From Trebonia kvetii (GTDB lineage: Bacteria; Actinomycetota; Actinomycetes; Streptosporangiales; Streptosporangiaceae), in the NCBI RefSeq assembly GCF_007827045.1, contig NZ_RPFW01000001.1:1464519-1528518 (forward strand): a stretch of DNA of 64,000 nt, written 5' to 3'. How positions within the stretch are numbered: position 1 is the stretch's first letter; each line of letters opens with the position of its first letter. Of the stretch, positions 1 to 64,000 are shown piece after piece. Under the pieces are notes generated by a model, which was given only the letters and a program-made list of their open reading frames with translations, was not told the DNA's origin and searched no databases. Both the position numbers and the translations under genes were made by a program.

Positions 1-1
1 C

Positions 2-496
2 CTGCTTGGCATCTGGGGCGGCATCATTCCGTTCGTCGGGCCTTACTTCCACTATGCCTACACTCCGGACAAGGCATGGACCTACACCACCGGCAGGCTT
101 GAACTCGAGATCCTGCCCGGCGCCGGCGCCCTGCTCGGCGGTCTGCTCCTCATCGCCGCGCGCAGCAGGTATGTCTGCCTGTTCGGCGCGCTGATCGCGA
201 TCGCCAGCGGTGCGTGGTTCGCCCTCGGCAACGTCTTCGCCCCGCTGTGGACGGTGGCGGGCCCAGCGGGCGGCCCCGCCAGCACCGGCACGCTGATGCG
301 CGCGGTTGAGCAGGTGGGCTTCTTCACCGGGCTCGGCATTGCCATCGTGATGGTCGCTGCCGCGGCCGCCGGGCGGCTCAGCGCCGTTCCCAGCCTGCGC
401 GCCGTGGAGACCGTCCCTGTCGCCGAGGTCCCGGCGAGCCGGGAGCCAGTCGACGATTCGGTGGTAGACGAGAGCGAGACGCGGGTCATCAGGTAG
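2..496 (+). CDS. Integral membrane protein, 3' part only
   Basis: The reading frame is open from the first bases of the window and ends at TAG 494-496, so the start lies outside. The visible 164 residues contain about four hydrophobic segments (a Gly/Ile-rich one at the left edge, one around residues 40-55, one around 60-80 and one around 110-130) and end in a charged, probably cytoplasmic tail rich in Glu, Asp and Val. I do not recognise a named family; it resembles small multi-spanning membrane proteins common in actinomycetes. A perfect palindrome follows 17 bp after the stop. Function unknown. Confidence 0.7.
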   Translation: MLGIWGGIIPFVGPYFHYAYTPDKAWTYTTGRLELEILPGAGALLGGLLLIAARSRYVCLFGALIAIASGAWFALGNVFAPLWTVAGPAGGPASTGTLMRAVEQVGFFTGLGIAIVMVAAAAAGRLSAVPSLRAVETVPVAEVPASREPVDDSVVDESETRVIR

Positions 497-513
497 CGAC
501 CAGTCGCTGCCGC

Positions 514-541
514 GCCCCCGCCGCACGCGTGCGGCGGGGGC
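514..541 (+). terminator. Rho-independent-type terminator after the membrane protein
   Basis: A perfect 28-bp palindrome (two 14-bp arms meeting at ACGCGT) is followed by CTTTACCC. It lies between the stop of the membrane protein and the 3' end of the convergent DUF397 gene, so it may serve both. Confidence 0.75.
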
Positions 542-570
542 TTTACCCGTGTCCGGGCTGCCCGCCTGCG

Positions 571-819
571 CTACATCCGGTTCCTGCCGAAGTCGTCGAA
601 CTCGCCCTTGCGCACTCCGCCGATGAAGGCGCGCCACTCCTCCGGGGTAAACCGGAGAACCGGACCCTCGCGATCCCGGCTGTTGCGGACGCCGACGGCG
701 CCGAGCTCCAGTTCGGATACCTCGACACAGTTGCCGTTGGCGTAACTCAATGAGCTCTTGATCCAGGCAGGCCCGGCGCTCACGGTTGCGGACATATTTC
801 CCGCCATCGCAGTTCCCAC
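571..819 (-). CDS. DUF397 domain protein
   Basis: An 82-residue protein made almost entirely of a DUF397 domain: W-x-KSS-L-S-Y-ANGNCVEV, then VGVRNSRD, then LRFTPEEWRAFIGGVRKGEFD. DUF397 proteins are small actinomycete proteins usually encoded next to XRE/DUF5753 regulators and are thought to act as their partners. Here no XRE gene is adjacent; the nearest is 2.1 kb away beside a second, very similar DUF397 gene. The GTG at 819 has AAGGG five bases upstream; ATG codons at 807 and 795 are possible alternatives. The remnant of an anti-sigma-like ATPase gene lies just upstream, so this is a rearranged regulatory cluster. Confidence 0.85.
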   Translation of the reverse strand: MGTAMAGNMSATVSAGPAWIKSSLSYANGNCVEVSELELGAVGVRNSRDREGPVLRFTPEEWRAFIGGVRKGEFDDFGRNRM

Positions 820-861
820 GTCATCCCTTCGCCGACTGTCTTCACGATGCGCTTGCAGCGG

Positions 862-935
862 GGACGGTGAGCCTCCGGGGGCTATGGCTCACCGTCCCCG
901 CCTCCCCCGCGGGCCGCGTCCGTCCTCCGTGCGGC
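862..935 (-). pseudogene. 3' remnant of an anti-sigma-like ATPase gene
   Basis: Read on the minus strand, this segment carries GACGGACG, GCCC, CGGGGG and GCGGGGACGGTGAGCCAT in the same order as the 3' end of the ATPase gene at 8571-9056. It ends in codons for G-D-G-E-P followed by TAG, where the intact gene has TGA. The similarity continues past the stop into a hairpin (GGTGAGCC/GGCTCACC). There is no room for the ATPase domain before the promoter-like element at 1097-1134, so the body of the gene appears deleted. Extent is approximate. Confidence 0.5.
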
Positions 936-1096
936 ATCGGTCGCGGACGTAAGGCAGCGTGTCGCGGGAGCGTCACGGCCCTAGCCCACGGGGAAGCTTG
1001 CAAAGCGGGCACCCGGCCGAGTCCGGCCGATAGTTTGTGCAGCAGCGGCGGCGGGGCCTGGCCTCAGCAGCACGCTGGTTGCATAGAGAATGCTGC

Positions 1097-1134
1097 TGCA
1101 AGTTGCAGCGCAAGACATCGGTCATCTGCCGTAT
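1097..1134 (-). promoter_or_regulatory. Composite regulatory element, copy A
   Basis: TGCAAGTTGCA at 1097-1107 (inside a 15-bp perfect palindrome, 1095-1109) is followed by ATCGGTCATCTGCCGTAT at 1117-1134. The centres of the two parts are 23.5 bp apart, the same as in copies B (9244-9281) and C (9790-9827). This is the most degenerate copy in its second half. On the minus strand it lies upstream of the decayed ATPase remnant, matching the layout at the intact genes. Confidence 0.6.
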
Positions 1135-1273
1135 GTGCAAGAAATCCCGGGCTGTCTTCTTTGTGCCGCGCACCGATGAACCTTTCCGCGCCGCCGGCGC
1201 ATCCTGAGGAAGACCGCTTTCCCCGCTCTGGCGGAGCTGCAGCGGTCGGCATGCCGTGACTCAGGGAGGCGCC

Positions 1274-2416
1274 ATGGCGTTCGCGATGCGCGACGAGTGG
1301 AAGGCGGAGCCGGTCTCGACCACCGGGGCCGTGTACGTCGAGCCGTCCGCGGCGGATCCCATCAAGCCTGGCGAGCGAGTCGCCCACCTGTTCCCGCGCA
1401 GCGTCATGGAGGAGTACATCCTGCAGCGGGTGACCGAACGGGTCTGGTGGGTCTCCCGGCACTTCTACGGTTCGCTGTTCTATGTCGGTACGCGCGGGGT
1501 GCTGCTGCTCGACCCCTTCCTCGGCGGCGCTGAGGCGACAGTAAAGGCCGTCGCCTCGGTGACGGACCTGCCGGTGACGGCGGTGGTGTACTCGCACTTC
1601 CACGCGGACCACATCGGCGGCGCGCGGCGGCTGTTCGAACTGCTCGCGGCGGCGCCGCCGCGAGTGATCGCCTCTGAGCACACCGCCGTCTGGATGGAGC
1701 GCTTCGGCAGCGACCTGCCCCGGCCCGCGCAGGTGCTTGACTGGCCCTCGGGCGCCTGGTCGTTCGAGGACGTGACGCTTCGGCTGCGCGGCTTGCCGCG
1801 GCCAGGTCACGCGCCCGACCATTCGGTGTTCCTCCTTCGAGGAGGAACGGGCGGGCACTCCGCCGACCTGATCAACATCGACCAGCTCCCGTTCGGCGGC
1901 TTCGCCGGCCAGGACCCGCTGGTGCTGTTCAGGCCCAACCTAGAGTTCGCACGGTCGCTCGAGTTCGACTGGTTCTGCGGTGGCCACGGCAACATCGGCG
2001 AGAAATCCGACTTCGACTTCTACCTCGCTTACCTGGACGAGGTCGCCGCGCTCGTCGACGAGTACGTGCCGCGCCCGGAGTCGGTCCCCGACCTGTCACT
2101 GACGGACTACCTGAGTGGCCTTGACTCAGGCGCGAGGTCACGGCTGCTGTCGGAACTCGACAATCACTTCGGGCTCTACCTGTACGGCAGGAAGATCGTG
2201 GCAGGCGAGGAGCGGTCGGGCGGCGGCAACCCGTTCCTTAGCGGCCTGATCGGCGAATGGTCCGCCGAGCGGGCCAGGGCCGTCGACGAGGCGGTGCCGC
2301 GCATCATCGAACGGCTGCGCCCGAAGTACGGGCGCATGTACAACTTCGACGACGCACAGCCCGGCAACGTGCGCCTGCTTGCCATGGGCGTCCAGCCGAG
2401 TCTCATCAACCGCTGA
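1274..2416 (+). CDS. MBL-fold metallo-hydrolase
   Basis: A 380-residue protein of the metallo-beta-lactamase fold. The zinc-binding motif HxHxDH is at residues 108-113 (S-H-F-H-A-D-H-I-G-G), with further candidate metal ligands in E-H-T-A-V and G-H-A-P-D-H and near G-G-H-G-N. The C-terminal third is longer than in the minimal fold and is rich in charged helices. Family members hydrolyse diverse esters, thioesters or lactones; the substrate cannot be told from sequence. The ATG at 1274 has GGGAGG five bases upstream and is preferred over the in-frame GTG at 1256. It is a single gene convergent with a DUF397 gene, with a shared hairpin between them. Confidence 0.85.
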   Translation: MAFAMRDEWKAEPVSTTGAVYVEPSAADPIKPGERVAHLFPRSVMEEYILQRVTERVWWVSRHFYGSLFYVGTRGVLLLDPFLGGAEATVKAVASVTDLPVTAVVYSHFHADHIGGARRLFELLAAAPPRVIASEHTAVWMERFGSDLPRPAQVLDWPSGAWSFEDVTLRLRGLPRPGHAPDHSVFLLRGGTGGHSADLINIDQLPFGGFAGQDPLVLFRPNLEFARSLEFDWFCGGHGNIGEKSDFDFYLAYLDEVAALVDEYVPRPESVPDLSLTDYLSGLDSGARSRLLSELDNHFGLYLYGRKIVAGEERSGGGNPFLSGLIGEWSAERARAVDEAVPRIIERLRPKYGRMYNFDDAQPGNVRLLAMGVQPSLINR

Positions 2417-2423
2417 AACCGAT

Positions 2424-2459
2424 AAGGCGGGTCCCCAGGCTTGCTGGGCGACCCGCCTT
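2424..2459. terminator. Bidirectional terminator between convergent genes
   Basis: AAGGCGGGTC (2424-2433) pairs with GACCCGCCTT (2450-2459), and CCCAG/CTGGG extends the stem inside. It sits between the ends of the MBL-fold gene and the DUF397 gene, and each arm ends in A/T-rich sequence on the outer side. Confidence 0.75.
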
Positions 2460-2472
2460 GTGGTTTGAACTA

Positions 2473-2685
2473 TTATGCGCCGAAACGGTCGAATTCGCCG
2501 TTTCGGACGCCTCCGATGAACGCATGCCACTCGTCCGGCGTGAAGCGGAGAACCGCTCCTGCGGAGTCCCGGCTGTTGCGAACACCCACTTCATCGCCGG
2601 AGAGGTTCGCCACCTCAACACAGTTGCCGTTAGCGAAACTAAGCGAGCTCTTTACCCATTCGGGGCTACTTCCGATCGTAGGCAC
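2473..2685 (-). CDS. DUF397 domain protein
   Basis: A 70-residue DUF397 protein: EWVKSSLSFANGNCVEV, VGVRNSRDS, then VLRFTPDEWHAFIGGVRNGEFDRFG. It is closely related to the DUF397 protein at 571-819. I place the start at GTG 2685 because AGGGGG lies nine bases upstream; an in-frame GTG at 2730 would add 15 residues but lacks a ribosome site. It follows the XRE/DUF5753 gene in the same direction after about 240 bp, the classic regulator-partner arrangement of actinomycetes. Inferred role: partner or antagonist of that regulator. Confidence 0.85.
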   Translation of the reverse strand: MPTIGSSPEWVKSSLSFANGNCVEVANLSGDEVGVRNSRDSAGAVLRFTPDEWHAFIGGVRNGEFDRFGA

Positions 2686-2928
2686 AGCGACGCTACCCCC
2701 TAACAGATTTTTCGTGTTTGCCCTGCACACACGGCTACCGACGGCATGAGCCTTACCGTGGGTAGTCGCTTTGCGCTGAGGTTAGCAGACGGACCCCATA
2801 AACATCATCCGGTCTGATCCAACCCAGGTAACACTACTGTCAAGTAAGCAACAGTTGGCTGCACTGCTCACGCAAATGCGGAGGTCATCGCTAAGACAGG
2901 AAGAGCGGGCCGCTGCGCGGCGGAACCG

Positions 2929-3819
2929 TCAGGAAGCGGTGCGGCGCCGGCCAGTCCAGAGCGATTCGGCCAGTTCCAGGATCATTTGCTTCGAGTCGGC
3001 TGGGCTGAGTGCCACCTCGGTGAGGGCCCGGAATGCCACCCGGTGCAAATGCGTCTCCCGCTCGCCCTCGATGATGAAGCCACTGCGCATCTGCTCGGTG
3101 GCCACCACGTCCTGCAGCACCGCGTCACCGTCGGCCTCGAAGCCGAAGAGCACGAAGGACTCGCCGATCACCGTGTGCGGTCCGTCGAGGGGAAGGACCT
3201 GCAGCGTCAGGTTGGGCCTGTCACACTCCTTGGCAAGCCGCTGCAACTGCTCGTACATGGTGAGGTCGGAGCCGATCCTGCGGAGCAGCACCGACTCGTC
3301 GAGCACCACGGAGAGCTTCAGGCCGATCCTGTCGAGGACCTGCTGGCGGCGCATCCGCACCCGGACGAGCCGGGTCACCTGGGACGGAGGTACCGGCTCG
3401 ATCCTGTCGTAGCTGTCGATGATGTGCCTGGCGTACGCCTCGGTCTGCAGCAGGCCGGCCACCACGTCTACATGCCAGATGGCGGCCGAGGTCGCCTCAT
3501 GCTCGAGTCCGATGAACTGCTGGTAATCCTCGGGCAGGCTGTCGGCATACTCCTCCCACCAGCCCTTCTGGGAGGCATCCTCGGCGAGTGCGAGCAGCAT
3601 CGCCCGGTGCTGGCCGCCTACGCCGTAGTAGTCGAGCAGTCGCTCGACCTCCCTGGGGCGCAGTCCTGTCTTGGCGCGCTCATACCGAGAGATTTTCGAC
3701 GGGCTCCAGCGCAGCGCGTGCGCCACGGACTCGCCGCTGCGCCCCTTCGTCTCGCGCAGTGCCCGCAGTTCGGCGGCAAGCCGACGGCGGCGCACGGTGG
3801 GGCTTCCCTCTTCCACCAT
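2929..3819 (-). CDS. XRE-family regulator with DUF5753
   Basis: A 296-residue cytoplasmic regulator. Residues about 8-60 form an XRE helix-turn-helix (RRRLAAELRALRE...SPSKISRYERAKTGLRPREVERLL). The rest is a DUF5753 domain (LEHEATSAAIWHVDVVAGLLQTEAYAR, then VRMRRQQVLD...LSVVLDESVL and LTLQVLPL). Such proteins are related to WhiJ/AbaA-type developmental regulators of Streptomyces. The start at 3819 is chosen because AGGAGAGGAGG lies about ten bases upstream; the frame is open to 3912. Its neighbours are the DUF397 gene downstream and a long A/T-rich upstream region that also serves a small secreted-peptide gene. The binding site is unknown; TGCAAGTTGCA-type elements nearby are candidates. Confidence 0.88.
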   Translation of the reverse strand: MVEEGSPTVRRRRLAAELRALRETKGRSGESVAHALRWSPSKISRYERAKTGLRPREVERLLDYYGVGGQHRAMLLALAEDASQKGWWEEYADSLPEDYQQFIGLEHEATSAAIWHVDVVAGLLQTEAYARHIIDSYDRIEPVPPSQVTRLVRVRMRRQQVLDRIGLKLSVVLDESVLLRRIGSDLTMYEQLQRLAKECDRPNLTLQVLPLDGPHTVIGESFVLFGFEADGDAVLQDVVATEQMRSGFIIEGERETHLHRVAFRALTEVALSPADSKQMILELAESLWTGRRRTAS

Positions 3820-4306
3820 CGGGCACCGCCTCCTCTCCTGCCTCTGGTACCGCCGGTCCGCGGTAATAGCAGTATGTGGACAGCAAAGTAACGCCGATGA
3901 TGAATATTTCACGGAAAGATTCGCCGAAACAAGAAATCGGGCTAATCCATCCCTTTGCGGCTAGGCCGACCGCGAGCAGCGGGAACATAGTGACGCGAAT
4001 GCACTTAGGTTAAGTCCGTGAGAGCAGATGCGTATGGGACTTCTGATGCAGATTGGTTAACTCGGAATGAACAGCATTCAATGGTTAAAACTGATCAATT
4101 ATGACAGTTGCGGGGCGAAGACTGACCGACGGTTCTGACGTGACGCGCGACGGCCGGAGTTGCCAGAGACAATGATTGAAAGCGAATTCTCGCTACCGAT
4201 GATATTGGTCTCGCAGGAAGTTTTCACCCTCCTCGAAGGATCAATAAAACGGACCGACTCCGAGTGAGGGAACCCGGAGAGGGTCCGTTTCGTGATTCGC
4301 CGCACT
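3820..4306. other. A/T-rich regulatory region upstream of the XRE gene
   Basis: These 487 bp are noticeably poorer in G/C than the coding DNA around them. They hold the upstream region of the XRE gene and the terminator of the small secreted-peptide gene (4247-4290). A small inverted repeat GAATG/CATTC lies near 4055-4075 among several GGTTAA-like words. I see no gene; reading frames here have intergenic codon composition. Confidence 0.5.
4247..4290 (-). terminator. Terminator of the small secreted-peptide gene
   Basis: AAACGGACC (4247-4255) pairs with GGTCCGTTT (4282-4290), and CTCCG (4258-4262) pairs with CGGAG (4275-4279) inside. Read on the minus strand the stem ends in GTCCGTTTTATT, a U-rich tail, 16 bp after the stop of the 53-residue gene. 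Confidence 0.8.
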
Positions 4307-4468
4307 TCACCCGTGATAGGTGAAGGCGTTGGGGGACACACTCGCGGACACGACGGCCGCCGCGGCCGGCGTTGCTGCCGTGAGAGCGAGGGTTGGAGCG
4401 GCCACGAGTGAGCCGACTGTGCCCACCGTGAGGATGGCCGAGGCAAGAATGTTGCGCCGAATTCGCAT
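4307..4468 (-). CDS. 53-residue secreted peptide
   Basis: A short gene on the minus strand: ATG 4466-4468, stop TGA 4307-4309. The peptide begins MRIRRN, has a hydrophobic core (ILASAILTVGTVGSLVAAP) and Ala/Thr-rich stretches typical of a Sec signal peptide, and ends SPNAFTYHG. GGAGG lies five bases before the ATG and a terminator with a U-rich tail follows the stop, so it has a complete expression cassette of its own. After cleavage only about 15 residues would remain outside the cell. Similar tiny secreted peptides with aromatic/His ends are, to my recollection, widespread in actinomycetes and uncharacterised. It stands between the XRE regulator and the LuxR regulator. The function is unknown; a signalling role is only a guess. 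Confidence 0.72.
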   Translation of the reverse strand: MRIRRNILASAILTVGTVGSLVAAPTLALTAATPAAAAVVSASVSPNAFTYHG

Positions 4469-4839
4469 GACTACCTCCATGCGGTTACCGTGGTCAGGTG
4501 CCTACGACCCGGCATCGGCGGCCCGACAGGACTCCTTCGTCCCGTCTTTTTGATTCGCCGGTCTTTGGCTGTTACATAAGCTAGAGTAAATCCAGGAGGC
4601 ATGCATATTCAAATAGTAAAACAGGCGTTACAGATTGCTATGGCAATATGCACGGAAATTGCAGTCCCTGATGCAGTGCATAAACCTCAATCGATTGCAG
4701 TGAGCCTTGCAATGCAAGTTGCACCGCATATTACAATGGATTACACCCGGCAGGCGGCTTTGAATGCCCTAACTAGCCGAATTTCTGTCCTAATTCGAAC
4801 CGCTTGTTCGGTAGATGTGCAGCTAGTACGCTTCGTAAC
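4469..4839. other. A/T-rich leader region of the LuxR gene
   Basis: The 371 bp between the secreted-peptide gene and the LuxR regulator are A/T-rich and unusually dense in TTGCA/TGCAA words from about 4625 to 4725, including a perfect TGCAAGTTGCA at 4713-4723. An open frame at 4601-4852 has A/T-rich third positions and is probably not a gene. Confidence 0.5.
4713..4723. promoter_or_regulatory. TGCAAGTTGCA site upstream of the LuxR gene
   Basis: A perfect inverted repeat identical to the core of composite elements A and C. It lies about 120 bp before the LuxR start. The second half of the composite element (ATCGGTCAGCTGACCGAT) is absent at the expected distance. Neighbouring ATTGCAGT words at about 4660 and 4694 look like extra half-sites. 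Confidence 0.5.
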
Positions 4840-7800
4840 ATGCATCCGGTAACCCGGGTCGGCGTGCTTGCCGGACGCGCGAACGAGCTCGCGCTGCTCG
4901 ACGGGTATTTGAGAGAACTTACCCGTGGCGGCGGCGGCGCAATGCTCATCGAAGGCGAGCCGGGCATCGGCAAGACCGCCCTGGCGCGCGCGGCGCTTGC
5001 CGCGCTGCCGCCGGGCAGCTGCCAGGTCTTCTGGGGTGCGGGCGACGAGCTCGGCCAGGAGCTGCCGCTGCTGCCCTTCCTCGACGCGCTCCAGGTCAGG
5101 CGCCCGTCCGCGAACGCGCGCCGGGCCACGATCACCGGACTGCTGCGGGGCGAGATGGCCACCGATCGCGGCACCGACGTACCGGCGACGATTGCCGAGC
5201 AGCTCATTGCGCTGACCATCGACGAAACCGCCGCGCAGCCGGTGGTGCTCGTCCTTGACGACCTCCAGTGGGCCGATCCGGCCAGCGTGCGGCTGTGGGG
5301 ACGGCTCGCCAGGACCGCGCACCAGGTGCCGCTGCTGCTCCTCGGCCTGACCAGGCCCGCCGCCCACCGGGAGGATCTCCTCGCGCTGCGCCGGGCGGTT
5401 GACGAGGATGCCATACTGCAGCTCGGCGCGCTGCCCGAGCCTGCCACCGCGGAACTCCTCCGTACCCTGGCCGGCGGCCGCCCGGATGCCGCGCTGCTCG
5501 AGCTCGCGGCCGGCGCCGCGGGCAACCCGCTCTACCTCACGGAGCTTCTCGCGGCGCTCAGCCGGTCCGGCGGCATCACGGTCACCGCGGGCGGCATTGC
5601 CGAACTCACGACGGGGTCCGTGCCCGAATCGCTGCCCGCGGCCATCGCGCACCGACTCGGCTTCGTCTCCGGACCCACCAAGGAGGTGCTGCGCGCGGCG
5701 GCCCTGCTCGGCGTCGAATTCGCGGTCCCCGACCTCACCACAGTCCTCGGCAGAAACGTGGCCGACCTGGTGCCCGCGCTCGACGAGGCCAGGGCGACCG
5801 GGGTGCTCACCGACGTGCGCGGCGGCCTCGCCTTCCGCCACCCGCTGATCAGGGAGGCGCTGTACGCGGACCTGCCCGCCGCCGTGCGCGGCGAGTGGCA
5901 CCGCGACGCGGGACACGCCCTCGCGACGGCGGGAGCGCCTCCGGACCGGGTGGCCAGGCAGTTGCTTTGCGCGATCAGCGGCCAGGCCGGTGGCGGAACC
6001 GGACCCGATCCGCTGGCCGGCCCGGCGACGGCCGGCGGCGGCAGCGTGCCGCAAGCCGACCAGGAACTGCCTACCGGGCCGGGACAGCCCGCTGGTCCGG
6101 CGGCGGCCAACGGCGGCACAGCCGCCGTGTTCACCGCTCCGGCCATCAATTTCGAACGACCGCCGATCGCTCTCGTCGCCGCCCAGACGCCGGAGCCCAT
6201 GGACCCCTGGATGCTGGAGTGGCTGGTCATATCCGCGGAATCACTGGTCGGGCAGGCGCCAGGAGTAGCGGCAGAACTGCTCGGCCAGGCGGTAAGCGGA
6301 ATCCCCACCGGATCGTTCAGGCATGGCTGGCTGGCGAGCAGGCTCGCCGATGCCCTCTACCGGATGGGGGACCGGGCCGAGGCGGAACGGGTCGCCGAGC
6401 GGGCGCTCGGGCACGCGGCCGATCCCGACCTGATCGTCGACCTGCACTGGACCCTTGCCCAGTGCAGGATGCTCGCGGGCAGGGCGGAAGAGTCGTTCGG
6501 CACCCTCAAGCAGGCGCTCGACGCGCCAGGCATCACTGCGAAGCATCGCGGCCGCCTGCTCGTGCTCGCCGCCCGTACCTACCTGAACTTCGGCGACATC
6601 GAGGCGGCAGGCGACCAGGCCGACAGGGCGCTCGGCGCGGCGGCGGAGGCCGGCGACACCTGGGCCACCGGGTGGGCACTGCATGTGCGGGCCGTATCCG
6701 CCACCATCCGCGGTGACCTGACCGACGCGCTGCCGCTCTACGACCGGGCGCTCGGCGTCACGGAGACCGATCCCGCGCTCACCGACCTGGGCCTGCTGCT
6801 ACTTGTCAACAAGTCCGTGACACTGCTCAACGTCGACCGGGGCGAGGAGGCGCTTGCCACGGCCGAGCGCGCCAGGCACCTGGCCAACCAGGTTGGTACG
6901 GCAATGCGCCTCGCGCAGGCGCACGGGGTACTCGGCCAGGGGCTATGGGAAACCGGGCGGTGGGACGACGCCGCTGCCGAACTCCGCGCCGTCCCCACGG
7001 ACCTGAAGGAGCCCTCGGCGGCCTGCGGCGAGCTCGGCATCATCGCCGTCATTTTCTTCCACAGGAACGAGCCCGCCTCGGCGCGCCGCTACCTGGCCGA
7101 GGCCGAGGCGCTCGCGGAGCGGATCAAGCAGCGTTCGCTCGGCCCGCTGCTGCTCGCACGGTCGCTCGACCATGAGCAGGCCGGGGCGCCGGACCGGGCA
7201 CTTGCCGTCCTGGTGTCGGCCCTCGACGGGGGAAGCGACGTCGGCGAGATCGAGGATGTGCTCGGGGACGCGGTGCGGCTCGCGCTGAAGACAGGCGACA
7301 AGACGACCGCGCAGGGGCTAACCGGCCAGGTGGCCACTCTGGCCGACGGGTCGGAGACTCCGTCCCGCCAGGCGAACGCGCTGTACTGCCGCGGGATGGT
7401 TGACCAGGACTCGGGCATGCTGCTCGCGGCCGCGCAGCGGTATGCCGACGGCGGGCGCCCGCTGCCCAGGGCCAAGGCACTGGAGGCAGCCGCCGAGTGC
7501 CTGGTACGAGCCGATGAGCGGACCGCCGCGCGGCAGGCGTTCGAGCAGGCCGTCGAGGTCTACGAGTTCCTCGGCGCCGAGGCCGACCTCAACCGCGTGC
7601 AGGCGGAATTCCGTACCCATGGCATCAGGCGCGGGCCGCACAGCAAGCACCGGCGGGCAGTTTGCGGGTGGGACTCGCTCACCGACACGGAGCTGAAGAT
7701 CGCCGCCTTCGTCGAGGAGGGGCTGTCCAACCCGGAGATCGCGGGACGGCTGATGCTGTCGCGGCGGACCGTGGCCACGCACGTGTCGCACATTCTGAAG

Positions 7801-7869
7801 AAGCTTGACGTGACGACAAGGACCGACATCGCGCGGGAGTCGGCGCTGCGCGCCGTCGCGGCTCGCTAA
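4840..7869 (+). CDS. Large AAA-ATPase LuxR-family regulator (LAL type)
   Basis: A 1009-residue regulator. Its N-terminus has a STAND/AAA ATPase with Walker A GEPGIGKT at residues 39-46 and Walker B VVLVLDDLQWADP at about 135-147. A central region of TPR-like helices (for example RADEALYRMGDRAEAERVAERAL-type units) spans roughly 450-930. The last 65 residues are a LuxR helix-turn-helix (DTELKIAAFVEEGLSNPEIA...SRRTVATHVSHILKKL). LAL proteins activate transcription after binding a ligand and ATP, often for secondary metabolism or sugar use. The ATG at 4840 is chosen; a TTG at 4804 is in frame, and neither has a clear ribosome site. An A/T-rich leader with TGCAAGTTGCA precedes it. It is transcribed alone and followed by tandem hairpins. 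Confidence 0.9.
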   Translation: MHPVTRVGVLAGRANELALLDGYLRELTRGGGGAMLIEGEPGIGKTALARAALAALPPGSCQVFWGAGDELGQELPLLPFLDALQVRRPSANARRATITGLLRGEMATDRGTDVPATIAEQLIALTIDETAAQPVVLVLDDLQWADPASVRLWGRLARTAHQVPLLLLGLTRPAAHREDLLALRRAVDEDAILQLGALPEPATAELLRTLAGGRPDAALLELAAGAAGNPLYLTELLAALSRSGGITVTAGGIAELTTGSVPESLPAAIAHRLGFVSGPTKEVLRAAALLGVEFAVPDLTTVLGRNVADLVPALDEARATGVLTDVRGGLAFRHPLIREALYADLPAAVRGEWHRDAGHALATAGAPPDRVARQLLCAISGQAGGGTGPDPLAGPATAGGGSVPQADQELPTGPGQPAGPAAANGGTAAVFTAPAINFERPPIALVAAQTPEPMDPWMLEWLVISAESLVGQAPGVAAELLGQAVSGIPTGSFRHGWLASRLADALYRMGDRAEAERVAERALGHAADPDLIVDLHWTLAQCRMLAGRAEESFGTLKQALDAPGITAKHRGRLLVLAARTYLNFGDIEAAGDQADRALGAAAEAGDTWATGWALHVRAVSATIRGDLTDALPLYDRALGVTETDPALTDLGLLLLVNKSVTLLNVDRGEEALATAERARHLANQVGTAMRLAQAHGVLGQGLWETGRWDDAAAELRAVPTDLKEPSAACGELGIIAVIFFHRNEPASARRYLAEAEALAERIKQRSLGPLLLARSLDHEQAGAPDRALAVLVSALDGGSDVGEIEDVLGDAVRLALKTGDKTTAQGLTGQVATLADGSETPSRQANALYCRGMVDQDSGMLLAAAQRYADGGRPLPRAKALEAAAECLVRADERTAARQAFEQAVEVYEFLGAEADLNRVQAEFRTHGIRRGPHSKHRRAVCGWDSLTDTELKIAAFVEEGLSNPEIAGRLMLSRRTVATHVSHILKKLDVTTRTDIARESALRAVAAR

Positions 7870-7890
7870 GATCTTGCTCCCCCCGCGGGA

Positions 7891-7967
7891 GTCCCCGTCC
7901 TGCCGCCACCCCCGCCGGGACGGGGACGCGGGCGGCGCGCCGGGTGAGGGGCCGGCGCGCCGCCCGC
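7891..7967 (+). terminator. Two tandem terminator hairpins after the LuxR gene
   Basis: GTCCCCGTCC (7891-7900) pairs with GGACGGGGAC (7918-7927); directly after it the 14-base arm at 7928-7941 (GCGGGC...CGCGCC) pairs perfectly with 7954-7967. No U-tract follows, so they may act as G/C-rich hairpin terminators as is common in actinomycetes. Confidence 0.6.
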
Positions 7968-8151
7968 ATTGACGCGTCCGTCCCTGGCCCAAGGGGGCTC
8001 GGACGCGTTGCCGCGGTGGTGGCGGACCCGCGGCGGCTCGTCGCCCGCCACCATCACGCTCATCGGCTCCGGCACAAGCGGACCGGTTCATCGGCTAACC
8101 GAGGGGATGACGTGCCATGTGCGGCTCATGACACGCCACCCCCGCGTCTAG

Positions 8152-8187
8152 CCGCTGGCCGGCCCGGCCAAAGGATCCGGCCAGCGG
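8152..8187. terminator. Hairpin with T-rich flank
   Basis: CCGCTGGCCGG (8152-8162) pairs with CCGGCCAGCGG (8177-8187) and is followed by GGTCTGGTTTT. No recognised gene lies immediately upstream on the plus strand, so what it terminates is unclear; an unrecognised small transcript is possible. Confidence 0.4.
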
Positions 8188-8343
8188 GGTCTGGTTTTCC
8201 CGGGGGCGGCCGCCGCGCGCCATCGCTCGCGGCGGCCGCCCTCGGGAGGATCCCCTACGCCCGGCTGCGGCCGGCCGGGCGTCGGGGCGCCGGGGATGAC
8301 GCGCGTCTGCGACCCGCGCACATCATCCCGGACTTCGGGATGG

Positions 8344-8574
8344 CTAGCGTGTGCGGCTCACGCTGCCATCCCCGGTGGTGTCTGAGGAGGCCTTTTTGAT
8401 TCCGGACCAGAAGGCGAGTCCGCAGCGGACGGGACGGTCGGGCACACCGCGGCAGCGGGCGCCCGCCCAGGCCGCTCCGCTGACGCCGCGGCCATGGAAG
8501 CCGATGCCGCGCATGTCCGCGGACCGGCAGCCTCCGGCGCCGAAAGCGGGGGCGGTGAACCTACGGGGGCTCAT
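8344..8574 (-). CDS. Possible small ORF coupled to the ATPase gene
   Basis: A 76-codon frame whose ATG overlaps the TGA stop of the ATPase gene (ATGA, 8571-8574), a common coupling arrangement in this window. Its third positions are about 83% G/C by my count, which is compatible with coding but also with the G/C-rich background. The composition (Arg, Gly, Cys-rich) resembles no family I know, and the related remnant at 862-935 lacks the overlapping ATG. Treat as doubtful. Confidence 0.25.
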   Translation of the reverse strand: MSPRRFTAPAFGAGGCRSADMRGIGFHGRGVSGAAWAGARCRGVPDRPVRCGLAFWSGIKKASSDTTGDGSVSRTR

Positions 8575-9056
8575 GGCTCACCGTCCCCGCTCGCGGCTAC
8601 CCCCGGGGCACGTCCGTCACCCGCCGGGGCGAAGGGTGCGGACTCGGGAGCGAGCACGAAGTAGACGGCTCGTCCCGCGGGGGTTCTGTAGTGGCCCCAA
8701 TCTGCCGCAAGGGCGGCGGCGAGTAGCAGGCCACGCTCGGCGTTCGCGCTGGAGTCGGCGGCCTCCCAGGTATCCCTGCTCACCGAGGGGTCATGGACCT
8801 CGACACGGAACTGGCCGCCGGACCACCCCATGCCGAGCATGATGTAGTCGTCGGCGCCATTGGTCGCGGCGTTGATGACGAGATCGCTCGTCAGCAGGAT
8901 GGCGACCGCGGGGTTGACCGGAACCGACCAAGCGTCGATCGCCTTCCTGACGTGCCCGCACGCGTGCGCCGCCATCGCCGGCCCCATCGTCAGCCGAACG
9001 CGGCGTTGCCGCAGTTCGGCCGGCAGGACCGGCAGGGCCGGCGCTATCGTGTCCAT
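8571..9056 (-). CDS. RsbW-like ATP-binding protein (anti-sigma type)
   Basis: A 161-residue protein with a HATPase_c_2 fold: N-box SDLVINAATNGAD, then HDPSVS, an E-R-G-LLLAAALAADWG motif and YRTPAGRAVYFVL. Such single-domain histidine-kinase-like ATPases act as anti-sigma factor kinases or in conservon-type signalling in actinomycetes. ATG 9056 has GAGG eight bases upstream; ATG 9074 is in frame. The C-terminus is a short Gly/Ala tail ending G-D-G-E-P. A close paralogue lies directly upstream (9269-9739), and a third copy seems to have decayed at 862-935. Composite element B lies about 200 bp upstream. Confidence 0.85.
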   Translation of the reverse strand: MDTIAPALPVLPAELRQRRVRLTMGPAMAAHACGHVRKAIDAWSVPVNPAVAILLTSDLVINAATNGADDYIMLGMGWSGGQFRVEVHDPSVSRDTWEAADSSANAERGLLLAAALAADWGHYRTPAGRAVYFVLAPESAPFAPAGDGRAPGVAASGDGEP

Positions 9057-9243
9057 CGCGAGGGTCCTCTCCATGACCGTGTTGATCCGCTGGGCTGATC
9101 TGTCGAACAGTGGCTGATCGCAAAGCGTTGCGCACCGGCGGCCGCACCTGCCTGCTCCCGGGGAAGCGGCTCCCGCGTAGGGGGCGGAGCAGGCGTTCCG
9201 ATCTGGTCATCGATAGCGGCGCCGGTTGCGAAACAAATGCTGC

Positions 9244-9281
9244 TGAAAATTGCAGTGCGAGACATCGGTCAGCTGACCGAT
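9244..9281 (-). promoter_or_regulatory. Composite regulatory element, copy B
   Basis: TGAAAATTGCA (9244-9254, a degenerate form) is followed by the perfect 18-bp palindrome ATCGGTCAGCTGACCGAT (9264-9281); the centres are 23.5 bp apart. The palindrome contains the last codons and the TGA stop (9269-9271) of the upstream ATPase gene. On the minus strand it precedes the ATPase gene starting at 9056. Confidence 0.65.
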
Positions 9282-9739
9282 CTTGATGTCAGCCCTGGCT
9301 GAAGCTCCAGAGTGAAGTACACGGCCTTGCCAGCGGAGGTACGGTAAGAACCCCACTCGGCTGACAGCGACGTCACGAGCAGGAGCCCCCGGCCGGTCTC
9401 CGCGTCAGCCGGGGCGATGTCGAGTACCGGGAGGTAACCCGACCCGTCATGGACATCCACCCGCAGCACGGCCGCGTCGCAGGCGACGGCGAGGAGCACG
9501 AACTCGTCCGTCTCCTTGGTGCCGTGTGTGACGGCATTGGTCACCAGCTCGCTGGTGAGCAGAACGGCCACGTCCGCGTCCACAGGGACGCGCCACGCGC
9601 GGATGACGTCCTCGATGACGGCACGGGCCGACGCGGCGGCGGTGAGATCCGCCAGCAGCGGCATGCGGAACGCGTGCCAGGCAACCGGGAGCGGCAGGAC
9701 GGGGGAGCGGTACGGACGGGTCGGCGCCATCTGCGTCAT
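9269..9739 (-). CDS. RsbW-like ATP-binding protein (anti-sigma type)
   Basis: A 156-residue paralogue of the ATPase at 8571-9056: SELVTNAVTHGTKETDE (N-box), VDVHDGSG, ETGRGLLLVTSLSAEWGSYRTSAGKAVYF. The inferred role is binding and possibly phosphorylating an anti-anti-sigma or sigma partner; no partner gene of that kind is visible in the window. The start ATG 9739 has AAGGAAAG three bases upstream. Composite element C lies 50-90 bp upstream, placing it at the promoter. The gene pair looks like a tandem duplication in which each copy carries its own control element. Confidence 0.85.
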   Translation of the reverse strand: MTQMAPTRPYRSPVLPLPVAWHAFRMPLLADLTAAASARAVIEDVIRAWRVPVDADVAVLLTSELVTNAVTHGTKETDEFVLLAVACDAAVLRVDVHDGSGYLPVLDIAPADAETGRGLLLVTSLSAEWGSYRTSAGKAVYFTLELQPGLTSRSVS

Positions 9740-9789
9740 GGGCTTTCCTTAGCAGGCCGGGCATTTGTCTCTTGCATGACAAATGCTCA

Positions 9790-9827
9790 TGCAAGTTGCA
9801 TTGACAGACATCGGTCAGCTGACGGAT
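9790..9827 (-). promoter_or_regulatory. Composite regulatory element, copy C
   Basis: TGCAAGTTGCA (9790-9800) is followed by ATCGGTCAGCTGACGGAT (9810-9827), one base off a perfect palindrome; centre spacing is again 23.5 bp. On the minus strand it lies 51 bp upstream of the ATPase start at 9739. The minus-strand sequence downstream (AGCATTTGTCATGCAA) is also shared with copies A and B. Confidence 0.7.
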
Positions 9828-9909
9828 ATCGAATCAGCGGCCGGGAAGCTCAAGTTCCCGCACGTCACAGCAGGCATAACCCGCCTGGTCAGCCGCCTTG
9901 AGCACGGCC

Positions 9910-11574
9910 TTAAAGCTCGCTCAGCAGCAGGTCGGCGGCGCGGTAGCCGACGAGCATGGCGGGCGCCGCGGTGTTGCCGCTCACCTGGACCGGCAGGACG
10001 GATGCGTCGGCGACGCGCAGCCCGGTGACGCCGCGCACCCGCAGCCGCGCGTCGACCACATCGTCGTCCGCCGGGCCCATCGCCGCAGACCCGACGGCGT
10101 GGTAGATGCCGGTGCCGGTGGCGAGCGCGTAGTCCACGGTCTCCTGCCTGGTGCTGACGGACGGGCCGGGAAACTCCTCGGCGGCGATCAGCGCGGCGGC
10201 CGGCGTTTCGGCGAGAACGGCGCGCGCCACCTCGATGACCGGCGCCATCGCGTCCCTGTCCCGCTCGGTCTCCAGGAAACGGGCGTCGATTATCGGGAGA
10301 TCTTCCGGCGCGCTGCCCGAGATGTGCACGGAACTCGCGGTCTCCGGGCGGATCGGGTAGGCCATGAACAGGATGCCGCCGTGCCTGGCCAGCCTCAGGT
10401 CCTCGCTTCCCATGTCGATGGCCATGGGGACGAACAGGCCCTGCACGTCGGGGCGTGCCAGGGCTTGGTCCGACTTGAACTGGCACACCAGGTCGTAGCC
10501 GCCGGTCGACAGCGGGCCGCCGCCGGTCGCCAGGTACCGCAGCGCCTCCGCCACCTGTCCGGTACCGCGGCTGAGCCTGCGGGCCTGGCCCGCGATGCGC
10601 CCGAGCGTCACCTGCAGGGCGGCGCCGCGCTGCTCGATGACGCGCTCGCCGACGTTCGGCGACTCCGCCCGCACCGCGATGCCGTGCCGACGGAGCAGGT
10701 CAGGACGGCCGATGCCGGAGCGCTCGAGCAGCAGCGGCGTCTCCACGGAGCCCGCGCAGAGGATGACCTCGCGGCGGGCCGTCACGTCGCGGATCGTGCC
10801 CGCGGCGTCGACCGTCGCGACGCCGGCGACGCGGCGGCCGTCGAAGATCAGCGAGGCGGCCCTGGTGCGGGTGACGACGGTGAGCTCGCCAGGCGTGCGG
10901 CCAGCGGGCCTACGGCCCCCGCCAGTGCCGGTGAATGCGGAGCCGGCCAGCGGGGGGCGGGCCAGCGCGGGGCGGACGAACGCGTCGTAGGACGTGGTCC
11001 GGCGGCCGCGGCTGATCGTCGACGGGGTGAAGCCGATCCGCTCGGTGTCGTCGGCGTTGGCATCGGCGACGTACCGCCAGCCGTAGCGCACCGCCGAGGC
11101 GAGGATCGCCGCCGTCACACTGTCGCCGGCCCCGGCGACCGTGACGCCGAGCGGCCCGCCCGCGCCGCGGGTCTCGCTCGCGCCGAGACTGTGGTCCTCC
11201 ATGGCCAGGTAGGCGGGCAGCACCTGCGACCACGACCAGCCGGGATTGCCGAGCGCGGCAAGGCCGTCCCAGTCGGCGGCCGCACCGCGCATCCAGATCA
11301 TCCCGTTGATCGCCGCAGACCCGCCGAGCAGCCGGCCGCGCAGCCACACCTCGTGATTTCCCGCGGGGCCGACCGGGTGCACCGGGTAGCGGTACAGGTA
11401 ACGGTCGCCGCGCAGCGTGTAGTAGAAGCCCTTCGGCACGCGCAGCAAGGGGCTGCGGGCCCGGCCGCCGTACTCGATAAGCAGCACGCTCGGCCGCCGC
11501 TCGCTCATCGCGAGCCGGCCCGCCACCACGCACCCGGCGGCGCCCGCCCCCACGACGACGTAATCGAACTCCAC
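9910..11574 (-). CDS. GMC-family FAD-dependent oxidoreductase
   Basis: A 554-residue member of the glucose-methanol-choline oxidoreductases. The FAD-binding GAGAAGCVVAGRL is near the N-terminus, GMC signature 1 is at LLGGSAAINGMIWMRG, signature 2 at LCAGSVETPLLLERSGIG. The C-terminus carries the catalytic His in GIYHAVGSAAMG and Asn in VSGNTAAPAMLVG. Family members oxidise alcohols (choline, aromatic or sugar alcohols); the substrate is not evident. GTG 11574 with GCGAGGA upstream starts just before the Rossmann motif and is preferred to ATG 11682, which would add 36 non-conserved residues and has no ribosome site. Apparently monocistronic. Confidence 0.88.
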   Translation of the reverse strand: MEFDYVVVGAGAAGCVVAGRLAMSERRPSVLLIEYGGRARSPLLRVPKGFYYTLRGDRYLYRYPVHPVGPAGNHEVWLRGRLLGGSAAINGMIWMRGAAADWDGLAALGNPGWSWSQVLPAYLAMEDHSLGASETRGAGGPLGVTVAGAGDSVTAAILASAVRYGWRYVADANADDTERIGFTPSTISRGRRTTSYDAFVRPALARPPLAGSAFTGTGGGRRPAGRTPGELTVVTRTRAASLIFDGRRVAGVATVDAAGTIRDVTARREVILCAGSVETPLLLERSGIGRPDLLRRHGIAVRAESPNVGERVIEQRGAALQVTLGRIAGQARRLSRGTGQVAEALRYLATGGGPLSTGGYDLVCQFKSDQALARPDVQGLFVPMAIDMGSEDLRLARHGGILFMAYPIRPETASSVHISGSAPEDLPIIDARFLETERDRDAMAPVIEVARAVLAETPAAALIAAEEFPGPSVSTRQETVDYALATGTGIYHAVGSAAMGPADDDVVDARLRVRGVTGLRVADASVLPVQVSGNTAAPAMLVGYRAADLLLSEL

Positions 11575-11791
11575 GCCGCTATCCTCGCCCAGGACGGTGA
11601 CCGCGTGGCGACCGGAGTCAGCCGCAACCGTTCCGTATGGCCTTTCTTTTTTCGCCAGAACGGGTCCGGCTGGCTGCCTCATGCTGATTACCCTGGTCAG
11701 CCGCTGATGACCTGGGGGACGGCGGCTGACTTGAGTCCCTCGACGCCGAACTCGAGGCCGTAGCCGGACTGCTTCGCGCTCAGTCCGGCGG

Positions 11792-12553
11792 TCAGCCGGC
11801 CGGGCTGAACCACAGCCGGATCGCCAGGGCGAGGCCAGAAAGCGCGACCAGCCAGCGCAGCACGCGCGGCGGAAGCCGCCTGGCGACCCAGGGTCCGGCC
11901 AGGCTGCCGGCGAACAGGCCGAGCGCCAGCGGCGCGACGGCGCCCCAGTCGGCTCTGGTGAGCAGCACGAACAGCATGGCCGAGGTGATCGTCGCCGCGC
12001 CGACCACCATGTTCTTGAGGGCGTTCGCGCTAGCCAGGCGCGGGTCGGTGGTCAGCAGCAGCAGTGCGAGCAGCAGCACGCCAGAGCCCGCGCCGAAGTA
12101 GCCGTTGTAGCAGGACAGGGCCGCGAGGCCGCACGGGAGCAGCAGCCTGCCCCGGCCTGCGTCCGCCCGCCAGGAGGGCCGTGCCGCGAGCCATGGCTGG
12201 CACAGCAGCGCCAGCGAGCCCGCCGCCACCAGGAAGGGCACCACCCGGCCGAACACGCCGGGCGGCGTCACGAGCAGCAGCACCGAGCCGGCCGCGCCGC
12301 CGAACGCGGCGACGATCCCCCAGCGCAGCAGCCACGGCCCGCGGCCGCGCAGTTCTGGCTGCGACGCTGCCGCCGCGCCCGGCCAGCAGGCGACGAGCGC
12401 GACCAGGTTCGCCACATTGGCCTGCAGTGGCGCCACCCCGGCAAGCAGCAGCGCCGGGTACGAGACCAGGGAGGTGATGCCGCCCGCCGTCCCGACAAGC
12501 CCGGCGAGCGCGCCGGCGGCGAGCAGGAACAGCTCACGGGTGACCGGACTCAC
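11792..12553 (-). CDS. TauE/SafE-family membrane transporter
   Basis: A 253-residue polytopic membrane protein with about eight hydrophobic segments and the family's Gly-rich N-terminal motif (LAGLVGTAGGITSLVSYPALLLAG) and its repeat in the second half (CYNGYFGAGSGVLLLALLLL). TauE/SafE proteins export sulfite, sulfoacetate or other organic anions. The GTG start overlaps the stop of the upstream FAD-monooxygenase gene (GTGA, 12550-12553), so the two are co-translated. The exporter may move a product of that enzyme, but this is inference. Confidence 0.85.
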   Translation of the reverse strand: MSPVTRELFLLAAGALAGLVGTAGGITSLVSYPALLLAGVAPLQANVANLVALVACWPGAAAASQPELRGRGPWLLRWGIVAAFGGAAGSVLLLVTPPGVFGRVVPFLVAAGSLALLCQPWLAARPSWRADAGRGRLLLPCGLAALSCYNGYFGAGSGVLLLALLLLTTDPRLASANALKNMVVGAATITSAMLFVLLTRADWGAVAPLALGLFAGSLAGPWVARRLPPRVLRWLVALSGLALAIRLWFSPAG

Positions 12554-13992
12554 CGCGTGACGGCCACGGACAACGCTGCCGCGAGCTCGGCACGGGATGG
12601 CTGGGCCTGCGCCGGAACCGCACCGGGTGTCGCGAGGAGCCTGCGGGTGCTTGCGACGACCTGGGGGTCGGTGTAGATCTGCGCGGGGAGTGCCTGCATG
12701 CCCATGATCCGCCAGAAGGCGCGGAAGGTTACCGGGTCGTACGGCATCGCGACGCGGAGTTCCCCGTACCCGACGCGATCTAGCGCCTGCGGCGGCTGCT
12801 GCGGCGCCGGGCCGCCGAACACCAGGTGGCGCGTCTGGCTGAGGCGGGCGCCGTCCACGATGACCTGCTCCAGGTAATGCGGCTCGATGTGCGCGGTGAC
12901 CAGGTCGTCCATGGCGAGGGCCTGGGCGGCCGGGTCGGCAGGGAATGCCGCGAGCGTGCTTGCCAGGCCGGCGGCACCGGTCAGCGCGAACGCCAGGCCG
13001 CGGCCCAGGGTCGGGTTGGTGGTGCAGACGCAGTCGCCGATCGCGTGCAGTCCCGTCGCGACGGGGACCCCGCCCGCCACGAGGCGGCGCAGCGTGTTGT
13101 GCAGGCCGCCCATCGCGAACACGCCGGTGATCGGGTCGAGCGCGTCCAGCCAGGCCCGGTAGGCGGGGACAGTGCGGACGACCCGGGTGAAGACGTCAGG
13201 GTCCCGGACGGCGCGGAAGCGGTGGTCGGCCGCCAGCGGGAAGACGGCGAGCTGCATCGCGTCGTTGTCGCCAGGCCAGAGACCGACGGCGAACTCGTCG
13301 AGTGCCGCCACCATCCGGAGCAGCGGTTCCCCGGGCGGCGTGACGCCGGGGCGGAGCCGGTAGTGGCGGCTGTAGTACGCGATGCCGCATTCGGCTTGCT
13401 GGAAAGCGGTCGCCCTGGCGCCGGCCGCGGTGAGCCAGCCGTCGATGGCGGAACGCCTGCCGGTCGCGTCGACCACGACGTCGGCCAGGACGTCGCCGTC
13501 ATCGGTGCGGACGCCCGTGACGTGCGGCGGTCCTGGCTGCCTTGACGGTGCCGTCAGCAGGCCCGTGACCTTGACGTTCGTCCTGAGCGTGATCTCCGGC
13601 TGCGCGGTGACCGCGCGGAGCAGCACCCAGTCGAGTGTCGATCTTCTCGTCGCCATGACCGCTAGGCGCTCGTCACCGGGCCGTGGCGTCTTGTCCGGCA
13701 GCGACGGGGGCATCTGCGTGCTGAGCGGAGCCGCAACCGCACCCGCCCGCAGCAGGCCCTTGTAAACGTCGGGCAGCTGGTCCCACAACAGTTCCCTGGC
13801 GCGGGCCATGATGAGGTGCGGCTGGACGATCTGCGGCGCCGTCGGACGGAAGGCGGCGGCCGCCGCCGCCTCCACGTCGGCATGTACCGTGAGCTCGTCG
13901 CGTTCAAGGACGAGGACCTCGTGTCCAGCTCGTGCGAGCAGCAGGGCGGCGAAGCAGCCCGTCCCGCCACCGCCAGCGATGACCACCTTCAC
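12550..13992 (-). CDS. FAD-dependent monooxygenase/halogenase-like oxidoreductase
   Basis: A 480-residue flavoprotein. The N-terminal VVIAGGGGTGCFAALLLARAG binds FAD; a second motif VVDATGRRSAIDGWL and the G-D-x-x-x motif HAIGDCVCTTNPTLGRGLAFAL fit the PHBH/UbiH and halogenase-like group A flavoproteins. It resembles proteins annotated as FAD-dependent monooxygenase or 2-polyprenyl-6-methoxyphenol hydroxylase-like; I do not see the WxWxIP motif of tryptophan halogenases. The GTG start at 13992 follows GGGGGAG. It is the first gene of a two-gene unit with the TauE/SafE exporter and is divergent from an OYE-family gene. Substrate unknown. Confidence 0.82.
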   Translation of the reverse strand: MKVVIAGGGGTGCFAALLLARAGHEVLVLERDELTVHADVEAAAAAAFRPTAPQIVQPHLIMARARELLWDQLPDVYKGLLRAGAVAAPLSTQMPPSLPDKTPRPGDERLAVMATRRSTLDWVLLRAVTAQPEITLRTNVKVTGLLTAPSRQPGPPHVTGVRTDDGDVLADVVVDATGRRSAIDGWLTAAGARATAFQQAECGIAYYSRHYRLRPGVTPPGEPLLRMVAALDEFAVGLWPGDNDAMQLAVFPLAADHRFRAVRDPDVFTRVVRTVPAYRAWLDALDPITGVFAMGGLHNTLRRLVAGGVPVATGLHAIGDCVCTTNPTLGRGLAFALTGAAGLASTLAAFPADPAAQALAMDDLVTAHIEPHYLEQVIVDGARLSQTRHLVFGGPAPQQPPQALDRVGYGELRVAMPYDPVTFRAFWRIMGMQALPAQIYTDPQVVASTRRLLATPGAVPAQAQPSRAELAAALSVAVTR

Positions 13993-14319
13993 CCGCCGCT
14001 CCCCCAGTCTGTTTAACTCTGCGCGGATTAGCCCCTCTCGCGATCATCTCGCGGCCCGCCGGGCCGGCACAACGCCAGTCGCGGCCGTGCCGGACATTGC
14101 GGCGGCGTCCGCGCCTCCTGAGCAGCCACGTCAATTCCCGACATAAGAATGAATTATCCGAACGGATGCGGGCGGCACTGTGCGGCAATTGAATTCCCTG
14201 GGCACGGTAATTGTGTCTTCAGGCATGTTGCCCGATAAAGGCCCCGAGGTACGCTCGCGGGAAGGTGATCGGCAGCAAATGGCTGAAAGCGTTGCCGGCG
14301 CGGCAGAGGGAGTATGCGC
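13993..14319. other. Divergent promoter region
   Basis: These 327 bp separate the FAD monooxygenase (minus) from the OYE-family gene (plus). The central part (about 14130-14230) is A/T-richer and probably holds both promoters. A short perfect palindrome CGGCCCGCCGGGCCG lies near 14052-14066. No gene seen. Confidence 0.45.
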
Positions 14320-15681
14320 GTGACCGACATTGAAGAGACGGCGGCGCCGGCAGCCGACTATGACATCACACCGCTTCTTCAACCGCTGGCGATTCGCGGC
14401 TTGCGGCTGCGGAACCGGTTTGTCATGCCCGGCATGCAGCGTTACTGGTGCGCCGATGGCGCCCCTGATCTCCGGCTGCGCGAGTACTACCGGCGCCGGG
14501 TGCTCGGCGGCGCGTCGCTGATCATCTCCGAGTCGTGCGCCGTCGACCATCCGAGCGCCACGAAGAACCCGACGTTCGCGCGGATCTCACCGGACACGCG
14601 CGAGGCGTGGCGCTCCTGCGTGGCGGGCGTCCACGAGGCGGGCGGCGCCATGTTCCTGCAGCTCTGGCACCAGGGCGCGGTCAACTACGGCGGTGACGCG
14701 GAAAGCAACCCGGACTTCGTCGCGCTGAGCCCGTCTGGCCTGTCGCACCCCGGCGAGTCGTTCGGCCGCGCGGCGACCGTGGCCGAGCTTGACAGCATCA
14801 AGCAGTCCTTCGTCCAGGGTGCGCTCGACGCCGAGGAGATCGGCGCCGACGGCGTGGAACTGCACGCCGCCCATGGCTTCCTGCTCGACCAGTTCCTGTG
14901 GCCGGGCACCAACCTGCGCACCGACGGGTACGGGGGGCCCGCGATCACCGACCGGGCGGCGTTCGTCGCCGAGGTGGCCGCGGCGGTGCGCGCGGCCACC
15001 GGGCCCGACTTCGTCATCTCGGTGCGCATCTCGCAGTGGAAGGAGTCGGACTACGACGCCAAGATCGTCGAGAAGCCCGACGAGCTCGGTGACCTCGTCA
15101 CCATGCTGCGCGCGGCCGGGGCGGACATCTTCCACGTGTCCGCGCGACGGTTCTGGAAGCCGGAGTGGGACGGCTCCGATCTCAGCCTCGCAGGCTGGGC
15201 GAAGTCGTTCACCGACGCGCCGGTCATCGCCATCGGCAGCATCGGACTCGACAAGGACGTGATGGCCTCGCTGAACGGCGAGGAAGCGGAGCAGACCGGG
15301 GCCAGCCGCATTGACGAGCTGATGCGCCGCTTCAACCGCGGCGACTTCGACCTGGTAGCCGTCGGCCGCAGCCAGATCGGCGACCCGGAGTGGATTGCGA
15401 AGATGACCGACCACAAAATCTCCGACATCAGGGCCTTCCGGTCTGGCGATCCCTGGCTCAGCCACGACGTGGTCGGGGGGTTACGGGAGCAGCCTGGCGA
15501 CCGCCGCGAAGCGGCCGCACGGCCTGGCCGCGCGGTCGCTGAAGAACGGGCTGGCGCCCGCTGGCCCGGTGGGCACCGCCGCGAGGTGGATGCTGCCGTC
15601 GCGGAGGCCCGCGTCGCGCAGCACGATCGCGTTGGCGCTCCACAGGTCGAACAGCCACTTGCCGGTTCCGTCAGGTCGTAG
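14320..15681 (+). CDS. Old yellow enzyme-family NADH:flavin oxidoreductase with antisense tail
   Basis: A TIM-barrel FMN oxidoreductase: N-terminal LLQPLAIRGLRLRNRFVMPGM, LQLWHQGAVN, the active-site HAAHGFLLDQFLWPGTNLRTDGYGG, and a C-terminal FMN-phosphate site near DLVAVGRSQIGDPEW. Family members reduce enones or act on dienoyl-CoA. The conserved part ends near 15480. From there the frame stays open for about 67 codons that are antisense to the 3' end of the PgeF gene, giving an Arg/Ala-rich tail with no resemblance to the family. The normal stop appears lost. GTG 14320 has GAGGGAG seven bases upstream and is preferred to ATG 14314. Confidence 0.85.
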   Translation: MTDIEETAAPAADYDITPLLQPLAIRGLRLRNRFVMPGMQRYWCADGAPDLRLREYYRRRVLGGASLIISESCAVDHPSATKNPTFARISPDTREAWRSCVAGVHEAGGAMFLQLWHQGAVNYGGDAESNPDFVALSPSGLSHPGESFGRAATVAELDSIKQSFVQGALDAEEIGADGVELHAAHGFLLDQFLWPGTNLRTDGYGGPAITDRAAFVAEVAAAVRAATGPDFVISVRISQWKESDYDAKIVEKPDELGDLVTMLRAAGADIFHVSARRFWKPEWDGSDLSLAGWAKSFTDAPVIAIGSIGLDKDVMASLNGEEAEQTGASRIDELMRRFNRGDFDLVAVGRSQIGDPEWIAKMTDHKISDIRAFRSGDPWLSHDVVGGLREQPGDRREAAARPGRAVAEERAGARWPGGHRREVDAAVAEARVAQHDRVGAPQVEQPLAGSVRS

Positions 15682-16314
15682 CACGTCCTGCGCGCCGCGC
15701 GCGCCGAAGCATTGGCGTGCCGCCTCGGCGACCTCGTTGCCCACCTGGTAACGGTCCGGTGAGATCGCCGGGCCGATCCCGGCGATGATGCCCGCCGGGT
15801 CGCTGCCGAGCGCGGCCATCGCCTCGACCGCCGCCTGGCACACCCGGGCGACCGTGCCGCGCCACCCGGCGTGCACGCAGCTCAGCACCCGCGCCACCGG
15901 ATCGAACAGCACGATGGGCACGCAGTCAGCCACCATGACCACGAGGCCGATGCCGGGCTCCGTGGTCACCAGCGCGTCCGTCGCCGCGATCGCGTCGTCC
16001 TGGCTGAGGGTGCCCCTGCCCCGGTCGGCGGCCGTCACGACGTGCACGTTGCGGCCGTGCGACTGGTTGCAGAAGACCAGGTCGCCCAGGTCCGCGCCGA
16101 GGGCGGCGGCGGTGCGCCGCCGGTTCTCCAGCACCGCCGCGGTGCTGTCGCCCACGTGCAGGCCGAGGTTGAGCGACTCATACGGCCCGGCAGAGACGCC
16201 GCCCTGCCTGCCCGTCACCAGGACGTCAACCAGGTGCTCGTCAAAGGCGGGCCAGGCCAGCACGTCGAGCGCGCCACGGCGACGCAGGTCAGGCCGCATA
16301 TCGGGGGCTGCCAC
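15481..16314 (-). CDS. pgeF: Laccase-domain purine nucleoside phosphorylase (PgeF/YfiH family)
   Basis: A 277-residue member of the multicopper polyphenol-oxidase-like (DUF152) family: SLNLGLHVGD, ENRRR, NQSHGRNV, VADCVPIVLFDP, CVHAGWRGTV, GPAISPDRYQVG, and C-terminal FFSDRAARPCGRFAAVARL. Members act as zinc-dependent purine nucleoside phosphorylases/adenosine deaminases; in many actinomycetes the gene sits next to ftsZ. Here it stands apart from cell-division genes, between an OYE gene and a sugar importer, suggesting a second or relocated copy. Its last about 200 bp overlap the tail of the convergent OYE frame. GTG start at 16314. Confidence 0.87.
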   Translation of the reverse strand: MAAPDMRPDLRRRGALDVLAWPAFDEHLVDVLVTGRQGGVSAGPYESLNLGLHVGDSTAAVLENRRRTAAALGADLGDLVFCNQSHGRNVHVVTAADRGRGTLSQDDAIAATDALVTTEPGIGLVVMVADCVPIVLFDPVARVLSCVHAGWRGTVARVCQAAVEAMAALGSDPAGIIAGIGPAISPDRYQVGNEVAEAARQCFGARGAQDVLRPDGTGKWLFDLWSANAIVLRDAGLRDGSIHLAAVPTGPAGASPFFSDRAARPCGRFAAVARLLP

Positions 16315-16381
16315 GCGGCAAGCGTACCGTCGCGGTGCGGCGGTACCTCACCCGCGGCTGTGCTCCACCGGCAATTGGGCC

Positions 16382-17458
16382 TCAGCGGCGGTCGACGACG
16401 AAGCCGATCGCGACCGCGATGATGATCAGGATGCCGCGGACGATGTTCTGCCAGTAGTCGGCGACGGCGATCAGGTCGAAGCCGTTTGTGATCATGCCGA
16501 GCATCAGCACGCCGAGTACCGTGCGCCAGACCGAGCCGACTCCGCCGAAGATGCTGGTGCCGCCGAGGGCGACGCCGGCGATCGCGAGCAGCGCGAGCTG
16601 CCCGGCGAGGCCTGCCTGGGAACTGGTGCCCGACCCCGTCGTCGACGAGTCGATCAGGCCGGCCAGCCCGCAGGCGGCACCGGTGATCACGAACGTCTGG
16701 ATCGTGATCCGGTCGACCTTGAGGCCCGACAGCCGCGCCGCGTTGCGGTTATCACCGACGCCGTACAGGTGCCGTCCGAAGACGGTATAGGCAAGCACGA
16801 GCTGCAAGACGACGGCGAGCACGATGAAGATGATGGCAGAATCCCAGATGCCGGCCGCCTTGTGCTGCCCGATGAACGTGAACGCGCTGCTCGTCGGCGT
16901 GATCAGCAGGCCGCCGTGGGTCACGCCGACCGCGATGCCGCCGAACGAGAGGCCGCTCGCGAGCGTGGCGAGGAACGCGTTGACCCGCAGCTTCGTCACC
17001 AGCAGCCCGTTGATGAGACCCATGATCGCCCCGGAGCCGATCGCGACGGGGAAGCACCACGCGACGCCCCAGTGGACCGCGGCCCACGCCCCGAGCACCT
17101 CGCTCAGCGCGAAGATCGACCCGAGCGACAGGTCGAAGTTGCCCGCGATGATGGTGAACGTCACCGCGACCGCCGCGATGCCGATCGTGGCGTTCTGGTA
17201 GACGATGTTGAGCAGGTTGGCCGAGGTCAGGAAGGTGGACGAGGCGACGGTGAAGTAGATGAACAGCGCGGCGGCGAAGACGAGGATGCCGTAATCGCGG
17301 ATGTGCTGCGGCGTGATCCGGAACCGCAGGCCAGGGATGGCGACCCCGCCGATCCGAACGGGGGCGCTGGGAGCGCCCGTGTCCCCGGTCGCCGTGTTCC
17401 CCGGCTCCGCAGCGGTTGCCAGGGACTCGGACGCCACTGGGTCAGTTGGCGCGGTCAT
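16382..17458 (-). CDS. Ribose-type ABC transporter permease
   Basis: A 358-residue membrane protein of the BPD_transp_2 family (RbsC-like), with about eight to ten hydrophobic segments. Signature stretches are TIIAGNFDLSLGSIFALSE, LINGLLVTKLRVNAFLATLA, GVGDNRNAARLSGLKVDR and ALLAIAGVALGGTSIFGGVGSV. It forms the channel of a sugar importer with the ATPase just upstream. Its ATG overlaps the ATPase stop (ATGA, 17455-17458). The N-terminal 40 residues are a charged cytoplasmic extension. Substrate unknown; the family transports pentoses, hexoses or polyols. Confidence 0.9.
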   Translation of the reverse strand: MTAPTDPVASESLATAAEPGNTATGDTGAPSAPVRIGGVAIPGLRFRITPQHIRDYGILVFAAALFIYFTVASSTFLTSANLLNIVYQNATIGIAAVAVTFTIIAGNFDLSLGSIFALSEVLGAWAAVHWGVAWCFPVAIGSGAIMGLINGLLVTKLRVNAFLATLASGLSFGGIAVGVTHGGLLITPTSSAFTFIGQHKAAGIWDSAIIFIVLAVVLQLVLAYTVFGRHLYGVGDNRNAARLSGLKVDRITIQTFVITGAACGLAGLIDSSTTGSGTSSQAGLAGQLALLAIAGVALGGTSIFGGVGSVWRTVLGVLMLGMITNGFDLIAVADYWQNIVRGILIIIAVAIGFVVDRR

Positions 17459-18969
17459 GCGACTGTCCTCCCTCCGAGGCCGAACGCGGCCTCCATCACG
17501 GCCTCCATCGGCGGGTCGGCGCTGAACTCCCTGGTGATCGAGCCGCGGCGCATCACGAGCACGCGGTGTGCGAGCCCGAGCACCTCCTCGATCTCCGATG
17601 AGATCAGCAGCACGGCGGTGCCCTCGGCCGCGAGCTTGTTGATCAGGCGGTGAATCGCCGCGCGCGCGGCGACGTCGACGCCACGCGTCGGCTCGTCGAG
17701 GATCAGCACGCGCGGGTTACGGAATAGCCAGCGGGCGAACAGCACCTTCTGCTGGTTGCCGCCGGACAGGTTGCCTACCTTCGCCGACGGATTAGGCGGC
17801 TGCACCGATGTCAGGTCAAGCAGTTCCCTTGTCCTCAACCGCTCGCGGACTAGGCTCAGCACCCCCAGCCTGCCGGCGACCGAGCGCAGGTCCGCGAAGG
17901 TGGTGTTCGCCGCGATGGAGAGCCCGAGGAACAGCCCGTCGTCCTTGCGGCTCTCCGGCAGGAACGCCACCCCGGCCGCCATCGCGTCCGCGGGCGACCG
18001 GATATGGCGCACGGTGCCGTCGACGGCGATCGTGCCACTGTCGACCGCATCGGCGCCCGCTATCGCGCGGGCCAGCTCCGAGCGGCCGCTGCCCACCAGG
18101 CCGGCCAGGCCGACGATCTCGCCCGCCCGGATCTGCAACGAGATGTCGCTCAGTACGCCCTTCCGGTGCAGGTCCGATACCTCCAAGACCACCGGTGACG
18201 TCACGTGCTTCTGCTTCTCGAAATGCTCCGCCGCCGCGGCGGCGCCGAACATCCCGGCGACCAGGCTCTCCTCGGTTTCCGCGGAAACGGGTGCCGTCCG
18301 CACCAGACGGCCGCTGCGCAGCACGGTGATCGTGTCGGCGAGGCCGAGTACCTCGTCGAGGAAGTGGCTCACATAGATGATCGTCTTGCCGCGCTCGCGG
18401 AGCACGTCGATCATCCGGTGCAGCTTCTTGGTCTCGACGCTGGTCAGCGACGAGGTCGGCTCGTCCATCACGATCACCTGCGCGTCGGTCGCGACCGCGC
18501 GCAGGATCTCGGCCTTCTGCAGGTCGGCGGTGCGCAGCGACTCGACGCGCGCGTTGCCATCGAGCTCGAAGCCCCACTGGCCGACAAGTTCCGCGTACTG
18601 CCTGCGCATCTGCCGGAACTGCACGATGCCGGCGCGGCGCGGCTCGATGCCGAAGTAGACGTTTTCGATCACCGTCATGTGCGGCATCGGCGACAGTTCC
18701 TGCGAGATCGTCACGATGCCGTCGATGCGCGCCTCACGCGGGCTGGAGTAGCGCACCGGCAGGTCGTTGACGAACATCTGCCCGTCGTCGGGGCGGATCA
18801 CGCCGCCGATGATCTTCCCCAGGGTTGACTTCCCGGCACCGTTCGCCCCGACGAGGGCATGCACGGTACCTCCGGCGACCTCGACGCTGACGTTGTCAAG
18901 CGCCTTGGTGCCGGAGTACCGCTTGCCGATCGAGTCGAGCCGGACTTGCGAGACTGCCGTCATGCTCAT
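17455..18969 (-). CDS. Ribose-type ABC transporter ATPase, two ATPase domains
   Basis: A 504-residue RbsA-like protein with two fused ABC domains. Domain 1 has Walker A GANGAGKST and Walker B VIVMDEPTSSL; its signature region is the degenerate form LRTADLQKAEILRA. Domain 2 has a divergent P-loop GLVGSGRSELARA, as usual for the family, with a canonical signature LSGGNQQKVLFARWL and Walker B VLILDEPTRGVDV. It energises the sugar importer with the permease (ATGA overlap downstream) and the binding protein encoded 50 bp upstream. Confidence 0.92.
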   Translation of the reverse strand: MSMTAVSQVRLDSIGKRYSGTKALDNVSVEVAGGTVHALVGANGAGKSTLGKIIGGVIRPDDGQMFVNDLPVRYSSPREARIDGIVTISQELSPMPHMTVIENVYFGIEPRRAGIVQFRQMRRQYAELVGQWGFELDGNARVESLRTADLQKAEILRAVATDAQVIVMDEPTSSLTSVETKKLHRMIDVLRERGKTIIYVSHFLDEVLGLADTITVLRSGRLVRTAPVSAETEESLVAGMFGAAAAAEHFEKQKHVTSPVVLEVSDLHRKGVLSDISLQIRAGEIVGLAGLVGSGRSELARAIAGADAVDSGTIAVDGTVRHIRSPADAMAAGVAFLPESRKDDGLFLGLSIAANTTFADLRSVAGRLGVLSLVRERLRTRELLDLTSVQPPNPSAKVGNLSGGNQQKVLFARWLFRNPRVLILDEPTRGVDVAARAAIHRLINKLAAEGTAVLLISSEIEEVLGLAHRVLVMRRGSITREFSADPPMEAVMEAAFGLGGRTVA

Positions 18970-19021
18970 CCGGCTCGCCCTTCGTTCATCGCGCTAAGCA
19001 CTACCTCGTTTCCCTCAGCAC

Positions 19022-20209
19022 TCAGCCGGCGGTGCCAAGCCCGCCCTCGAGGTTCCAGTCCGGCACGTAACTCGGGTGCGCGTCAAGGAACGCCTTGTTG
19101 ATGACCGCCGGACGGCTGGCCGGGTCGATGATGTTGACCAGGTTCGGGATCGACTTCCCCTGCACCGCGTCGTCCAGGTACTGGATACCGAGCTTCGACT
19201 CGCCCGCCGGATACAGGCCAAGGGTGGCGTAGACGAGGCCGGTCTTGACCTCGTTGACGATCTCCTGCGCACCGCCGTAGCCGATGATCAGGATGTTCTG
19301 GCCCGGCGTGTAGCCGCCGACCAGCTTCAGCGCGGTCAGCGCGCCCTGCGCCATCTGGTCGCCGAACGTCGCGAACACGTTGATGTTCTTGTGCGCGGTG
19401 AAGAAGGTCTGGGCCACCGACTGCGACTGCGTCTGGTCGTACTGACCAGGCGGCATCACCGTGAAGGTGTAATTCGACTTCGACTTGTAGTACGCCGTCA
19501 TCTGGTTGATGCGGTTGGTGTCAGTGGGGTAGTTGGCGAGTCCCGGCAGGAAGGCGATGTTGCAGTGGCCAGTGCCAACGGCCTTGGTGCAGGCCCCGTT
19601 CATCGTGGTCTCCAGGTTCGTCGCCTCAGGGGCGATCGACTGCCCGATCGTCGTCGCGCAGGTCTGCGTGGCGGCCAGGGTGTTCTGCTGCGCCAGCGTG
19701 CCCCACGTGTAGTCGGCGCACGCGACCTTGATGCCAGCGCTGATCGCCTTGTTGATGACAGGCGTAAGAGCGACGTCGTCCAGGCCCCAGACCCAGAAGG
19801 CCTTGTACTTGCCAGTGGTGATCGCGTCCTGGATCTGCGTGGTCTGCAACTGCGGGTTGTTGTTGCCGTCGAAGGCGTCGAGCTGGATGCCCAGCTTCGC
19901 GGCCTCCGCCTTCGCGCCGGCGAGTGACGCGACGCCGTACGGGCTCGGGTTGTAGTAGAAGATCGCCATCCGGACCGGCCCGCTCGCCGCCGGCGTGCTC
20001 GAGGCGGCGGCCGGCGCGCTCGATGATGCGGCTGGCGCGCTCGACGTCGCGGCCGGCGGGCTTGAGGTCGACGGGCTCGACGAGCATCCGGCGATCAGTG
20101 CCGCCGCCGCGGCTATTGTTATGCCCCCCGCCGCGATGCGCGCGCGTCTGAGCCTGGTCATTCGGGCGGCCGCTTTCGCGGCATCCCATGAGCGAACGAG
20201 TCCTGCCAT
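19022..20209 (-). CDS. Sugar-binding lipoprotein of the ribose-type importer
   Basis: A 395-residue extracellular solute-binding protein (periplasmic-binding-protein type I, Peripla_BP_4-like). The lipobox LIAGC follows a hydrophobic segment (IAAGGITIAAAAA), then a Ser/Pro/Ala linker, then the binding fold starting VRMAIFYYNPSPYG. The ATG at 20209 has GGGAG eight bases upstream and is preferred to 20308; ATG 20161 would give a more standard signal length but lacks a ribosome site. It is the first gene of the SBP-ATPase-permease unit. Ligand unknown. Confidence 0.88.
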   Translation of the reverse strand: MAGLVRSWDAAKAAARMTRLRRARIAAGGITIAAAAALIAGCSSSPSTSSPPAATSSAPAASSSAPAAASSTPAASGPVRMAIFYYNPSPYGVASLAGAKAEAAKLGIQLDAFDGNNNPQLQTTQIQDAITTGKYKAFWVWGLDDVALTPVINKAISAGIKVACADYTWGTLAQQNTLAATQTCATTIGQSIAPEATNLETTMNGACTKAVGTGHCNIAFLPGLANYPTDTNRINQMTAYYKSKSNYTFTVMPPGQYDQTQSQSVAQTFFTAHKNINVFATFGDQMAQGALTALKLVGGYTPGQNILIIGYGGAQEIVNEVKTGLVYATLGLYPAGESKLGIQYLDDAVQGKSIPNLVNIIDPASRPAVINKAFLDAHPSYVPDWNLEGGLGTAG

Positions 20210-20456
20210 GTGCGTTGCTCCCTTGCAATCGCGCACCGTACCTAAAAGCATTTCTGCCAGACGCCCCTGCGGTGAGCGTACACCGCTATTTCCGCCTGTG
20301 AAGATCACGATTAAGGCTCGTTATTCTCTGCGGAGAGGCATAGATAGGACCTATTAATAGCCCGGATAAGCGTGAACTATTGTGGCGCGGCGAGAGACAG
20401 CCGCACCCGTTCGGGATCTCTCTCTGTTGTTGACTTTTGTTTTCGCTTGTCGGGCA

Positions 20457-20663
20457 TTAGTCCTGGAGATTGAGCGCCATCTTGGGGCAACGCGATACCG
20501 CGTCGCGGATGCCGTCGGCCAGTTCCGGGGGGAACTCGCCGTCGTCGGCAATGGCGAGGACGTCTTCGCCGTCTTCGTCTTCGTGAATGGAGAAGACCTG
20601 CGGGACCAGGCGAGCGCAGACGGCGTTGGCCTCGCACGCGACCGGATCGACGATGACCTTCAT
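20457..20663 (-). CDS. [3Fe-4S] ferredoxin
   Basis: A 68-residue ferredoxin with three cluster cysteines, C10 and C16 in C-EANAV-C and C59 in SRCPKMAL. The position that holds a fourth Cys in [4Fe-4S] proteins is not Cys, which fits the [3Fe-4S] P450-redox-partner class. It is divergent from a cytochrome P450 gene with about 220 bp between starts, so the pair probably works together: the ferredoxin passes electrons to the P450. A ferredoxin reductase gene is not seen nearby. Confidence 0.9.
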   Translation of the reverse strand: MKVIVDPVACEANAVCARLVPQVFSIHEDEDGEDVLAIADDGEFPPELADGIRDAVSRCPKMALNLQD

Positions 20664-20882
20664 AGCGCGGATAGTAGGTCCACCCAGCCTTCAGTTACTA
20701 GATGGGTTGTGCTGGAAGACAGGCACGGGGAGCGACATTTGTGACGTGGCAGGGGATGAGCCCTGGTAACCCGCTCGCCGCCTTGACCCCTCTATGCGGC
20801 CGGCTTACGCTCCGGGCAAGCCCGGCCAATGACGGGCATTGGAATGATGCCCCTGGCATTTCGAAAAGGCGGGAGGGCACCG

Positions 20883-22064
20883 ATGCCCCTAACCGAACCC
20901 TCCGTGGACTTCGACTGGTTCAGCCCGGAGGTCTGCCGCGATCCGCAGCTCTACGACGGGCTGATCCGCGAGGCCGGTCCCGTCGTGTACTCACCGGAGT
21001 ACGACGTGTGGGCGACCGGACGCCATGAGCAGATCGAGCTGATGATGCGCGACTGGAAAGCCTTCAGCTCCACCCGGCCGGCGTTCGAGGAGATCGGGCA
21101 GCCGATGATCCTGCTGTCCGACGACCCGCCCGACCACCAGCGGGTGCGCACGGTGATCTCCAAGGGCATGTCGGCGGCCGTGCTGCGGCGCTGGCAGGAG
21201 GACTTCGCGGCCGAGGCGGAGCGGCTGGTGCTGTCACTGCTCGACGCGCCGGACGGGCTGATCGACGGGCACACCGACCTCGCGAAGAGATACGTGCTCA
21301 AGGTGTTCCCGGACGCGATCGGGCTCGGCGACGCCAACAGGGAGATGCTGATCAAGTTCGGGCACGCGCAGTTCAACATGTTCGGGCCGAAGAACGACAT
21401 CTACCGTGCGTCGATGGAGGCGGCGGGCGAGGTCTTCGAGTGGGTCGCCACCAACTGCAAGCGGGACGCCGTGGCGCCCGGCGGCGTCTGCATGGCGATG
21501 TACGAGGCGGCGGACACCGGGGCGGTCACCCAGGAGGAGGCGGAGATCCTGGTGCGGACGCTGTACTCGGCGGGGTCCGACACCACGATCTACTCGCTCG
21601 GCAACACGCTGCGCGCGCTGGCAGAAAACCCGTCGCAGTACGAACTGCTCCGCTCCGACATCGACGAGTTCGCGGTGCGCGCGTTCGAGGAAGGCATCCG
21701 CTACGACAACCCGGCCCGGTTCACCCGCCGCCGCGCGACCGCCGAGATCGAGGTGGACGGGGTGACGCTGCCTGAGGATGCCAAGCTGCTGCTGCTGCAC
21801 ATGCCCGCCGGGCGCGACCCGCGGCGCTGGGAGGACCCGGGGACGTACGACATCACCAGGGACGTCGTGGGCAAGCACCTCGGGCTCGGGTTCGGCGTGC
21901 ACGCCTGCGTGGGCGCGCGCGTCGCCAGGCTCGAGGGCGTGTCGCTGCTTTCTGCTCTGGCGCGCCACGTCCGGTCCATCGAGCTGGCCGGCGAGCCCGA
22001 GGTGACCACCAACATGGCGGTGCACGGGCACGAGAAGCTGCCTCTGCGGATCGTGCCCGCCTGA
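20883..22064 (+). CDS. Cytochrome P450
   Basis: A 393-residue soluble bacterial P450. The I-helix motif AGSDTT is at residues 230-235, the K-helix ExxR is E270-R273 (EGIR), PAGRDPRRW follows, and the heme loop is GFGVHACVG with Cys342 as the iron ligand. The start ATG 20883 has GGGAGG five bases upstream and is preferred to 20829. The enzyme inserts oxygen into a small organic substrate, fed by the divergent [3Fe-4S] ferredoxin. The substrate is unknown. It is convergent with a TesB gene with a hairpin between the two. Confidence 0.93.
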   Translation: MPLTEPSVDFDWFSPEVCRDPQLYDGLIREAGPVVYSPEYDVWATGRHEQIELMMRDWKAFSSTRPAFEEIGQPMILLSDDPPDHQRVRTVISKGMSAAVLRRWQEDFAAEAERLVLSLLDAPDGLIDGHTDLAKRYVLKVFPDAIGLGDANREMLIKFGHAQFNMFGPKNDIYRASMEAAGEVFEWVATNCKRDAVAPGGVCMAMYEAADTGAVTQEEAEILVRTLYSAGSDTTIYSLGNTLRALAENPSQYELLRSDIDEFAVRAFEEGIRYDNPARFTRRRATAEIEVDGVTLPEDAKLLLLHMPAGRDPRRWEDPGTYDITRDVVGKHLGLGFGVHACVGARVARLEGVSLLSALARHVRSIELAGEPEVTTNMAVHGHEKLPLRIVPA

Positions 22065-22084
22065 GCCGGGCAGCGCCTGCTTGG

Positions 22085-22112
22085 GCGGCTAGCCTTGCGC
22101 CTGGCTAGCCGC
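22085..22112. terminator. Bidirectional terminator between P450 and thioesterase genes
   Basis: GCGGCTAGCC (22085-22094) pairs with GGCTAGCCGC (22103-22112) around an 8-base loop, in the 54-bp gap between two convergent genes. Confidence 0.7.
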
Positions 22113-22118
22113 TGGCGG

Positions 22119-22907
22119 CTAGCGACGCCTGGCGAGCAGCTGCTCCTGCGTCACGCTTGACACGAGCGTCCCGTCGGCGGTGCGCACGGTCACGGTGTAC
22201 CAGCCGCGCCCGCCCGCCACGACGTGCGGCGTCAGTTCCTGCCAGGTCCAGCCGTCCATCCGTGCGGGCCGGTGGAACCAGACGGCGTGGTCGAGGCTGG
22301 GGCCGGTGACCGTCCGTTCGTTCTCGAAGGGGACCAGCGCCGACGAGATGTCCGAGGTGAAGGCGATGACGGCCGCGTGCACCAGCGGGTCGTCGGGCAG
22401 CACGGTCGTGCACCTGATCCAGAAGCGGACGGGCAGGCGTCGTTCGAGTTCCTCGTCGGGGACGCGGAACTCGAACGACGGGTACTTGGGGTGTGCCCAC
22501 GGCCGCAGCGTGTCCGGCGCGGGCAGGACGGGGGCCGGCTCGGCGTCCTGGTCGGGCATGGACCCGCCCCGTCCGCCGGGCTTCGTGAACGACGCGGCGA
22601 GCGTGAAGATGACCTCGCCGTCCTGGCTCGCCACGACGCGGCGGGCGGAGAACGAGAAGCCGTCCCTGTCCCTTTCCACCTGGAACACGGTCGGCCTGCT
22701 GGTGTCACCGCGCCGCACGAAGTAGGCGTGCAGCGAATGCGGCGGCCTGCCATCGGCGACGGTCAGGCCCGCCGCATACAGGGCCTGCGCCGCGACCTGA
22801 CCGCCGAACATGTCCCAGTCAGCCTCGAAGAGGGCCTGGGACTGGTAGCGGTTGTCGTCGAGTTGCTTGAGGTCGAGCAGGTCGAGGATGGAGGGCAGGT
22901 CTGTCAC
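22119..22907 (-). CDS. tesB: Acyl-CoA thioesterase II
   Basis: A 262-residue double-hotdog thioesterase. The first hotdog has FEADWDMFGGQVAAQAL and HSLHAYFVRRGD; the second has VAFTSD-like IAFTSDISS and SLDHAVWFHRPARMDGW. It hydrolyses acyl-CoA to free acid and CoA. The start is GTG 22907, with AAGGA nine bases before it; the frame is open further upstream but the added residues are not family-like. It is the last gene of a minus-strand series after the GH15 and small membrane protein genes. Confidence 0.88.
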   Translation of the reverse strand: MTDLPSILDLLDLKQLDDNRYQSQALFEADWDMFGGQVAAQALYAAGLTVADGRPPHSLHAYFVRRGDTSRPTVFQVERDRDGFSFSARRVVASQDGEVIFTLAASFTKPGGRGGSMPDQDAEPAPVLPAPDTLRPWAHPKYPSFEFRVPDEELERRLPVRFWIRCTTVLPDDPLVHAAVIAFTSDISSALVPFENERTVTGPSLDHAVWFHRPARMDGWTWQELTPHVVAGGRGWYTVTVRTADGTLVSSVTQEQLLARRR

Positions 22908-22968
22908 CGCTCCATCTTCCTTGAGCGCTCGCGGGCGGTACGGCCGGGGCCGGCCGAGCGGCGGGACT

Positions 22969-23454
22969 TCAGCCTCGCTTACGGCCCGCGAAGAGAGGAG
23001 TGATACCGCGCTCCGCCAGATGTTCCGTGTGATGGCTGAGCCAGGCGCAGACCCCGGCAAGCGGCAGCTCGACGAAGGCGGCGAGGATGATCGCCCCGAG
23101 TATCTGCCGCCGGGGCGAGGTCATGATGTCGAACCAGGCGTCGACAATGAGGAGCGCCGATGCCGCGGCGGCGGTTATCGCCAGGTACCTGGAGCCGCGC
23201 ACGGCGAAGTACCCGGTGCCGCCGAGCGCCGCGATCAGCAGCACGTCGAATCCCACCCACGCGATGTTGTAGTGCGGCGAGAGCTGACGCGAGGGCAGCG
23301 ACAGCCCCAGGTAGACGGTCCACGGGACCAGCACGACGGAGCAGGCGATGAACGCCGGGCCGACCCAGCGTACGATCACCCACGAGCCGGCGAACGCGTC
23401 CGCCGCAGACTCGCCCGGCGCGTCACCATCTCCCCCGGGGCTGCTCCCTGGCAC
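22969..23454 (-). CDS. Four-segment membrane protein
   Basis: A 161-residue protein with four hydrophobic segments (about residues 27-50, 66-85, 90-107 and 117-138), a short N-terminal Gly/Ser/Pro tail and a basic C-terminus (FAGRKRG). I recognise no named family. It starts 10 bp after the end of the GH15 gene and is followed by the tesB gene after 61 bp, so it is probably co-transcribed with one or both. Function unknown. Confidence 0.7.
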   Translation of the reverse strand: MPGSSPGGDGDAPGESAADAFAGSWVIVRWVGPAFIACSVVLVPWTVYLGLSLPSRQLSPHYNIAWVGFDVLLIAALGGTGYFAVRGSRYLAITAAAASALLIVDAWFDIMTSPRRQILGAIILAAFVELPLAGVCAWLSHHTEHLAERGITPLFAGRKRG

Positions 23455-23464
23455 CCGCGGTCCC

Positions 23465-26400
23465 TTAGGGGACGACGACGGGCTGGATGGCCACCGTGCC
23501 GAGGGTCGGGTCGAGCTCGTCGGCCTGCGAGACGTCGGCCGGCGTGATCACGTCCATCGCCTTGGGCACCGTCGTCGGGTTGACGTTGCAGATCGCCTGG
23601 GTGCCGCCCACGGCGCAGACACCGAACGCGAAGTCCTGCGGCGTCGCGGCGAAGGCGCGCGCCTTGTCGCCGCTGAACCCGTCCTGGCCGGTCAGCACCA
23701 CGCTGAAGCCCCAGCCCGAGGTGGGCGTGCCGAACTGCGCCTCGGGCAGCGCGATCGTGATCGTCCGGTCCGACTGCTCGGCGAGCACGGACGCGCTGCC
23801 GACGGAGCCGCCGCTGGCGTCGACCCACACCGGGGCCGCGAACCCCTGCACCTCGACCCGCTGGCTCCAGGCGCCGGCCGCCGCGATCTGGTAGTTGCGC
23901 GAGGCGAAGGCCGCCGCTGTCGAGGTCGGCGACGCGCCAGGCACGTGCACGTACACGTCGAGCAGCTGCGCACCGTCGAGGTTGCCGAACGTCGGCACCA
24001 GCGTCGCCAGCGTGACCCGCAGGTACGCGAAGCTGCCGTCGCTCAGCACCTGGTACCTGGTCAGGTCGAACGACCCCGGCGTGAAGGCGGACGACGTCGG
24101 GTACTGGTACGTGCCCGGACCGTTGTCGTCACCGGCGGGGTCGGTCACGTCGAGCACGCTGGTGCCGCCGCCCTCGTTGGTGACCGTGATCTGCGCGTAG
24201 CCGGTGTTGTGTCCGCCGCTCGTGCTGGCGACGACGGTGATCGCGTTGCTGCCGAAGCTGACGGGCACCGTCGCGGAATACGTGCCGTCCTTCCCCGCGG
24301 TCGTGCTGATCACCGTGGCGGTCGCGCCGGTCGTGGTGTCGGCGGCTGCGATCGTCACCTTCGCCTTCGGCGTGGTCGTGCCGGTCAGAGTGGTGGACGC
24401 GCTAGCGAGGAGGGCGCCGTTCGCCGGCGTGGCGATCGACACCGGCAGCGCGCCAGGCGCGCCGCCCTTGACGTAGCGCTTGGTGGTGAGCGCCGGCGTG
24501 TCGACGTTGCTGCCGGTGCCCACCGACAGGATCAGCCGCAGCTCCTGCGCCTGCGCCCAGGTCAGCGGTGACGCCGAGCCTGCCGCCTTGCCGTCGGTGA
24601 AGCCGATCGACGCGGTCGCCGGGTCGCTGCCGTAGGGCGAGGCGGCCAGGCTGCGGTTTTCCCATGCCTGCTCGGATACGAGTCCAACCCCGGACGAGAA
24701 GTTGATGATCGACTGGAGCAGCGACTCCGCGCCTGCGATGTTCCCCTCGGCCACGTCGGACTCGGCGCGCTCGCCGGACAGGACCGGCCACAGGTGGCCG
24801 GTCCCGGTGTCGGTCGGCGGCCATGGCGCGCCTGTCGTGCTGCACGAGGTCTGGCTCGGCTGTGAGCAGTCGCCGTACCCGTCCGCGCTCCCCGCTGCCG
24901 CGTTGTCGCCGTAGCGGTAGTAGCCGGTGCCGCTCGGCGTGGTCACCGCGATGTTCGAGTCGATGATGCCGAGCGACGCCTGCACGTCAGTGTCGCTGAC
25001 CGGCAGCTCGCCCAGCCTGACCAGCTCCTGGAAGCCGCCGTCGAGCACGCTTCGCTGGTCCAGGGTGGGACCGCCGTTGCCGAGGCCGTAAGTGATCGCG
25101 GCGTTCGGGTCGCCGGTCTTGGACAGCCGGATGAAGTAACTCGGGCCGTCAGGGCCGGTGGCCGTCACCGTCCAGTTCTTGATGTTCCGCTGGAAGTCAT
25201 CCGCGGTCGCCTGGTACAGGTCGGCCCGCGCCTTGTCGCCTTGCTGCTGCGCGATGGCGGACGCGGCGGTCAGCCCCGCGATCTCGGCGGCGATTGTGGA
25301 CGGCGAGAAGCCGGACTGCTCCTCCCACCGTTCCACGCCGAACGACGGGCCGTTGGCCACGAGGAAATCGGCGGCCGGCCGGATGTGGCCGGTGTACAGC
25401 GACGCGTTGCCGCCGAGCCCGGTCAGGTAGGCGAGCAGGATGGGATACGCCGCCTCGTCGAGCTGGGTGCCGCCGGTATCCGGTGCGGCCTCGCCGTTGA
25501 GCAGCGAGTTGCGCGGCATCGACCCGTTCGGCAGTTGCTGGCGGTCGAACAGAAAGAGCGTGGCGGCCCTGGCGGTGGCGACGTCACCGTCGGCCAGCAG
25601 GCCGGTTACCGCCTCGTAGAGGTCGCGAGCGAACACCTCGCGGTAGGAGCCGAAGTAGGATGGCTGGCCGTTGGCGAGCGTCCCGGCGGGAACCGCCTGG
25701 CCCCACGGGCTGGCGAGCGACGCGACGATCGCGCCCGGGTAGGTCTTGTCCTCGCTGGCCTTCAAGACGTTGGCGGACAGGTAGTAGTGGCTCTTCAGGC
25801 TGGCTGCCTGGGCGGGCGTCAGCCCGGGGAAGTGCGCGGGCGGCTTGCGCAGGCCAGCGTCGTAGGCCGACCAGCCGCTCTGATACGCGGCCGCGACCTG
25901 GGTAAACGAGGTGCGCAGCGACCCAGTGGCCACCGCGACGGACTGAGCCTGGGTCCGGCCGAAGCCGAGCGCCAGAGTCACCGTGCCGCCGCGGCCGGGT
26001 GTGACGTCCGCGGTGGCCACGATGTGCCCGTCGGGCGCGGACGTGTACGGCGTCAGCGTGTGCGAGGCGTCGAGCTGGGTCAGCCCGTCGCTTGCGGTCC
26101 CTGCGTAGCCGACGCTCGCCGCGCTTTCGGGGGCACTGGCCGCCAGGGCCATGTAGGTGGGGACCGCGTAGTCGCGGTTCGTCGCGTTGGTGACGGTGTT
26201 GGTGCTGAAGACCACCGGGACCGGCGTACCCGCGGAGGTGTCCACCACGCCGGAGTTGGCGCCGGCGTTCTGCGCGCCTCCCCCGCCGTTGCCGTTCACG
26301 TGCGCGTCGAGCCTGGCGTACAGGTGCAGCGCGGACAGGCTCGTCGTGGACCCCGGCAGCGTCTGCAGCCGGGTGTGCATCAGCACCGTGTCGCTCGCCG

Positions 26401-26836
26401 GGTCGGTGAGGTAGGTGCTGACGAGCCGGAAGCCGTGCGCGGCGTCGGTCGACGTCACCGTGCAGGACATCCCGGTCTGGTCGGCGGCGACCGTATAGGT
26501 CATGTCACGGGTCTGCAGGTCGGTGAACGTGGCGCCGTCGGTCACCACGTACTGCAGCGTGCTCACGTCGGTGTTGTCGATCGTCGGCTCGTAGACGTCG
26601 GACAGCACGCCGCCGGCCACGGTGTACCAGACCTTGGAGCCCCTGGCCGCCGCGGTGCCTACGCAGTCCTTCCGCGCCAGGTCGAAGTAGGAGGCAGCGC
26701 CCGGCGTGCCGGGTGCTGTGTCCGCCGGCGCTGCCGCCGTCGCGGCGGCCGGCGCCGCGGGAGCGGCGGCGACACCCACGCTGGCCAGCACAGCCGCGCC
26801 AGCAACCAACAGGCCGAGCATCCGTCCACGCACCAT
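23465..26836 (-). CDS. Secreted GH15 glucodextranase-like enzyme
   Basis: A 1123-residue secreted glycosidase whose domain order matches glucodextranase. Residues 1-40 are a signal peptide and Ala/Pro linker; about 45-310 are the beta-sandwich N domain; about 330-790 the (alpha/alpha)6 GH15 domain; about 797-890 an Ig-like domain (VSIATPANGALLASASTTLTG); about 895-1123 a glucodextranase C-terminal domain (DVTDPAGDDNGPGTY). The likely general acid is E505 in ERWEEQ and the base E722 in SEQAWE. Substrates are alpha-1,6- or alpha-1,4-glucans, releasing glucose outside the cell. Start ATG 26836, weak ribosome site. Confidence 0.9.
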   Translation of the reverse strand: MVRGRMLGLLVAGAAVLASVGVAAAPAAPAAATAAAPADTAPGTPGAASYFDLARKDCVGTAAARGSKVWYTVAGGVLSDVYEPTIDNTDVSTLQYVVTDGATFTDLQTRDMTYTVAADQTGMSCTVTSTDAAHGFRLVSTYLTDPASDTVLMHTRLQTLPGSTTSLSALHLYARLDAHVNGNGGGGAQNAGANSGVVDTSAGTPVPVVFSTNTVTNATNRDYAVPTYMALAASAPESAASVGYAGTASDGLTQLDASHTLTPYTSAPDGHIVATADVTPGRGGTVTLALGFGRTQAQSVAVATGSLRTSFTQVAAAYQSGWSAYDAGLRKPPAHFPGLTPAQAASLKSHYYLSANVLKASEDKTYPGAIVASLASPWGQAVPAGTLANGQPSYFGSYREVFARDLYEAVTGLLADGDVATARAATLFLFDRQQLPNGSMPRNSLLNGEAAPDTGGTQLDEAAYPILLAYLTGLGGNASLYTGHIRPAADFLVANGPSFGVERWEEQSGFSPSTIAAEIAGLTAASAIAQQQGDKARADLYQATADDFQRNIKNWTVTATGPDGPSYFIRLSKTGDPNAAITYGLGNGGPTLDQRSVLDGGFQELVRLGELPVSDTDVQASLGIIDSNIAVTTPSGTGYYRYGDNAAAGSADGYGDCSQPSQTSCSTTGAPWPPTDTGTGHLWPVLSGERAESDVAEGNIAGAESLLQSIINFSSGVGLVSEQAWENRSLAASPYGSDPATASIGFTDGKAAGSASPLTWAQAQELRLILSVGTGSNVDTPALTTKRYVKGGAPGALPVSIATPANGALLASASTTLTGTTTPKAKVTIAAADTTTGATATVISTTAGKDGTYSATVPVSFGSNAITVVASTSGGHNTGYAQITVTNEGGGTSVLDVTDPAGDDNGPGTYQYPTSSAFTPGSFDLTRYQVLSDGSFAYLRVTLATLVPTFGNLDGAQLLDVYVHVPGASPTSTAAAFASRNYQIAAAGAWSQRVEVQGFAAPVWVDASGGSVGSASVLAEQSDRTITIALPEAQFGTPTSGWGFSVVLTGQDGFSGDKARAFAATPQDFAFGVCAVGGTQAICNVNPTTVPKAMDVITPADVSQADELDPTLGTVAIQPVVVP

Positions 26837-27068
26837 GGCTAGACCCCATCGTCTTGACTACGGTTGGTAGGAAACACCTGACAGTCCGGAACCAGTGCCC
26901 GCGCTGAGCCTCTCGCCGTTCCGCGCGCTCGTCAAGGGGCGGCAGCCGTTTCCGGTAACCGCATCCACGGTTGACTATCCGCCAGGGACCGCCCCGCACC
27001 AGGTCACCGCAGCGAGGGCAGTCGGTAAGGTCGTCCTTGAGATTTGAGCGGGCAAGCAGGAGGTGCGC

Positions 27069-27650
27069 ATGAGCGAGGCGCCGGGCGACGTGGTTCGGCA
27101 GCGCGGTTTGTGGTTCGAGGAGCTACGGACCGGCACCGTGTACAAGCACGCGCCGGGACGGACGATCGGCGAGGCGGACAACACGCTGTTCTCCACGCTG
27201 ACCATGAACCCGCAGTCGCTGCACCTCGACGCGGCGTTCAGCGCGGACACCGAATTCGGCGAGCGGCTGGTGAACAGCCTGCTCACGATGTCGGTGCTGG
27301 TGGGACTCTCCGTGGGGCACCTGACCCAGGGCACGATCGTGGCGAACCTCGGCTTCAGCGACGCCCGGTTTCCCGTTCCGGTGAGGCACGGCGACACGAT
27401 TTACGGCGAAACGGTCGTGACGGGCAAGCGCCTGTCGGCGAGCCGGCCGGGCCAGGGCATCGTGACGTTCGAGCACACCGCGCGCAACCAGCACGGCGAG
27501 GTGGTGGCCGTGGTCACCCGCACGACGCTGATGCTGTGCCAGCCAGACCACGGGGGCCAGCCAGACCACGGGGGCCAGCCAGACCACGGGGGCCAGCCAG
27601 ACCACGGAGGCCAGCCAGATCATGCGGACGGACCGGGGGCCGCGCAGTGA
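27069..27650 (+). CDS. MaoC-family dehydratase with C-terminal hexapeptide repeats
   Basis: A 193-residue hotdog hydratase: [18 protein letters not shown] (MaoC motif with Asp/Asn), [30 protein letters not shown]. Relatives include mesaconyl-CoA hydratase, which adds water to enoyl-CoA substrates. The last 35 residues are five repeats of the hexapeptide QPDHGG (the fifth is QPDHAD) then GPGAAQ; this tail is not part of the fold. ATG 27069 has AGGAGG five bases before it. The stop overlaps the start of the CitE-like gene (GTGA), so the two form an operon resembling hydratase/lyase pairs of ethylmalonyl-CoA or methylaspartate-type pathways. Confidence 0.9.
27540..27629 (+). repeat. 18-bp tandem repeat, five units, inside the MaoC gene
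   Basis: Units begin at 27540, 27558, 27576, 27594 and 27612. The first three are CAGCCAGACCACGGGGGC; the fourth has GGAGGC and the last diverges. The period of 18 keeps the reading frame and encodes QPDHGG each time. Near identity at the DNA level points to recent slippage. Confidence 0.9.
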
Positions 27651-28480
27651 CGCCGGCCGCGCTGCCCGGGCCCGCGCTGCTCTTCTGCCCAGCCGACCGG
27701 CCCGACCGGTACGCGAAGGCGCTCGCCGCCGCCGACGGGGTCATCCTCGACCTCGAGGACGGCGTGGGACCCGACGGCAAGGACGCGGCGCGGGCCGCGC
27801 TCGCCGCCACGGACCTGGACCCCGCGCGGGTCATCGTCCGGGTCAACGCCACGGGGACCGCGGAGCACGCAGCCGACATGGCGGCCCTGCGGGGAACCGG
27901 GTACCGGCTGATCATGCTGCCCAAGTCCGAGTCGCGCGCGCAGCTGGACGGCCTCGGCGGCGACTGGCGGGTGACGGCGCTGTGCGAGACGCCGCTCGGC
28001 ATCGTCAACGCCGCGGAGATCGCCGCCGCGCCGAACGTCATCGCGCTGATGTGGGGCGCCGAGGACCTGATCGCCGCGATGCACGGGCGGTCGAGCCGGC
28101 TGCCCGGCGGTCAGTACCGTGACGTCGCACTGCACGCCAGGTCCGCGGTGCTGCTCGCCGCCGCCGCCCGCGGGCGGCCAGCGATCGACGCCGTGTACGT
28201 GAACATTCCCGACCTGGACGGGCTCGCCGCCGAGGCGGAGGACGCGGCGGCCTCCGGGTTCGCGCTCAAGGCCTGCGTCCACCCGAGCCAGGTCCCCGTC
28301 GTCCGCCGCGCCTTCCGGGCCGACGAGGCGCAGGTCGCGTGGGCGCGCCGGGTCCTCGATGCGGCGGCTGCGGGCGGGGCGGGCGGGGAGGGCGCGGGCG
28401 GCGCCGTCAAGGTCGATGGCCAGATGATCGACGCGCCGCTGATCCGCCAGGCCGAGGCGATCCTGGCCTCACTTCGCTGA
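27647..28480 (+). CDS. CitE-like CoA ester lyase (HpcH/HpaI family)
   Basis: A 277-residue TIM-barrel lyase of the citrate-lyase-beta/malyl-CoA lyase group: [33 protein letters not shown] (Mg-binding Glu/Asp), [47 protein letters not shown]. Members cleave or form malyl-CoA, methylmalyl-CoA or citramalyl-CoA. The GTG start overlaps the MaoC stop. Together with the hydratase it could convert mesaconyl-CoA-type intermediates to glyoxylate plus an acyl-CoA; other genes of that pathway are not in the window, so this is inference. Confidence 0.88.
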
Positions 28481-28715
28481 CCCGGCCGAAGGCAACAGGT
28501 CGTTGCATTTTCAACTTTCTGAGGCCCACGACAACCGTTCTGACCAGCGAAATCTTTCGAAATAGAGGCTTTCGCAAATGCTCAATGCGGACTTTTACTT
28601 TATTAACGGAATATGTCGCTAATTTTTTACAGTTCGTTAACGGGATACTGGTATAAATTCGGAGCCGGTAGGCCAGCATGGCGGAACCGCACCCCCCGGA
28701 TAGCGGAGATCAGGC

Positions 28716-29558
28716 ATGAATCAGGCAGGCGGCCTGGGCACGGCCATCGAGGAAGCGGATCCCCCTGCGCCGGGCGCGGCGGGCAACCCGACCATCCCGA
28801 ATCCGGCCCGCGTGTACGACGCGCTGCTCGGCGGCAAGGACAATTACGCCGCCGACCGGGCGGTCGCCGACAAACTCGCCGCCGCCAAGCCGTCCCTGCG
28901 GGCGAATGTCCGCGCCAACCGCGCCTACCTGGGCCGGGCCGTCAGGCACCTGGCAGCGGACGCCGGCATCCGCCAGTTCCTCGATCTCGGCACGGGACTT
29001 CCCTCTTTCGATAACACGCACGAGGTCGCGCAGCGGGTGGCACCGGAATCGCGGATCGTCTACGTGGACAACGACCCGATCGTGCTCGCGCACGCCAGGG
29101 CACTGCTCGTCGGCAGCAGGCAGGGCGCGACGGCCTTCCTGCACGCGGACATACGCGACCCGGACACGATCCTCGAGCAGGCCGCGCTAACCATCGACTT
29201 CAGCAAGCCGGTCGCGGTGATCCTGCTCGGGGTGCTCTACATGATCCCGGACGCCGACCTGCCCTATGCCAACGTCGCCGCGTACGTGGACGCGATCGTC
29301 CCCGGCAGCTATCTGGCGATCTCGCATCCGGCGAGCGACATAGACGCCGAGGCCGCCGCGGCGGCCGCGCGACAGTACGACCAGTCGCTGCCCACCACGC
29401 AGACCAACAGGAGCAGGGCACAGGTGACCCGGTTCTTCGACGGCCTCGAACTGCTCCCGCCTGGCGTCGTGCAGCTCAACCGGTGGCGTCCCGATCCGGG
29501 CGACGTGGACCCGGGCATCGAGATCTCCAGCTGGGCGGGCCTCGGCCGCAAGCGCTAG
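28716..29558 (+). CDS. SAM-dependent methyltransferase, SAV2177/DUF574 family
   Basis: A 280-residue protein of an actinomycete-specific methyltransferase family: NPARVYDALLGGKDNYAADRAVADKL near the N-terminus, the SAM site FLDLGTGLPSFDNTHEVAQ, VYVDNDPIVLAHARALL, then PVAVILLGVLYMIPD. The family is abundant in genomes that also carry many XRE/DUF397/ATPase regulators; substrates are unknown. Start ATG 28716 with GGAG seven bases upstream. The 235-bp upstream region is A/T-rich with TTAACG inverted words and likely holds its promoter. Single gene. Confidence 0.9.
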   Translation: MNQAGGLGTAIEEADPPAPGAAGNPTIPNPARVYDALLGGKDNYAADRAVADKLAAAKPSLRANVRANRAYLGRAVRHLAADAGIRQFLDLGTGLPSFDNTHEVAQRVAPESRIVYVDNDPIVLAHARALLVGSRQGATAFLHADIRDPDTILEQAALTIDFSKPVAVILLGVLYMIPDADLPYANVAAYVDAIVPGSYLAISHPASDIDAEAAAAAARQYDQSLPTTQTNRSRAQVTRFFDGLELLPPGVVQLNRWRPDPGDVDPGIEISSWAGLGRKR

Positions 29559-29578
29559 CGCCGCCGGGCGCTGCCCCG

Positions 29579-31222
29579 TCAGGCCGGCGGCTCCAGGGCA
29601 TCGGCGGCGATGCGGCGCACCCGGGCAAGCTCCAGCTTTCCCGTCGGCGTGCGGGGCAGGGCCGGGAGCAGCACGATGGCCCTCGGCACCTTGTAGCCGG
29701 CCAGCCGGCCCCGGACCGCGGCCCGCAGTTCCTGTTCGGTCGGCGAACCGTTCTGCGTGGCGACGACCGCCACCACGCGCTCACCCCATGTGTCGTCGGG
29801 TATGCCGACGACCGACGCGTCCGTCACGCCCGGCTGGGCGAGCAGCACGTCCTCCACCTCCTGCGGGTGAACCTTCTCACCGCCGGTGTTGATCACGCCC
29901 GCACCGCGGCCGAGGAAGCGGATCGCGCCGTCCGCCTCTACCGTGGCGAGATCGCCAGGCATGGTGTACCTGACCTCGCCGACGACGCGGAACGTGGCGG
30001 ACGTCTTCGCCGCGTCCTTGTAGTAACCGGACGGGATAGGCCCGCTGAAGGCGAGCGTGCCGACCTCGCCGCTGCCGGGAATCACCGGCGAGCCGTCGGC
30101 GGCGAGCACCCGCGTCGCCGCCGCCGGGTAGAACCGGGACGGCAGGTCGGCCACCGACGACGTGACGGCGAAGGCGAACGGGCCGCCCTCGCTCGAGGCG
30201 ATCGCGTCGGTGATCGTGATCGCGGCTCGCTCGTGCAGTGCCCGCTTCAGCCGGTCGCTCAGCACGGTCCCCGAGCTGGTGATGGAGGTGAGCGAGCCGA
30301 GATCATGCGGCCGGCCGCCGGCTTCCGCGGCGAGCAGTTCGTCGACGAGCGGCTGGCAGACCGCGTTGCCCGCCACGAGCAGCGTCCGGACCCGCTGGGC
30401 TGCCACGGTCTCCCAGACGTGCCGCGGGTCGAGGCCGCCCGGCCGGGTCAGCACCGCCCGGCCCCCGATGGCGAGCGTGCCCATGATGTTGAACAGCCCC
30501 GTCGCGTGCATCAGCGGCACCACGGAGAGCACCACAGGCGACTCCCCCGCGGCCGCGGCGTCGCGGGCGACCGCCACCAGTTCGTCAAGCGTGGCAGGCG
30601 GCGCGGCGATGCCAAGGCGGCCGAACAGGCCCGCCGACATCGAGCCGAGCAGGTCCGACATGCGCCAGATCACGCCCTTCGGCTTGCCGGTGGTGCCGCC
30701 GGTGTACATGAAGAGCTGGTCGGAGCCGGGGCGGGGCCGCGGTGGCCGCGGCGCGGTCGTGGCGTAGATGCCGGACAGCTCGGGGGCGTCACGGACTACC
30801 GGGGGCAGCCCGGACGACTCGGGAACCGGGCCCACACGGACGAGGAGGCGCAGCGACGGAAGGGTTTGCCCGGCATGGGCAACGTTCGCCGCCAGGTCGC
30901 CGCTGAACAGCAGCGCGGCGGCGTCGGCGTCCGCCAGCAGCGCCGTCAGCTCGTCCCTCGTGTAGCGGTAGTTGGCGTTGACAGGGACGGCGCCGATCTT
31001 GACCGCGGCGAAGACGGCCTCCAGGTAGGCGGCGCTGTTGTAGAGGTAGCAGGCGACCTTGTCGCCCGGGCCGACTCCTGCCGACTCAAGTGCGGCGGCG
31101 AGGCGGGCGGCGCGGTCGTCGAACTCGGCGAAGGTGTAGTCCCTGCCTGGTTCGGAGATCGCCACGGCGTCCGGCAGGCCAGCGGCGATCGCCTCCCAGA
31201 TCGTGCCGAAGGAGACGTCCAC
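29579..31222 (-). CDS. Acyl-CoA synthetase (AMP-forming)
   Basis: A 547-residue ANL-superfamily ligase that activates a carboxylic acid to acyl-AMP and then acyl-CoA. The phosphate loop MYTGGTTGKPKG is at about residues 172-183, TYP-type core motifs follow, GVINTGGEKVHPQEVEDVL marks the hinge, and the C-terminal catalytic Lys is in TPTGKLEL. The start is GTG 31222 with GGGAGG eight bases upstream. It is divergent from a PadR regulator gene, which may control it. Fatty or aromatic acid substrate not determined. Confidence 0.9.
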   Translation of the reverse strand: MDVSFGTIWEAIAAGLPDAVAISEPGRDYTFAEFDDRAARLAAALESAGVGPGDKVACYLYNSAAYLEAVFAAVKIGAVPVNANYRYTRDELTALLADADAAALLFSGDLAANVAHAGQTLPSLRLLVRVGPVPESSGLPPVVRDAPELSGIYATTAPRPPRPRPGSDQLFMYTGGTTGKPKGVIWRMSDLLGSMSAGLFGRLGIAAPPATLDELVAVARDAAAAGESPVVLSVVPLMHATGLFNIMGTLAIGGRAVLTRPGGLDPRHVWETVAAQRVRTLLVAGNAVCQPLVDELLAAEAGGRPHDLGSLTSITSSGTVLSDRLKRALHERAAITITDAIASSEGGPFAFAVTSSVADLPSRFYPAAATRVLAADGSPVIPGSGEVGTLAFSGPIPSGYYKDAAKTSATFRVVGEVRYTMPGDLATVEADGAIRFLGRGAGVINTGGEKVHPQEVEDVLLAQPGVTDASVVGIPDDTWGERVVAVVATQNGSPTEQELRAAVRGRLAGYKVPRAIVLLPALPRTPTGKLELARVRRIAADALEPPA

Positions 31223-31338
31223 CGATCAGGCCTCCCTGTCTGATGTGCCCGCGGGCGCGGGCTTGCCCGCACCTGCCGTAAAGCCTGCCAGGAGTTGACT
31301 GGCATGTCGATCGCTCGCGGGCGCTACCCTCATGTGGC

Positions 31339-31890
31339 ATGGACGCCGAGGAACCGGAACGAGCGACGGTCATGTCGTTGCCGGAATGGCTGGTGCTCGC
31401 CATCATCGGCCAGCAGCCTGCGCACGGCTTCGCGGTCGCGCAGCGCACCGCGCCGGCGGGTGACCTCGGGCGCATCTGGCAGATACCGAAGGCGGTCGTC
31501 TACCGCGCGATCGGCAGGCTGCTCGACGCCGGGCTCATCGTCCCCGAGGGCACCGAGCCCGGTCTCGGCCCGCAGCGCACCGTCTATACCGTCACGGCCG
31601 ATGGCCGCCAGGCCGCGGACCGCTGGCTGCACTCGCCCGTCGAGCACGTCAGGCAGATCCGCTCGGAACTGCTGCTCAAGCTGGCACTGCTCGACAGGGC
31701 GGGCGAGAATCCGGCCGGCCTGCTCGCCGCGCAGCGCGCGGTACTCGAGCCGATCGCCCAGGCGATCGAGGCGCGCTGCGCGGTCAGCACCGGCTTCGAT
31801 TCGACCCTGCTCGCCTGGCGCCGCGCGACCGCGGTCGCCGCCCTCGACTTCCTCGACGCGGTAACCCCCGCCGAGTCCCGGTCGCTGTAG
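31339..31890 (+). CDS. PadR-family transcriptional regulator
   Basis: A 183-residue regulator with an N-terminal winged helix (MSLPEWLVLAIIGQQPAHGFAVAQR...IWQIPKAVVYRAIGRLLDAGLI, then TVYTVTADGRQAADRWL) and a C-terminal helical dimerisation part. PadR proteins repress genes in response to phenolic or other small molecules. The start may be 31339 or ATG 31372, which begins directly at the conserved MSLPEW; neither has a clear ribosome site. It is divergent from the acyl-CoA synthetase gene, about 115 bp apart, and probably regulates it. Confidence 0.85.
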   Translation: MDAEEPERATVMSLPEWLVLAIIGQQPAHGFAVAQRTAPAGDLGRIWQIPKAVVYRAIGRLLDAGLIVPEGTEPGLGPQRTVYTVTADGRQAADRWLHSPVEHVRQIRSELLLKLALLDRAGENPAGLLAAQRAVLEPIAQAIEARCAVSTGFDSTLLAWRRATAVAALDFLDAVTPAESRSL

Positions 31891-32460
31891 CGGGACACAC
31901 TTCCCGTCTCCCGCCAGGCTCACCCCAACGACCACTTTGCTTAGCCGGCGTCCACAATTTCCGTCTTCGCTTAATCGGCGACCACTTTCACGCCCGATTT
32001 GCGGCAAATGTCCCACGGCCGGCTAAGCAAACACGGCCGGTCTAAGCAAAGGGGAACATAGCTTGGTGCCGGGCCGAGCCGGACGGGGGCGGATGTCGCG
32101 GCCGGGCTGCTAGCGGCGTTCCGCCAGGGCGAAGAAACGGTGCGGGGCGTCGTCGTAACGGTCAGGGCCCAGCCGGAGTTCGCCGTCGCGTTGCGCAGCG
32201 GGCGCTCGGCGAGCGGTTCCGTTGGGGAGAGTTCGCGGCCGTGCCTGGCGGCGCTGACCTGACTGGCCTCGGTCCCGGGGGGTTGGGAGTTCATCCCTTC
32301 TGGGGTGGAGTGTTCGTGCGGGTGGCGGCCCTCGGCGGCCACCCGCACGGGTGACGATAGGCTCGCGCTAGGTACCCGGCTGCTTCGGCGTTCTGTGCTT
32401 AGCCGCCCGACCCGGAGGTACCGGCACCAGGGATCGCTCGACGTTACGGATGGAGAAAGC
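31891..32460. other. Intergenic region with inverted repeats and a possible gene relic
   Basis: These 570 bp hold the inverted repeat TTTGCTTAGCCGG/CCGGCTAAGCAAA (31936-32031) with direct repeats of ACCACTTT. From about 32280 down to 32104 the minus strand reads in one frame ELRLGPDRYDDAPHRFFALA then E-R-R and a stop, which looks like the tail of a decayed gene but matches no family I can name. No intact gene is seen. Confidence 0.4.
31936..32031. repeat. 13-bp inverted repeat pair
   Basis: TTTGCTTAGCCGG (31936-31948) and its exact reverse complement (32019-32031) are separated by 70 bp. Between them CTTAATCGGCGACCACTTT repeats parts of the left flank, and TCTAAGCAAA follows at 32041. It could be a small mobile or recombination element, or nested regulatory sites. 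Confidence 0.5.
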
Positions 32461-32883
32461 ATGGCTGCCAAGGGCACTGCTGAATGGAAGGGTGACCTCC
32501 CGAGCGGGAGCGGCACCTTCACCGCCGGCGACACGATCAGCGGCGGATACACGTTCAAGTCCCGGTTCGAGGACGGCCCGGGCTCCAACCCGGAACAGCT
32601 CATCGCCGCCGCGCACGCGGCGTGCTTCTCGATGGCCCTGTCGAACTCCCTCGCGCAGGCGGGGAGCCCGCCTGAGTCGGTGCAGACCGACGCCACCGTG
32701 ACGCTCAGGTTCGTCGACGGCGCGCCCACGATCACCAAGATCGCGCTGGTCACCACGGGCCGGGTGCCCGGCATCGACCAGGCCGCGTTCACCGAGCACG
32801 CCCAGACCGCCAAGGCCGGCTGTATCGTGAGCCGCGCGCTCGCCGCCGTCCCGGAGATCACCCTCGAAGCCACGCTCTTGTAG
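32461..32883 (+). CDS. OsmC-family peroxiredoxin-like protein
   Basis: A 140-residue OsmC/Ohr-fold protein: GTAEWKGDLPSGSGTF, GSNPEQLIAAAHAACFSMALSN with the first active Cys, and AKAGCIVSRAL with the second Cys, close to the family's usual length. OsmC proteins reduce organic hydroperoxides with two cysteines. The ATG at 32461 follows GGAGAAAGC. It is followed by a strong hairpin and is probably a single-gene transcript. Confidence 0.9.
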   Translation: MAAKGTAEWKGDLPSGSGTFTAGDTISGGYTFKSRFEDGPGSNPEQLIAAAHAACFSMALSNSLAQAGSPPESVQTDATVTLRFVDGAPTITKIALVTTGRVPGIDQAAFTEHAQTAKAGCIVSRALAAVPEITLEATLL

Positions 32884-32920
32884 CCCGGGGGGACGACCCC
32901 CGGTATCCCCCGAGGTCCTC

Positions 32921-32969
32921 GTGCGGCGGCCCGATGGCAAAGAGGCGCCATCGTATCGGGCCGCCGCAC
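32921..32969 (+). terminator. Terminator after the OsmC gene
   Basis: GTGCGGCGGCCCGAT (32921-32935) pairs perfectly with ATCGGGCCGCCGCAC (32955-32969), with GGC/GCC extending the stem. Confidence 0.75.
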
Positions 32970-33031
32970 TGCGGCAAGCGCTGCGGGGATCTCGGTCACG
33001 CCCTTGACACCGACTCCTCCAAAGGATGGCC

Positions 33032-33835
33032 ATGGAGTTCGCGAAGCTTGTTGACGGAAACCAGCTGCCTATGCTCGGACTTGGCGTGTGGCAGGTCCCC
33101 GACGGCCGGGCCTGCGTCGATGCGGTGCGCACGGCGCTCGAACTCGGCTACAGGCACATCGACACCGCGCAGGCCTACGGCAACGAGGCCAGCGTGGGCA
33201 AGGCGCTACGGGACAGCGGAGTGCCACGGGACGAGGTGTTCGTCACCACCAAGTTCTATGCAGGCCGCAAGGACCCGGTCGCCGAGGCGGAGCAGAGCCT
33301 GCGCAAGCTCGGCGTCGACCAGGTGGACCTGTACCTGATCCACTGGCCGCAGGGCGGCCCGGCCTGGGCATGGCCGGGCATGGAGCGGGCGCGGGAGCGC
33401 GGGCTCGCCAGGTCCATCGGCGTGTCCAATTTCGGCGCGGACGACCTGGAGCAAGTGATCGCGGCGGGCAGCGTCACGCCCGCCGTCAACCAGATCAACT
33501 TCAGCGCGGTCGAGTACCGGCGCGGGCTGCTCGACGCCTGCCTGCGGCACGACATCGTGCTTGAGGCCTACAGCCCGCTCGGCACCGGCCGCCACCTGGG
33601 CAACGCGCGGGTGGCCGAGATCGCGGAACGCGCGGGTCGCACCCCGGCACAGGTGCTGCTGCGCTGGTGCCTGCAGCACGGCGTCCCTGTCATTCCCAAG
33701 TCGACGCACCGGGAGCGGATCGAGGAGAACGCCCAGATCTTCGACTTCACCTTGTCCGGGGAGGACATGGCCGCCCTCGACGCGCTCGACAAGACGCACG
33801 GCACCGACCGCGCCCTGGAAAGCACCTGGTGGTAG
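33032..33835 (+). CDS. Aldo/keto reductase
   Basis: A 267-residue NADPH-dependent oxidoreductase of the AKR5-like group: LGLGVWQ, YRHIDTAQAYGNEASVGKAL (Asp and Tyr of the catalytic tetrad), VFVTTKF (Lys), YLIHWP (His), SIGVSNF, YSPLGTG and VPVIPKST, which binds the nucleotide phosphate. Relatives reduce aldehydes and ketones such as 2,5-diketogluconate or methylglyoxal. ATG 33032 has AAAGG six bases upstream; ATG 33026 is too close to it. Single gene. Confidence 0.92.
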   Translation: MEFAKLVDGNQLPMLGLGVWQVPDGRACVDAVRTALELGYRHIDTAQAYGNEASVGKALRDSGVPRDEVFVTTKFYAGRKDPVAEAEQSLRKLGVDQVDLYLIHWPQGGPAWAWPGMERARERGLARSIGVSNFGADDLEQVIAAGSVTPAVNQINFSAVEYRRGLLDACLRHDIVLEAYSPLGTGRHLGNARVAEIAERAGRTPAQVLLRWCLQHGVPVIPKSTHRERIEENAQIFDFTLSGEDMAALDALDKTHGTDRALESTWW

Positions 33836-33943
33836 CCGGTCCTTCCGATTGCCCGCGACCGCCGTCGCAATGTTGATATTTGTCCATACCGTTACGAAGG
33901 TGGCGTCGGTGGCCTAGTCTCAGCGCCTGTAGGCGGTGATGAC

Positions 33944-34792
33944 ATGAACTGGACGCGGACCCGATGGGCCAGGTTCCTGCTGCCCGGGGTTATCGCCGTT
34001 GGCCTGCTGGCCGGCGGCAGCTTCTACCTGACTCGCGGGGCCCTCTCCTCCGGGCCGGCGGCCGGGCAGGTGGCCGGACGCACGGAGAGCACGGCGGACG
34101 GCTGCGGGACGGCGGGTGCCGGTTCCTGCGCAGGGAGCCAGTCCGCGATCGCTATCGCCGCCTCGCCTGTCGTGGTGACGATTTCGCCGCACGTGGCAGC
34201 GAGCCACGCGCACCGGGCCAAGTCCTCGTCATCGGCATCCGCGTCGCCGTCCGCATCGGCGCCGGCGACCTCGCCGTCGGTGCAGTCGACCCAGTCCGCT
34301 ACCGGGACACCCGCCGCGCAGCCGTCCGCCTCCGCGTCCACGTCGGCCCCGGCCGTCACCACCAAGGACAGCGCCGCCGCCGGACAGGTGCTCGCGCTGA
34401 TCAACCAGGCCCGTGCGTCGGCGGGGCTGCCCGCGCTGACCATCACCTCGGGCCTCGAGACCAGTTCGTCCGCGCATAACATAACGATGGCCGGCGGCTG
34501 CGGGCTGTCCCACCAGTGTCCAGGCGAGCCGGCGCTCGGCGACCGGGAGACCGCCGCCGGGGTCCACTGGACCGCCGCCGGGGAGAACATCGGCGAGGGC
34601 GGCCCGGTGGCTGACACTTCCGCTGCCATCGCGCAAATGGCGGTCGGCCTCACGCAGTCCATGCTCGACGAGAAGCCGCCCAACGACGGGCACCGGCAGA
34701 ACATCCTGAGCAGCACGTTCACCCACATCGGTATCGCGGTCTACCGCGACGGCTCGGGCACTGTCTGGCTCACCCAGGACTTCTCTAACTAG
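33944..34792 (+). CDS. Secreted or membrane-anchored CAP-domain protein
   Basis: A 282-residue protein: an N-terminal hydrophobic segment (residues 11-30) that is either a signal peptide or an anchor, a long Ser/Ala/Pro/Thr-rich linker (about 70-140), and a CAP/SCP domain at about 143-282. Domain motifs are LALINQARASAGLPAL, SSSAHNITMAGGCGLSHQCP, WTAAGENIGEGG and HRQNILSSTFTHIGIAVY. CAP domains occur widely in secreted bacterial proteins of mostly unknown activity. The start ATG 33944 follows a weak GGCGGTGA. A truncated dehydrogenase gene follows directly. Confidence 0.88.
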   Translation: MNWTRTRWARFLLPGVIAVGLLAGGSFYLTRGALSSGPAAGQVAGRTESTADGCGTAGAGSCAGSQSAIAIAASPVVVTISPHVAASHAHRAKSSSSASASPSASAPATSPSVQSTQSATGTPAAQPSASASTSAPAVTTKDSAAAGQVLALINQARASAGLPALTITSGLETSSSAHNITMAGGCGLSHQCPGEPALGDRETAAGVHWTAAGENIGEGGPVADTSAAIAQMAVGLTQSMLDEKPPNDGHRQNILSSTFTHIGIAVYRDGSGTVWLTQDFSN

Positions 34793-34794
34793 AC

Positions 34795-35103
34795 CGCGTC
34801 GAAGGTCTCCGTGGAGCTCAGACCGCGGGGGCGGGACTGCTCGGCGACGCGATCGCGCTGGCCGGCGACGCGTCACGCGTCATCACCATCGCCGATCCGA
34901 GCGCACCCGAGCACGGCGTGCGGTTCACCGGCCAGGACCCGGCCGACCGCGCACCCGAGGCGCTGCCCGAGCTGGCCGGGCTGCTGGCCAGTGGCGAGGT
35001 GACACTGCCGGTGTGGCGCAGCTACCCCCTGCAGGAGGCCGCCACGGCGCACGCCGACCTGGAGGCCGGCCGCAACCGCGGAAAGATCATCCTGCTCCCC
35101 TGA
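34795..35103 (+). pseudogene. 3' remnant of a zinc-type alcohol dehydrogenase/quinone reductase
   Basis: The frame encodes a C-terminal MDR-family piece: LLGDAIALAGDASRVITIAD, then GLLASGEVTLPVWRSYPLQE, AATAHADLEAGRNRGKIILLP and stop. This is the usual end of zinc-binding dehydrogenases and quinone oxidoreductases, but about 200 N-terminal residues (catalytic domain and most of the Rossmann fold) are missing. The remnant begins right after the stop of the CAP gene, so a deletion joined the two. An in-frame ATG-like start at 34918 would give a 61-residue product with no catalytic part. Confidence 0.75.
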
Positions 35104-35212
35104 CACGCGGGGACCATGGGGGCCCTGCGCGGCTGCGCAGGGCCGCGCAGGGTCGCGAGGTCACGCGGGATTGTGGGGCCAGCGGAGTAGCGGTCGTCTC
35201 GGGACGCAGTGT

Positions 35213-36064
35213 TCAGAGCGCGATGAGCAGCATGAAGGCCATCGTGACGCCCATCGCGATCCGGCAGCCGACGGTGACCGCGGGCGAAAGCAGGAACGCG
35301 GCGGCGCCTCCCGTCCGGGGGGCGCCGTCGCGACCGCACCCATCCACGGCGCCGACTGTGCCTCCGCTAGAAGCGGCTCCTGCCTGGTCAGCGTGCCGCG
35401 CGTCGTAGGTCCTTGCGGCAGCCCGAGCACCGGTCTCCGACGCGGCGACCTGTCCCACCCCGACCTGTCCCACCCCGACCTGGGCTGCCCCGACCGGCGC
35501 TACCCCGGCAAGCGACACGCGCAAGCCGGCGTCGTGCCGGCCGGTGCTGTAGCGGCGGCCGGATAGCTGATCCAGGTCCCAGACGGCGTAGCCGACGAGG
35601 ATGAACGCGAACACGAAGGCGAGCGTGGGAAGGCTCAGCGTCATCGCGGCCGAGCCCGCCCCGGCGGACATGCCGCCCATGCCCTCGCCGGTGCCGGTCC
35701 TGGCGGGGGGCGCCGTGGCGGCGAGGAACATGTAAAGCATCGAGACGCTGTGCACCAGGTGCGGCGCGCAGTGCGCGCCGGCCAGGGCACCGCGGCCGTT
35801 CGTTCTGGCCTCGCGCGCGACCCGGCTGGCGAACCAGACGGCAAGCAGGCTGAAGACGGCCTCCCAGGCCGTGTCGGGCAGCGTGCCGAGGCGTGGCGTG
35901 AGCATGCCGGCCATCGCGATCGCCATCAGCAGGTGCGCCACGTCGGTATCGGCCACGAACGCGCCGCACCGCCATGGCCGCGCCAGCACGATCCGGGCCG
36001 CGCTGACCGCCGCGACCACGAGCATCAGAGCGGCGAGCGCGTCAAGAATCCAGGCGGGCGTCAT
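35213..36064 (-). CDS. DUF5134 membrane protein
   Basis: A 283-residue integral membrane protein of the DUF5134 family: N-terminal ALAALMLVVAAVSAARIVLARPW, ADTDVAHLLMAIAMAGML with membrane-embedded Asp/His, APHLVHSVSMLYMFLA, then further hydrophobic segments and a C-terminal one. A hydrophilic insertion of about 60 residues includes repeats of VGVGQ/VGAAQ, encoded by a short tandem repeat near 35452-35485. The conserved His and Asp could bind metal, but the function is unknown. Its ATG overlaps the stop of the upstream membrane-protein gene (ATGA, 36061-36064). Confidence 0.8.
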   Translation of the reverse strand: MTPAWILDALAALMLVVAAVSAARIVLARPWRCGAFVADTDVAHLLMAIAMAGMLTPRLGTLPDTAWEAVFSLLAVWFASRVAREARTNGRGALAGAHCAPHLVHSVSMLYMFLAATAPPARTGTGEGMGGMSAGAGSAAMTLSLPTLAFVFAFILVGYAVWDLDQLSGRRYSTGRHDAGLRVSLAGVAPVGAAQVGVGQVGVGQVAASETGARAAARTYDARHADQAGAASSGGTVGAVDGCGRDGAPRTGGAAAFLLSPAVTVGCRIAMGVTMAFMLLIAL

Positions 36065-37134
36065 CGGGCCGCGCTCCCTTCAGCGACGGCGGATGGATCG
36101 GGCCCGGCCAGGAATGACGGCCCGGCGATGCCGGGCGTCCCGGCATCGGCGGGCGTGCCGGCATCGGCGGCCGTGTCGGCATCACGGGCTGGGGCGGCGG
36201 GCCAGTAGGTCAGGGCGAGCAGTGCGAGCAGCGGGCCGGACTCCGGGTCGGTGGCGCCGGCGGCGAGCAGGCCGCCGAGCGCCTGGAAAAAGAGCCAGGT
36301 CGTGGCGGCGAGCACGATCGCGAGTACCAGCGTCGCCCGGGCGGCACGCACGGGCAGGAAGACACCAGCGGCGATTAGCAAGAAGGCCGCGGCGAGCACA
36401 ATCGAGACGGCAAGGCCCTGACCGGCGACGAGCGATGCGGCGCCGCGCATGAGGCCGGCCAGCCAGCCCGGCTCACCGCTCTCCATGCCGGCGATCAGCG
36501 CGCTCGCCGCCTGCGGCGCCCGGTTCTCCGGTGTCAGCACGAAGTACGCCTGACTTAGCCAGAACACGACCCACAGCACCCTCGCCGCACGCAGCCCGAC
36601 CGCCCGCGCCGCGGTGAACGGCGCCGCGAAGGGCCAGTCGGCGGGCCAGAGCAGCATCGCGATCAGCGCGTAGATGAGCACCGCTCCCGGCCCGCTGTCG
36701 CGCGGGTCGGCCGCGCCGCTCAGCACCCCGCCAAGCCCCTCGCCTAGCCACCACACGGCGAGCGCCCAGGCGACAGAGGCGGCGAGTGCGAGCCGCACCG
36801 TCGGACGGAACGCGATGCCGAGGCCGAGCAGCAGCTGGATCGCGGCGAAGACCGTGTTGAGCAGCACCAGGTGATGCCCGACGAAGGTGGCGTCCCAGAT
36901 GATCGGCCGGGCGATCACCGCCGGGTTGCCCACCGCGCCCTCCGCGAGCATCCGGGGGAACGCCTGAGTGAACATGGCCGGCTGGTACTGCAGCACGCCG
37001 TCGAGCAGCCACAGGCCGGCGAGTGCCAGCTGGAGAGCGCGCCGCGCGTCGATCCGGACCGCGGGGGTCCGCGTCTCCTCATCCGGCCGGATCCGCCACG
37101 CAGGATGACGGTCGACCGCGGCAGCCTCACTCAT
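36061..37134 (-). CDS. Multi-spanning membrane protein
   Basis: A 357-residue protein with about eight to nine hydrophobic segments and a conserved-looking LQLALAGLWLLDGVLQYQPAMFT, WDATFVGHHLVLLNTVFAAIQLLLGL and YWPAAPA end. The first part resembles DoxX-like or DUF-type membrane proteins found beside DUF5134 genes in actinomycetes; I do not claim a family name. The C-terminal tail has ADAGTP repeats (near 36112-36190). ATG 37134 with GAGG eight bases upstream is preferred to 37179. It is translationally coupled to the DUF5134 gene, so the two likely form a complex. Confidence 0.75.
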   Translation of the reverse strand: MSEAAAVDRHPAWRIRPDEETRTPAVRIDARRALQLALAGLWLLDGVLQYQPAMFTQAFPRMLAEGAVGNPAVIARPIIWDATFVGHHLVLLNTVFAAIQLLLGLGIAFRPTVRLALAASVAWALAVWWLGEGLGGVLSGAADPRDSGPGAVLIYALIAMLLWPADWPFAAPFTAARAVGLRAARVLWVVFWLSQAYFVLTPENRAPQAASALIAGMESGEPGWLAGLMRGAASLVAGQGLAVSIVLAAAFLLIAAGVFLPVRAARATLVLAIVLAATTWLFFQALGGLLAAGATDPESGPLLALLALTYWPAAPARDADTAADAGTPADAGTPGIAGPSFLAGPDPSAVAEGSAAR

Positions 37135-37323
37135 GGGCCCATCCTCGCCGATTCCAGCGCCGCGTGGCCATCGGCACACCGGTGCCAGCCGGCCCGGGGC
37201 CGGGCCGGTTTTTCCGGGTATCGCACGCTAACGACGGAAATGCCCTTTCCCGCGCCTGGCAACCGGCCAATTCGGTCACTCGAGTAATCAGACGGGCTGC
37301 ACGCGGGTTTCTCAGCGGTGAGC

Positions 37324-37926
37324 TTAGAGGCGGATGGGCCCGCCCGTCTTATGCAGGACGTAGAGGCCGATGAGGATGAAAACCGCCGGCAGGATCCAGT
37401 GACCGTAGCGGGCGACGGCCGCGGTCACCGCGCCGTGCCGCGCGAGCAGACCGCCCGCCAGGCACCAGGCGGCGACGCCGGCCGCGAAGACCGCCAGCGT
37501 GACGGTGATCTGGCCCCACCCGGCGGTGGCGAAGAACGGGGTATAGGCGGCCAGGTTGTCGGCGCCGTTGGCGATGGTGAGGCCGGCCACGCCCAGTGCG
37601 CCGCCGGCCGAGGGCTGCTCGGGTCGCTCACCGCGGCGCAGCGCCCTGTTCGCGCCGATCAGGCTGACGACGCCGAGTCCGATCGGGATGAGCGCCAGCA
37701 GCCACAGCCACTGCTCGGGGATGTGCGCGAGGCCGCGGCCCGCCGCGAGGGACACGCCGGTCACGGACGCGAGCCCGAGGTACTGCCCGGCCCAGATCTC
37801 CCACCGCCTTGGCCTGCCGCCACTCAGCGACGCCGCGCTGAGCAGAGAGAGAATCACCAGGTCATCGACGTTCGTGCCGGCGAACAGGGCCACCGCCGTG
37901 CCGACCTGCGCGGGGAGCGAGCTCAC
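37324..37926 (-). CDS. CadD-type cadmium/metal resistance transporter
   Basis: A 200-residue membrane protein with about five or six hydrophobic segments and the CadD/LysE-like motifs ALFAGTNVDDLVILSLL and IANGADNLAAYTPFF, where the paired Asn-Asp residues lie in or near membrane segments. CadD proteins confer cadmium tolerance in Gram-positive bacteria, probably by efflux. The GTG start at 37926 lies 67 bp after the FMN-reductase gene on the same strand, so it may be the last gene of that operon. The length is typical. Confidence 0.85.
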   Translation of the reverse strand: MSSLPAQVGTAVALFAGTNVDDLVILSLLSAASLSGGRPRRWEIWAGQYLGLASVTGVSLAAGRGLAHIPEQWLWLLALIPIGLGVVSLIGANRALRRGERPEQPSAGGALGVAGLTIANGADNLAAYTPFFATAGWGQITVTLAVFAAGVAAWCLAGGLLARHGAVTAAVARYGHWILPAVFILIGLYVLHKTGGPIRL

Positions 37927-37993
37927 CGGCCGCGCCCGCTGAGTGGCTGCGTCACCGGTCGCGCCATGCTCCCTCGTTCCCGTGCTTTCAACG

Positions 37994-38662
37994 TCAGAAA
38001 GCGCTGCCGCCCGTCGCCAGGCGCATCAGGTCGCTGTCCACGTCGATGTCGAGTTCCCGGCCGCCGTCCGAGCCGAGTTCGTGCTGGTAACTCTGCCACG
38101 TCTCGTCGCGAAGCTGACGCGCGAAGCCCGACTCCATCAGCAGCACAAGCTCGAAGGCGGCGCGGTCGATCCGCTTGTTGAGCGCCGCATCGCCCCATTC
38201 CTCCGGCGCGGCGAACAGCGACGTCGGCACGGGCAGCGTGCGCAGGTAGGCGAACAGCGACCGCATCTGGTCATCGACCACCAGAGCGTGCCGCGACGTG
38301 CCCGCCGTGGCGGCGAGCACCGTCGGCTTGCCGATCAGCAGGTCGTTGTCGAGCACGTGGAAAAACGAGGTGAACAGCCCGCTGGCGCCCGCCTTGTAGA
38401 CGGGGGCGGCGGCGATGAGGCCGTCGGCCGCGCCGAGCGCGTCCACCGCCTGCTGCAGCCGCGGCGTGACCAGCTGGCTGGTCAGCGCGGTCGTGATGTC
38501 ACTGGCGAGCTCGCGCAGGTCGATCACCCTGGTGCGCACCGCGGAGCCGCGCTCCGCGGCCACCGCGGCGACGCGCTGCGCCGTCCGGTCGGCCAGCATC
38601 CTGGTCGATGACGGGTCTGACGTGCCCGCACTGACCACGACAAGGTTGAACGTCTCGCTCAT
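37994..38662 (-). CDS. CE1759-family NADPH-dependent FMN reductase
   Basis: A 222-residue flavodoxin-fold reductase: LVVVSAGTSDPSSTRMLADRTA (phosphate-binding turn), GLIAAAPVYKAGASGLFTSFFHVLD and KPTVLAATAGTSRHALVVDDQMR. It supplies reduced FMN to the luciferase-like enzyme encoded two genes upstream. ATG 38662 has AAGGA six bases before it; the frame is open much further upstream, antisense-like, and that part is not conserved. The operon order is luciferase-like enzyme, MarR regulator, reductase. Confidence 0.9.
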   Translation of the reverse strand: MSETFNLVVVSAGTSDPSSTRMLADRTAQRVAAVAAERGSAVRTRVIDLRELASDITTALTSQLVTPRLQQAVDALGAADGLIAAAPVYKAGASGLFTSFFHVLDNDLLIGKPTVLAATAGTSRHALVVDDQMRSLFAYLRTLPVPTSLFAAPEEWGDAALNKRIDRAAFELVLLMESGFARQLRDETWQSYQHELGSDGGRELDIDVDSDLMRLATGGSAF

Positions 38663-38691
38663 TGTGCTTCCTTCACTGATATTCAAGATCC

Positions 38692-39228
38692 TTATTCCGA
38701 ACGGGTTCCGGCCTTCGCCAGCCGCGCGCACAGCTCCTCGAGCTGGCGTAGTTCCGCCGGGGTGAGCTCCGCGAGCATCGCCTGCGCCACCGAGCGGCCG
38801 TGCCGGCGGCCGATCCTGCGCTGCACCTCGCTGCCCTGCCCGGTCAGCGCCAGGCGGACGCCGCGGCCGTCGCTCGGGTCGGTGGTCCGGCTGACCAGGC
38901 CGCGGTCCGCCAGCCGGTCGACCATCCGGGACAGAGCCGGCTGGCTGAGCAGCACGTGCCTGTTGAGCTCGGTGAGACGGACCGGCTCCGGGCACTTGGA
39001 CAGCGTGTAGAGGACGTCGTACTCCTTGACCGACAGGTCCTCCCACACGTCCTGGGCGCCGAAGCGCCGCATCAGCGACGCGTGGGCGGACAGCAGCGCC
39101 TCCCACGCGTCGTTGGCGGGGTGCGCAACTTGCGTCTCCCGGGAGGTGCGGCCAGGGGGGATGGGGGGCAGGTGCCCCCCACGCCGGGAAGCAGTCGCCC
39201 CCCCGGGAGAAATCTGCGTGACTGTCAT
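38692..39228 (-). CDS. MarR-family transcriptional regulator
   Basis: A 178-residue winged-helix regulator: LSVKEYDVLYTLSKCPEPVRLTELNRHVLLSQPALSRMVDRLADRGLVSR, then the wing DPSDGRGVRLALTGQG. About 30 N-terminal residues rich in Gly/Pro/Arg precede the conserved fold and may be unstructured. It sits between the luciferase-like enzyme gene (10 bp upstream) and the FMN reductase gene (29 bp downstream), so it probably autoregulates this operon in response to a small ligand. ATG 39228 has AAGG eight bases upstream. Confidence 0.9.
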   Translation of the reverse strand: MTVTQISPGGATASRRGGHLPPIPPGRTSRETQVAHPANDAWEALLSAHASLMRRFGAQDVWEDLSVKEYDVLYTLSKCPEPVRLTELNRHVLLSQPALSRMVDRLADRGLVSRTTDPSDGRGVRLALTGQGSEVQRRIGRRHGRSVAQAMLAELTPAELRQLEELCARLAKAGTRSE

Positions 39229-39238
39229 CGCGGCCGCC

Positions 39239-40429
39239 TTAGAACACCGACGGGTATTCGGCCTGGAACTTGTCCTCGGTGTCCTGGTACGGGGAGGCGC
39301 CGGTCACGTTGTCGCCGCGGTTCGCGTTCGGGCGCGGCTGGCGCGGCGGCAGGTCACCGTACTTGGCCTTGATCAGCGACTCGTGGGTCGGCGCCGCCGG
39401 GGTCTCCGGGTCCTGCCTGGCCGCGATCTCCTTGCGCAGCACCGGGATAACCTCCCCGCCGAGCAGCTCGAGCTGGTTGAGCACGGTCTTCAGCGGCAGG
39501 CCCGAGTGGTCCATCAGGAAGAGCTGGCGCTGGTAGTCGCCGAAGTGCTCGCGGAAGGTCAGCGTCTTGTCGATGACCTCCTGCGGCGAGCCGACGGACA
39601 GCGGCGTCATCTCCATGAAGTCCTCCATGGACGGGCCGTGGCCGTAGACGGGCGCCTCGTTGAAGTACGGGCGGAACTCCTTCTTGGCCTCCTGGGAGTT
39701 CTTCGCCAGGTATGCCTGGCCGCCGAGGCCGACGATGGCCTCCTTCTCCGTGCCGTGGCCGTAGTGCGCGAACCGCTTCCGGTAGAAGCTGATCAGCCGC
39801 ATGTAGTGCTCCTTCGGCCAGAAGATGTTGTTGGCGAAGAAGCCGTCACCGTAGTACGCGGCCTGCTCGGCGATTTCCGGCGTGCGGATCGAGCCGTGCC
39901 AGACGAACGGCGGCACGTCGTCGAGCGGGCGCGGGACCGAGGTGAAGCCCTGCAGCGGACCGCGGAACTTGCCCTTCCAGTCCACCACGTCCTCGCGCCA
40001 CAGCCGGTGCAGCAGGTTGTAATTCTCCAGCGCGAGCGGCAGGCTCTCCCGGATGTCCTGGCCGAACCACGGGTACACCGGCGCGGTGTTGCCCCGGCCG
40101 AGCATCAGGTCCATCCGGCCCTTGGACAGGTGCTGCAGCATCGCGTACTCCTCGGCGATGCGCACCGGGTCGTTGGTGGTGATCAGCGTCGTTGACGTGG
40201 TGACGACCAGCCGCTTGGTGGTCGCCGCGATGTAGGCGAGCAGCGCGGTGGGCGCGCTGGAGAAGAACGGCGGGTTGTGGTGCTCGCCGATGGCGAACAC
40301 GTCCATGCCGACTTCCTCGGTCTTCTGCGCGATCTTTACGACCGCGTCGATCCGCTCCGCCTCACTCGGCGTGTGGTCATTGGTCGGGTCGCGCGTGATG
40401 TCGCTGACCGAGAAGATTCCGAACTGCAT
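39239..40429 (-). CDS. CE1758-family luciferase-like FMN-dependent monooxygenase
   Basis: A 396-residue TIM-barrel flavin monooxygenase of the bacterial luciferase group: MQFGIFSVSDITRDPTND, VFAIGEHHNPPFFSSAPT, RLVVTTSTTLITTNDPVRIAEEYAMLQHLSKGRMDLMLGRGN, then WHGSIRTPEIAEQAA. The C-terminal 40 residues are a Pro/Asn-rich tail characteristic of the CE1758 subgroup. It uses reduced FMN and O2 on an unknown substrate. ATG 40429 has GGGAGG seven bases upstream. It forms an operon with MarR and the CE1759-type FMN reductase. Confidence 0.9.
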   Translation of the reverse strand: MQFGIFSVSDITRDPTNDHTPSEAERIDAVVKIAQKTEEVGMDVFAIGEHHNPPFFSSAPTALLAYIAATTKRLVVTTSTTLITTNDPVRIAEEYAMLQHLSKGRMDLMLGRGNTAPVYPWFGQDIRESLPLALENYNLLHRLWREDVVDWKGKFRGPLQGFTSVPRPLDDVPPFVWHGSIRTPEIAEQAAYYGDGFFANNIFWPKEHYMRLISFYRKRFAHYGHGTEKEAIVGLGGQAYLAKNSQEAKKEFRPYFNEAPVYGHGPSMEDFMEMTPLSVGSPQEVIDKTLTFREHFGDYQRQLFLMDHSGLPLKTVLNQLELLGGEVIPVLRKEIAARQDPETPAAPTHESLIKAKYGDLPPRQPRPNANRGDNVTGASPYQDTEDKFQAEYPSVF

Positions 40430-40534
40430 GTCTAAGCCTCCCTGGCATCCGCAGCGGTGGCCCTAGCGTCACTCAGTTGTATGCGTTTGCATGGATCTCT
40501 AACACAACCGCCGTCCAGGTATTCCCCGCGGGCG

Positions 40535-41120
40535 CTAGGAGCGGGACGCGATGCGCTCGCGGCCTGCCCGTTCGTAGGCCTCCTCGCTGAGGCCGATGTG
40601 CTGCCTGGCGGCGAGCACGTCACGCAGCAGGCGCTGCATAAGCCCCGACAGCGCGAGGAAACGGCCGCCGCCGTACCTGAACAGGCTGCTGATCACTTCC
40701 GCGCAGGTCTCGGCGGCGAACACCGAGGCGACGGTCAGGTCGGTGTGCATGTGCGGCGGCACCTCGCCGGCCAGGGCGGCCGCCCAGGTCGCCCGCGTCA
40801 GGCAGCCAGTCGCCGGCCGTTCCCGTGCCCCCGTTGCCGACCATGACCGCCCAGGCGGTCGCGGTATCGGTCAGCGCGAACTCCTCGAGCACGTCGCAGA
40901 AGTCCAGCGGGTCGAGCGGCGTGCCGCCAAGCTCGGCGGGCGTCTTGAGCCAGAACGCGCCCAGGTCGCGCAGCGTTTCCATGGTGTCCGCTGGCAGGTT
41001 CCGCTCCGCCTCGGCCCGGTCGCCCGCGGCGGTGAACTCCGCCCGCCTGGCCCGGATGGCGGCGATCAGTTCCGCGCTGGCTCTCCCGCTATCGGAGGCT
41101 GTCCCGGTGTCGCTGGCCAT
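40535..41120 (-). pseudogene. Acyl-CoA-dehydrogenase-like oxygenase, internally deleted
   Basis: Both ends match the intact paralogue at 46868-48082. The N-terminal part (ATG 41120; AELIAAIRARRAEF, FWLKTPAELGGTPLDPLDFCDVLEEFALTDTATAWAVMVGN, ending GDWLPD) joins near 40800 directly to the C-terminal part (ATWAAALAGEVPP, ASVFAAETCAEVISSLFRYGGGR, DVLAARQHIGLSEEAYERAGRERI), which is in a different frame. About 200 residues covering the flavin and substrate sites are missing and the frame is shifted, so no working enzyme can be made. It lies 8 bp downstream of the flavin reductase gene, its probable former partner. Confidence 0.85.
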
Positions 41121-41128
41121 CGCACGTG

Positions 41129-41671
41129 CTAGCCGCGGATGTGCGTGACGGTGCCGAAGGCGCGCTGGCGGTAGAGCAGCGGCTCGAAGGAGTGCGTGTC
41201 GGCGTGCACGACAAGGCCGATGATGATCACGTGGTCGCCCGCGGTGATCTGCTGGTCGGCGTGGCAGACCAGCCACTGGCCCTTGCCGGCCAGCCGGGGC
41301 GCGTCGTGGTCCATGTACCAGGCCACGCCGTCGAACTTGTCGTCGCCCTTCCTGGCGAACGTCGTCGCGAGCGACGCCTGGCCGGACGCGAGGACATTGA
41401 CGCCGAACCGGCCGGACTCGGTGATGATCTTGAGCAGCGACGAAGTCTGATCGAGGGAGACCAGGATCATCGGCGGGTCGAGCGACAGCGAGGTGAAGGC
41501 GCTCACCGTCGTCCCGTGCGGCTTGCGGTCGATGTGCGAGGTCACCACGGTCACCGGGGTGGGCACCCGGGCGAGCGTGTCGCGGAAGACGGTGGCGTCG
41601 ACACGGTCGTAGCCGGGGCCGGTCGGCCGGGACCGCCCGTCCCCCTCCCCTGCGGTGCTGCCGTCCTCCAT
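41129..41671 (-). CDS. Flavin reductase (HpaC-like, FMN-binding split barrel)
   Basis: A 180-residue flavin reductase: FRDTLARVPTPVTVVTS, GTTVSAFTSLSLDPPMILVSLDQTSSLLKII, FGVNVLASGQASLATTFARK and DHVIIIGLVVHAD. Such proteins hand reduced FMN/FAD to a separate oxygenase of the acyl-CoA-dehydrogenase fold. ATG 41671 has GGAG five bases upstream; a GTG just before it is in frame. The adjacent oxygenase gene is decayed, but an intact oxygenase paralogue lies 5 kb away, so this reductase may now serve that one. Confidence 0.88.
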   Translation of the reverse strand: MEDGSTAGEGDGRSRPTGPGYDRVDATVFRDTLARVPTPVTVVTSHIDRKPHGTTVSAFTSLSLDPPMILVSLDQTSSLLKIITESGRFGVNVLASGQASLATTFARKGDDKFDGVAWYMDHDAPRLAGKGQWLVCHADQQITAGDHVIIIGLVVHADTHSFEPLLYRQRAFGTVTHIRG

Positions 41672-41837
41672 CACGTCTCCATCCCGCGAACCGCACGTGA
41701 TTCGACGATAACCGCCGCCCGCTACCGCGGGCTACCGCGGCAGGCCCATACCGGCCTGTGGCCGCCCACAATGGACAGCGCCTCGATGCAAGAGAGACGA
41801 TCGCGATCATGATCAGCGGTACTCTGCGATCCCGGTC

Positions 41838-42671
41838 ATGATGCGAGGGCTTGAAGGTAAGGCTGCCGTCGTGACCGGAGGCGGGGGCGGACTTGGGGCC
41901 GCCTCGGCGCTCCGGCTGTCGCGGGAGGGCTGCCGGGTCGCCGTCGTGGACATCGACGGAGATGCGGCACGGAAGGTAGCGGACTCGCTGCCCGGCGAGG
42001 CAGTCGCCATCACGGCCGATGTCGCGCTCGAGGAAGACGTCGAGCGGTATCTGGACGAAGCCACGAACTCGTTCGGAATGATCAATTTTCATCACCTGAA
42101 CGCGGGGATTCCCGGCTCGGCCGGCGGATTCCCAGATCTTTCCGCCGCGGAATTCGACCGGGTCATGGCGGTGAACGTGCGCGGTATCTTCCTCGGGCTG
42201 CGCGGCGCGTTCCGCCGCTGCCGCGCCGCCGAGGCGGCCGGCAGCGTGGTGCTCACCGCGTCGATCGCGTCCCTGCGCGGCAGCGCCGACCTGATCGCCT
42301 ACCAGACGTCCAAGCGCGCCGTGCTCGGCCTGCTGCACGGCGCGGCGATGTACGGCGGGCCGCTTGGCATCCGGGTCAACGCGGTGGCGCCGGGCATCGT
42401 GCCGACCGCGCTGTTCACCTCCGCGGGTCGTGCGGACATGGTGCGGCGGGCCGCGACCGCGCCGCTGCGCCGGGCCGGGACGCCGGACGAGATCGCCTCG
42501 GTCGTCGCGTTCCTGCTGTCCGACGAGGCCGCCTACATGACGGGCGAGACGGTGTCGGTCGACGGCGGGTCGTCCGTGGTGTCCACGGTGCGGGACTCGG
42601 GCGGCGCGGGCGCGTGGGACTTCGGTGCGCTTGACGAGCGGACCTACCTGCGGCGAGAGGAGCAGGGGTGA
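41838..42671 (+). CDS. SDR-family oxidoreductase
   Basis: A 277-residue short-chain dehydrogenase: VVTGGGGGLGAASALRL (cofactor), VVDIDGD (Asp suggests NAD), LNAGIPG, VLTASIASLRG (Ser), YQTSKRA (Tyr/Lys), NAVAPGIVPT and VSVDGGSS. It oxidises or reduces a hydroxyl/keto group of an unknown compound. The start ATG 41838 has no strong ribosome site; ATG 41841 is the next codon. Its stop overlaps the start of the next dehydrogenase (GTGA, 42668-42671), making a three-gene operon. Confidence 0.9.
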   Translation: MMRGLEGKAAVVTGGGGGLGAASALRLSREGCRVAVVDIDGDAARKVADSLPGEAVAITADVALEEDVERYLDEATNSFGMINFHHLNAGIPGSAGGFPDLSAAEFDRVMAVNVRGIFLGLRGAFRRCRAAEAAGSVVLTASIASLRGSADLIAYQTSKRAVLGLLHGAAMYGGPLGIRVNAVAPGIVPTALFTSAGRADMVRRAATAPLRRAGTPDEIASVVAFLLSDEAAYMTGETVSVDGGSSVVSTVRDSGGAGAWDFGALDERTYLRREEQG

Positions 42672-43615
42672 GCGGGAACACCGCCGGGCGGAGCGTGGGG
42701 TTTGTCGGGCTCGGCAACATGGGCGGCCGGATGACCCGGCGCCTCGTCGCCGCCGGGGTGAGCGTCACCGGGTATGACCTGCGTCCCGGGCAGGCGGAGT
42801 CGGTGGGCGCGGCGGCCGCCGCGGCGCTCGGCGAGGTATGCGACGGGACGTCGGCCGTGCTGCTTTCACTGCCGGACAGCAGAGCAGTCGAGGCGGTGGT
42901 GCTCGGCGACCGGCCGTCTTCCGACGGGCTGCTCGACTTCGCGCGGCCCGGCCAGGTGCTCATCGACCTGTCCACGTCCGCGCCGTCCTCCACCCGGCGA
43001 CTGCACGACCTAGCCGCCGAGCGCGGAGTCGGGTACCTGGACGCGGGAATCTCCGGCGGCGCGGCGGCGGCGGAGAAGGGCACGCTGACGATCATGGCCG
43101 GCGGCTCATCGGCCGTGCTCGACTCGGTGCGCTGGGTGTTCGAGCCGATCGCCGCGAAGCTCGTGTTCATGGGCGCGAGCGGTGCCGGGCACTCGGTGAA
43201 GCTGCTCAACAACTTCCTGAACGCGGTGACCCTCGCCGCGACCGCCGAGGTGATGGTCGCCGCGCGGGCCGCGGGCCTCGACCTGGCCGCGGTGCTCGAC
43301 GTGATCAACTCCTCCAGCGGCGTGAGCTTCGCGTCTCTGAACAGGTTCCCGCACATCATCAGGGGCGACTACCTGGAGGGTGGGCTCACGAGCAACCTGA
43401 TGACCAAAGACGTGGTCGCCTACGTCGACCATGTCAGGGAACTCGGTGTCCCCTGCCTGAACGCGGCGGGCCCCCTCGCCTCGTTCGGCGCGGCGGCCAA
43501 CCTAGGCTACGGGGAGCAGATAAGCAATCGCGTCGTCGACGCGATCGGCGACCTGGCCGGCGGCATCCGGCTCTCTGACGCCACTGGATCATCGGAAAGG
43601 GCGGACGCCTCATGA
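42668..43615 (+). CDS. Beta-hydroxyacid dehydrogenase (3-hydroxyisobutyrate dehydrogenase family), first copy
   Basis: A 315-residue NAD(P)-dependent enzyme: GFVGLGNMGGRMTRRLVAAG (nucleotide binding), IDLSTSAPSSTRRL, DAGISGGAAAAEKGTLTIMAGG (substrate site), GHSVKLLNNFLNAVTLAATAE with the catalytic Lys. Family members oxidise 3-hydroxyisobutyrate, tartronate semialdehyde or similar acids. It overlaps the SDR gene upstream (GTGA) and the next paralogue downstream (ATGA, 43612-43615). The two paralogues may act on different intermediates or form a mixed oligomer. Confidence 0.9.
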   Translation: MSGNTAGRSVGFVGLGNMGGRMTRRLVAAGVSVTGYDLRPGQAESVGAAAAAALGEVCDGTSAVLLSLPDSRAVEAVVLGDRPSSDGLLDFARPGQVLIDLSTSAPSSTRRLHDLAAERGVGYLDAGISGGAAAAEKGTLTIMAGGSSAVLDSVRWVFEPIAAKLVFMGASGAGHSVKLLNNFLNAVTLAATAEVMVAARAAGLDLAAVLDVINSSSGVSFASLNRFPHIIRGDYLEGGLTSNLMTKDVVAYVDHVRELGVPCLNAAGPLASFGAAANLGYGEQISNRVVDAIGDLAGGIRLSDATGSSERADAS

Positions 43616-44553
43616 CGACGGCAACCGGGAAGGTCGTGGGGTTCATCGGCCTAGGCAACATGGGCATCCCGATGACCACGCGCCTAGTCGCCGCGGGCTA
43701 CCAGGTACGGGGGTTCGACTCATCGCCCGCCGCCATGGCCAACTTCACCGCGATCGCCCCCACCGAATCCGGTGGCGCGGCGGTCCCTGTCGACTCGCTC
43801 GGCTCGGCCGGCGAAGGCGCGGACGCGGTCATCGTGATGCTGCCCGACTCCGACATAGTCGAACGCGTCATCCTCGGCCGCCTAGCCAGCGAGCCCCCGT
43901 CCGCTCCCGGCGGCCTGCTAGCCACCCTGCCCCCAGGCACCACCCTCATCGACATGTCATCCTCCGACCCGGCCCGCACCAAGATCCTCGCGCGACTGAC
44001 CGCCCAGACCGGCGTCACCCTGATCGACGCGCCGGTCTCCGGCGGCGTCGCCGGCGCCAAGGCCGGAACCCTCGCCGTCATGGTCGGCGGCTCCGCCGAG
44101 TCATTCGAGCGTTTCAAGCCCATGCTCTCCGCCATCGGCAAGCGCGTCGTGCACGCCGGCGATGTCGGCGCCGGCCACGCCGTCAAGGCCCTGAACAACC
44201 TGATGTCCGCCGCCAACCTGCTCATCTCCTGCGAGGCCCTGACAGCCGGCCAGCGCTTCGGCCTGGACCCCGCCGTCATGCTGGAAATCATCAACGGCTC
44301 AAGCGGCCGCTCCGCCAACACAGAAAACAAGTGGCCCAACTACATCCTCACCGGCACGTACGACGACGGCTTCGCCCTGCGCCTCATGGTCAAGGACATC
44401 AAGCTGGCCCTGGCCATAGAACACGCCACCGGAGTCCCCGCGACCGCCAGCGAGGCAGTAGCAACCGCCTGGGAGTCCGCCCTAGCCGACCTCCCCCCCG
44501 GCGCCGACCACACAGCCATAGCCCGCTGGCTCTCCACCCGCCCTGAGCAGTAA
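43612..44553 (+). CDS. Beta-hydroxyacid dehydrogenase (3-hydroxyisobutyrate dehydrogenase family), second copy
   Basis: A 313-residue paralogue of the preceding gene: GFIGLGNMGIPMTTRLVAAG, LIDMSSSDPARTKI, DAPVSGGVAGAKAGTLAVMVGG, GHAVKALNNLMSAANLL with the catalytic Lys, and DDGFALRLMVKDIKLAL. The motifs are closer to classical 3-hydroxyisobutyrate/tartronate-semialdehyde dehydrogenases than those of the first copy. It is the last gene of the SDR operon and is followed by a long hairpin. Confidence 0.9.
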   Translation: MTTATGKVVGFIGLGNMGIPMTTRLVAAGYQVRGFDSSPAAMANFTAIAPTESGGAAVPVDSLGSAGEGADAVIVMLPDSDIVERVILGRLASEPPSAPGGLLATLPPGTTLIDMSSSDPARTKILARLTAQTGVTLIDAPVSGGVAGAKAGTLAVMVGGSAESFERFKPMLSAIGKRVVHAGDVGAGHAVKALNNLMSAANLLISCEALTAGQRFGLDPAVMLEIINGSSGRSANTENKWPNYILTGTYDDGFALRLMVKDIKLALAIEHATGVPATASEAVATAWESALADLPPGADHTAIARWLSTRPEQ

Positions 44554-44614
44554 GAAGCCAGCCAGCCAGGCAGCCTGGTTTTGACTTTTGGTTTACCGGC
44601 CATCGAAGAGGCGC

Positions 44615-44676
44615 GGGACGCCGGGGATTAGCCGCCGGCCTTCCGAAGGAGCGCCGGCGGTAATCCCCGGTGTCCC
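44615..44676 (+). terminator. Long hairpin after the dehydrogenase operon
   Basis: GGGAC, CCGGGGATTA and CCGCCGG on the left pair with CCGGCGG, TAATCCCCGG and GTCCC on the right, with single-base bulges, around a loop containing CTTCCGAAGG. The stem is over 20 bp. Confidence 0.7.
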
Positions 44677-44707
44677 AAGCCTGTCCCCCAGCTCTTGACC
44701 TGAGGCC

Positions 44708-44742
44708 TTTGACTTGAAGCTTTTGACTTGAGTCTTTGACTT
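44708..44742 (+). promoter_or_regulatory. Three direct repeats of TTTGACTT
   Basis: TTTGACTT occurs at 44708-44715, 44722-44729 and 44735-44742, each followed by GA or AC; a fourth lies at 44580-44587. Spacing is 14 and 13 bp. TTGACT resembles a -35 hexamer, so the array may hold overlapping promoters or be a multi-site operator for the hydrolase operon starting at 44860. Confidence 0.45.
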
Positions 44743-44859
44743 ACCGGAACCAACCCCCAAGTCGAAGATCGTTGCCGTCCACAGACAGCCGCCGGACGCC
44801 TTGACGCGGCACACGCCGGGAAACGATTCTGGCCTCACGCGTGCAACGGAGGAGGCAGC

Positions 44860-45702
44860 GTGGCAGACGCCGCACCGACCGAGGAGTTCGTCGAGCTAAC
44901 CGGAGGGAGGGTGCACCTGCTGCGCGCCGGCACGGGAGAACCGGTGCTGTTCTTGCACGCGGCAGGCGGAGCCGGAGTCTGGCATCCATTTCATCAAGGC
45001 ATAGCGGACGCCGGGTTCGAGGTGCTAGCCCCCGACCATCCCGGCTTCGGCAAGTCCGATGAGTTCCCCGAGACCGAGGCGATCGACGATCTTGTCTACC
45101 ACTACCTCGACGTCATGGACGCGCTAGGCCTGGCACGCCCGCACGTCGTCGGCGCGTCGTTCGGCGGGTGGATCGCGGCGGAGCTCGCCGTGCACTCGCC
45201 GCACCGGATCGGGTCGCTGACCCTGCTGTCCGCGGCGGGGCTGCGGATACCGGAGCACCCGGTGACCGACATTTTCCTGCTGCCGCCCGCCAAGCTGATT
45301 GCGACGCTCTATCACGATCCGCCGGTCGCGCCGCTCACCGCGTCGCCCGACGCACCGCCCGACCTGGACGCGGTGATCGCGGCCTACCGCGAGGCGACCT
45401 CGCTTGCCCGGTTCTCCTGGGTGCCGTACCTATCCAACCCGAAGCTGGAACGCCGGCTTGGCAGGATCACCGCGCCCACTTTGGTCGTGGCGCCGTCGGA
45501 CGACCGGCTGATCCCCGTCGAGCACGCCAGGCGGTACGTGGCGCGAATCCCCGGCGCAGCGTACGCCGAGGTACCCGACTGCGGCCACGCGATGTACTTC
45601 GAGCGGCCGGCCGAGTTCGCGGCCGAGGTCACTCGCCATCTCAGCGAGCACAGCCTGAGCGCCCATCCCCTTGCCGCGGCCGAGAGCGGAGCGAGCCGGT
45701 GA
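44860..45702 (+). CDS. Alpha/beta hydrolase
   Basis: A 280-residue hydrolase: LRAGTGEPVLFLHAAGG (oxyanion region), VLAPDHPGFGKSD, VVGASFGGWIAAELA with the Ser nucleophile, VAPSDDRLIPVEHA with the Asp, and CGHAMYFERPAEF with the His. The pattern fits meta-cleavage-product hydrolases, esterases or haloperoxidase-like enzymes. GTG 44860 follows GGAGGAGG. Its stop overlaps the next start (GTGA, 45699-45702). Together with the luciferase-like and acyl-CoA-dehydrogenase-like oxygenases it suggests breakdown of an aromatic or terpenoid compound. Confidence 0.9.
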   Translation: MADAAPTEEFVELTGGRVHLLRAGTGEPVLFLHAAGGAGVWHPFHQGIADAGFEVLAPDHPGFGKSDEFPETEAIDDLVYHYLDVMDALGLARPHVVGASFGGWIAAELAVHSPHRIGSLTLLSAAGLRIPEHPVTDIFLLPPAKLIATLYHDPPVAPLTASPDAPPDLDAVIAAYREATSLARFSWVPYLSNPKLERRLGRITAPTLVVAPSDDRLIPVEHARRYVARIPGAAYAEVPDCGHAMYFERPAEFAAEVTRHLSEHSLSAHPLAAAESGASR

Positions 45703-46871
45703 AGTTCAGCTTCTTCCACCTCATGCCCTACCCCTACCTGCCGGACGACTTCGACACCGCCTATGACTCGACGGCGCTGACGTACCCGAACGCGAACTTC
45801 GATCCCGCGCTCGGGTCCGCGCTGTACGCGCGGTACCTGGACGAGCTCGAGTACGCGGACCAGCTCGGCTTCGACGGGATCGCGGTCAACGAGCATCACC
45901 AGTCGGCCTACGGGCTGATGCCGTCGCCCAACCTGATGGCCGCCGCGCTCACCAGGCGCACCTCGCGGGCGCGGATCATGGTGCTCGGCAACGCGATCGG
46001 CATCCGCGGCAATCCGCTGCGGGTCGCCGAGGAGATCGCGATGCTCGACCTGATGTCCGGCGGGCGGGTCGATTCCGGCTTCGTCCGCGGCATCGGCTGG
46101 GAGTACTTCGGGCACTCGATCAACCCCACCAAGTCACGGTCGCGGTTCAACGAGGCGCACGACCTGATCATCAAGGCGTGGACGTCGCCCGAGCTGTTCT
46201 CCTGGTACGGGGAGAACTACGAGTACCGGTACGTGAACCTCTGGCCGCGGCCGCTGCAGCAGCCGCACCCGGCCATCTACATCCCTGGCGCCGGGTCGAC
46301 GGAGACGATGAAGTTCTGCGCCGAGCGCAAGTACACCTACATGTCGGTGTACGCGCCGACCCGGATCGTGCGGCGCTGGTTCGACGGGTACCGGCAGGCG
46401 GCGGCCGATCTCGGCTACGTGCCAGACCCGGAACGGATCGCGTTCTCCGTGCCCATCTACGTCGCCGACACCGACGAGAAGGCGCATGCGGAAGCGCGGC
46501 CGGTCGTCGAGTGGCTTTACCACAAGGGGCTGAAGCAGACTCCCGAGATGGTGACACCGCCCGGCTACATGTCACCGGGATCGCTGCGCGGCGTGCTCGC
46601 CTCCGGCCTGCGCGGATTCGGCGTGTCAACGTACGAGGACCTGCTCGCCTCGGGACAGGCGGTCGTGGGCTCGCCCGCCTCGGTCGCCGAGCGGCTCGGC
46701 GATCTCTACGCGGAACTTGGCGGTTTCGGTCAGCTTATCGGGCTGTTCGCGATCGGCCCGAGCACGCATGAACAGGTCAGGCGGAGCGCCGAACTGTTCG
46801 CAACCGAGGTGATGCCAGTGCTCCGTCCTCTTGGTGTTAGGGCGGATGTCCCGCAGGAGGCCGGTGCATGA
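45699..46871 (+). CDS. Luciferase-like (LLM class) flavin-dependent monooxygenase
   Basis: A 390-residue TIM-barrel enzyme of the bacterial-luciferase superfamily: FFHLMPYPYLPDDF, GFDGIAVNEHHQSAYGLMPSPNLMAAALTRRT, NAIGIRGNPLRVAEEIAMLDLMSGGRVDSGFVRG, and AIYIPGAGSTETMKF. It probably uses FMNH2 or F420H2 on a ketone, aldehyde or thioether-type substrate; which one is unknown. The GTG start overlaps the hydrolase stop and its own stop overlaps the oxygenase start (ATGA, 46868-46871). It is the middle gene of a tightly coupled three-gene operon. Confidence 0.9.
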   Translation: MKFSFFHLMPYPYLPDDFDTAYDSTALTYPNANFDPALGSALYARYLDELEYADQLGFDGIAVNEHHQSAYGLMPSPNLMAAALTRRTSRARIMVLGNAIGIRGNPLRVAEEIAMLDLMSGGRVDSGFVRGIGWEYFGHSINPTKSRSRFNEAHDLIIKAWTSPELFSWYGENYEYRYVNLWPRPLQQPHPAIYIPGAGSTETMKFCAERKYTYMSVYAPTRIVRRWFDGYRQAAADLGYVPDPERIAFSVPIYVADTDEKAHAEARPVVEWLYHKGLKQTPEMVTPPGYMSPGSLRGVLASGLRGFGVSTYEDLLASGQAVVGSPASVAERLGDLYAELGGFGQLIGLFAIGPSTHEQVRRSAELFATEVMPVLRPLGVRADVPQEAGA

Positions 46872-48082
46872 GCGCGCTGCGCGATGAGCTGATCGCCGGG
46901 ATCCGGGCGAGCAGGGAGCGGTTCGAGTCCGCGGGCGACCGTGCCGAGGAGCTTCGCACGCTGCCGCATGACGCGGTCGGGACCCTGCGGTCGCTCGGGC
47001 TGTTCTGGCTGAAGACCCCGGCGGAGCTGGGCGGGACGCCCCTGCCGCCCGTCGAGTTCTGCGACGTGATCGAGGAACTCGCCTACGTCGACACCTCGAC
47101 GGCGTGGGCGGCGATGATCGGGGCTGGCTGCAACGGGCTCACCGGCGGCTGGCTGCCCGAGGCGGGCGCGCGGCGGATCTTCGGCGGCGCCGACGGCGAC
47201 AGCGCGCCTGGCGTCGCTGGCGCGGCGCGGCCGGTGGTCGCAGGCCAGCTGGCACCGCGCGGCGTCGGGCATCCGGTAGCCGGCGGCTACCTGGTTACCG
47301 GACGGTGGGGCTTCTCCAGCGGGATCGTGCACGCCGACTGGCTGATCGGTGCGTTTCGGCCAGGCAGCTCAGCGGCGGGTGACGGTGACGGCGAGGATGG
47401 CGCCGCGGGCACCGGGTTCGGGCGGATGGTCGTCTTCCTCGTCCCCAAGGCTCAGGCGGAGGTCATCGACAACTGGCATGTGGCGGGGCTGCAGGGGACG
47501 GGGAGCCTCGACTTCTCGGTGGACGGGATCTTCGTGCCAGCAGAGTTCACTTACGACCTCGGCAGTCCGGCGGTACGCGGCGGTGACCTGTTCCGCCTTG
47601 GCATGCCGGCCTTCGTCTCCAACGAGGTGCCGCCGCTGGCGATCGGCCTCGCGCGCCGCGCGCTTGACGACATGACCGACCTCGCTACCCACACGGCCCG
47701 CTTCCCCGGAGGCCCCACCGTCAGCGAGCGAGCCGTCTTCCACAAGGAGCTCGGCCGCGCGGAGACCAGGATCCGGGCGGCAAAGGCGGTCCACCGCGAG
47801 GCGATGGCCGCGGCTTGGGATGCCGCCGTCGCCGGCGCGGTTCCCGGTGAGGAGCTGCAGCTCGCGGTCACGACCGCCTCGGTCTACGCGGTCGAGACCT
47901 GCGCCGAGGTGGTTACGGACCTATTCAGGTACGGGGGCGGACGCGTGCTTGCGCTCGCCAACCCGATGCAGCGCCACCTGCGCAACGTGCTCGCCGCGCG
48001 CCAGCACCTAGCGCTGTCCGAGGAGAACTACGAGATCGCGGGCCGCTACCTGCTGCAGTCCGCCAAGGCTCGCCGCGGCTGA
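46868..48082 (+). CDS. Acyl-CoA-dehydrogenase-fold flavin-dependent oxygenase
   Basis: A 404-residue protein of the class D flavin monooxygenase/acyl-CoA dehydrogenase type (as in HsaA or DszC-like enzymes): GLFWLKTPAELGGTPLPPVEFCDVIEELA, TSTAWAAMIGAG, YLVTGRWGFSSG, HVAGLQGTGSLDFSVDGIFVP, and C-terminal YAVETCAEVVTDLFRYGGGR...HLRNVLAARQHLALSEE. It lacks an obvious catalytic Glu of true dehydrogenases, as these oxygenases do. They need a separate flavin reductase; the only HpaC-like one in the window is at 41129-41671 beside a broken paralogue. It is the last gene of the hydrolase operon. Confidence 0.88.
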   Translation: MSALRDELIAGIRASRERFESAGDRAEELRTLPHDAVGTLRSLGLFWLKTPAELGGTPLPPVEFCDVIEELAYVDTSTAWAAMIGAGCNGLTGGWLPEAGARRIFGGADGDSAPGVAGAARPVVAGQLAPRGVGHPVAGGYLVTGRWGFSSGIVHADWLIGAFRPGSSAAGDGDGEDGAAGTGFGRMVVFLVPKAQAEVIDNWHVAGLQGTGSLDFSVDGIFVPAEFTYDLGSPAVRGGDLFRLGMPAFVSNEVPPLAIGLARRALDDMTDLATHTARFPGGPTVSERAVFHKELGRAETRIRAAKAVHREAMAAAWDAAVAGAVPGEELQLAVTTASVYAVETCAEVVTDLFRYGGGRVLALANPMQRHLRNVLAARQHLALSEENYEIAGRYLLQSAKARRG

Positions 48083-48106
48083 GCGGCGAGCCCTGGCGAT
48101 GACGAG

Positions 48107-48763
48107 TCACTTGACGATGGTGAGGGTCTTCTTCGCGGCTGCCGAGCCGGCGTAGTCCGTGCTGCCTGGGTACGCCGCGGTCAGGGTGTAGGTGCCTGCT
48201 GGGAGTTTCCTGGCGGTGAGGGTGCAGGTGCCCTTGCCTGACTTGAGGGTGATGACGCAGACGGCGGTCCTGCCCGCCTTGACGGTGACCTTGCCTGCCG
48301 GGGTTGCCCGCGTACTTCGGTGTGACGGTGACCGAGAGCCTCTCCGACTGCTCGTGCCCGTAGGTGAAATGGGTCTCGTCCACGACGAGCGCCTTTTCCT
48401 GGCCATGGAGAATGTTGCCGCCATCACCGCCCGCGACGCAGTCGCCGGGCGAGGCGCACGACACGGAAAGGACCTGGGCATTGTCACCGGCATTCAGGGT
48501 GGCGGTACCTGGCACTTCCCGCGCGTCCTTCCAGGTGCCGCCGGTCTCGTCCGCGACGAACGCCTGCCGGTCAACGGTGTAGCGGCCCCCGACGCTCGCT
48601 GCGTAATACCCGCCGACGGTGCAATCGCCCACCGCGGTGCACGACATGGAGTTGACCGTCGCATCGCCGCCCACGTTGAGCGCGGCTGAGCCGGGCACCT
48701 CAGTGGCATTACCCAAGTTCCGTTGGTCTCAGCCGGAACCGTTGGGGATAACTCCTTCGCGGT
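48107..48763 (-). pseudogene. Cell-surface repeat protein fragment with two frameshifts
   Basis: The minus strand encodes repeats of the type AETNGTWGNATEVPGSAALN and DETGGTWKDAREVPGTATLN, each followed by SMSC/SVSC and GDC motifs, then a C-terminal Ig-like domain (AGKVTVKAGRTAVCVITLKS, TARKLPAGTYTLTAAYPGST, ending TLTIVK). The frame shifts near 48712 (one G apparently lost) and near 48305 (one A apparently gained). The 5' part with signal peptide is missing: the fragment is joined directly to the 3' end of the DAHP synthase gene. It is therefore a truncated, broken secreted or wall-attached protein gene. Confidence 0.75.
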
Positions 48764-49810
48764 GCGACGGACCTGCACCGACGCGGCGAGCGTGTCCAGC
48801 GCATCGGACGTCATCTGGATGTCCATGCAGGCGTCGGTGACCGACTGGCCGTAGGTCAGCGTCGCCGGGTCGCCGGGCTTCTGGTTGCCCGCCACCAGGA
48901 AGGACTCGAGCATTACGCCGGCGATGCCGTGCTGGCCGCCGGCCAGCTGCCCCGCGAGCGACTCGGCGACGCCAAGCTGCTTCGTGTGGTCCTTGCCGCT
49001 GTTGCCGTGGCTGGCGTCGATCATGATGCGCCGGGGCAGCCCGGCCGCCGAGATCAGGTCGAGCGCCTTGGTCACGTGCGAGGAGGAGTAGTTGGGGCCG
49101 GTGCGGCCGCCCCGCAGGATCACGTGCGTGTCGGCGTTGCCCGTCGTCGTCACCACGGCGGCCGCGCCGGCGCGGGTGACACCGAAGAACGTGTGGCTGG
49201 CCGCCGAGGCGCGGCACGCGTCAACCGCAACCTGCACGTCGCCATCGGTACCGTTCTTGAAGCCCACCGGCATCGACAGGCCGGAGGCGAGCTGGCGGTG
49301 CACCTGGCTCTCGGTGGTGCGGGCGCCGATCGCGCCCCAGGTCACGGTGTCGGCGATGTACTGCGGCGTGATCGGGTCAAGCCATTCGCACCCGACTGGC
49401 ATCCCGGAGCCGACGATATCGAGGAGCAGGTGGCGCGCGGTCCGCAGGCCGCGGTGCACGTCGAAGGAGCCGTCCATGGCCGGGTCGTTAATGAGGCCCT
49501 TCCAGCCAGTCACGGTGCGCGGCTTCTCGAAGTAGACCCGCATCACGATCAGTAGGTCGTCGGAGTGCCGTTCGCGCAGCTCCGCAAGGCGCCCGGCGTA
49601 ATCGAGCGCGGCCTTCGGATCATGGACCGAGCACGGTCCGGTGACAACGAGCAACCGGTCGTCGGTGCCGTCAAGCACTGCACGAACCTCGGTTCTCGTT
49701 CGTTCAACCGTCTCCTGCTCCGCATCGGTGAGCGGCAGCTCATCATGCAGGGCAGCAGGGGACAACAACGGCTCGTAGCCGGCAATCCTGGTATCGCTGA
49801 CGCGTGGCAT
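48494..49810 (-). CDS. DAHP synthase, class I, with replaced C-terminus
   Basis: 3-deoxy-7-phosphoheptulonate synthase, the first step of the shikimate pathway: VVTGPCSVHDPKAALDYAGRL, VMRVYFEKPRTVTGWKGLIND, GCEWLDPITPQYIADTVTWG, ARTTESQVHRQLASGLSMPVGFKNGTDG, HVILRGGRTGPNYS, MIDASHGNSGKDH, GVMLESFLVAGNQ. The AroG/F/H-type fold ends near LAASVQVRR (48764), but the stop is missing and the frame runs 90 codons further into the degraded surface-protein gene, giving a Pro/Arg-rich tail. ATG 49810 is preferred (GGAGGAG upstream). Most actinomycetes rely on a class II enzyme, so this may be a second copy; activity with the foreign tail is uncertain. Confidence 0.87.
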   Translation of the reverse strand: MPRVSDTRIAGYEPLLSPAALHDELPLTDAEQETVERTRTEVRAVLDGTDDRLLVVTGPCSVHDPKAALDYAGRLAELRERHSDDLLIVMRVYFEKPRTVTGWKGLINDPAMDGSFDVHRGLRTARHLLLDIVGSGMPVGCEWLDPITPQYIADTVTWGAIGARTTESQVHRQLASGLSMPVGFKNGTDGDVQVAVDACRASAASHTFFGVTRAGAAAVVTTTGNADTHVILRGGRTGPNYSSSHVTKALDLISAAGLPRRIMIDASHGNSGKDHTKQLGVAESLAGQLAGGQHGIAGVMLESFLVAGNQKPGDPATLTYGQSVTDACMDIQMTSDALDTLAASVQVRRTAKELSPTVPAETNGTWVMPLRCPAQPRSTWAAMRRSTPCRAPRWAIAPSAGITQRASGAATPLTGRRSSRTRPAAPGRTRGKCQVPPP

Positions 49811-50092
49811 CGGGGCTTTTTCTCCTCCCGGGCGCGCCGTGCCCGGGGCCTTCCGCGAGCCAGCTACGCCCATTGATTGGGACGAGGCAAGCGGCCCCGC
49901 CCTCGGCTGGCTCCGGGTGTCTATTAGCGCGCGTGACTACGCACGGCTCCACCCGGAGCCGTCGTAAAGCGCCAATACCACCGTGACACGCTGTCGATCA
50001 TACACGCCCCTTGATGCCTGGCACACCTCCGGACACGCATCACCAGATACGCATCAGCGATTGCTTCGCGACGCTCTGTCATGATCGTGGGC

Positions 50093-50764
50093 ATGAGCAG
50101 CCTCAACTTCGCGGACATGGTGGTCACCTTCCTGGCGCTGCTCGGGCCGCAGAAGGTGCTGCTCGCGTTCGGGCGGATCGCCAGGACGCTCGACCGCCAT
50201 TCGCTGCACGTGGTCATCGTGACCACCGCGGCAGCGGCCATCTGCATCGGCGTCGTCTGCGACCTGACCGCCCCCTGGCTGGCGACGTTCTTCCACATCA
50301 GCAACGCAGGCGTGCAACTAGCGGGCGGTCTCATCTTCTTCGTGTACGCCCTGTGCATGGTGCTCGGCATCCACTTCGACGTCACCGAGCCAGGCGCCGG
50401 CGCCGGTACTGGCGGTACCGGCGCCGGCGGCACGGAGGCCGACCCGACGCACCCGGTCACCAGCGGGTTCCGCGCCATGCTGCTGCCCTTCGTGGTGAGC
50501 CCGCTCGCGGTCGCCGCCGCGCTCGAGATCTCACTGTCCTCCGCCGACTGGACCGGCCGCTGGCTGGTCGCCGGCGCGTTCACCCTGGTGGCGATCATCG
50601 ACGCGGGCTGCGCGCTGCTGTTCGCCCCGCTGCTTGGCCGCGCGCACGAGGTTGTGCTCGATGCCCTCTCCCGGCTGCTCAGCGTCCTGCTCGCCGCCGT
50701 CGGGGTGGAACTCTTCCTCGGCGGCCTGACCACGCTGGGCGTACTCCACGCCAGCAACCACTAA
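50093..50764 (+). CDS. MarC-family integral membrane protein
   Basis: A 223-residue protein with six hydrophobic segments: FADMVVTFLALLGPQKVLLAFG, VVIVTTAAAAICIGVVCDL, GVQLAGGLIFFVYALCMVLG, MLLPFVVSPLAVAAALEI, WLVAGAFTLVAIIDAGCALLF and LLSVLLAAVGVELFLGGL. The loop between segments 3 and 4 is a Gly/Thr-rich stretch. MarC/YchE-family proteins are widespread and of unknown transport role. ATG 50093 fits the family's usual start; ATG 50081 is in frame. Single gene, followed by tandem repeats. Confidence 0.82.
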   Translation: MSSLNFADMVVTFLALLGPQKVLLAFGRIARTLDRHSLHVVIVTTAAAAICIGVVCDLTAPWLATFFHISNAGVQLAGGLIFFVYALCMVLGIHFDVTEPGAGAGTGGTGAGGTEADPTHPVTSGFRAMLLPFVVSPLAVAAALEISLSSADWTGRWLVAGAFTLVAIIDAGCALLFAPLLGRAHEVVLDALSRLLSVLLAAVGVELFLGGLTTLGVLHASNH

Positions 50765-50826
50765 GCCAGAGCTGGCAGGGCGATGAGAGGGGCGGCCCAA
50801 GAGCCTGGGGAGCGTCCCCGGCGCCA

Positions 50827-50936
50827 ATACGCGTAACACCACCCCTTCGTGGGGCGAAGCCCGCCCTCAAAGGATCCCGGTGGCGTTCCCGGGGCGATAC
50901 GCGTAACACCGCCCCTTCGCGGGGCGTAGCCCCGCA
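50827..50936. repeat. Two direct repeats of about 40 bp, period 70
   Basis: Copies begin at 50827 and 50897. Both read ATACGCGTAACACC, then R-CCCCTTCG-Y-GGGGCG, then AGCCC and GC. Each contains the mini-hairpin CCCC-TTCG-GGGG. The 30 bp between copies also share GGTGGCG/GGGGCG words. Such TTCG-loop repeats are often scattered in actinomycete genomes. Confidence 0.6.
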
Positions 50937-50972
50937 CTCGGGGGTCCGGGGGTCGTCCCCCGGTGTAAATGC

Positions 50973-51015
50973 TACGAGGCCGCTGCACGCGCTTTCTGCG
51001 TGCAGCGGCCTCGTA
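50973..51015 (-). terminator. Terminator of the tRNA-Glu gene
   Basis: An 18-bp perfect stem: the arm 50973-50990 (TACGAGGCCG...) pairs with 50998-51015 around the loop GCTTTCT. It begins 6 bp after the 3' end of the tRNA on the minus strand. Confidence 0.75.
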
Positions 51016-51020
51016 CCGAG

Positions 51021-51092
51021 TAGCCCCGACCGGATTCGAACCGGCGTTACCGCCTTGAGAGGGCGACGTCCTAGGCCTCTAGACGACGGGGC
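51021..51092 (-). tRNA. tRNA-Glu (anticodon CTC)
   Basis: Read on the minus strand it starts GCCCCGTCGTCTAGAGG and has the D-arm AGGCCTAGGAC, anticodon loop CTCTCAA between CGCC and GGCG, and T-arm CCGGTTCGAATCCGG, then CGGGGC closing the acceptor stem. Position 7 forms a T-T mismatch with position 66. The CCA end is not encoded. Anticodon CTC reads GAG. Confidence 0.92.
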
Positions 51093-51216
51093 CGAGATGG
51101 CGCCGAGGGTTCCGCATCCCCGGCGAGGTACACGATACCGCCTCCGGCGACGAGAGCCAAAACGAGCCACCCGCGCACCCAAAGTGCCCGGAACCTCCGG
51201 GTTGGCGGCAACGGGG

Positions 51217-51305
51217 CATGATCACGGAAACTCTTATCCTGACGGAGCTTTTCTACCCGATTCGGGTAGAAAAGTTCCGTTGTGACCGGAAGTTCCGTGA
51301 TCATG
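51217..51305. repeat. Nested palindromic element, 89 bp
   Basis: The outer arms CATGATCACGGAAACT (51217-51232) and AGTTCCGTGATCATG (51291-51305) are inverted copies with one extra A. Inside, CTTTTCTACCCGA (51248-51260) and TCGGGTAGAAAAG (51262-51274) form a perfect 13-bp stem with one unpaired base, extended by ACGGAG/TTCCGT. Both strands read nearly the same short peptide because of the symmetry. It could be a miniature inverted-repeat element or a structured RNA. Confidence 0.65.
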
Positions 51306-51362
51306 TTCGAGAAACGAGGCGGCTGGGTGCGGTGTTGCTGGCGGGGCTATCAAAGCGGGGTT

Positions 51363-52085
51363 TCAGCCGGCGAGGCGGGCGGCGGCGGCTACCAGGGCGG
51401 CGTTGCTCTTCGCGGTTGAGCCGTCGGGGAGGAGGGTGGTGTCCTCGAGGCCGATGCGGATGTCCTGGCCGTCGGCGAGCGAGGCGCGCAGCACGTCCCA
51501 GGTGGCCATCTCGTAGCCGTGGCGCACCTGGCGGACGGTGATGCCCTGCCGGGCCAGCTCGGCGGCCGCCGCGGCGGCCGTGGCCACGGCGGCGGCCGGA
51601 TCGGTCTCCTCCGGCTCCATCAGCACCCAGCGGAGCCGGTCACGGAAACCGGTCGCGGCGAGCACCCGCGCGTCCTCAGCCGTCCATACGCCAGCCTCGA
51701 TGCCGATGCCGAGGCTGGTGAGCAGGTCGGCGAGATCCTCGATGCCCGGCTCGTTCATGTTGATAGAGGCGTAGTCGGGGCGACGGTCGCCCGTCCAGCC
51801 GGCCACCAGGGCGAGCCTTCGCCTGACGTCGCCTTGGACGGTCCAGATTCCCGTGGTGACGCCGACAGGCAGTCCGGTCGCCGCGCGCACCGCCGCCACC
51901 GCGGCGAGCACGTGTTCCGGCTCAAGCGTCTGGTCCCCCGCGGCATCGCGCGGGTGCAGGTGGAACGCACCCGCCCCGGCCCGCATCGCGGCCTCCGCCT
52001 CGGCCGCGAGCTCGGCCGGGGTAAGGGGTACCCCCGGGTGCGTCGCCCGCGTCGTGCCGCCGTTCAGAGCCGCCTGGATGAGCAC
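51363..52085 (-). CDS. BKACE-family beta-keto acid cleavage enzyme
   Basis: A 240-residue TIM-barrel enzyme related to 3-keto-5-aminohexanoate cleavage protein: LIQAALNGGTTRATHPGVPLTPAELAAEA, AGAFHLHPRD (zinc-binding His pair), LPVGVTTGIW, YASINMNEPG, and GLEDTTLLPDG near the end. BKACE enzymes cleave a beta-keto acid with acetyl-CoA into acetoacetate and a new CoA ester. It is somewhat shorter than the usual 270-300 residues. GTG 52085 has GGGAGG five bases upstream and is preferred to 52109. Single gene between two tRNA genes. Confidence 0.87.
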   Translation of the reverse strand: MLIQAALNGGTTRATHPGVPLTPAELAAEAEAAMRAGAGAFHLHPRDAAGDQTLEPEHVLAAVAAVRAATGLPVGVTTGIWTVQGDVRRRLALVAGWTGDRRPDYASINMNEPGIEDLADLLTSLGIGIEAGVWTAEDARVLAATGFRDRLRWVLMEPEETDPAAAVATAAAAAAELARQGITVRQVRHGYEMATWDVLRASLADGQDIRIGLEDTTLLPDGSTAKSNAALVAAAARLAG

Positions 52086-52276
52086 GCATTCCTCCCTAGA
52101 CCCGGACACTCCGCCAGCAGCATCCCCCTAGCCGGCGGCCGGAACACCGGTCATTGCCGCATGGCCCCGGGTGGCGGAACGCCCGCCCGGCGGGAGGCCC
52201 GGCTTCGCTTTGGCGATGTGCGCCGGGATTCGATACACTACGTCAGCGCGGTACGGAAGCCCGGCCGCGTTGCCTA

Positions 52277-52348
52277 TGGGGTATAGGGTAATTGGCAGCC
52301 CGACAGATTCTGGCTCTGTTAGTCTAGGTTCGAGTCCTGGTACCCCAG
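52277..52348 (+). tRNA. tRNA-Gln (anticodon CTG)
   Basis: Acceptor arms TGGGGTA (52277-52283) and TACCCCA (52341-52347) pair, with discriminator G52348. D-arm GGGTAATTGGCAGCCC, anticodon stem ACAGA/TCTGT with loop TTCTGGC, and T-arm CTAGGTTCGAGTCCTGG. Anticodon CTG reads CAG. CCA is not encoded. A hairpin with a T-tract follows. Confidence 0.93.
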
Positions 52349-52355
52349 CGAGATA

Positions 52356-52387
52356 AGACGGCCCACGTGCACAGCACGGGGCCGTCT
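52356..52387 (+). terminator. Terminator of the tRNA-Gln gene
   Basis: AGACGGCCC (52356-52364) pairs with GGGCCGTCT (52379-52387), followed by CGCGTTTTCT, eight bases after the tRNA end. Confidence 0.8.
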
Positions 52388-52480
52388 CGCGTTTTCTCGG
52401 CGTGTTTCCCCGCCGGGAGCGCTCACCGCCGGGCGGTCCCGTCAGGCAACGGGCGCACGCAGCTAAATCCCCGCGAAACG

Positions 52481-52515
52481 ACTGAGCCCGGCGGGGATAC
52501 CCCGCCGGGCTCAGT
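52481..52515 (-). terminator. Terminator of the Opp-type transporter operon
   Basis: A 16-bp stem (ACTGAGCCCGGCGGGG with its complement at 52500-52515) around the short loop ATA, about 65 bp after the stop of the last ATPase gene on the minus strand. Confidence 0.75.
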
Positions 52516-52578
52516 CATCAGTCAACCCTTCATGCCGACCCCAGTGGCTGTCACCGAAGAACCCGGCCCCGGTATGGG

Positions 52579-53652
52579 TTACTCGGGTTCCGCCACGAGG
52601 TGGTCGGGCTCGAACTCGTGCAGGGCCGGAGGCTCGAGAGCCACCGCCACCTGGGACTTGCCGCTCGCCACCGCACGGCTGCCGCCGAAGATCGCGCGCA
52701 GGTCGCGCTTGACCACCTGCTCCGCGTGCGTGATCTCGTCGAGGATGCTGGCGTGCGCCAGGGCACTCGCCGGCACGTCGGTGGCGATGACGTCCGCCAC
52801 GCTCCCGTTCAGCCCGGTCACGGTAGCGCCGTTCGCAGAGACCGGGACAGCACCGAGCGGTTCGTGCGCCCACTTCTTGTGCAGCTCGGGGACCGCCGTG
52901 AGCAGCATCTTCGTGTACTCGTGCTGCGGGTTGCCGTAGACCTTCTCCGTCGCGCCCATCTCCACGATCGCCCCGTGCCGCAGGATGATCGTGCGGTCGG
53001 AGACGTAGTTGCCGAGCGACAGGTCGTGGGTGATGAAGAGGATTGCCAGGCCCTTCTGCTTGAGCTTGACAAGCAGGTTCAGCACGTCCACCCGGGTCGA
53101 CGCGTCGAGCATCGAGATGATCTCGTCGGCGATCAGCACCTTGACGTCGAGCAGCAGCGCGCGGGCGATAAGCAGCCGCTGCTGCTGCCCGCCCGACAGC
53201 TGGTGCGGGTACTTGCCGAGAACGTCACCCGGGTTCAGCGCGACCGCGTCAAGCGCGGCGTCGATCTTGTCCGACCATTCCTTGTCGCCGACGTTCGGGA
53301 AGTACGACGACCGCACCAGGTCGAAGACCCGGTCCGCCCGGTAGATCGGGTTGTAAGAGCTGAACGGGTCCTGGAAGACGCCCTGCACCTGCCGGTAGTA
53401 GTCCTTTAGCCCACGCCCGGAGTAGGACGCGATGTTCTTTCCGTCGAAGGTCACCGTGCCCGAGGTGGGCTTGGCCAGGCGGAGCAGGACCTTGCCGATC
53501 GTGGTCTTGCCGCTGCCAGACTCGCCGATGAGCGAGATGACCTCGCCCGGTTTCATCTCGAAGCTGACCTTACGCAGCGCCGGAGTGAGCCCGCCGTCCC
53601 TGGAGGTCGACCGGTAGAGCTTGGAAACCTGGTCGAGCTTGAGCGTCGTCAT
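52579..53652 (-). CDS. Oligopeptide/oligosaccharide-type ABC transporter ATPase (OppF-like)
   Basis: A 357-residue ABC ATPase: Walker A GESGSGKTT, Q-loop FQDPFSSYNP, signature LSGGQQQRLLIARALL, Walker B VLIADEIISMLDAST and switch ITHDLS. The DEIISMLDAS form differs from the usual DEPxSALD and is seen in oligosaccharide-linked Opp systems. About 95 residues after the ATPase fold form a C-terminal extension. ATG 53652 overlaps the stop of the OppD-like gene (ATGA). It is the last gene of the operon, followed by a terminator. Confidence 0.9.
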   Translation of the reverse strand: MTTLKLDQVSKLYRSTSRDGGLTPALRKVSFEMKPGEVISLIGESGSGKTTIGKVLLRLAKPTSGTVTFDGKNIASYSGRGLKDYYRQVQGVFQDPFSSYNPIYRADRVFDLVRSSYFPNVGDKEWSDKIDAALDAVALNPGDVLGKYPHQLSGGQQQRLLIARALLLDVKVLIADEIISMLDASTRVDVLNLLVKLKQKGLAILFITHDLSLGNYVSDRTIILRHGAIVEMGATEKVYGNPQHEYTKMLLTAVPELHKKWAHEPLGAVPVSANGATVTGLNGSVADVIATDVPASALAHASILDEITHAEQVVKRDLRAIFGGSRAVASGKSQVAVALEPPALHEFEPDHLVAEPE

Positions 53653-54659
53653 ACCTTCTCCCTCACGGGCAGTCCCTGTCCCGCGCCGGCCAGGTCGGCG
53701 TTCTCCTGGCTGACCTTCCAGCACGCGACCAGGTGACCCGGCTTGATCTCCTCGAACGGCGGAGTCTCCGTGCACTTGGCGAACGCGAACGGGCAGCGCT
53801 CACGGAAGCGGCAGCCGGTCGGCGGGTTCACCAGCGACGGCGGGCGGCCGGGGATGCCGGTCAGCGTCACCTGGTCGTGCCGCACCCCCACCGCGGGCAG
53901 CGAGTTGAGCAGCGCCTGGGTGTAGGGGTGCAGCGGACTGTCCACGAGCACCGAGGTCGGCGCCCGCTCCGCCAGCCGGCCCGCGTACATGATCGCGATG
54001 GAGTCGGCGATCTGCGCCAGGATCGCCAGGTCGTGGGTGATCGTGATGGCCGACTTGATGTAGCCGCGATCGCGGAACTCGGTCAGCATCTCGCCCACCG
54101 CACGCTGGCTGGACACGTCGAGCGCGGACGTCACCTCATCGGCGACCAGCAGTGACGGGTTGAGCAGCGTGGACATGATGATCGTCACGCGCTGCCGCAT
54201 GCCGCCCGACAGCTCGAAGGAGTACTTGCTCAGCACGTCCTCCTTCAGTCCGATCAGCTCTAGGCGGCGCCAGAGCTCTGTCATGACGGCTGCCCGGTCC
54301 TTCACGTGATGGGACTTGAGCAGGTCGCTGATCATCCTGCCGATCTTCCGCGTCGGGGTGAGCGCGGACATCGCGTACTGCGGTACCAGCGATACCTCGG
54401 TCATCCGCCGGTGGCGCATGGCGCCGTTGTCCGCGATCGGCAGCTCCCTGCGATCCACGGAGACCTTGCCGCCGGTCGTCTTCATTCGCGGGTCCAGGTA
54501 GACCAGCGCGTTCCCGAGGGTGGACTTGCCGCTACCCGACTCACCCGCCAGGCCCATGATCTCCCCGTCGGCTAGGGAGAAGCTGACGTTGTCGACGGCG
54601 GTCACGTCGCCCCGGCGGCTGCGGTAAGCCACCGAGAGGTTCTCAACGTTAACGCTCAT
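53649..54659 (-). CDS. Oligopeptide/oligosaccharide-type ABC transporter ATPase (OppD-like)
   Basis: A 336-residue ABC ATPase: Walker A GESGSGKST, Q-loop VPQYAMSALTPT, signature LSGGMRQRVTIIM, Walker B LLVADEVTSALDVSS, switch ITHDLA, and the OppD C-terminal Cys-rich region (GCRFRERCPFAFAKCTETPPF) that in relatives can bind an iron-sulphur cluster. It pairs with the OppF-like subunit; starts and stops overlap on both sides (54656-54659 and 53649-53652). Confidence 0.92.
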   Translation of the reverse strand: MSVNVENLSVAYRSRRGDVTAVDNVSFSLADGEIMGLAGESGSGKSTLGNALVYLDPRMKTTGGKVSVDRRELPIADNGAMRHRRMTEVSLVPQYAMSALTPTRKIGRMISDLLKSHHVKDRAAVMTELWRRLELIGLKEDVLSKYSFELSGGMRQRVTIIMSTLLNPSLLVADEVTSALDVSSQRAVGEMLTEFRDRGYIKSAITITHDLAILAQIADSIAIMYAGRLAERAPTSVLVDSPLHPYTQALLNSLPAVGVRHDQVTLTGIPGRPPSLVNPPTGCRFRERCPFAFAKCTETPPFEEIKPGHLVACWKVSQENADLAGAGQGLPVREKV

Positions 54660-55585
54660 GACTCCCTCAGCTTCGGGTTGAAGACCTCATCGAGGCCGAC
54701 GTTCGCGATCAGCAGCGCGACGACCATCAGGGCCAGCACCGCGCCCGGCGGGATGAACACCCACCACATGTGATAAAAGAGCGCCGAGTTGTTGGCTGCC
54801 TGGTTCATCATGTAGCCGAGCGAGACGGTCTGGCTCGGGCCGAGCCCGAGGAAGTCGTAGCTGGCCGCGATCAGCATGGAGCTGCCGAACAGCAGGATGA
54901 CGACGAGGAACAGGTAGGACGCCATGTTCGGCGCGATTTCCTTGACGATGATCGACACCGGCCGCTTCCCGGACAGCCGGGCCAGGTCGACGTACTCGCG
55001 GCTGCGCAGCGTGAACGTCTGCGCCCTGACCGCCCTGGCCACCCACGGCCAGGTCGTCAGGCCGATGAACGCGCCCTCGAACAGGATGCTCCGCGAGGTC
55101 AGGTAGGAACCGATCACGATGAGCAGCACGAGGCTGGGGATCATCACCAGGACGTTGGTGATCAGCTGCAGGATCTCGTCCAGCCAGCCGCCGCGCCAGC
55201 CGGCGAGGAAGCCGATCACCAGGCCGACGGCCGTGGCGAACGCCGCGCCGAGCGCGCCGATCAGATAGGACTCCCGCAGGCCGTTGGTGAGCTGCGAGTA
55301 CATGTCATAGCCGTTGAGGTCGGTGCCCAGCCAGAAGGCCCCGCCGGGGTGCTGCACAGCCATGTTGGTGGTTGCCAGCGGCGCGTACTTGGCGAAGAAC
55401 GGTGCGATGATCGCCGCCAGGACGAGGAGGACCTCCACAATGAGACCGAAGAGCAGCTTCGGGTTCCGCAGCCCGTAGTGAATGAACTCGTTGCGCTTGG
55501 GGAGCGCGGTCGCCCCGGCCGGCCCGGCCGGCAGGCCGGTGGCAGCGATCTCCGGAGCCGGAGCTTGGCTGATGGACTCGCTCAT
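54656..55585 (-). CDS. Opp-type ABC transporter permease (OppC-like)
   Basis: A 309-residue permease with an N-terminal segment (LLFGLIVEVLLVLAAIIAPFF), the OppC motif FWLGTDLNGYDMYSQLTNGLRESYLIGALGAAFATAVGLVIGFLAGW, and the EAA loop region REYVDLARLSGKRPVSIIVKEIAPN. The EAA motif contacts the ATPases. ATGA overlaps both neighbours. Together with the OppB-like permease it forms the membrane channel of the importer. Confidence 0.92.
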   Translation of the reverse strand: MSESISQAPAPEIAATGLPAGPAGATALPKRNEFIHYGLRNPKLLFGLIVEVLLVLAAIIAPFFAKYAPLATTNMAVQHPGGAFWLGTDLNGYDMYSQLTNGLRESYLIGALGAAFATAVGLVIGFLAGWRGGWLDEILQLITNVLVMIPSLVLLIVIGSYLTSRSILFEGAFIGLTTWPWVARAVRAQTFTLRSREYVDLARLSGKRPVSIIVKEIAPNMASYLFLVVILLFGSSMLIAASYDFLGLGPSQTVSLGYMMNQAANNSALFYHMWWVFIPPGAVLALMVVALLIANVGLDEVFNPKLRES

Positions 55586-56577
55586 GCCGTTGCCCCCTGC
55601 ATGCTCAGCCGCGTCCTCGGGTCGACCGAGATGAACACAAGGTCAATGATGAAGTTCGCGAGCAGGACGCCGATGACGATGAAGATGAAGATGCCCTGCA
55701 GCAGGAAGTAGTCCTGGGCACCGATCGCCTTGAATATCAGGTTGCCGAGGCCGGGGTACTGGAAGGCGACCTCGGTGACGATGTTGCCGCCGATGACCAC
55801 ACCGAGAGAGAGCGCGAGCCCGGAAAGCTGCGGCAGCGACGCGTTCCGGTACGCGTATCTGCGGACCACCCGCTCGCTTGAGCCAAGGGCGCGCAGGTAG
55901 CGGGAGGAGTCGTTCTCAAGCTCGTAGATGACCAGGTTCCGCATGCCGATCGCCCAGCCGCCGAGGCTCACCAGGAACACCGTGAGGAACGGCAGGAACC
56001 AGTGGTCGAGCGCGGAGGCGATGAACGTCCAGTCGAAGTGCGGAATGAGCCCCTGGTCGTAGCCAAGGGACGTCGGGAACAGGTGCCACAGCGGGCCGAA
56101 CAGGTAGACGACCACCAGGGCGAACCACGGGTAGGGGAGCGCCTGCAGCACGTAGCCGAGCGGCAGGACGGAGTTGTCGAGCACCTTGCGGCGTGCGGCC
56201 GCGGCGCCCAGCCGGTTCCCCAGGACGTAAGACAGCAGCACGGCCGGGACGAGCAAGGCGAGCGTGTACGGCATCGCCGAGAAGACAAGCGAGGCGACCG
56301 TGGCCCCCTGAGCGAAGATGCTCTGCCCGAAGTCGCCGGTCAGCACGCCGTGCCAGAAGTTCAGGTACTGCTGCCACAGCGACACGTTGAGTCCGTAGGA
56401 CGCCTGGAACTGCGCGTAGAGCGCCTGGTACCCCGCGGTGTTCGCCACGTTGTACTTGGCGAGCATTCCCTGGATCGGGTCGCCCGGCATGAAGTGCGGG
56501 AGCGCCCAGTCAACGGTGACGCCGATGAAGAACGCCACCAGGTACGTAATGATTTTCCTACTGAGATAGCGCCGCAC
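55582..56577 (-). CDS. Opp-type ABC transporter permease (OppB-like)
   Basis: A 331-residue permease: N-terminal ISRKIITY-like start (YLSRKIITYLVAFFIGVTVDWALPHFMPGDP), GDFGQSIFAQGATVASLVFSAMPYTLALLVPAVLLSYVLG, and the EAA loop SSRYLRALGSSERVVRRYAYRNASLPQLSGLAL. The ATG at 56577 begins the translationally coupled four-gene block BCDF-like; 138 bp separate it from the binding-protein gene, so the block may be expressed at a lower level than the binding protein. Confidence 0.92.
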   Translation of the reverse strand: MRRYLSRKIITYLVAFFIGVTVDWALPHFMPGDPIQGMLAKYNVANTAGYQALYAQFQASYGLNVSLWQQYLNFWHGVLTGDFGQSIFAQGATVASLVFSAMPYTLALLVPAVLLSYVLGNRLGAAAARRKVLDNSVLPLGYVLQALPYPWFALVVVYLFGPLWHLFPTSLGYDQGLIPHFDWTFIASALDHWFLPFLTVFLVSLGGWAIGMRNLVIYELENDSSRYLRALGSSERVVRRYAYRNASLPQLSGLALSLGVVIGGNIVTEVAFQYPGLGNLIFKAIGAQDYFLLQGIFIFIVIGVLLANFIIDLVFISVDPRTRLSMQGATA

Positions 56578-56715
56578 TGGCAGTCTCCCGGGGGTTACGA
56601 ATCAACGGCCCTGCGACCCGCTCGCCGGCCCTTGTGCCCGGGTGAGGGAACCCGGAGGGCTGGCGAACGGGTCGCCGAGCGGACCGCTAGTGATTATCGC
56701 GATCTATTGCCAGTG

Positions 56716-58521
56716 TCAGCTCGCCGTCTGCGGAGTCGGCTTGAGCTGAGCAAGGGCGGGCACTGTGGTCATGGCACCGATGTAACCGTTCCACATGGCC
56801 GGGATGTTCTGGTTGTCGCTGCTCGTGCTTGACGGGAAGTTGGACCAGTACTGGGTGTTGCCCTGGAACCAGATGCCGTTGTACCAGAGCGGGATCTCCG
56901 GCTGCTGCTGCAGGAAGTCCTTCTCCAGCGTGGAGTAGATCTGGTTCAGCTTGGCGGTGTCAGACGGCGCGGTTGCGGCCGCCTGCTGCACCAGGTTCCA
57001 GTCCGCCGGCGAGTTGATCCGCTCCCAGTTGAGCTGGGCGGACTGCTCCTTCTGGATCGGAAGCTGGAAGACGCGCTGGAAGTAGGACCACGGGGAGGAG
57101 TCCAGGCCAGCGTTGTTGTCAAGCGCCAGGTCGTAGGTGCCATTGGTGATGTCAGCCGTGCGCTGGTTGAACGACGGCTGGGTGACCTGCACCTTGATGC
57201 CGACCGCGTTCAGCTCCTGCGCGATGACCGTCTGCGCGCTGTTCCAGTCGGACCAGCCCTGCGGGGCCTCGAGGGTGAGGGTGCGCCCGTTGTAGCCGGA
57301 CGACGCCAGCAGCGACTTGGCCTTGTTCGGGTCGTAGGTGGTGGCGTTCTGGCTGACCACGGACTGATCGATGAAGCCGTTCAGCGTGGGCAGCAGACCC
57401 GTCGGGGTGGACGGGGACGCGATGCCGCCATAGACCGCCTGGGCGATCGCCGACGGGTTCAGCGCGGCGGCCATCGCCTTGCGGAAGTTGACGTTGTTGA
57501 ACGGGGCCTTGGTGGTGTTCGGCTCGAGCCACACCGTGTTGCCCGACAGCATGTAGTGCGACGCGGCGTTCCCGTAGAACTTGAGCGTGTAACCGCCGTT
57601 GCCGCCCTGCGCCTGGGTGAGCATGTTGATGCCAGGCAGGTAGTTGTTCGACCAGTCGACGTTGCCCGCGGTGAGCTGGCCGAGCTCCTGGCTGTTGGAG
57701 CTGTTGACCATGTCGACGAGGTACTTGAACTTGAACGAGTAGCCGAGGGCGGCGGTGCCCCACCAGTCCGACTTGGTCTGGTACGCCACTTCCTGGGTGT
57801 TGGCGGTGTTCAGCGTCATCGGGCCGGTGCCAACAGGGCTGGTGTTGGCGTCGGTCGCGATCTTGCTTGCCGGGATCTTGGACCAGATGTGCTGCGGGAG
57901 AACGGGGGCCTTCCACAGGTAGTCCGTGAACTCGGTGTAGCCGGGCGTGCCCTTGAAGGTCACGGTGACCGTGCTGCCGCTGGCGACCGCGCTCGCGACC
58001 GTGGCGACGTTGGCCGAGTACGGGTCGGCCGTGTTGTTACGCGCCAGGTTGATCGAGTAGGCGACGTCCGCGGCGGTCATCGGCTGACCGTCGCTCCAAT
58101 TGACGCCGGAACGCACGTTGATGACGTACTTGCTGCCCTGCCAGCCGGCTGCTTCGTCGCCGGTGGCGAGCCACGGGAGGTACTTACCCTTGATCGGGTC
58201 GTACAGGTACAGCGGTTCGTAGATGAGCCCCTGCGTACCGGTCGCGAAGGCACCGGTGTCGAGCGGGTTCCAGTTCACCGGCGGCCCGTAGGCGGTGCCG
58301 CTGGTGTAGAGGGTCTCGTTCCTCGGGAAGCTAAGGGTACCCCCGGTCGTCGCCGACGCCGAGCCACTCGCCGAGGCCGAAGCCGAGGTCGAGGCCGACG
58401 GGGCGGTGCTGTTCGTTGACGTGCTGCTGCTGCAAGCGCTGGCCGTTCCCAGCGCGAGCACGGCGATGGCGGCGGAGCCGTAACGCACCCGCTTGGCCGT
58501 CCTACTTGTTGTAGGTCTCAC
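56716..58521 (-). CDS. Solute-binding lipoprotein of the Opp-type importer
   Basis: A 601-residue SBP of family 5 (SBP_bac_5): a signal peptide with AVLALGTASACSSS as lipobox region, a Ser/Ala-rich linker, then the fold with NWNPLDTGAFATGTQGLIYEPLYLYDP, SGVNWSDGQPMTAADVAYSINLAR, TKAPFNNVNFRKAMAAALN and PEIPLWYNGIWFQ. Family 5 proteins bind peptides or, in several bacteria, beta-linked oligosaccharides; the glycosidase and esterase nearby favour oligosaccharides. GTG 58521 has GGAGG nine bases before it. A LacI-type operator lies at 58737-58750. Confidence 0.9.
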   Translation of the reverse strand: MRPTTSRTAKRVRYGSAAIAVLALGTASACSSSTSTNSTAPSASTSASASASGSASATTGGTLSFPRNETLYTSGTAYGPPVNWNPLDTGAFATGTQGLIYEPLYLYDPIKGKYLPWLATGDEAAGWQGSKYVINVRSGVNWSDGQPMTAADVAYSINLARNNTADPYSANVATVASAVASGSTVTVTFKGTPGYTEFTDYLWKAPVLPQHIWSKIPASKIATDANTSPVGTGPMTLNTANTQEVAYQTKSDWWGTAALGYSFKFKYLVDMVNSSNSQELGQLTAGNVDWSNNYLPGINMLTQAQGGNGGYTLKFYGNAASHYMLSGNTVWLEPNTTKAPFNNVNFRKAMAAALNPSAIAQAVYGGIASPSTPTGLLPTLNGFIDQSVVSQNATTYDPNKAKSLLASSGYNGRTLTLEAPQGWSDWNSAQTVIAQELNAVGIKVQVTQPSFNQRTADITNGTYDLALDNNAGLDSSPWSYFQRVFQLPIQKEQSAQLNWERINSPADWNLVQQAAATAPSDTAKLNQIYSTLEKDFLQQQPEIPLWYNGIWFQGNTQYWSNFPSSTSSDNQNIPAMWNGYIGAMTTVPALAQLKPTPQTAS

Positions 58522-58931
58522 CTGCTCATTCCTCCTCACTAGCAAGTCCTGCTTTGACCCTGGATTCGCGGGGTCACCTGAGGCAGTTAGCCGTAGCGTG
58601 CCGGTTAAGGCGCGTGCCAACCACTGCCGGATGGCTCCCGAATCCGGGACTTTTGTCCGTTCTTGATGCGACGGCGCCGCGGCGGGCGGAGATCACTCCG
58701 CCCCGTCTGCCTCGGTGTCGCCGTTGAACAGGTGGGCTATACCGGTTAAGTGTTAACCCAAAGTGGCATCCACGTAAAGGGCCGTCTTTGTATCGCTCGG
58801 ATCGCAATCGGGTTTCGGCCACGTTCCGACGAGGTCGCGCTGAGGATACCCGCAGGTCAGGACGAACGTTGTCCAAACTGGTGCAAACCGTGATCAGAGA
58901 TGAGGAAAAACGTGCGAGTCTGGCGCGCCGG
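58522..58931. other. Promoter and leader region of the binding-protein gene
   Basis: The 410 bp between the LacI stop and the SBP start contain a putative operator (58737-58750) overlapping GGTTAAGTGTTAACC (58744-58758), a -10-like TATAGC on the minus strand (58736-58741) and a further half-site CCGGTTAAG at 58601-58609. A transcript from here would have a leader of about 200 nt. No gene seen. Confidence 0.55.
58737..58750. promoter_or_regulatory. Putative LacI operator at the SBP promoter
   Basis: CTATACCGGTTAAG, a near-palindrome centred on CCGG. It differs by one base from the site at the lacI promoter (60005-60018) and by one base from the reverse complement of the site upstream of the glycosidase gene (60123-60136). 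It overlaps the -10-like TATAGC, so binding would block transcription. Confidence 0.72.
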
Positions 58932-59984
58932 CTACGCGGTCCTGCGGGTGCGGCCGGGCAGCGGAAGCTCCGACGGCACCGCCGATCCGGAGCTCGCCCT
59001 AGCCTGCAGTGCTGGCAGGGCTTCCGCCACGCTCTCCGGGTGACCGCCGGCCACCATTTCGCGCAGCACCCGCGCCGCGGTCGTACCGGTACCGGCGATG
59101 TCCCGCTGCAACGCGGTAAGCGCTGGGTGCATGAGCTCACACAGAGCGGAGTCATCCCACGAGATAATCGACACACCGCCGGGCACGCTCGCGCCCATGC
59201 GCTGTGCCATGCCGAGACCTGCGGCGGCCATCACGTCGCTGTCGTACAGGATCGCGGTCGGCGGCTCGGCGCTGCCGAGCAGGCTGACCGTGGCATGCGC
59301 GGCGTGCTCCGCGGTGTAGTCGGCCTCGACGGAGAAGGCGGTGAGCCCGGCGATGGCCGCGGCCGCCTCGAACGCGTCGCGGCGGAGCACCGAGTGCCAG
59401 TACGTGGACCGGCCGCCCACCCGGGCGATGCGCCGGTGCCCCTGCTCGGCGAGGTAGCGGACCACGACCTCGACGGCGGCGCGGTCGTCCTGCCAGATCG
59501 CGGGCAGCGAGCCGGCGCCGCGCGGCGTGCCGACCACGACCGCGGGCATGCGCATCTTCTCGATGACCGGGATCCGGCGGTCGTCAACCTGCAGGTCGAC
59601 GATGAACACGCCGTCCACCCGGCGCTGCGCCCACCACTGCCGGTAGAGCTCGATCTCCGCGTCGGGGTCCTCGGTCATGGTGAACTGGAGGGTGACCTGG
59701 TGCGCGGCGAGATCGGCCTGGATGCCGGAGATCAGCTGCATGAAGAACGGCTCGATACCGAGCGTCCTGGCCGGCCGGTCGATAACCAGGCCGAGCACTC
59801 CGGCCTTGCCCACGGTCAGCGCACGGGCGGCGCTGCTCGGCTGGAAGCCGATCTCCTCGGCGATCGCGAGGATGCGCTCCCTGGTCGCCGCGGACACACC
59901 CGGCTGGCCATTGAGCGCAAACGACACGGCGGCCTTGGTAACGCCGGCCCGCTGGGCGATGTCGGTGATCGTCGGCCGTTTCAT
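58932..59984 (-). CDS. LacI-family transcriptional regulator
   Basis: A 350-residue regulator: N-terminal DNA-binding ITDIAQRAGVTKAAVSFALNGQPGVSAATRERILAIAEEIGFQPSSAARAL, with the hinge helix, then a periplasmic-binding-protein-like ligand domain (VLGLVIDRPARTLG, DGVFIVDLQVDD, VGGRSTYWHSVLRRDAFEAA, ILYDSDVMAAAGL, VSIISWDDSALCELMHPALTAL). It most likely represses the transporter operon, the glycosidase gene and itself, and is released by a sugar from the incoming oligosaccharide. The ATG at 59984 is the second-base-conserved MKRPTITDIA start. Confidence 0.93.
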   Translation of the reverse strand: MKRPTITDIAQRAGVTKAAVSFALNGQPGVSAATRERILAIAEEIGFQPSSAARALTVGKAGVLGLVIDRPARTLGIEPFFMQLISGIQADLAAHQVTLQFTMTEDPDAEIELYRQWWAQRRVDGVFIVDLQVDDRRIPVIEKMRMPAVVVGTPRGAGSLPAIWQDDRAAVEVVVRYLAEQGHRRIARVGGRSTYWHSVLRRDAFEAAAAIAGLTAFSVEADYTAEHAAHATVSLLGSAEPPTAILYDSDVMAAAGLGMAQRMGASVPGGVSIISWDDSALCELMHPALTALQRDIAGTGTTAARVLREMVAGGHPESVAEALPALQARASSGSAVPSELPLPGRTRRTA

Positions 59985-60004
59985 CCGGTCCCCTCACGCG
60001 TTCA

Positions 60005-60018
60005 CTATCCCGGTTAAG
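60005..60018. promoter_or_regulatory. Putative LacI operator at its own promoter
   Basis: CTATCCCGGTTAAG, 13 of 14 bases equal to the SBP-promoter site. It lies 21 bp before the lacI start and is the left part of a longer perfect palindrome, ATCCCGGTTA-AGCA-TAACCGGGAT, at 60007-60030. Confidence 0.7.
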
Positions 60019-60030
60019 CATAACCGGGAT

Positions 60031-60094
60031 GTTTCCGGGACGCGTCCCGGAAACTCCGCGGAAAGTCCAAGGGTAAATCCGGGACGCGTCCCGG
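60031..60094. promoter_or_regulatory. Two GGGACGCGTCCC palindromes between lacI and the glycosidase gene
   Basis: A perfect 24-bp palindrome at 60031-60054 and a perfect 16-bp palindrome at 60079-60094 share the core CCGGGACGCGTCCCGG. Their centres are 44 bp apart, about four helical turns. They have a central CG like LacI-family sites, but a different sequence from the CTATACCGGTTAAG set, so a second regulator is possible. Confidence 0.65.
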
Positions 60095-60122
60095 GGAAGT
60101 GCTTACCGTGGACGATGGCCCG

Positions 60123-60136
60123 CTAAACCGGTATAG
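60123..60136. promoter_or_regulatory. Putative LacI operator at the glycosidase promoter
   Basis: CTAAACCGGTATAG; its reverse complement CTATACCGGTTTAG differs from the SBP site at one base. It overlaps a -10-like TATAGT (60132-60137) on the plus strand, 60 bp before the glycosidase start. Confidence 0.7.
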
Positions 60137-60196
60137 TCCAGGCCGACAGGCCTACCCGGCGGAAGAGGCGTCAACTACCCGGCGAGGAGGCCGAGC

Positions 60197-62146
60197 GTGC
60201 GCAGGAACACATCGAAGGTCAGCACTGGCGATACGCCCGTGAACTGGCTTGGCGCGAACTTCTGGTCGCGGACCGGCGGTCCGCTGATGTGGCGCAGCTA
60301 CGACCCGTCGGTCATCGGCGCGGAGCTGGCCGTGCTCAGGCGGCACGGCCTGACCATGACCAGGTCGTTCTTCTACTGGCCCGACTTCATGCCAGGCCCG
60401 TACGAGATCGACGAGACGATGACGGCGCGCTACGCCGACTTCCTGGACCGGCACAGCGACCAGGGCCTGCAGACCATCCCCACCTTCATCGTCGGCCACA
60501 TGTCCGGCGAGAACTGGGACCCGGCCTGGCGCGGCGGCAGAGACCTGTACGAGGACATATGGCTGGTCGGCCGGCAGGCCTGGTTCGCGGCGGAGATGGT
60601 GCGCCGCTTCGCGGACCACCCGGCCGTCGCGGGCTGGCTGGTGTCCAACGAGATGCCGTTGTACGGCGGCGCGAGCACCGACCACAAGATCGTCGACACC
60701 TGGGCGCGGATCATCAAGGACGCGGTGCGCGCGGCCGGCGGGCACCAGCCCTTCTCGCTCGGCGACGGCGCCTGGGGCATCGAGGTCACCGGCAACGACA
60801 ACGGCTTCAGGCTCGCCGAGGTTTCGCAGCTCGTCGACTTCCTCGGGCCGCACATCTACCCGGTCGGCGACGACCCGGTGCGGCAGCGCTACGCCGCCGC
60901 CGTCGCCTGCGAGCTCTCCGGCACCTTCGGCAAGCCGGTGATCATGGAGGAGTTCGGCGTCAGCTCCGACTTCGCCTCCGACGCCAACGCCGCCGTGTAC
61001 TACAGGCACCTGATGCACAGCACCCTGCTGGCCGGCGCCACCGGCTGGATCGCCTGGAACAACACCGACTTCGCGCTCCCGCAGCAGGACCCGTACCGGC
61101 ACCACGCGTTCGAGCAGAACTTCGGGCTCACCGATGCCCACGGCACGCCCAAGGCCACGCTCACCGAGATGAAAGCCTTCGCGCGGACGCTCGACGCCAT
61201 CGACTTCGCGAACTGCGAGCGCGCGGACACCGACACCGCGCTCGTCGTGTCCAGCTACCTGGACAACCAGTACCCCTTCACCTCGCCGGACAGCCACGTC
61301 GCGGTCGCCAAGTCGCTGCACCAGGCGTACATCTCCGCCCGGCTTGCCGACCTGCCACCGCAGCTGACCCGCGAGACGGCCGGCATCGAGCCGGGAGCGC
61401 GGCTGTACCTCGTCCCGTCCGCCAAGCAGATCCTCGCCCCCACCGCCGCGGCGCTTGAGAAGCTGGCGAACGACGGCGCGACGGTCTACGTGTCCTACAG
61501 CGCCGGCGACGTGTCCTGGCACCGCGGCCCGTCCTACGGGTCGATGAACGACCTGTTCGGCGTGAAGCACCAGCTCGACGTGGGCATGGTGGACCCGATC
61601 ACCGACGACCTCGTTGAGCTCACCTTCACCAGGGACTTCGGCGGCCTGACCAGGGGCACCTCGCTCACCTTCCCCGTCGGGGGCAACGAGCACGTGCGCG
61701 CCTACCTGCCCGTCACGCCCACCACGGCGGAGGTCATCGCCACCGACGCGCACGGCCGCCCCGCGCTGCTGCGGCGGCAGGTCGGCCGCGGCTCGCTGAT
61801 CCTGTGCACCTACCCGCTCGAGTACATGGCCGCCGCCGTCGCCCGGGTCAACCCGGACGCCACGGTCGCGCTGTACGGCGCGCTCGCCACGCACGCGGGC
61901 GTCCGCAGGTCGGTGACGGTCGAGGACCCGGACGTCGCCTGTGACGTGCTCGTGCACCGCGACGGCACGCGGTTCGCGGTCATCTCCAGCCACGCCGACG
62001 AGGAGCTGACGGTCAAGCCGGTGCTCGGCACGACCGGCGACAGGGTGCTCCCCGCGGGGCTGACCGCGCTCGGCGAGACCGAGATCGTGAACAGGGTCAC
62101 GCTGCAACCGTTCGGGATCAAGGTGTTCAAGATCGCCGAGAGCTAA
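60197..62146 (+). CDS. Cytoplasmic clan GH-A glycoside hydrolase
   Basis: A 649-residue glycosidase without a signal peptide. The first 370 residues are a TIM barrel: VNWLGANFWSRTGGP, LTMTRSFFYWPDFMPGPYEID, AGWLVSNEMPLYGG with the acid/base Glu after Asn, LVDFLGPHIYPVGDD, and PVIMEEFGVSSDFA with the nucleophile Glu. The rest resembles the class-I-amidotransferase-like and beta-sandwich parts seen in beta-galactosidase or mannanase relatives (GH5/GH42-like). It probably cleaves imported beta-linked oligosaccharides such as manno- or gluco-oligomers. GTG 60197 follows GAGGAGG. A LacI operator lies upstream; a CE7 esterase gene follows after 9 bp. Confidence 0.85.
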   Translation: MRRNTSKVSTGDTPVNWLGANFWSRTGGPLMWRSYDPSVIGAELAVLRRHGLTMTRSFFYWPDFMPGPYEIDETMTARYADFLDRHSDQGLQTIPTFIVGHMSGENWDPAWRGGRDLYEDIWLVGRQAWFAAEMVRRFADHPAVAGWLVSNEMPLYGGASTDHKIVDTWARIIKDAVRAAGGHQPFSLGDGAWGIEVTGNDNGFRLAEVSQLVDFLGPHIYPVGDDPVRQRYAAAVACELSGTFGKPVIMEEFGVSSDFASDANAAVYYRHLMHSTLLAGATGWIAWNNTDFALPQQDPYRHHAFEQNFGLTDAHGTPKATLTEMKAFARTLDAIDFANCERADTDTALVVSSYLDNQYPFTSPDSHVAVAKSLHQAYISARLADLPPQLTRETAGIEPGARLYLVPSAKQILAPTAAALEKLANDGATVYVSYSAGDVSWHRGPSYGSMNDLFGVKHQLDVGMVDPITDDLVELTFTRDFGGLTRGTSLTFPVGGNEHVRAYLPVTPTTAEVIATDAHGRPALLRRQVGRGSLILCTYPLEYMAAAVARVNPDATVALYGALATHAGVRRSVTVEDPDVACDVLVHRDGTRFAVISSHADEELTVKPVLGTTGDRVLPAGLTALGETEIVNRVTLQPFGIKVFKIAES

Positions 62147-62155
62147 GGTTCTCTT

Positions 62156-63133
62156 ATGCCCTGGTATGACATGCCGCTCGAGCGGCTGCGCGAGTACCGC
62201 ACGAGCACACAGGAGCCCGACGGGCTCGACGACTGGTGGGCCGGGCGTATCGCAGAGGCACGAGCACTCGCCGAGCCGCTCACTCGCACGCCGCACCAGC
62301 CCGGGCTGTACGACCCGTTCCAGGTGGACGACGTCGAGTTCTCCGGGGGCGGCGGCGACCGGATCAGGGCCTGGCACTTCCGTCCGCGCGGCAACGCCGC
62401 GGCGCCCATGGTCGTCAAGTTCATCGGGTACGGCGGCGGGCGCGGCGTGCCCGCCGAGCACGTGCTGCTGCCCGCGCTCGGCTACGCGCTGCTCGTCATG
62501 GACACGCGCGGCCAGGGCGGCCGGTGGACCAGCGGTGCGACGCCGGACGGCGGCACCGGGACCGGGCCGGAGAACTCGCTCGTGATGACCAGGGGTATCA
62601 CGCGCCCCGAGGATTACTACTACACCCGGCTGTTCACCGACGCCGCGCTAGCGATCGACACCGCGATCAAGCTGGCAGGCTCCGGCGCCGGTCCCGGCAT
62701 CGCGGTGACCGGCGGCAGCCAGGGCGGGGCGCTCGCGCTCGCCGCCGCGGCGCTGCGCCCGGACGTGGTCCGGGTCTGCCACGCCGACGTGCCGTTCCTC
62801 TGCGACATCCAGCGGGCGATCACGCTCGCGCCGCACGCGCCGTACACCGAGATCCCCGAGTTCCTCGCCGAGAACACCAAGCTCATCGAGCCGGCCCTGA
62901 ACACGCTGCGGTACGTGGACTGCGCACTGCTCGCGCGCAGGATCACGGCCACCACGCTGGTGAGCGTGGGCCTGATGGACGACATCTGCCCGCCGTCGAC
63001 CGTCTTCGCCGCGTACAACGAGATCACGGCGGACAAGGAGATCGCGGTCTACCCATACAGCGACCACAGTTGCCCCAGGGGGCACACCGAGCGGCAGCTC
63101 GCGCACCTGGGCAAGCACTTCCCGGCCAGGTGA
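62156..63133 (+). CDS. Acetyl xylan esterase-like hydrolase (CE7/AXE1 family)
   Basis: A 325-residue alpha/beta hydrolase of carbohydrate esterase family 7: LREYRTSTQEPDGLDDWW, VKFIGYGGGRG, LVMDTRGQGGRW (the CE7 RGQGG motif), VTGGSQGGALALAAAAL (Ser nucleophile), LVSVGLMDDICPPSTVFAAYNEI (Asp) and YSDHSCPRGH (His region). Members remove acetyl groups from short xylo- or other oligosaccharides inside the cell, making them accessible to glycosidases. It begins 9 bp after the GH gene and is surely co-transcribed. Start ATG 62156. Confidence 0.92.
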   Translation: MPWYDMPLERLREYRTSTQEPDGLDDWWAGRIAEARALAEPLTRTPHQPGLYDPFQVDDVEFSGGGGDRIRAWHFRPRGNAAAPMVVKFIGYGGGRGVPAEHVLLPALGYALLVMDTRGQGGRWTSGATPDGGTGTGPENSLVMTRGITRPEDYYYTRLFTDAALAIDTAIKLAGSGAGPGIAVTGGSQGGALALAAAALRPDVVRVCHADVPFLCDIQRAITLAPHAPYTEIPEFLAENTKLIEPALNTLRYVDCALLARRITATTLVSVGLMDDICPPSTVFAAYNEITADKEIAVYPYSDHSCPRGHTERQLAHLGKHFPAR

Positions 63134-63139
63134 GCGCTA

Positions 63140-63170
63140 GCCGGGGCCAGGTTCAGACGCCGGCCCCGGC
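63140..63170. terminator. Bidirectional terminator after the esterase gene
   Basis: GCCGGGGCC (63140-63148) pairs with GGCCCCGGC (63162-63170) in the 46-bp gap between convergent genes. Confidence 0.7.
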
Positions 63171-63179
63171 CAACCGGGC

Positions 63180-63974
63180 TCAGTCGCGGATGACCACGCG
63201 GTTGGTCAGGGTGCCGACCGACTCGATCGTCACCGACACCTCGTCACCGTCGACCAGCGGGCCGACACCCTCGGGCGTGCCGGTCAGCAGCACGTCACCG
63301 GGCAGCAGCGTCATCACCGACGACACGAACTGGATGAGCGACGGCACGTCCCACAGCAGCTCGGACGTCCTGGCGTGCTGCTTGACCGCGCCGTTGACCG
63401 TCGTGGTGATGCCGAGGTCGGCGGGGTCGGCCCCGGTCTCCATCCACGGCCCGAGCGGGCAGAACGTGTCGAAGCCCTTCGCCCTGGTCCACTGGCCGTC
63501 CTTGGCCTGCAGATCCCGCGCGGTCACGTCGTTCGCGCAGGTGTAGCCGAAGATGACCTCGGCTGCCCGCTCCCGCGGCACGTCCCTGCAGAGCCTGCCG
63601 ATGATCACGGCGAGCTCGCCCTCGTAGTCCACCCGCTCGGTGATCTTCACCGGATACGCGATCCTGTCGCCTGGACCGGTGACCGACGTGGACGGCTTGA
63701 GGAACAGGACCGGCTCGGCGGGGAGCTCGTTTCCTCCCATCTCCTTGACGTGCTCGGCATAGTTCTTGCCGACGGCCACCACCTTGGACGGCAGGACGGG
63801 CGCGAGCAGCCGCACCTCGGCCAGCGGATAGCGCTCGCCGGTGAGCCGCACTCCTGCCGGATCGACACCGAACGGGTGGCCGTACAGCTCCGCGATCGTT
63901 TGCTGCTGGCCGGACTCACCCTCAACGACGCCGTAAGCGACGCCGTCGCCCTTGGCGAACCTCGCGATACGCAC
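63180..63974 (-). CDS. Fumarylacetoacetate hydrolase-family protein
   Basis: A 264-residue protein of the FAH superfamily: KVVAVGKNYAEHVKEMGG, PVLFLKPSTSVTGPGD, ERVDYEGELAVIIGR (metal-binding Glu pair), GYTCANDVTARDLQAKDGQWTRAKGFDTFCPLGPW, and LLTGTPEGVGPLVDGDEV. Members are hydrolases or decarboxylases/isomerases of beta-keto or hydroxy-enol acids such as 2-hydroxyhepta-2,4-diene-1,7-dioate. The start ATG at 63974 lies 26 bp from the window edge, so its promoter and upstream neighbours are not seen. Substrate unknown. Confidence 0.9.
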   Translation of the reverse strand: MRIARFAKGDGVAYGVVEGESGQQQTIAELYGHPFGVDPAGVRLTGERYPLAEVRLLAPVLPSKVVAVGKNYAEHVKEMGGNELPAEPVLFLKPSTSVTGPGDRIAYPVKITERVDYEGELAVIIGRLCRDVPRERAAEVIFGYTCANDVTARDLQAKDGQWTRAKGFDTFCPLGPWMETGADPADLGITTTVNGAVKQHARTSELLWDVPSLIQFVSSVMTLLPGDVLLTGTPEGVGPLVDGDEVSVTIESVGTLTNRVVIRD

Positions 63975-64000
63975 GATGCTCCTTCGCTTCGCTTGTCGCT

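What the first reader, a model, noticed from the sequence alone, without database searches (positions are those of the whole stretch)
1097..9827. A 38-bp composite control element repeated three times at anti-sigma-like ATPase units
Copies at 1097-1134, 9244-9281 and 9790-9827 each join TGCAANTTGCA to ATCGGTCAGCTGACCGAT with exactly 23.5 bp between centres. Each lies upstream (minus strand) of an RsbW-like ATPase gene or its remnant. The conserved distance suggests two DNA-binding proteins, or one dimer of dimers, contacting one face of the helix. The nearby XRE/DUF5753 regulator is a natural candidate binder, but this is inference.
Basis: partly seen in the sequence, partly recalled or inferred. 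Interest (0 to 1): 0.75.

Follow-up and report, generated by a model that had tools for sequence, protein, structure and literature searches.

The report
Shared promoter switch of peptide-signalling cluster
Three copies of a 64-base DNA element stand before genes for an anti-sigma-like ATPase or its small DUF397 partner in one bacterial genome and recur before the same kinds of genes in related species; they are likely promoters with a built-in site for the neighbouring regulator, in a gene cluster that also holds a small, predicted secreted peptide which may be its signal.

Summary
The repeated unit is 58-64 bp, not 38. It recurs with near-fixed spacing in 24 of 297 genomes of the family, mostly before HATPase (AbaA/RsbW-like) genes, also flavohemoprotein-like, DUF397 and NMT1-like genes. 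It has two separable parts. P1 (ATCGGTCAGCTGACCGAT, GATGT invariant) sits at fixed distance from a -10-like hexamer and survives where P2 has decayed. P2 belongs to a three-part site, TTGCA-N13-TGCAA-N-TTGCA; a degenerate pattern for it has five exact matches in the 9.25-Mb genome, all in this 9-kb cluster: the three copies, the XRE/DUF5753 promoter and the promoter of a LuxR-type (LAL) gene. Of three XRE promoters outside the fitting set, one has it perfectly, one in part, one not. Newly seen: between XRE and LAL lies a gene for a ~53-aa predicted secreted peptide with constant leader and hypervariable tail, pheromone-like, in 16 of 16 held loci with both genes. Binding and signalling are untested.

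The parts
1073..1136 (-). Composite element, copy 1 (P1 at 1117-1134; three-part site 1079-1107; -10-like hexamer 1090-1095), before DUF397 gene
9220..9283 (-). Composite element, copy 2 (P1 9264-9281; three-part site 9226-9254; hexamer 9237-9242), before second ATPase-like gene
9766..9829 (-). Composite element, copy 3 (P1 9810-9827; three-part site 9772-9800; hexamer 9783-9788), before first ATPase gene
3901..3929 (-). Three-part site without P1, upstream of the XRE gene (likely self-control)
   Evidence: 0 mismatches, pattern fitted to include it
4695..4723 (+). Three-part site without P1, between peptide gene and LAL gene
2929..3819 (-). XRE regulator, HTH_31 + DUF5753 (WhiJ type); predicted binder of the three-part site
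   Evidence: Pfam; orthologues
2473..2730 (-). DUF397 gene next to XRE (BldB type)
   Evidence: Pfam
571..819 (-). DUF397 gene downstream of copy 1
   Evidence: Pfam
857..924 (-). Remnant of an ATPase gene 3' end with long hairpin (matches 8545-8618)
4307..4468 (-). 53-aa predicted secreted peptide precursor, constant leader, hypervariable tail
4840..7869 (+). LAL regulator (AAA_16, TPR, LuxR-type GerE HTH); candidate activator at P1 (inferred)
   Evidence: Pfam
8571..9074 (-). Second ATPase-like gene (no Pfam hit; placed by similarity to the other ATPases)
9269..9739 (-). HATPase (HATPase_c_2, RsbW/AbaA-like) gene after copy 3
   Evidence: Pfam
4804..4832 (+). Inferred LAL core promoter TTGTTC-N17-TACGCT
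   Evidence: read by eye; same layout in 10 of the 18 LAL loci examined

Best explanation
The element is likely a promoter with two superimposed control sites: a three-part site (TTGCA-N13-TGCAA-N-TTGCA) predicted to bind the cluster's own XRE/DUF5753 regulator, and a palindrome (P1, ATCGGTCAGCTGACCGAT running into GATGTC) that would bind an activator, perhaps the LuxR-type LAL protein encoded next door. Shown from sequence: the unit, its near-fixed spacing, its recurrence before ATPase, flavohemoprotein-like, DUF397 and NMT1-like genes, the same three-part site before the XRE and LAL genes, and co-occurrence of element and XRE orthologue. Inferred: two invariant letters (A43, T47) fit a -10 hexamer; P1 would then be centred near -42, where an activator can replace a poor -35, while the three-part site covers spacer to start point, where a bound regulator would block polymerase. 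At the XRE gene the same site would give self-repression. Inferred with least support: the secreted peptide encoded between XRE and LAL is the signal; LAL (through its TPR part) or XRE (with DUF397) would sense it, switching the target genes together.
For: Pattern for the three-part site: five exact matches in 9.25 Mb, all in this cluster, at all three element copies and before XRE and LAL. Spacing 13 stands out in 18 XRE upstream regions: 11 with <=1 mismatch against 0-4 at spacings 5-23; with undegenerate half-sites 10 of 18 at <=2 mismatches, next best spacing 6 of 18. Held-out XRE promoter of G052, with no LAL or peptide gene on its contig, matches with 0 mismatches (0 of 5000 shuffles). 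XRE orthologues in 20 of 297 genomes, all among the 24 with the element. A43/T47 in 56 of 58 composite sites and 5 of 6 sites with decayed P2. Fixed P1-P2 distance in 38 of 39 strong sites.
Against: No binding data. Pattern letters were fitted after viewing XRE promoters. XRE of G003, also held out, has no such site in 200 bp upstream; G172's second XRE has only the two-part form. G007, G055, G156 and G197 have the element but no XRE at the cut-off; in G055 the 1157 bases on the expected side of the peptide gene show no XRE match. The LAL gene co-occurs as well (10 of 41 genomes, all with the element) and has the site at its own promoter. In LAL promoters spacing 8 (10 of 18) nearly equals spacing 13 (12 of 18). 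The XRE -10 seen by eye in relatives is not evident in the window. The hexamer's first letter is mostly C, a weak -10. Co-occurrence within one family partly reflects descent.
Confidence: 0.47

Rival explanations
1. The LAL (LuxR-type) protein, not XRE, binds the three-part site and so controls itself, XRE and the ATPase genes; P1 belongs to another factor.
For: The site lies at the LAL promoter in 9 of 10 loci allowing one mismatch; LAL is in 10 of 41 genomes, all with the element; G055 has LAL, peptide, ATPase and element with no XRE found nearby; seven loci around LAL paralogue matches have no P2-like site.
Against: XRE promoters carry the site, also in G052 where no LAL is on the contig; at LAL the site is about 130 bp upstream of the inferred start, at XRE it is close to the gene.
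Confidence: 0.28
2. P1 with its GATGTC and the hexamer is the recognition sequence of an alternative sigma factor, possibly the one the ATPase restrains, and only P2 is an operator.
For: GATGT is invariant and at fixed distance from the hexamer; P1 plus hexamer occurs with decayed P2; RsbW-like ATPases act on sigma factors (established for RsbW/SpoIIAB, recalled).
Against: P1 is an 18-bp palindrome, typical of a protein dimer site; no sigma gene was found in the cluster genes examined; no known sigma consensus was matched (recalled, not searched).
Confidence: 0.15
3. The repeats are remains of local duplication or a mobile element without regulatory role.
For: Copies 2 and 3 sit in tandem ATPase units and copy 1 keeps an ATPase-end remnant, so local duplication did occur; one P1-like site stands before an IS-type transposase gene.
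Against: Conserved across many species with 38 of 39 equal spacings; the same element before unrelated genes; conserved core in diverged flanks.
Confidence: 0.03

Closest known systems
WhiJ-BldB-AbaA clusters of Streptomyces (HTH/DUF5753 + DUF397 + HATPase)
   Same: Same three protein types side by side; AbaA-type genes strongly controlled in such networks; WhiJ9 binds near its own gene and a divergent target (PMC10294661: abstract, passages and one section read).
   Different: WhiJ9 site is three direct repeats CGXXCTCAAC, not this inverted three-part site; here a LAL regulator, a peptide gene and a P1 palindrome are added.
RRNPP-type peptide quorum sensing of Firmicutes
   Same: Small exported precursor with variable tail next to its presumed regulator gene; one relevant paper (PMC10075063, passages) says actinobacterial signals are typically small molecules.
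   Different: XRE here has DUF5753, not an RRNPP TPR receptor by Pfam; TPR is in the LAL protein; import and maturation unknown.
LuxR-type class II activator box (recalled)
   Same: Inverted repeat of about 18-20 bp overlapping a poor -35, centred near -42.
   Different: Start site is inferred only and the binder is not identified.

Membership tests
WhiJ-BldB-AbaA type cluster | XRE HTH protein with DUF5753 | tested here: met
   Pfam HTH_31 and DUF5753
WhiJ-BldB-AbaA type cluster | Adjacent DUF397 gene | tested here: met
   two DUF397 genes; relatives
WhiJ-BldB-AbaA type cluster | Nearby HATPase_c (AbaA-like) gene | tested here: met
   9269-9739 Pfam HATPase_c_2; 8571-9074 only by similarity
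WhiJ-BldB-AbaA type cluster | WhiJ9-type direct repeats CGXXCTCAAC as binding site | tested here: not met
   the conserved element is an inverted three-part site plus palindrome; compared by eye. This is the site of one paralogue, not a defining feature of all
Peptide pheromone system | Small precursor with export leader and diverging C-terminal tail | tested here: met
   first 29 residues 85% identical, residues -8 to -4 29% (56 homologues); leader judged by eye
Peptide pheromone system | Released peptide alters gene expression through a receptor | not testable with these tools
   needs experiment
RRNPP family | HTH regulator with C-terminal TPR receptor domain | tested here: not met
   XRE has DUF5753 and no TPR hit at E<=0.001; no PDB relative by profile
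LuxR-type class II activator box (for P1) | Inverted repeat centred near -42 from the start site | tested here: inconclusive
   follows only if columns 42-47 are the -10

The most novel reading that the evidence does not exclude
An actinomycete peptide quorum-sensing system in which a WhiJ-type XRE/DUF397 pair and a LuxR-type LAL protein read a self-encoded, strain-variable secreted peptide and jointly switch a regulon (anti-sigma-like ATPases, flavohemoglobins, NMT1-like binding proteins) through one composite promoter-operator. It would supply the missing signal and the missing operator for a WhiJ-type cluster.
Probability: 0.4. Interest if true: 0.87.

Novelty: new variant of a known kind. 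Interest (0 to 1): 0.7.

Why it matters
WhiJ/BldB/AbaA clusters are abundant in filamentous actinomycetes, yet their operators, targets and signals are mostly unknown. [quoted passage not shown] since then one paralogue's site was found (WhiJ9, PMC10294661). Here one cluster shows a defined candidate operator shared by regulator, second regulator and ATPase genes, and carries a candidate peptide signal, so both questions become testable with a short oligonucleotide, a synthetic peptide of about 8 residues and one reporter.

Tried and rejected
A 38-bp unit only: rejected, conservation is longer and splits into two parts. Chance or dispersed repeat: rejected. Known RNA element: no Rfam family at gathering threshold in window 1-12000. 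WhiJ9-type direct repeats as the same site: the published consensus differs. P1 matches inside coding sequence (L091, L092, L093) judged chance. A first genome pattern with the wrong spacing found nothing and is no evidence. Full ATPase remnant after copy 1: only the 3' end is there; protein-level matches in the interval are weak. Relatives on plasmids: only distant ATPase homologues, <60% identity. In one search the G003 row was taken at a wrong offset, inside the gene; it was redone (no site found). Literature searches for a peptide-LAL or peptide-XRE system in actinomycetes (DUF5753 alone) listed none that I recognised as such from titles and abstract starts; preprints and most subscription papers are not held. 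Structure of the XRE protein: not obtained.
Full report
CHECK. The three copies are where the finding puts them, with equal spacing. The strings given are approximations: copy 1 departs at 4 of 18 positions of the palindrome, copy 2 at one position of TGCAANTTGCA, copy 3 at one of the palindrome. Aligned without gaps they share 58 bp. A sequence-only profile of those three (R1) finds them at E about 6-8e-16 in the whole genome and nothing else above 26.3 bits; 150 of 252 first-look candidates were scored. In 41 genomes (own plus 40 relatives) it gives 29 matches at E<=1e-8 in ten other genomes and none that strong in the remaining 30. A profile of 38 sites (R2) finds the element in 24 of 297 genomes and 11 of 68 genera of the family; these genomes are a sample of a larger family, and only 17 first-look candidates per genome were scored with strict filters, so weak sites can be missed. 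A class-wide search could not be made.

ANATOMY. In gene direction the consensus is AnATCCGTCAGCTGACCGATGTCTnGCAnTGCAAnTTGCAGCAnnATTTGTCnTGCAACCGGCA. The distance from GATGT to TGCAANTTGCA is 7 letters in 38 of 39 strong sites and 6 in one. A third half-site TGCAA follows after exactly 13 letters in 20 of 39 and after 12 in one; the other 18 do not match it exactly. Invariant A43 and T47 lie between the half-sites and fit the two most constrained letters of a -10 hexamer (recalled). They are present in 56 of 58 composite sites and in 5 of 6 P1 sites whose P2 has 4-5 mismatches. In the class with 6 or more P2 mismatches only 1 of 14 has them; by inspection that class is largely palindromes of composite sites read on the other strand, composite sites shifted by an insertion or deletion, and coding matches. 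So P1 plus hexamer can exist without a good P2.

TARGETS. For 61 sites (one pair nearly identical, L070/L072) a home-made codon-usage gene caller gave the first same-strand gene within 700 bp: HATPase 34, DUF397 4, other 18, none 5; the other strand was not considered. The 18 others are 9 flavohemoprotein-like genes (one scanned: globin, FAD and NAD domains; the rest judged by shared sequence), 3 NMT1-like binding proteins (two scanned), 2 HTH_17 proteins (one scanned) and 4 single cases. In the window, copy 1 serves DUF397; the interval holds a 75-bp piece of an ATPase 3' end with a long hairpin, and a similar 43-bp piece stands in the corresponding interval of another species (L075).

WHO BINDS. 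TGCAANTTGCA occurs exactly four times in 9.25 Mb, three of them within 8.7 kb here; the control (pattern read backwards) occurs seven times, so it is the clustering, not the number, that is unusual. One of the three is not at an ATPase gene but before the LAL gene (window 4713). It is before LAL in 9 of 10 loci allowing one mismatch; the tenth has only about 165 bp held upstream. XRE upstream regions carry TTKCA-N13-TGMAA: 11 of 18 at <=1 mismatch for spacing 13, 0-4 for the other spacings from 5 to 23, mononucleotide shuffles mean 0.11 and maximum 2. G004 (near-duplicate of G002) and G003 were not in that set. The spacing came from the ATPase sites, but the degenerate letters were chosen after looking at XRE promoters; with plain TTGCA and TGCAA, spacing 13 still leads (10 of 18 at <=2 mismatches, next 6 of 18), though at <=1 mismatch it does not (2 of 18; spacing 18 has 4). 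Searching the genome with the three-part pattern gave five exact matches: copies 1-3, the XRE upstream region (3901-3929) and the LAL upstream region (4695-4723), plus two one-mismatch matches elsewhere; the reversed control gave four at <=1 mismatch, and the pattern had been fitted to include the five. Outside the fitting set: the G052 XRE gene (57% identical, no LAL or peptide gene found on its 13.6-kb contig) has the full pattern with no mismatch, starting 149 bp upstream (0 of 5000 shuffles); a second XRE gene of G172 has the two-part form with one mismatch; the G003 XRE gene has none in 200 bp. XRE orthologues (E<=1e-95, cut-off set from the gap seen) are in 20 of 297 genomes, all among the 24 with the element, none found among 273 without. 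G007, G055, G156 and G197 have the element but no XRE at that cut-off; the G055 contig shows peptide, LAL, ATPase and element with no XRE match in the 1157 bases on the expected side. In LAL promoters spacing 8 (10 of 18) rivals spacing 13 (12 of 18) at <=3 mismatches; some LAL starts were set roughly there. LAL at E<=1e-60 is in 10 of 41 genomes, all element-bearing; the larger LAL search did not complete. I put XRE ahead of LAL as binder of the three-part site, not beyond doubt.

CLUSTER. Read across species the order is DUF397 - XRE - peptide - [three-part site] - LAL - ATPase - [composite element]; single loci lack one or another part or are cut by contig ends. XRE and LAL stand together in 16 held loci, and in all 16 a small gene lies between them (15 by profile; the sixteenth, L175, weakly, E 5e-5). 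Two more loci (L040, L178) have peptide and LAL without XRE on the held contig. L180 and L184 have a LAL-type gene and no peptide was found; L002 is too short to tell. In the window the gene is 4307-4468 on the minus strand, 53 aa, MRIRRNILASAILTVGTVGSLVAAPTLALTAATPAAAAVVSASVSPNAFTYHG, with GGAGG before the start as in 16 of 16 starts examined. A protein search found 56 homologous clusters, none with a Pfam domain; most are unnamed or called hypothetical, one is labelled a transporter substrate-binding protein by its source. Their first 29 residues are 85% identical on average, residues -8 to -4 only 29%, and 41 of 56 end in HG; the search favours close leaders, so the contrast is partly one of selection. 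Among 16 cluster peptides from other genera the tails differ too, and one repeats its tail three times. A constant export leader with a diverging tail is the usual look of a pheromone precursor (recalled). Of 18 LAL loci, 10 show a conserved block with TTGNNN-N17-TANNNT, whose start in the window would fall on the ATG (read by eye). The peptide gene has TTGNNN-N18-TANNNT within 260 bp in 6 of 16 loci and none at spacings 16, 17 or 19. In the window the three-part site lies about 130 bp from both inferred starts.

MECHANISM. Shown: elements, spacings, positions, gene neighbourhood. Inferred: XRE represses itself and the target promoters from the three-part site, which would cover spacer to start in the targets; P1, at about -42, holds an activator, with LAL a candidate because of its LuxR-type HTH and its place in the cluster; DUF397 modulates XRE, as proposed for SCO4542 and WhiJ (PMC6262351 and PMC4255298, passages); the peptide is the signal. 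The last step is the least supported. In the WhiJ9 case the regulator activates its target (PMC10294661), so the sign at the targets is open.

KNOWN OR NEW. The proteins belong to the WhiJ-BldB-AbaA kind. The operator, its sharing between XRE, LAL and target promoters, and the peptide gene were not found in the papers listed or read (searches; passages; one section; open-licence library only). I file it as a new variant of a known kind.

Noticed in passing
window 4307-4468 (-): Unannotated 53-aa predicted secreted peptide gene with constant leader and hypervariable tail, conserved between XRE and LAL genes in relatives.
   Followed up: yes
L167:2570, L168:8983, L068:14293, L169:2477, L171:2795, L176:4332, L179:3160, L180:275, L181:7696: The composite element stands before flavohemoprotein-like (globin-FAD-NAD) genes in nine relative loci, hinting at a link to nitric oxide handling.
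   Followed up: partly
L050:7536-7580 (own genome, C1) and L053:6487: P1-like sites with decayed P2 but with the hexamer; in L050 it lies before an IS3-like transposase gene (type judged by eye).
   Followed up: partly
L049:6395-7297, L041:7155-7901, L064:1750-2505: A 250-300-aa protein family without Pfam hit (two members scanned) lies downstream of element or P1-like sites, one of them elsewhere in the window's own genome.
   Followed up: partly
window 857-924 and 8545-8618: The same long hairpin (GGTGAGCC...GGCTCACC) ends an ATPase gene and stands before the DUF397 gene after copy 1.
   Followed up: partly
own genome C61:124809-124819 (L094): The only exact TGCAANTTGCA outside the cluster, about 150 bp before a called 144-aa protein that looks membrane-bound.
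   Followed up: no
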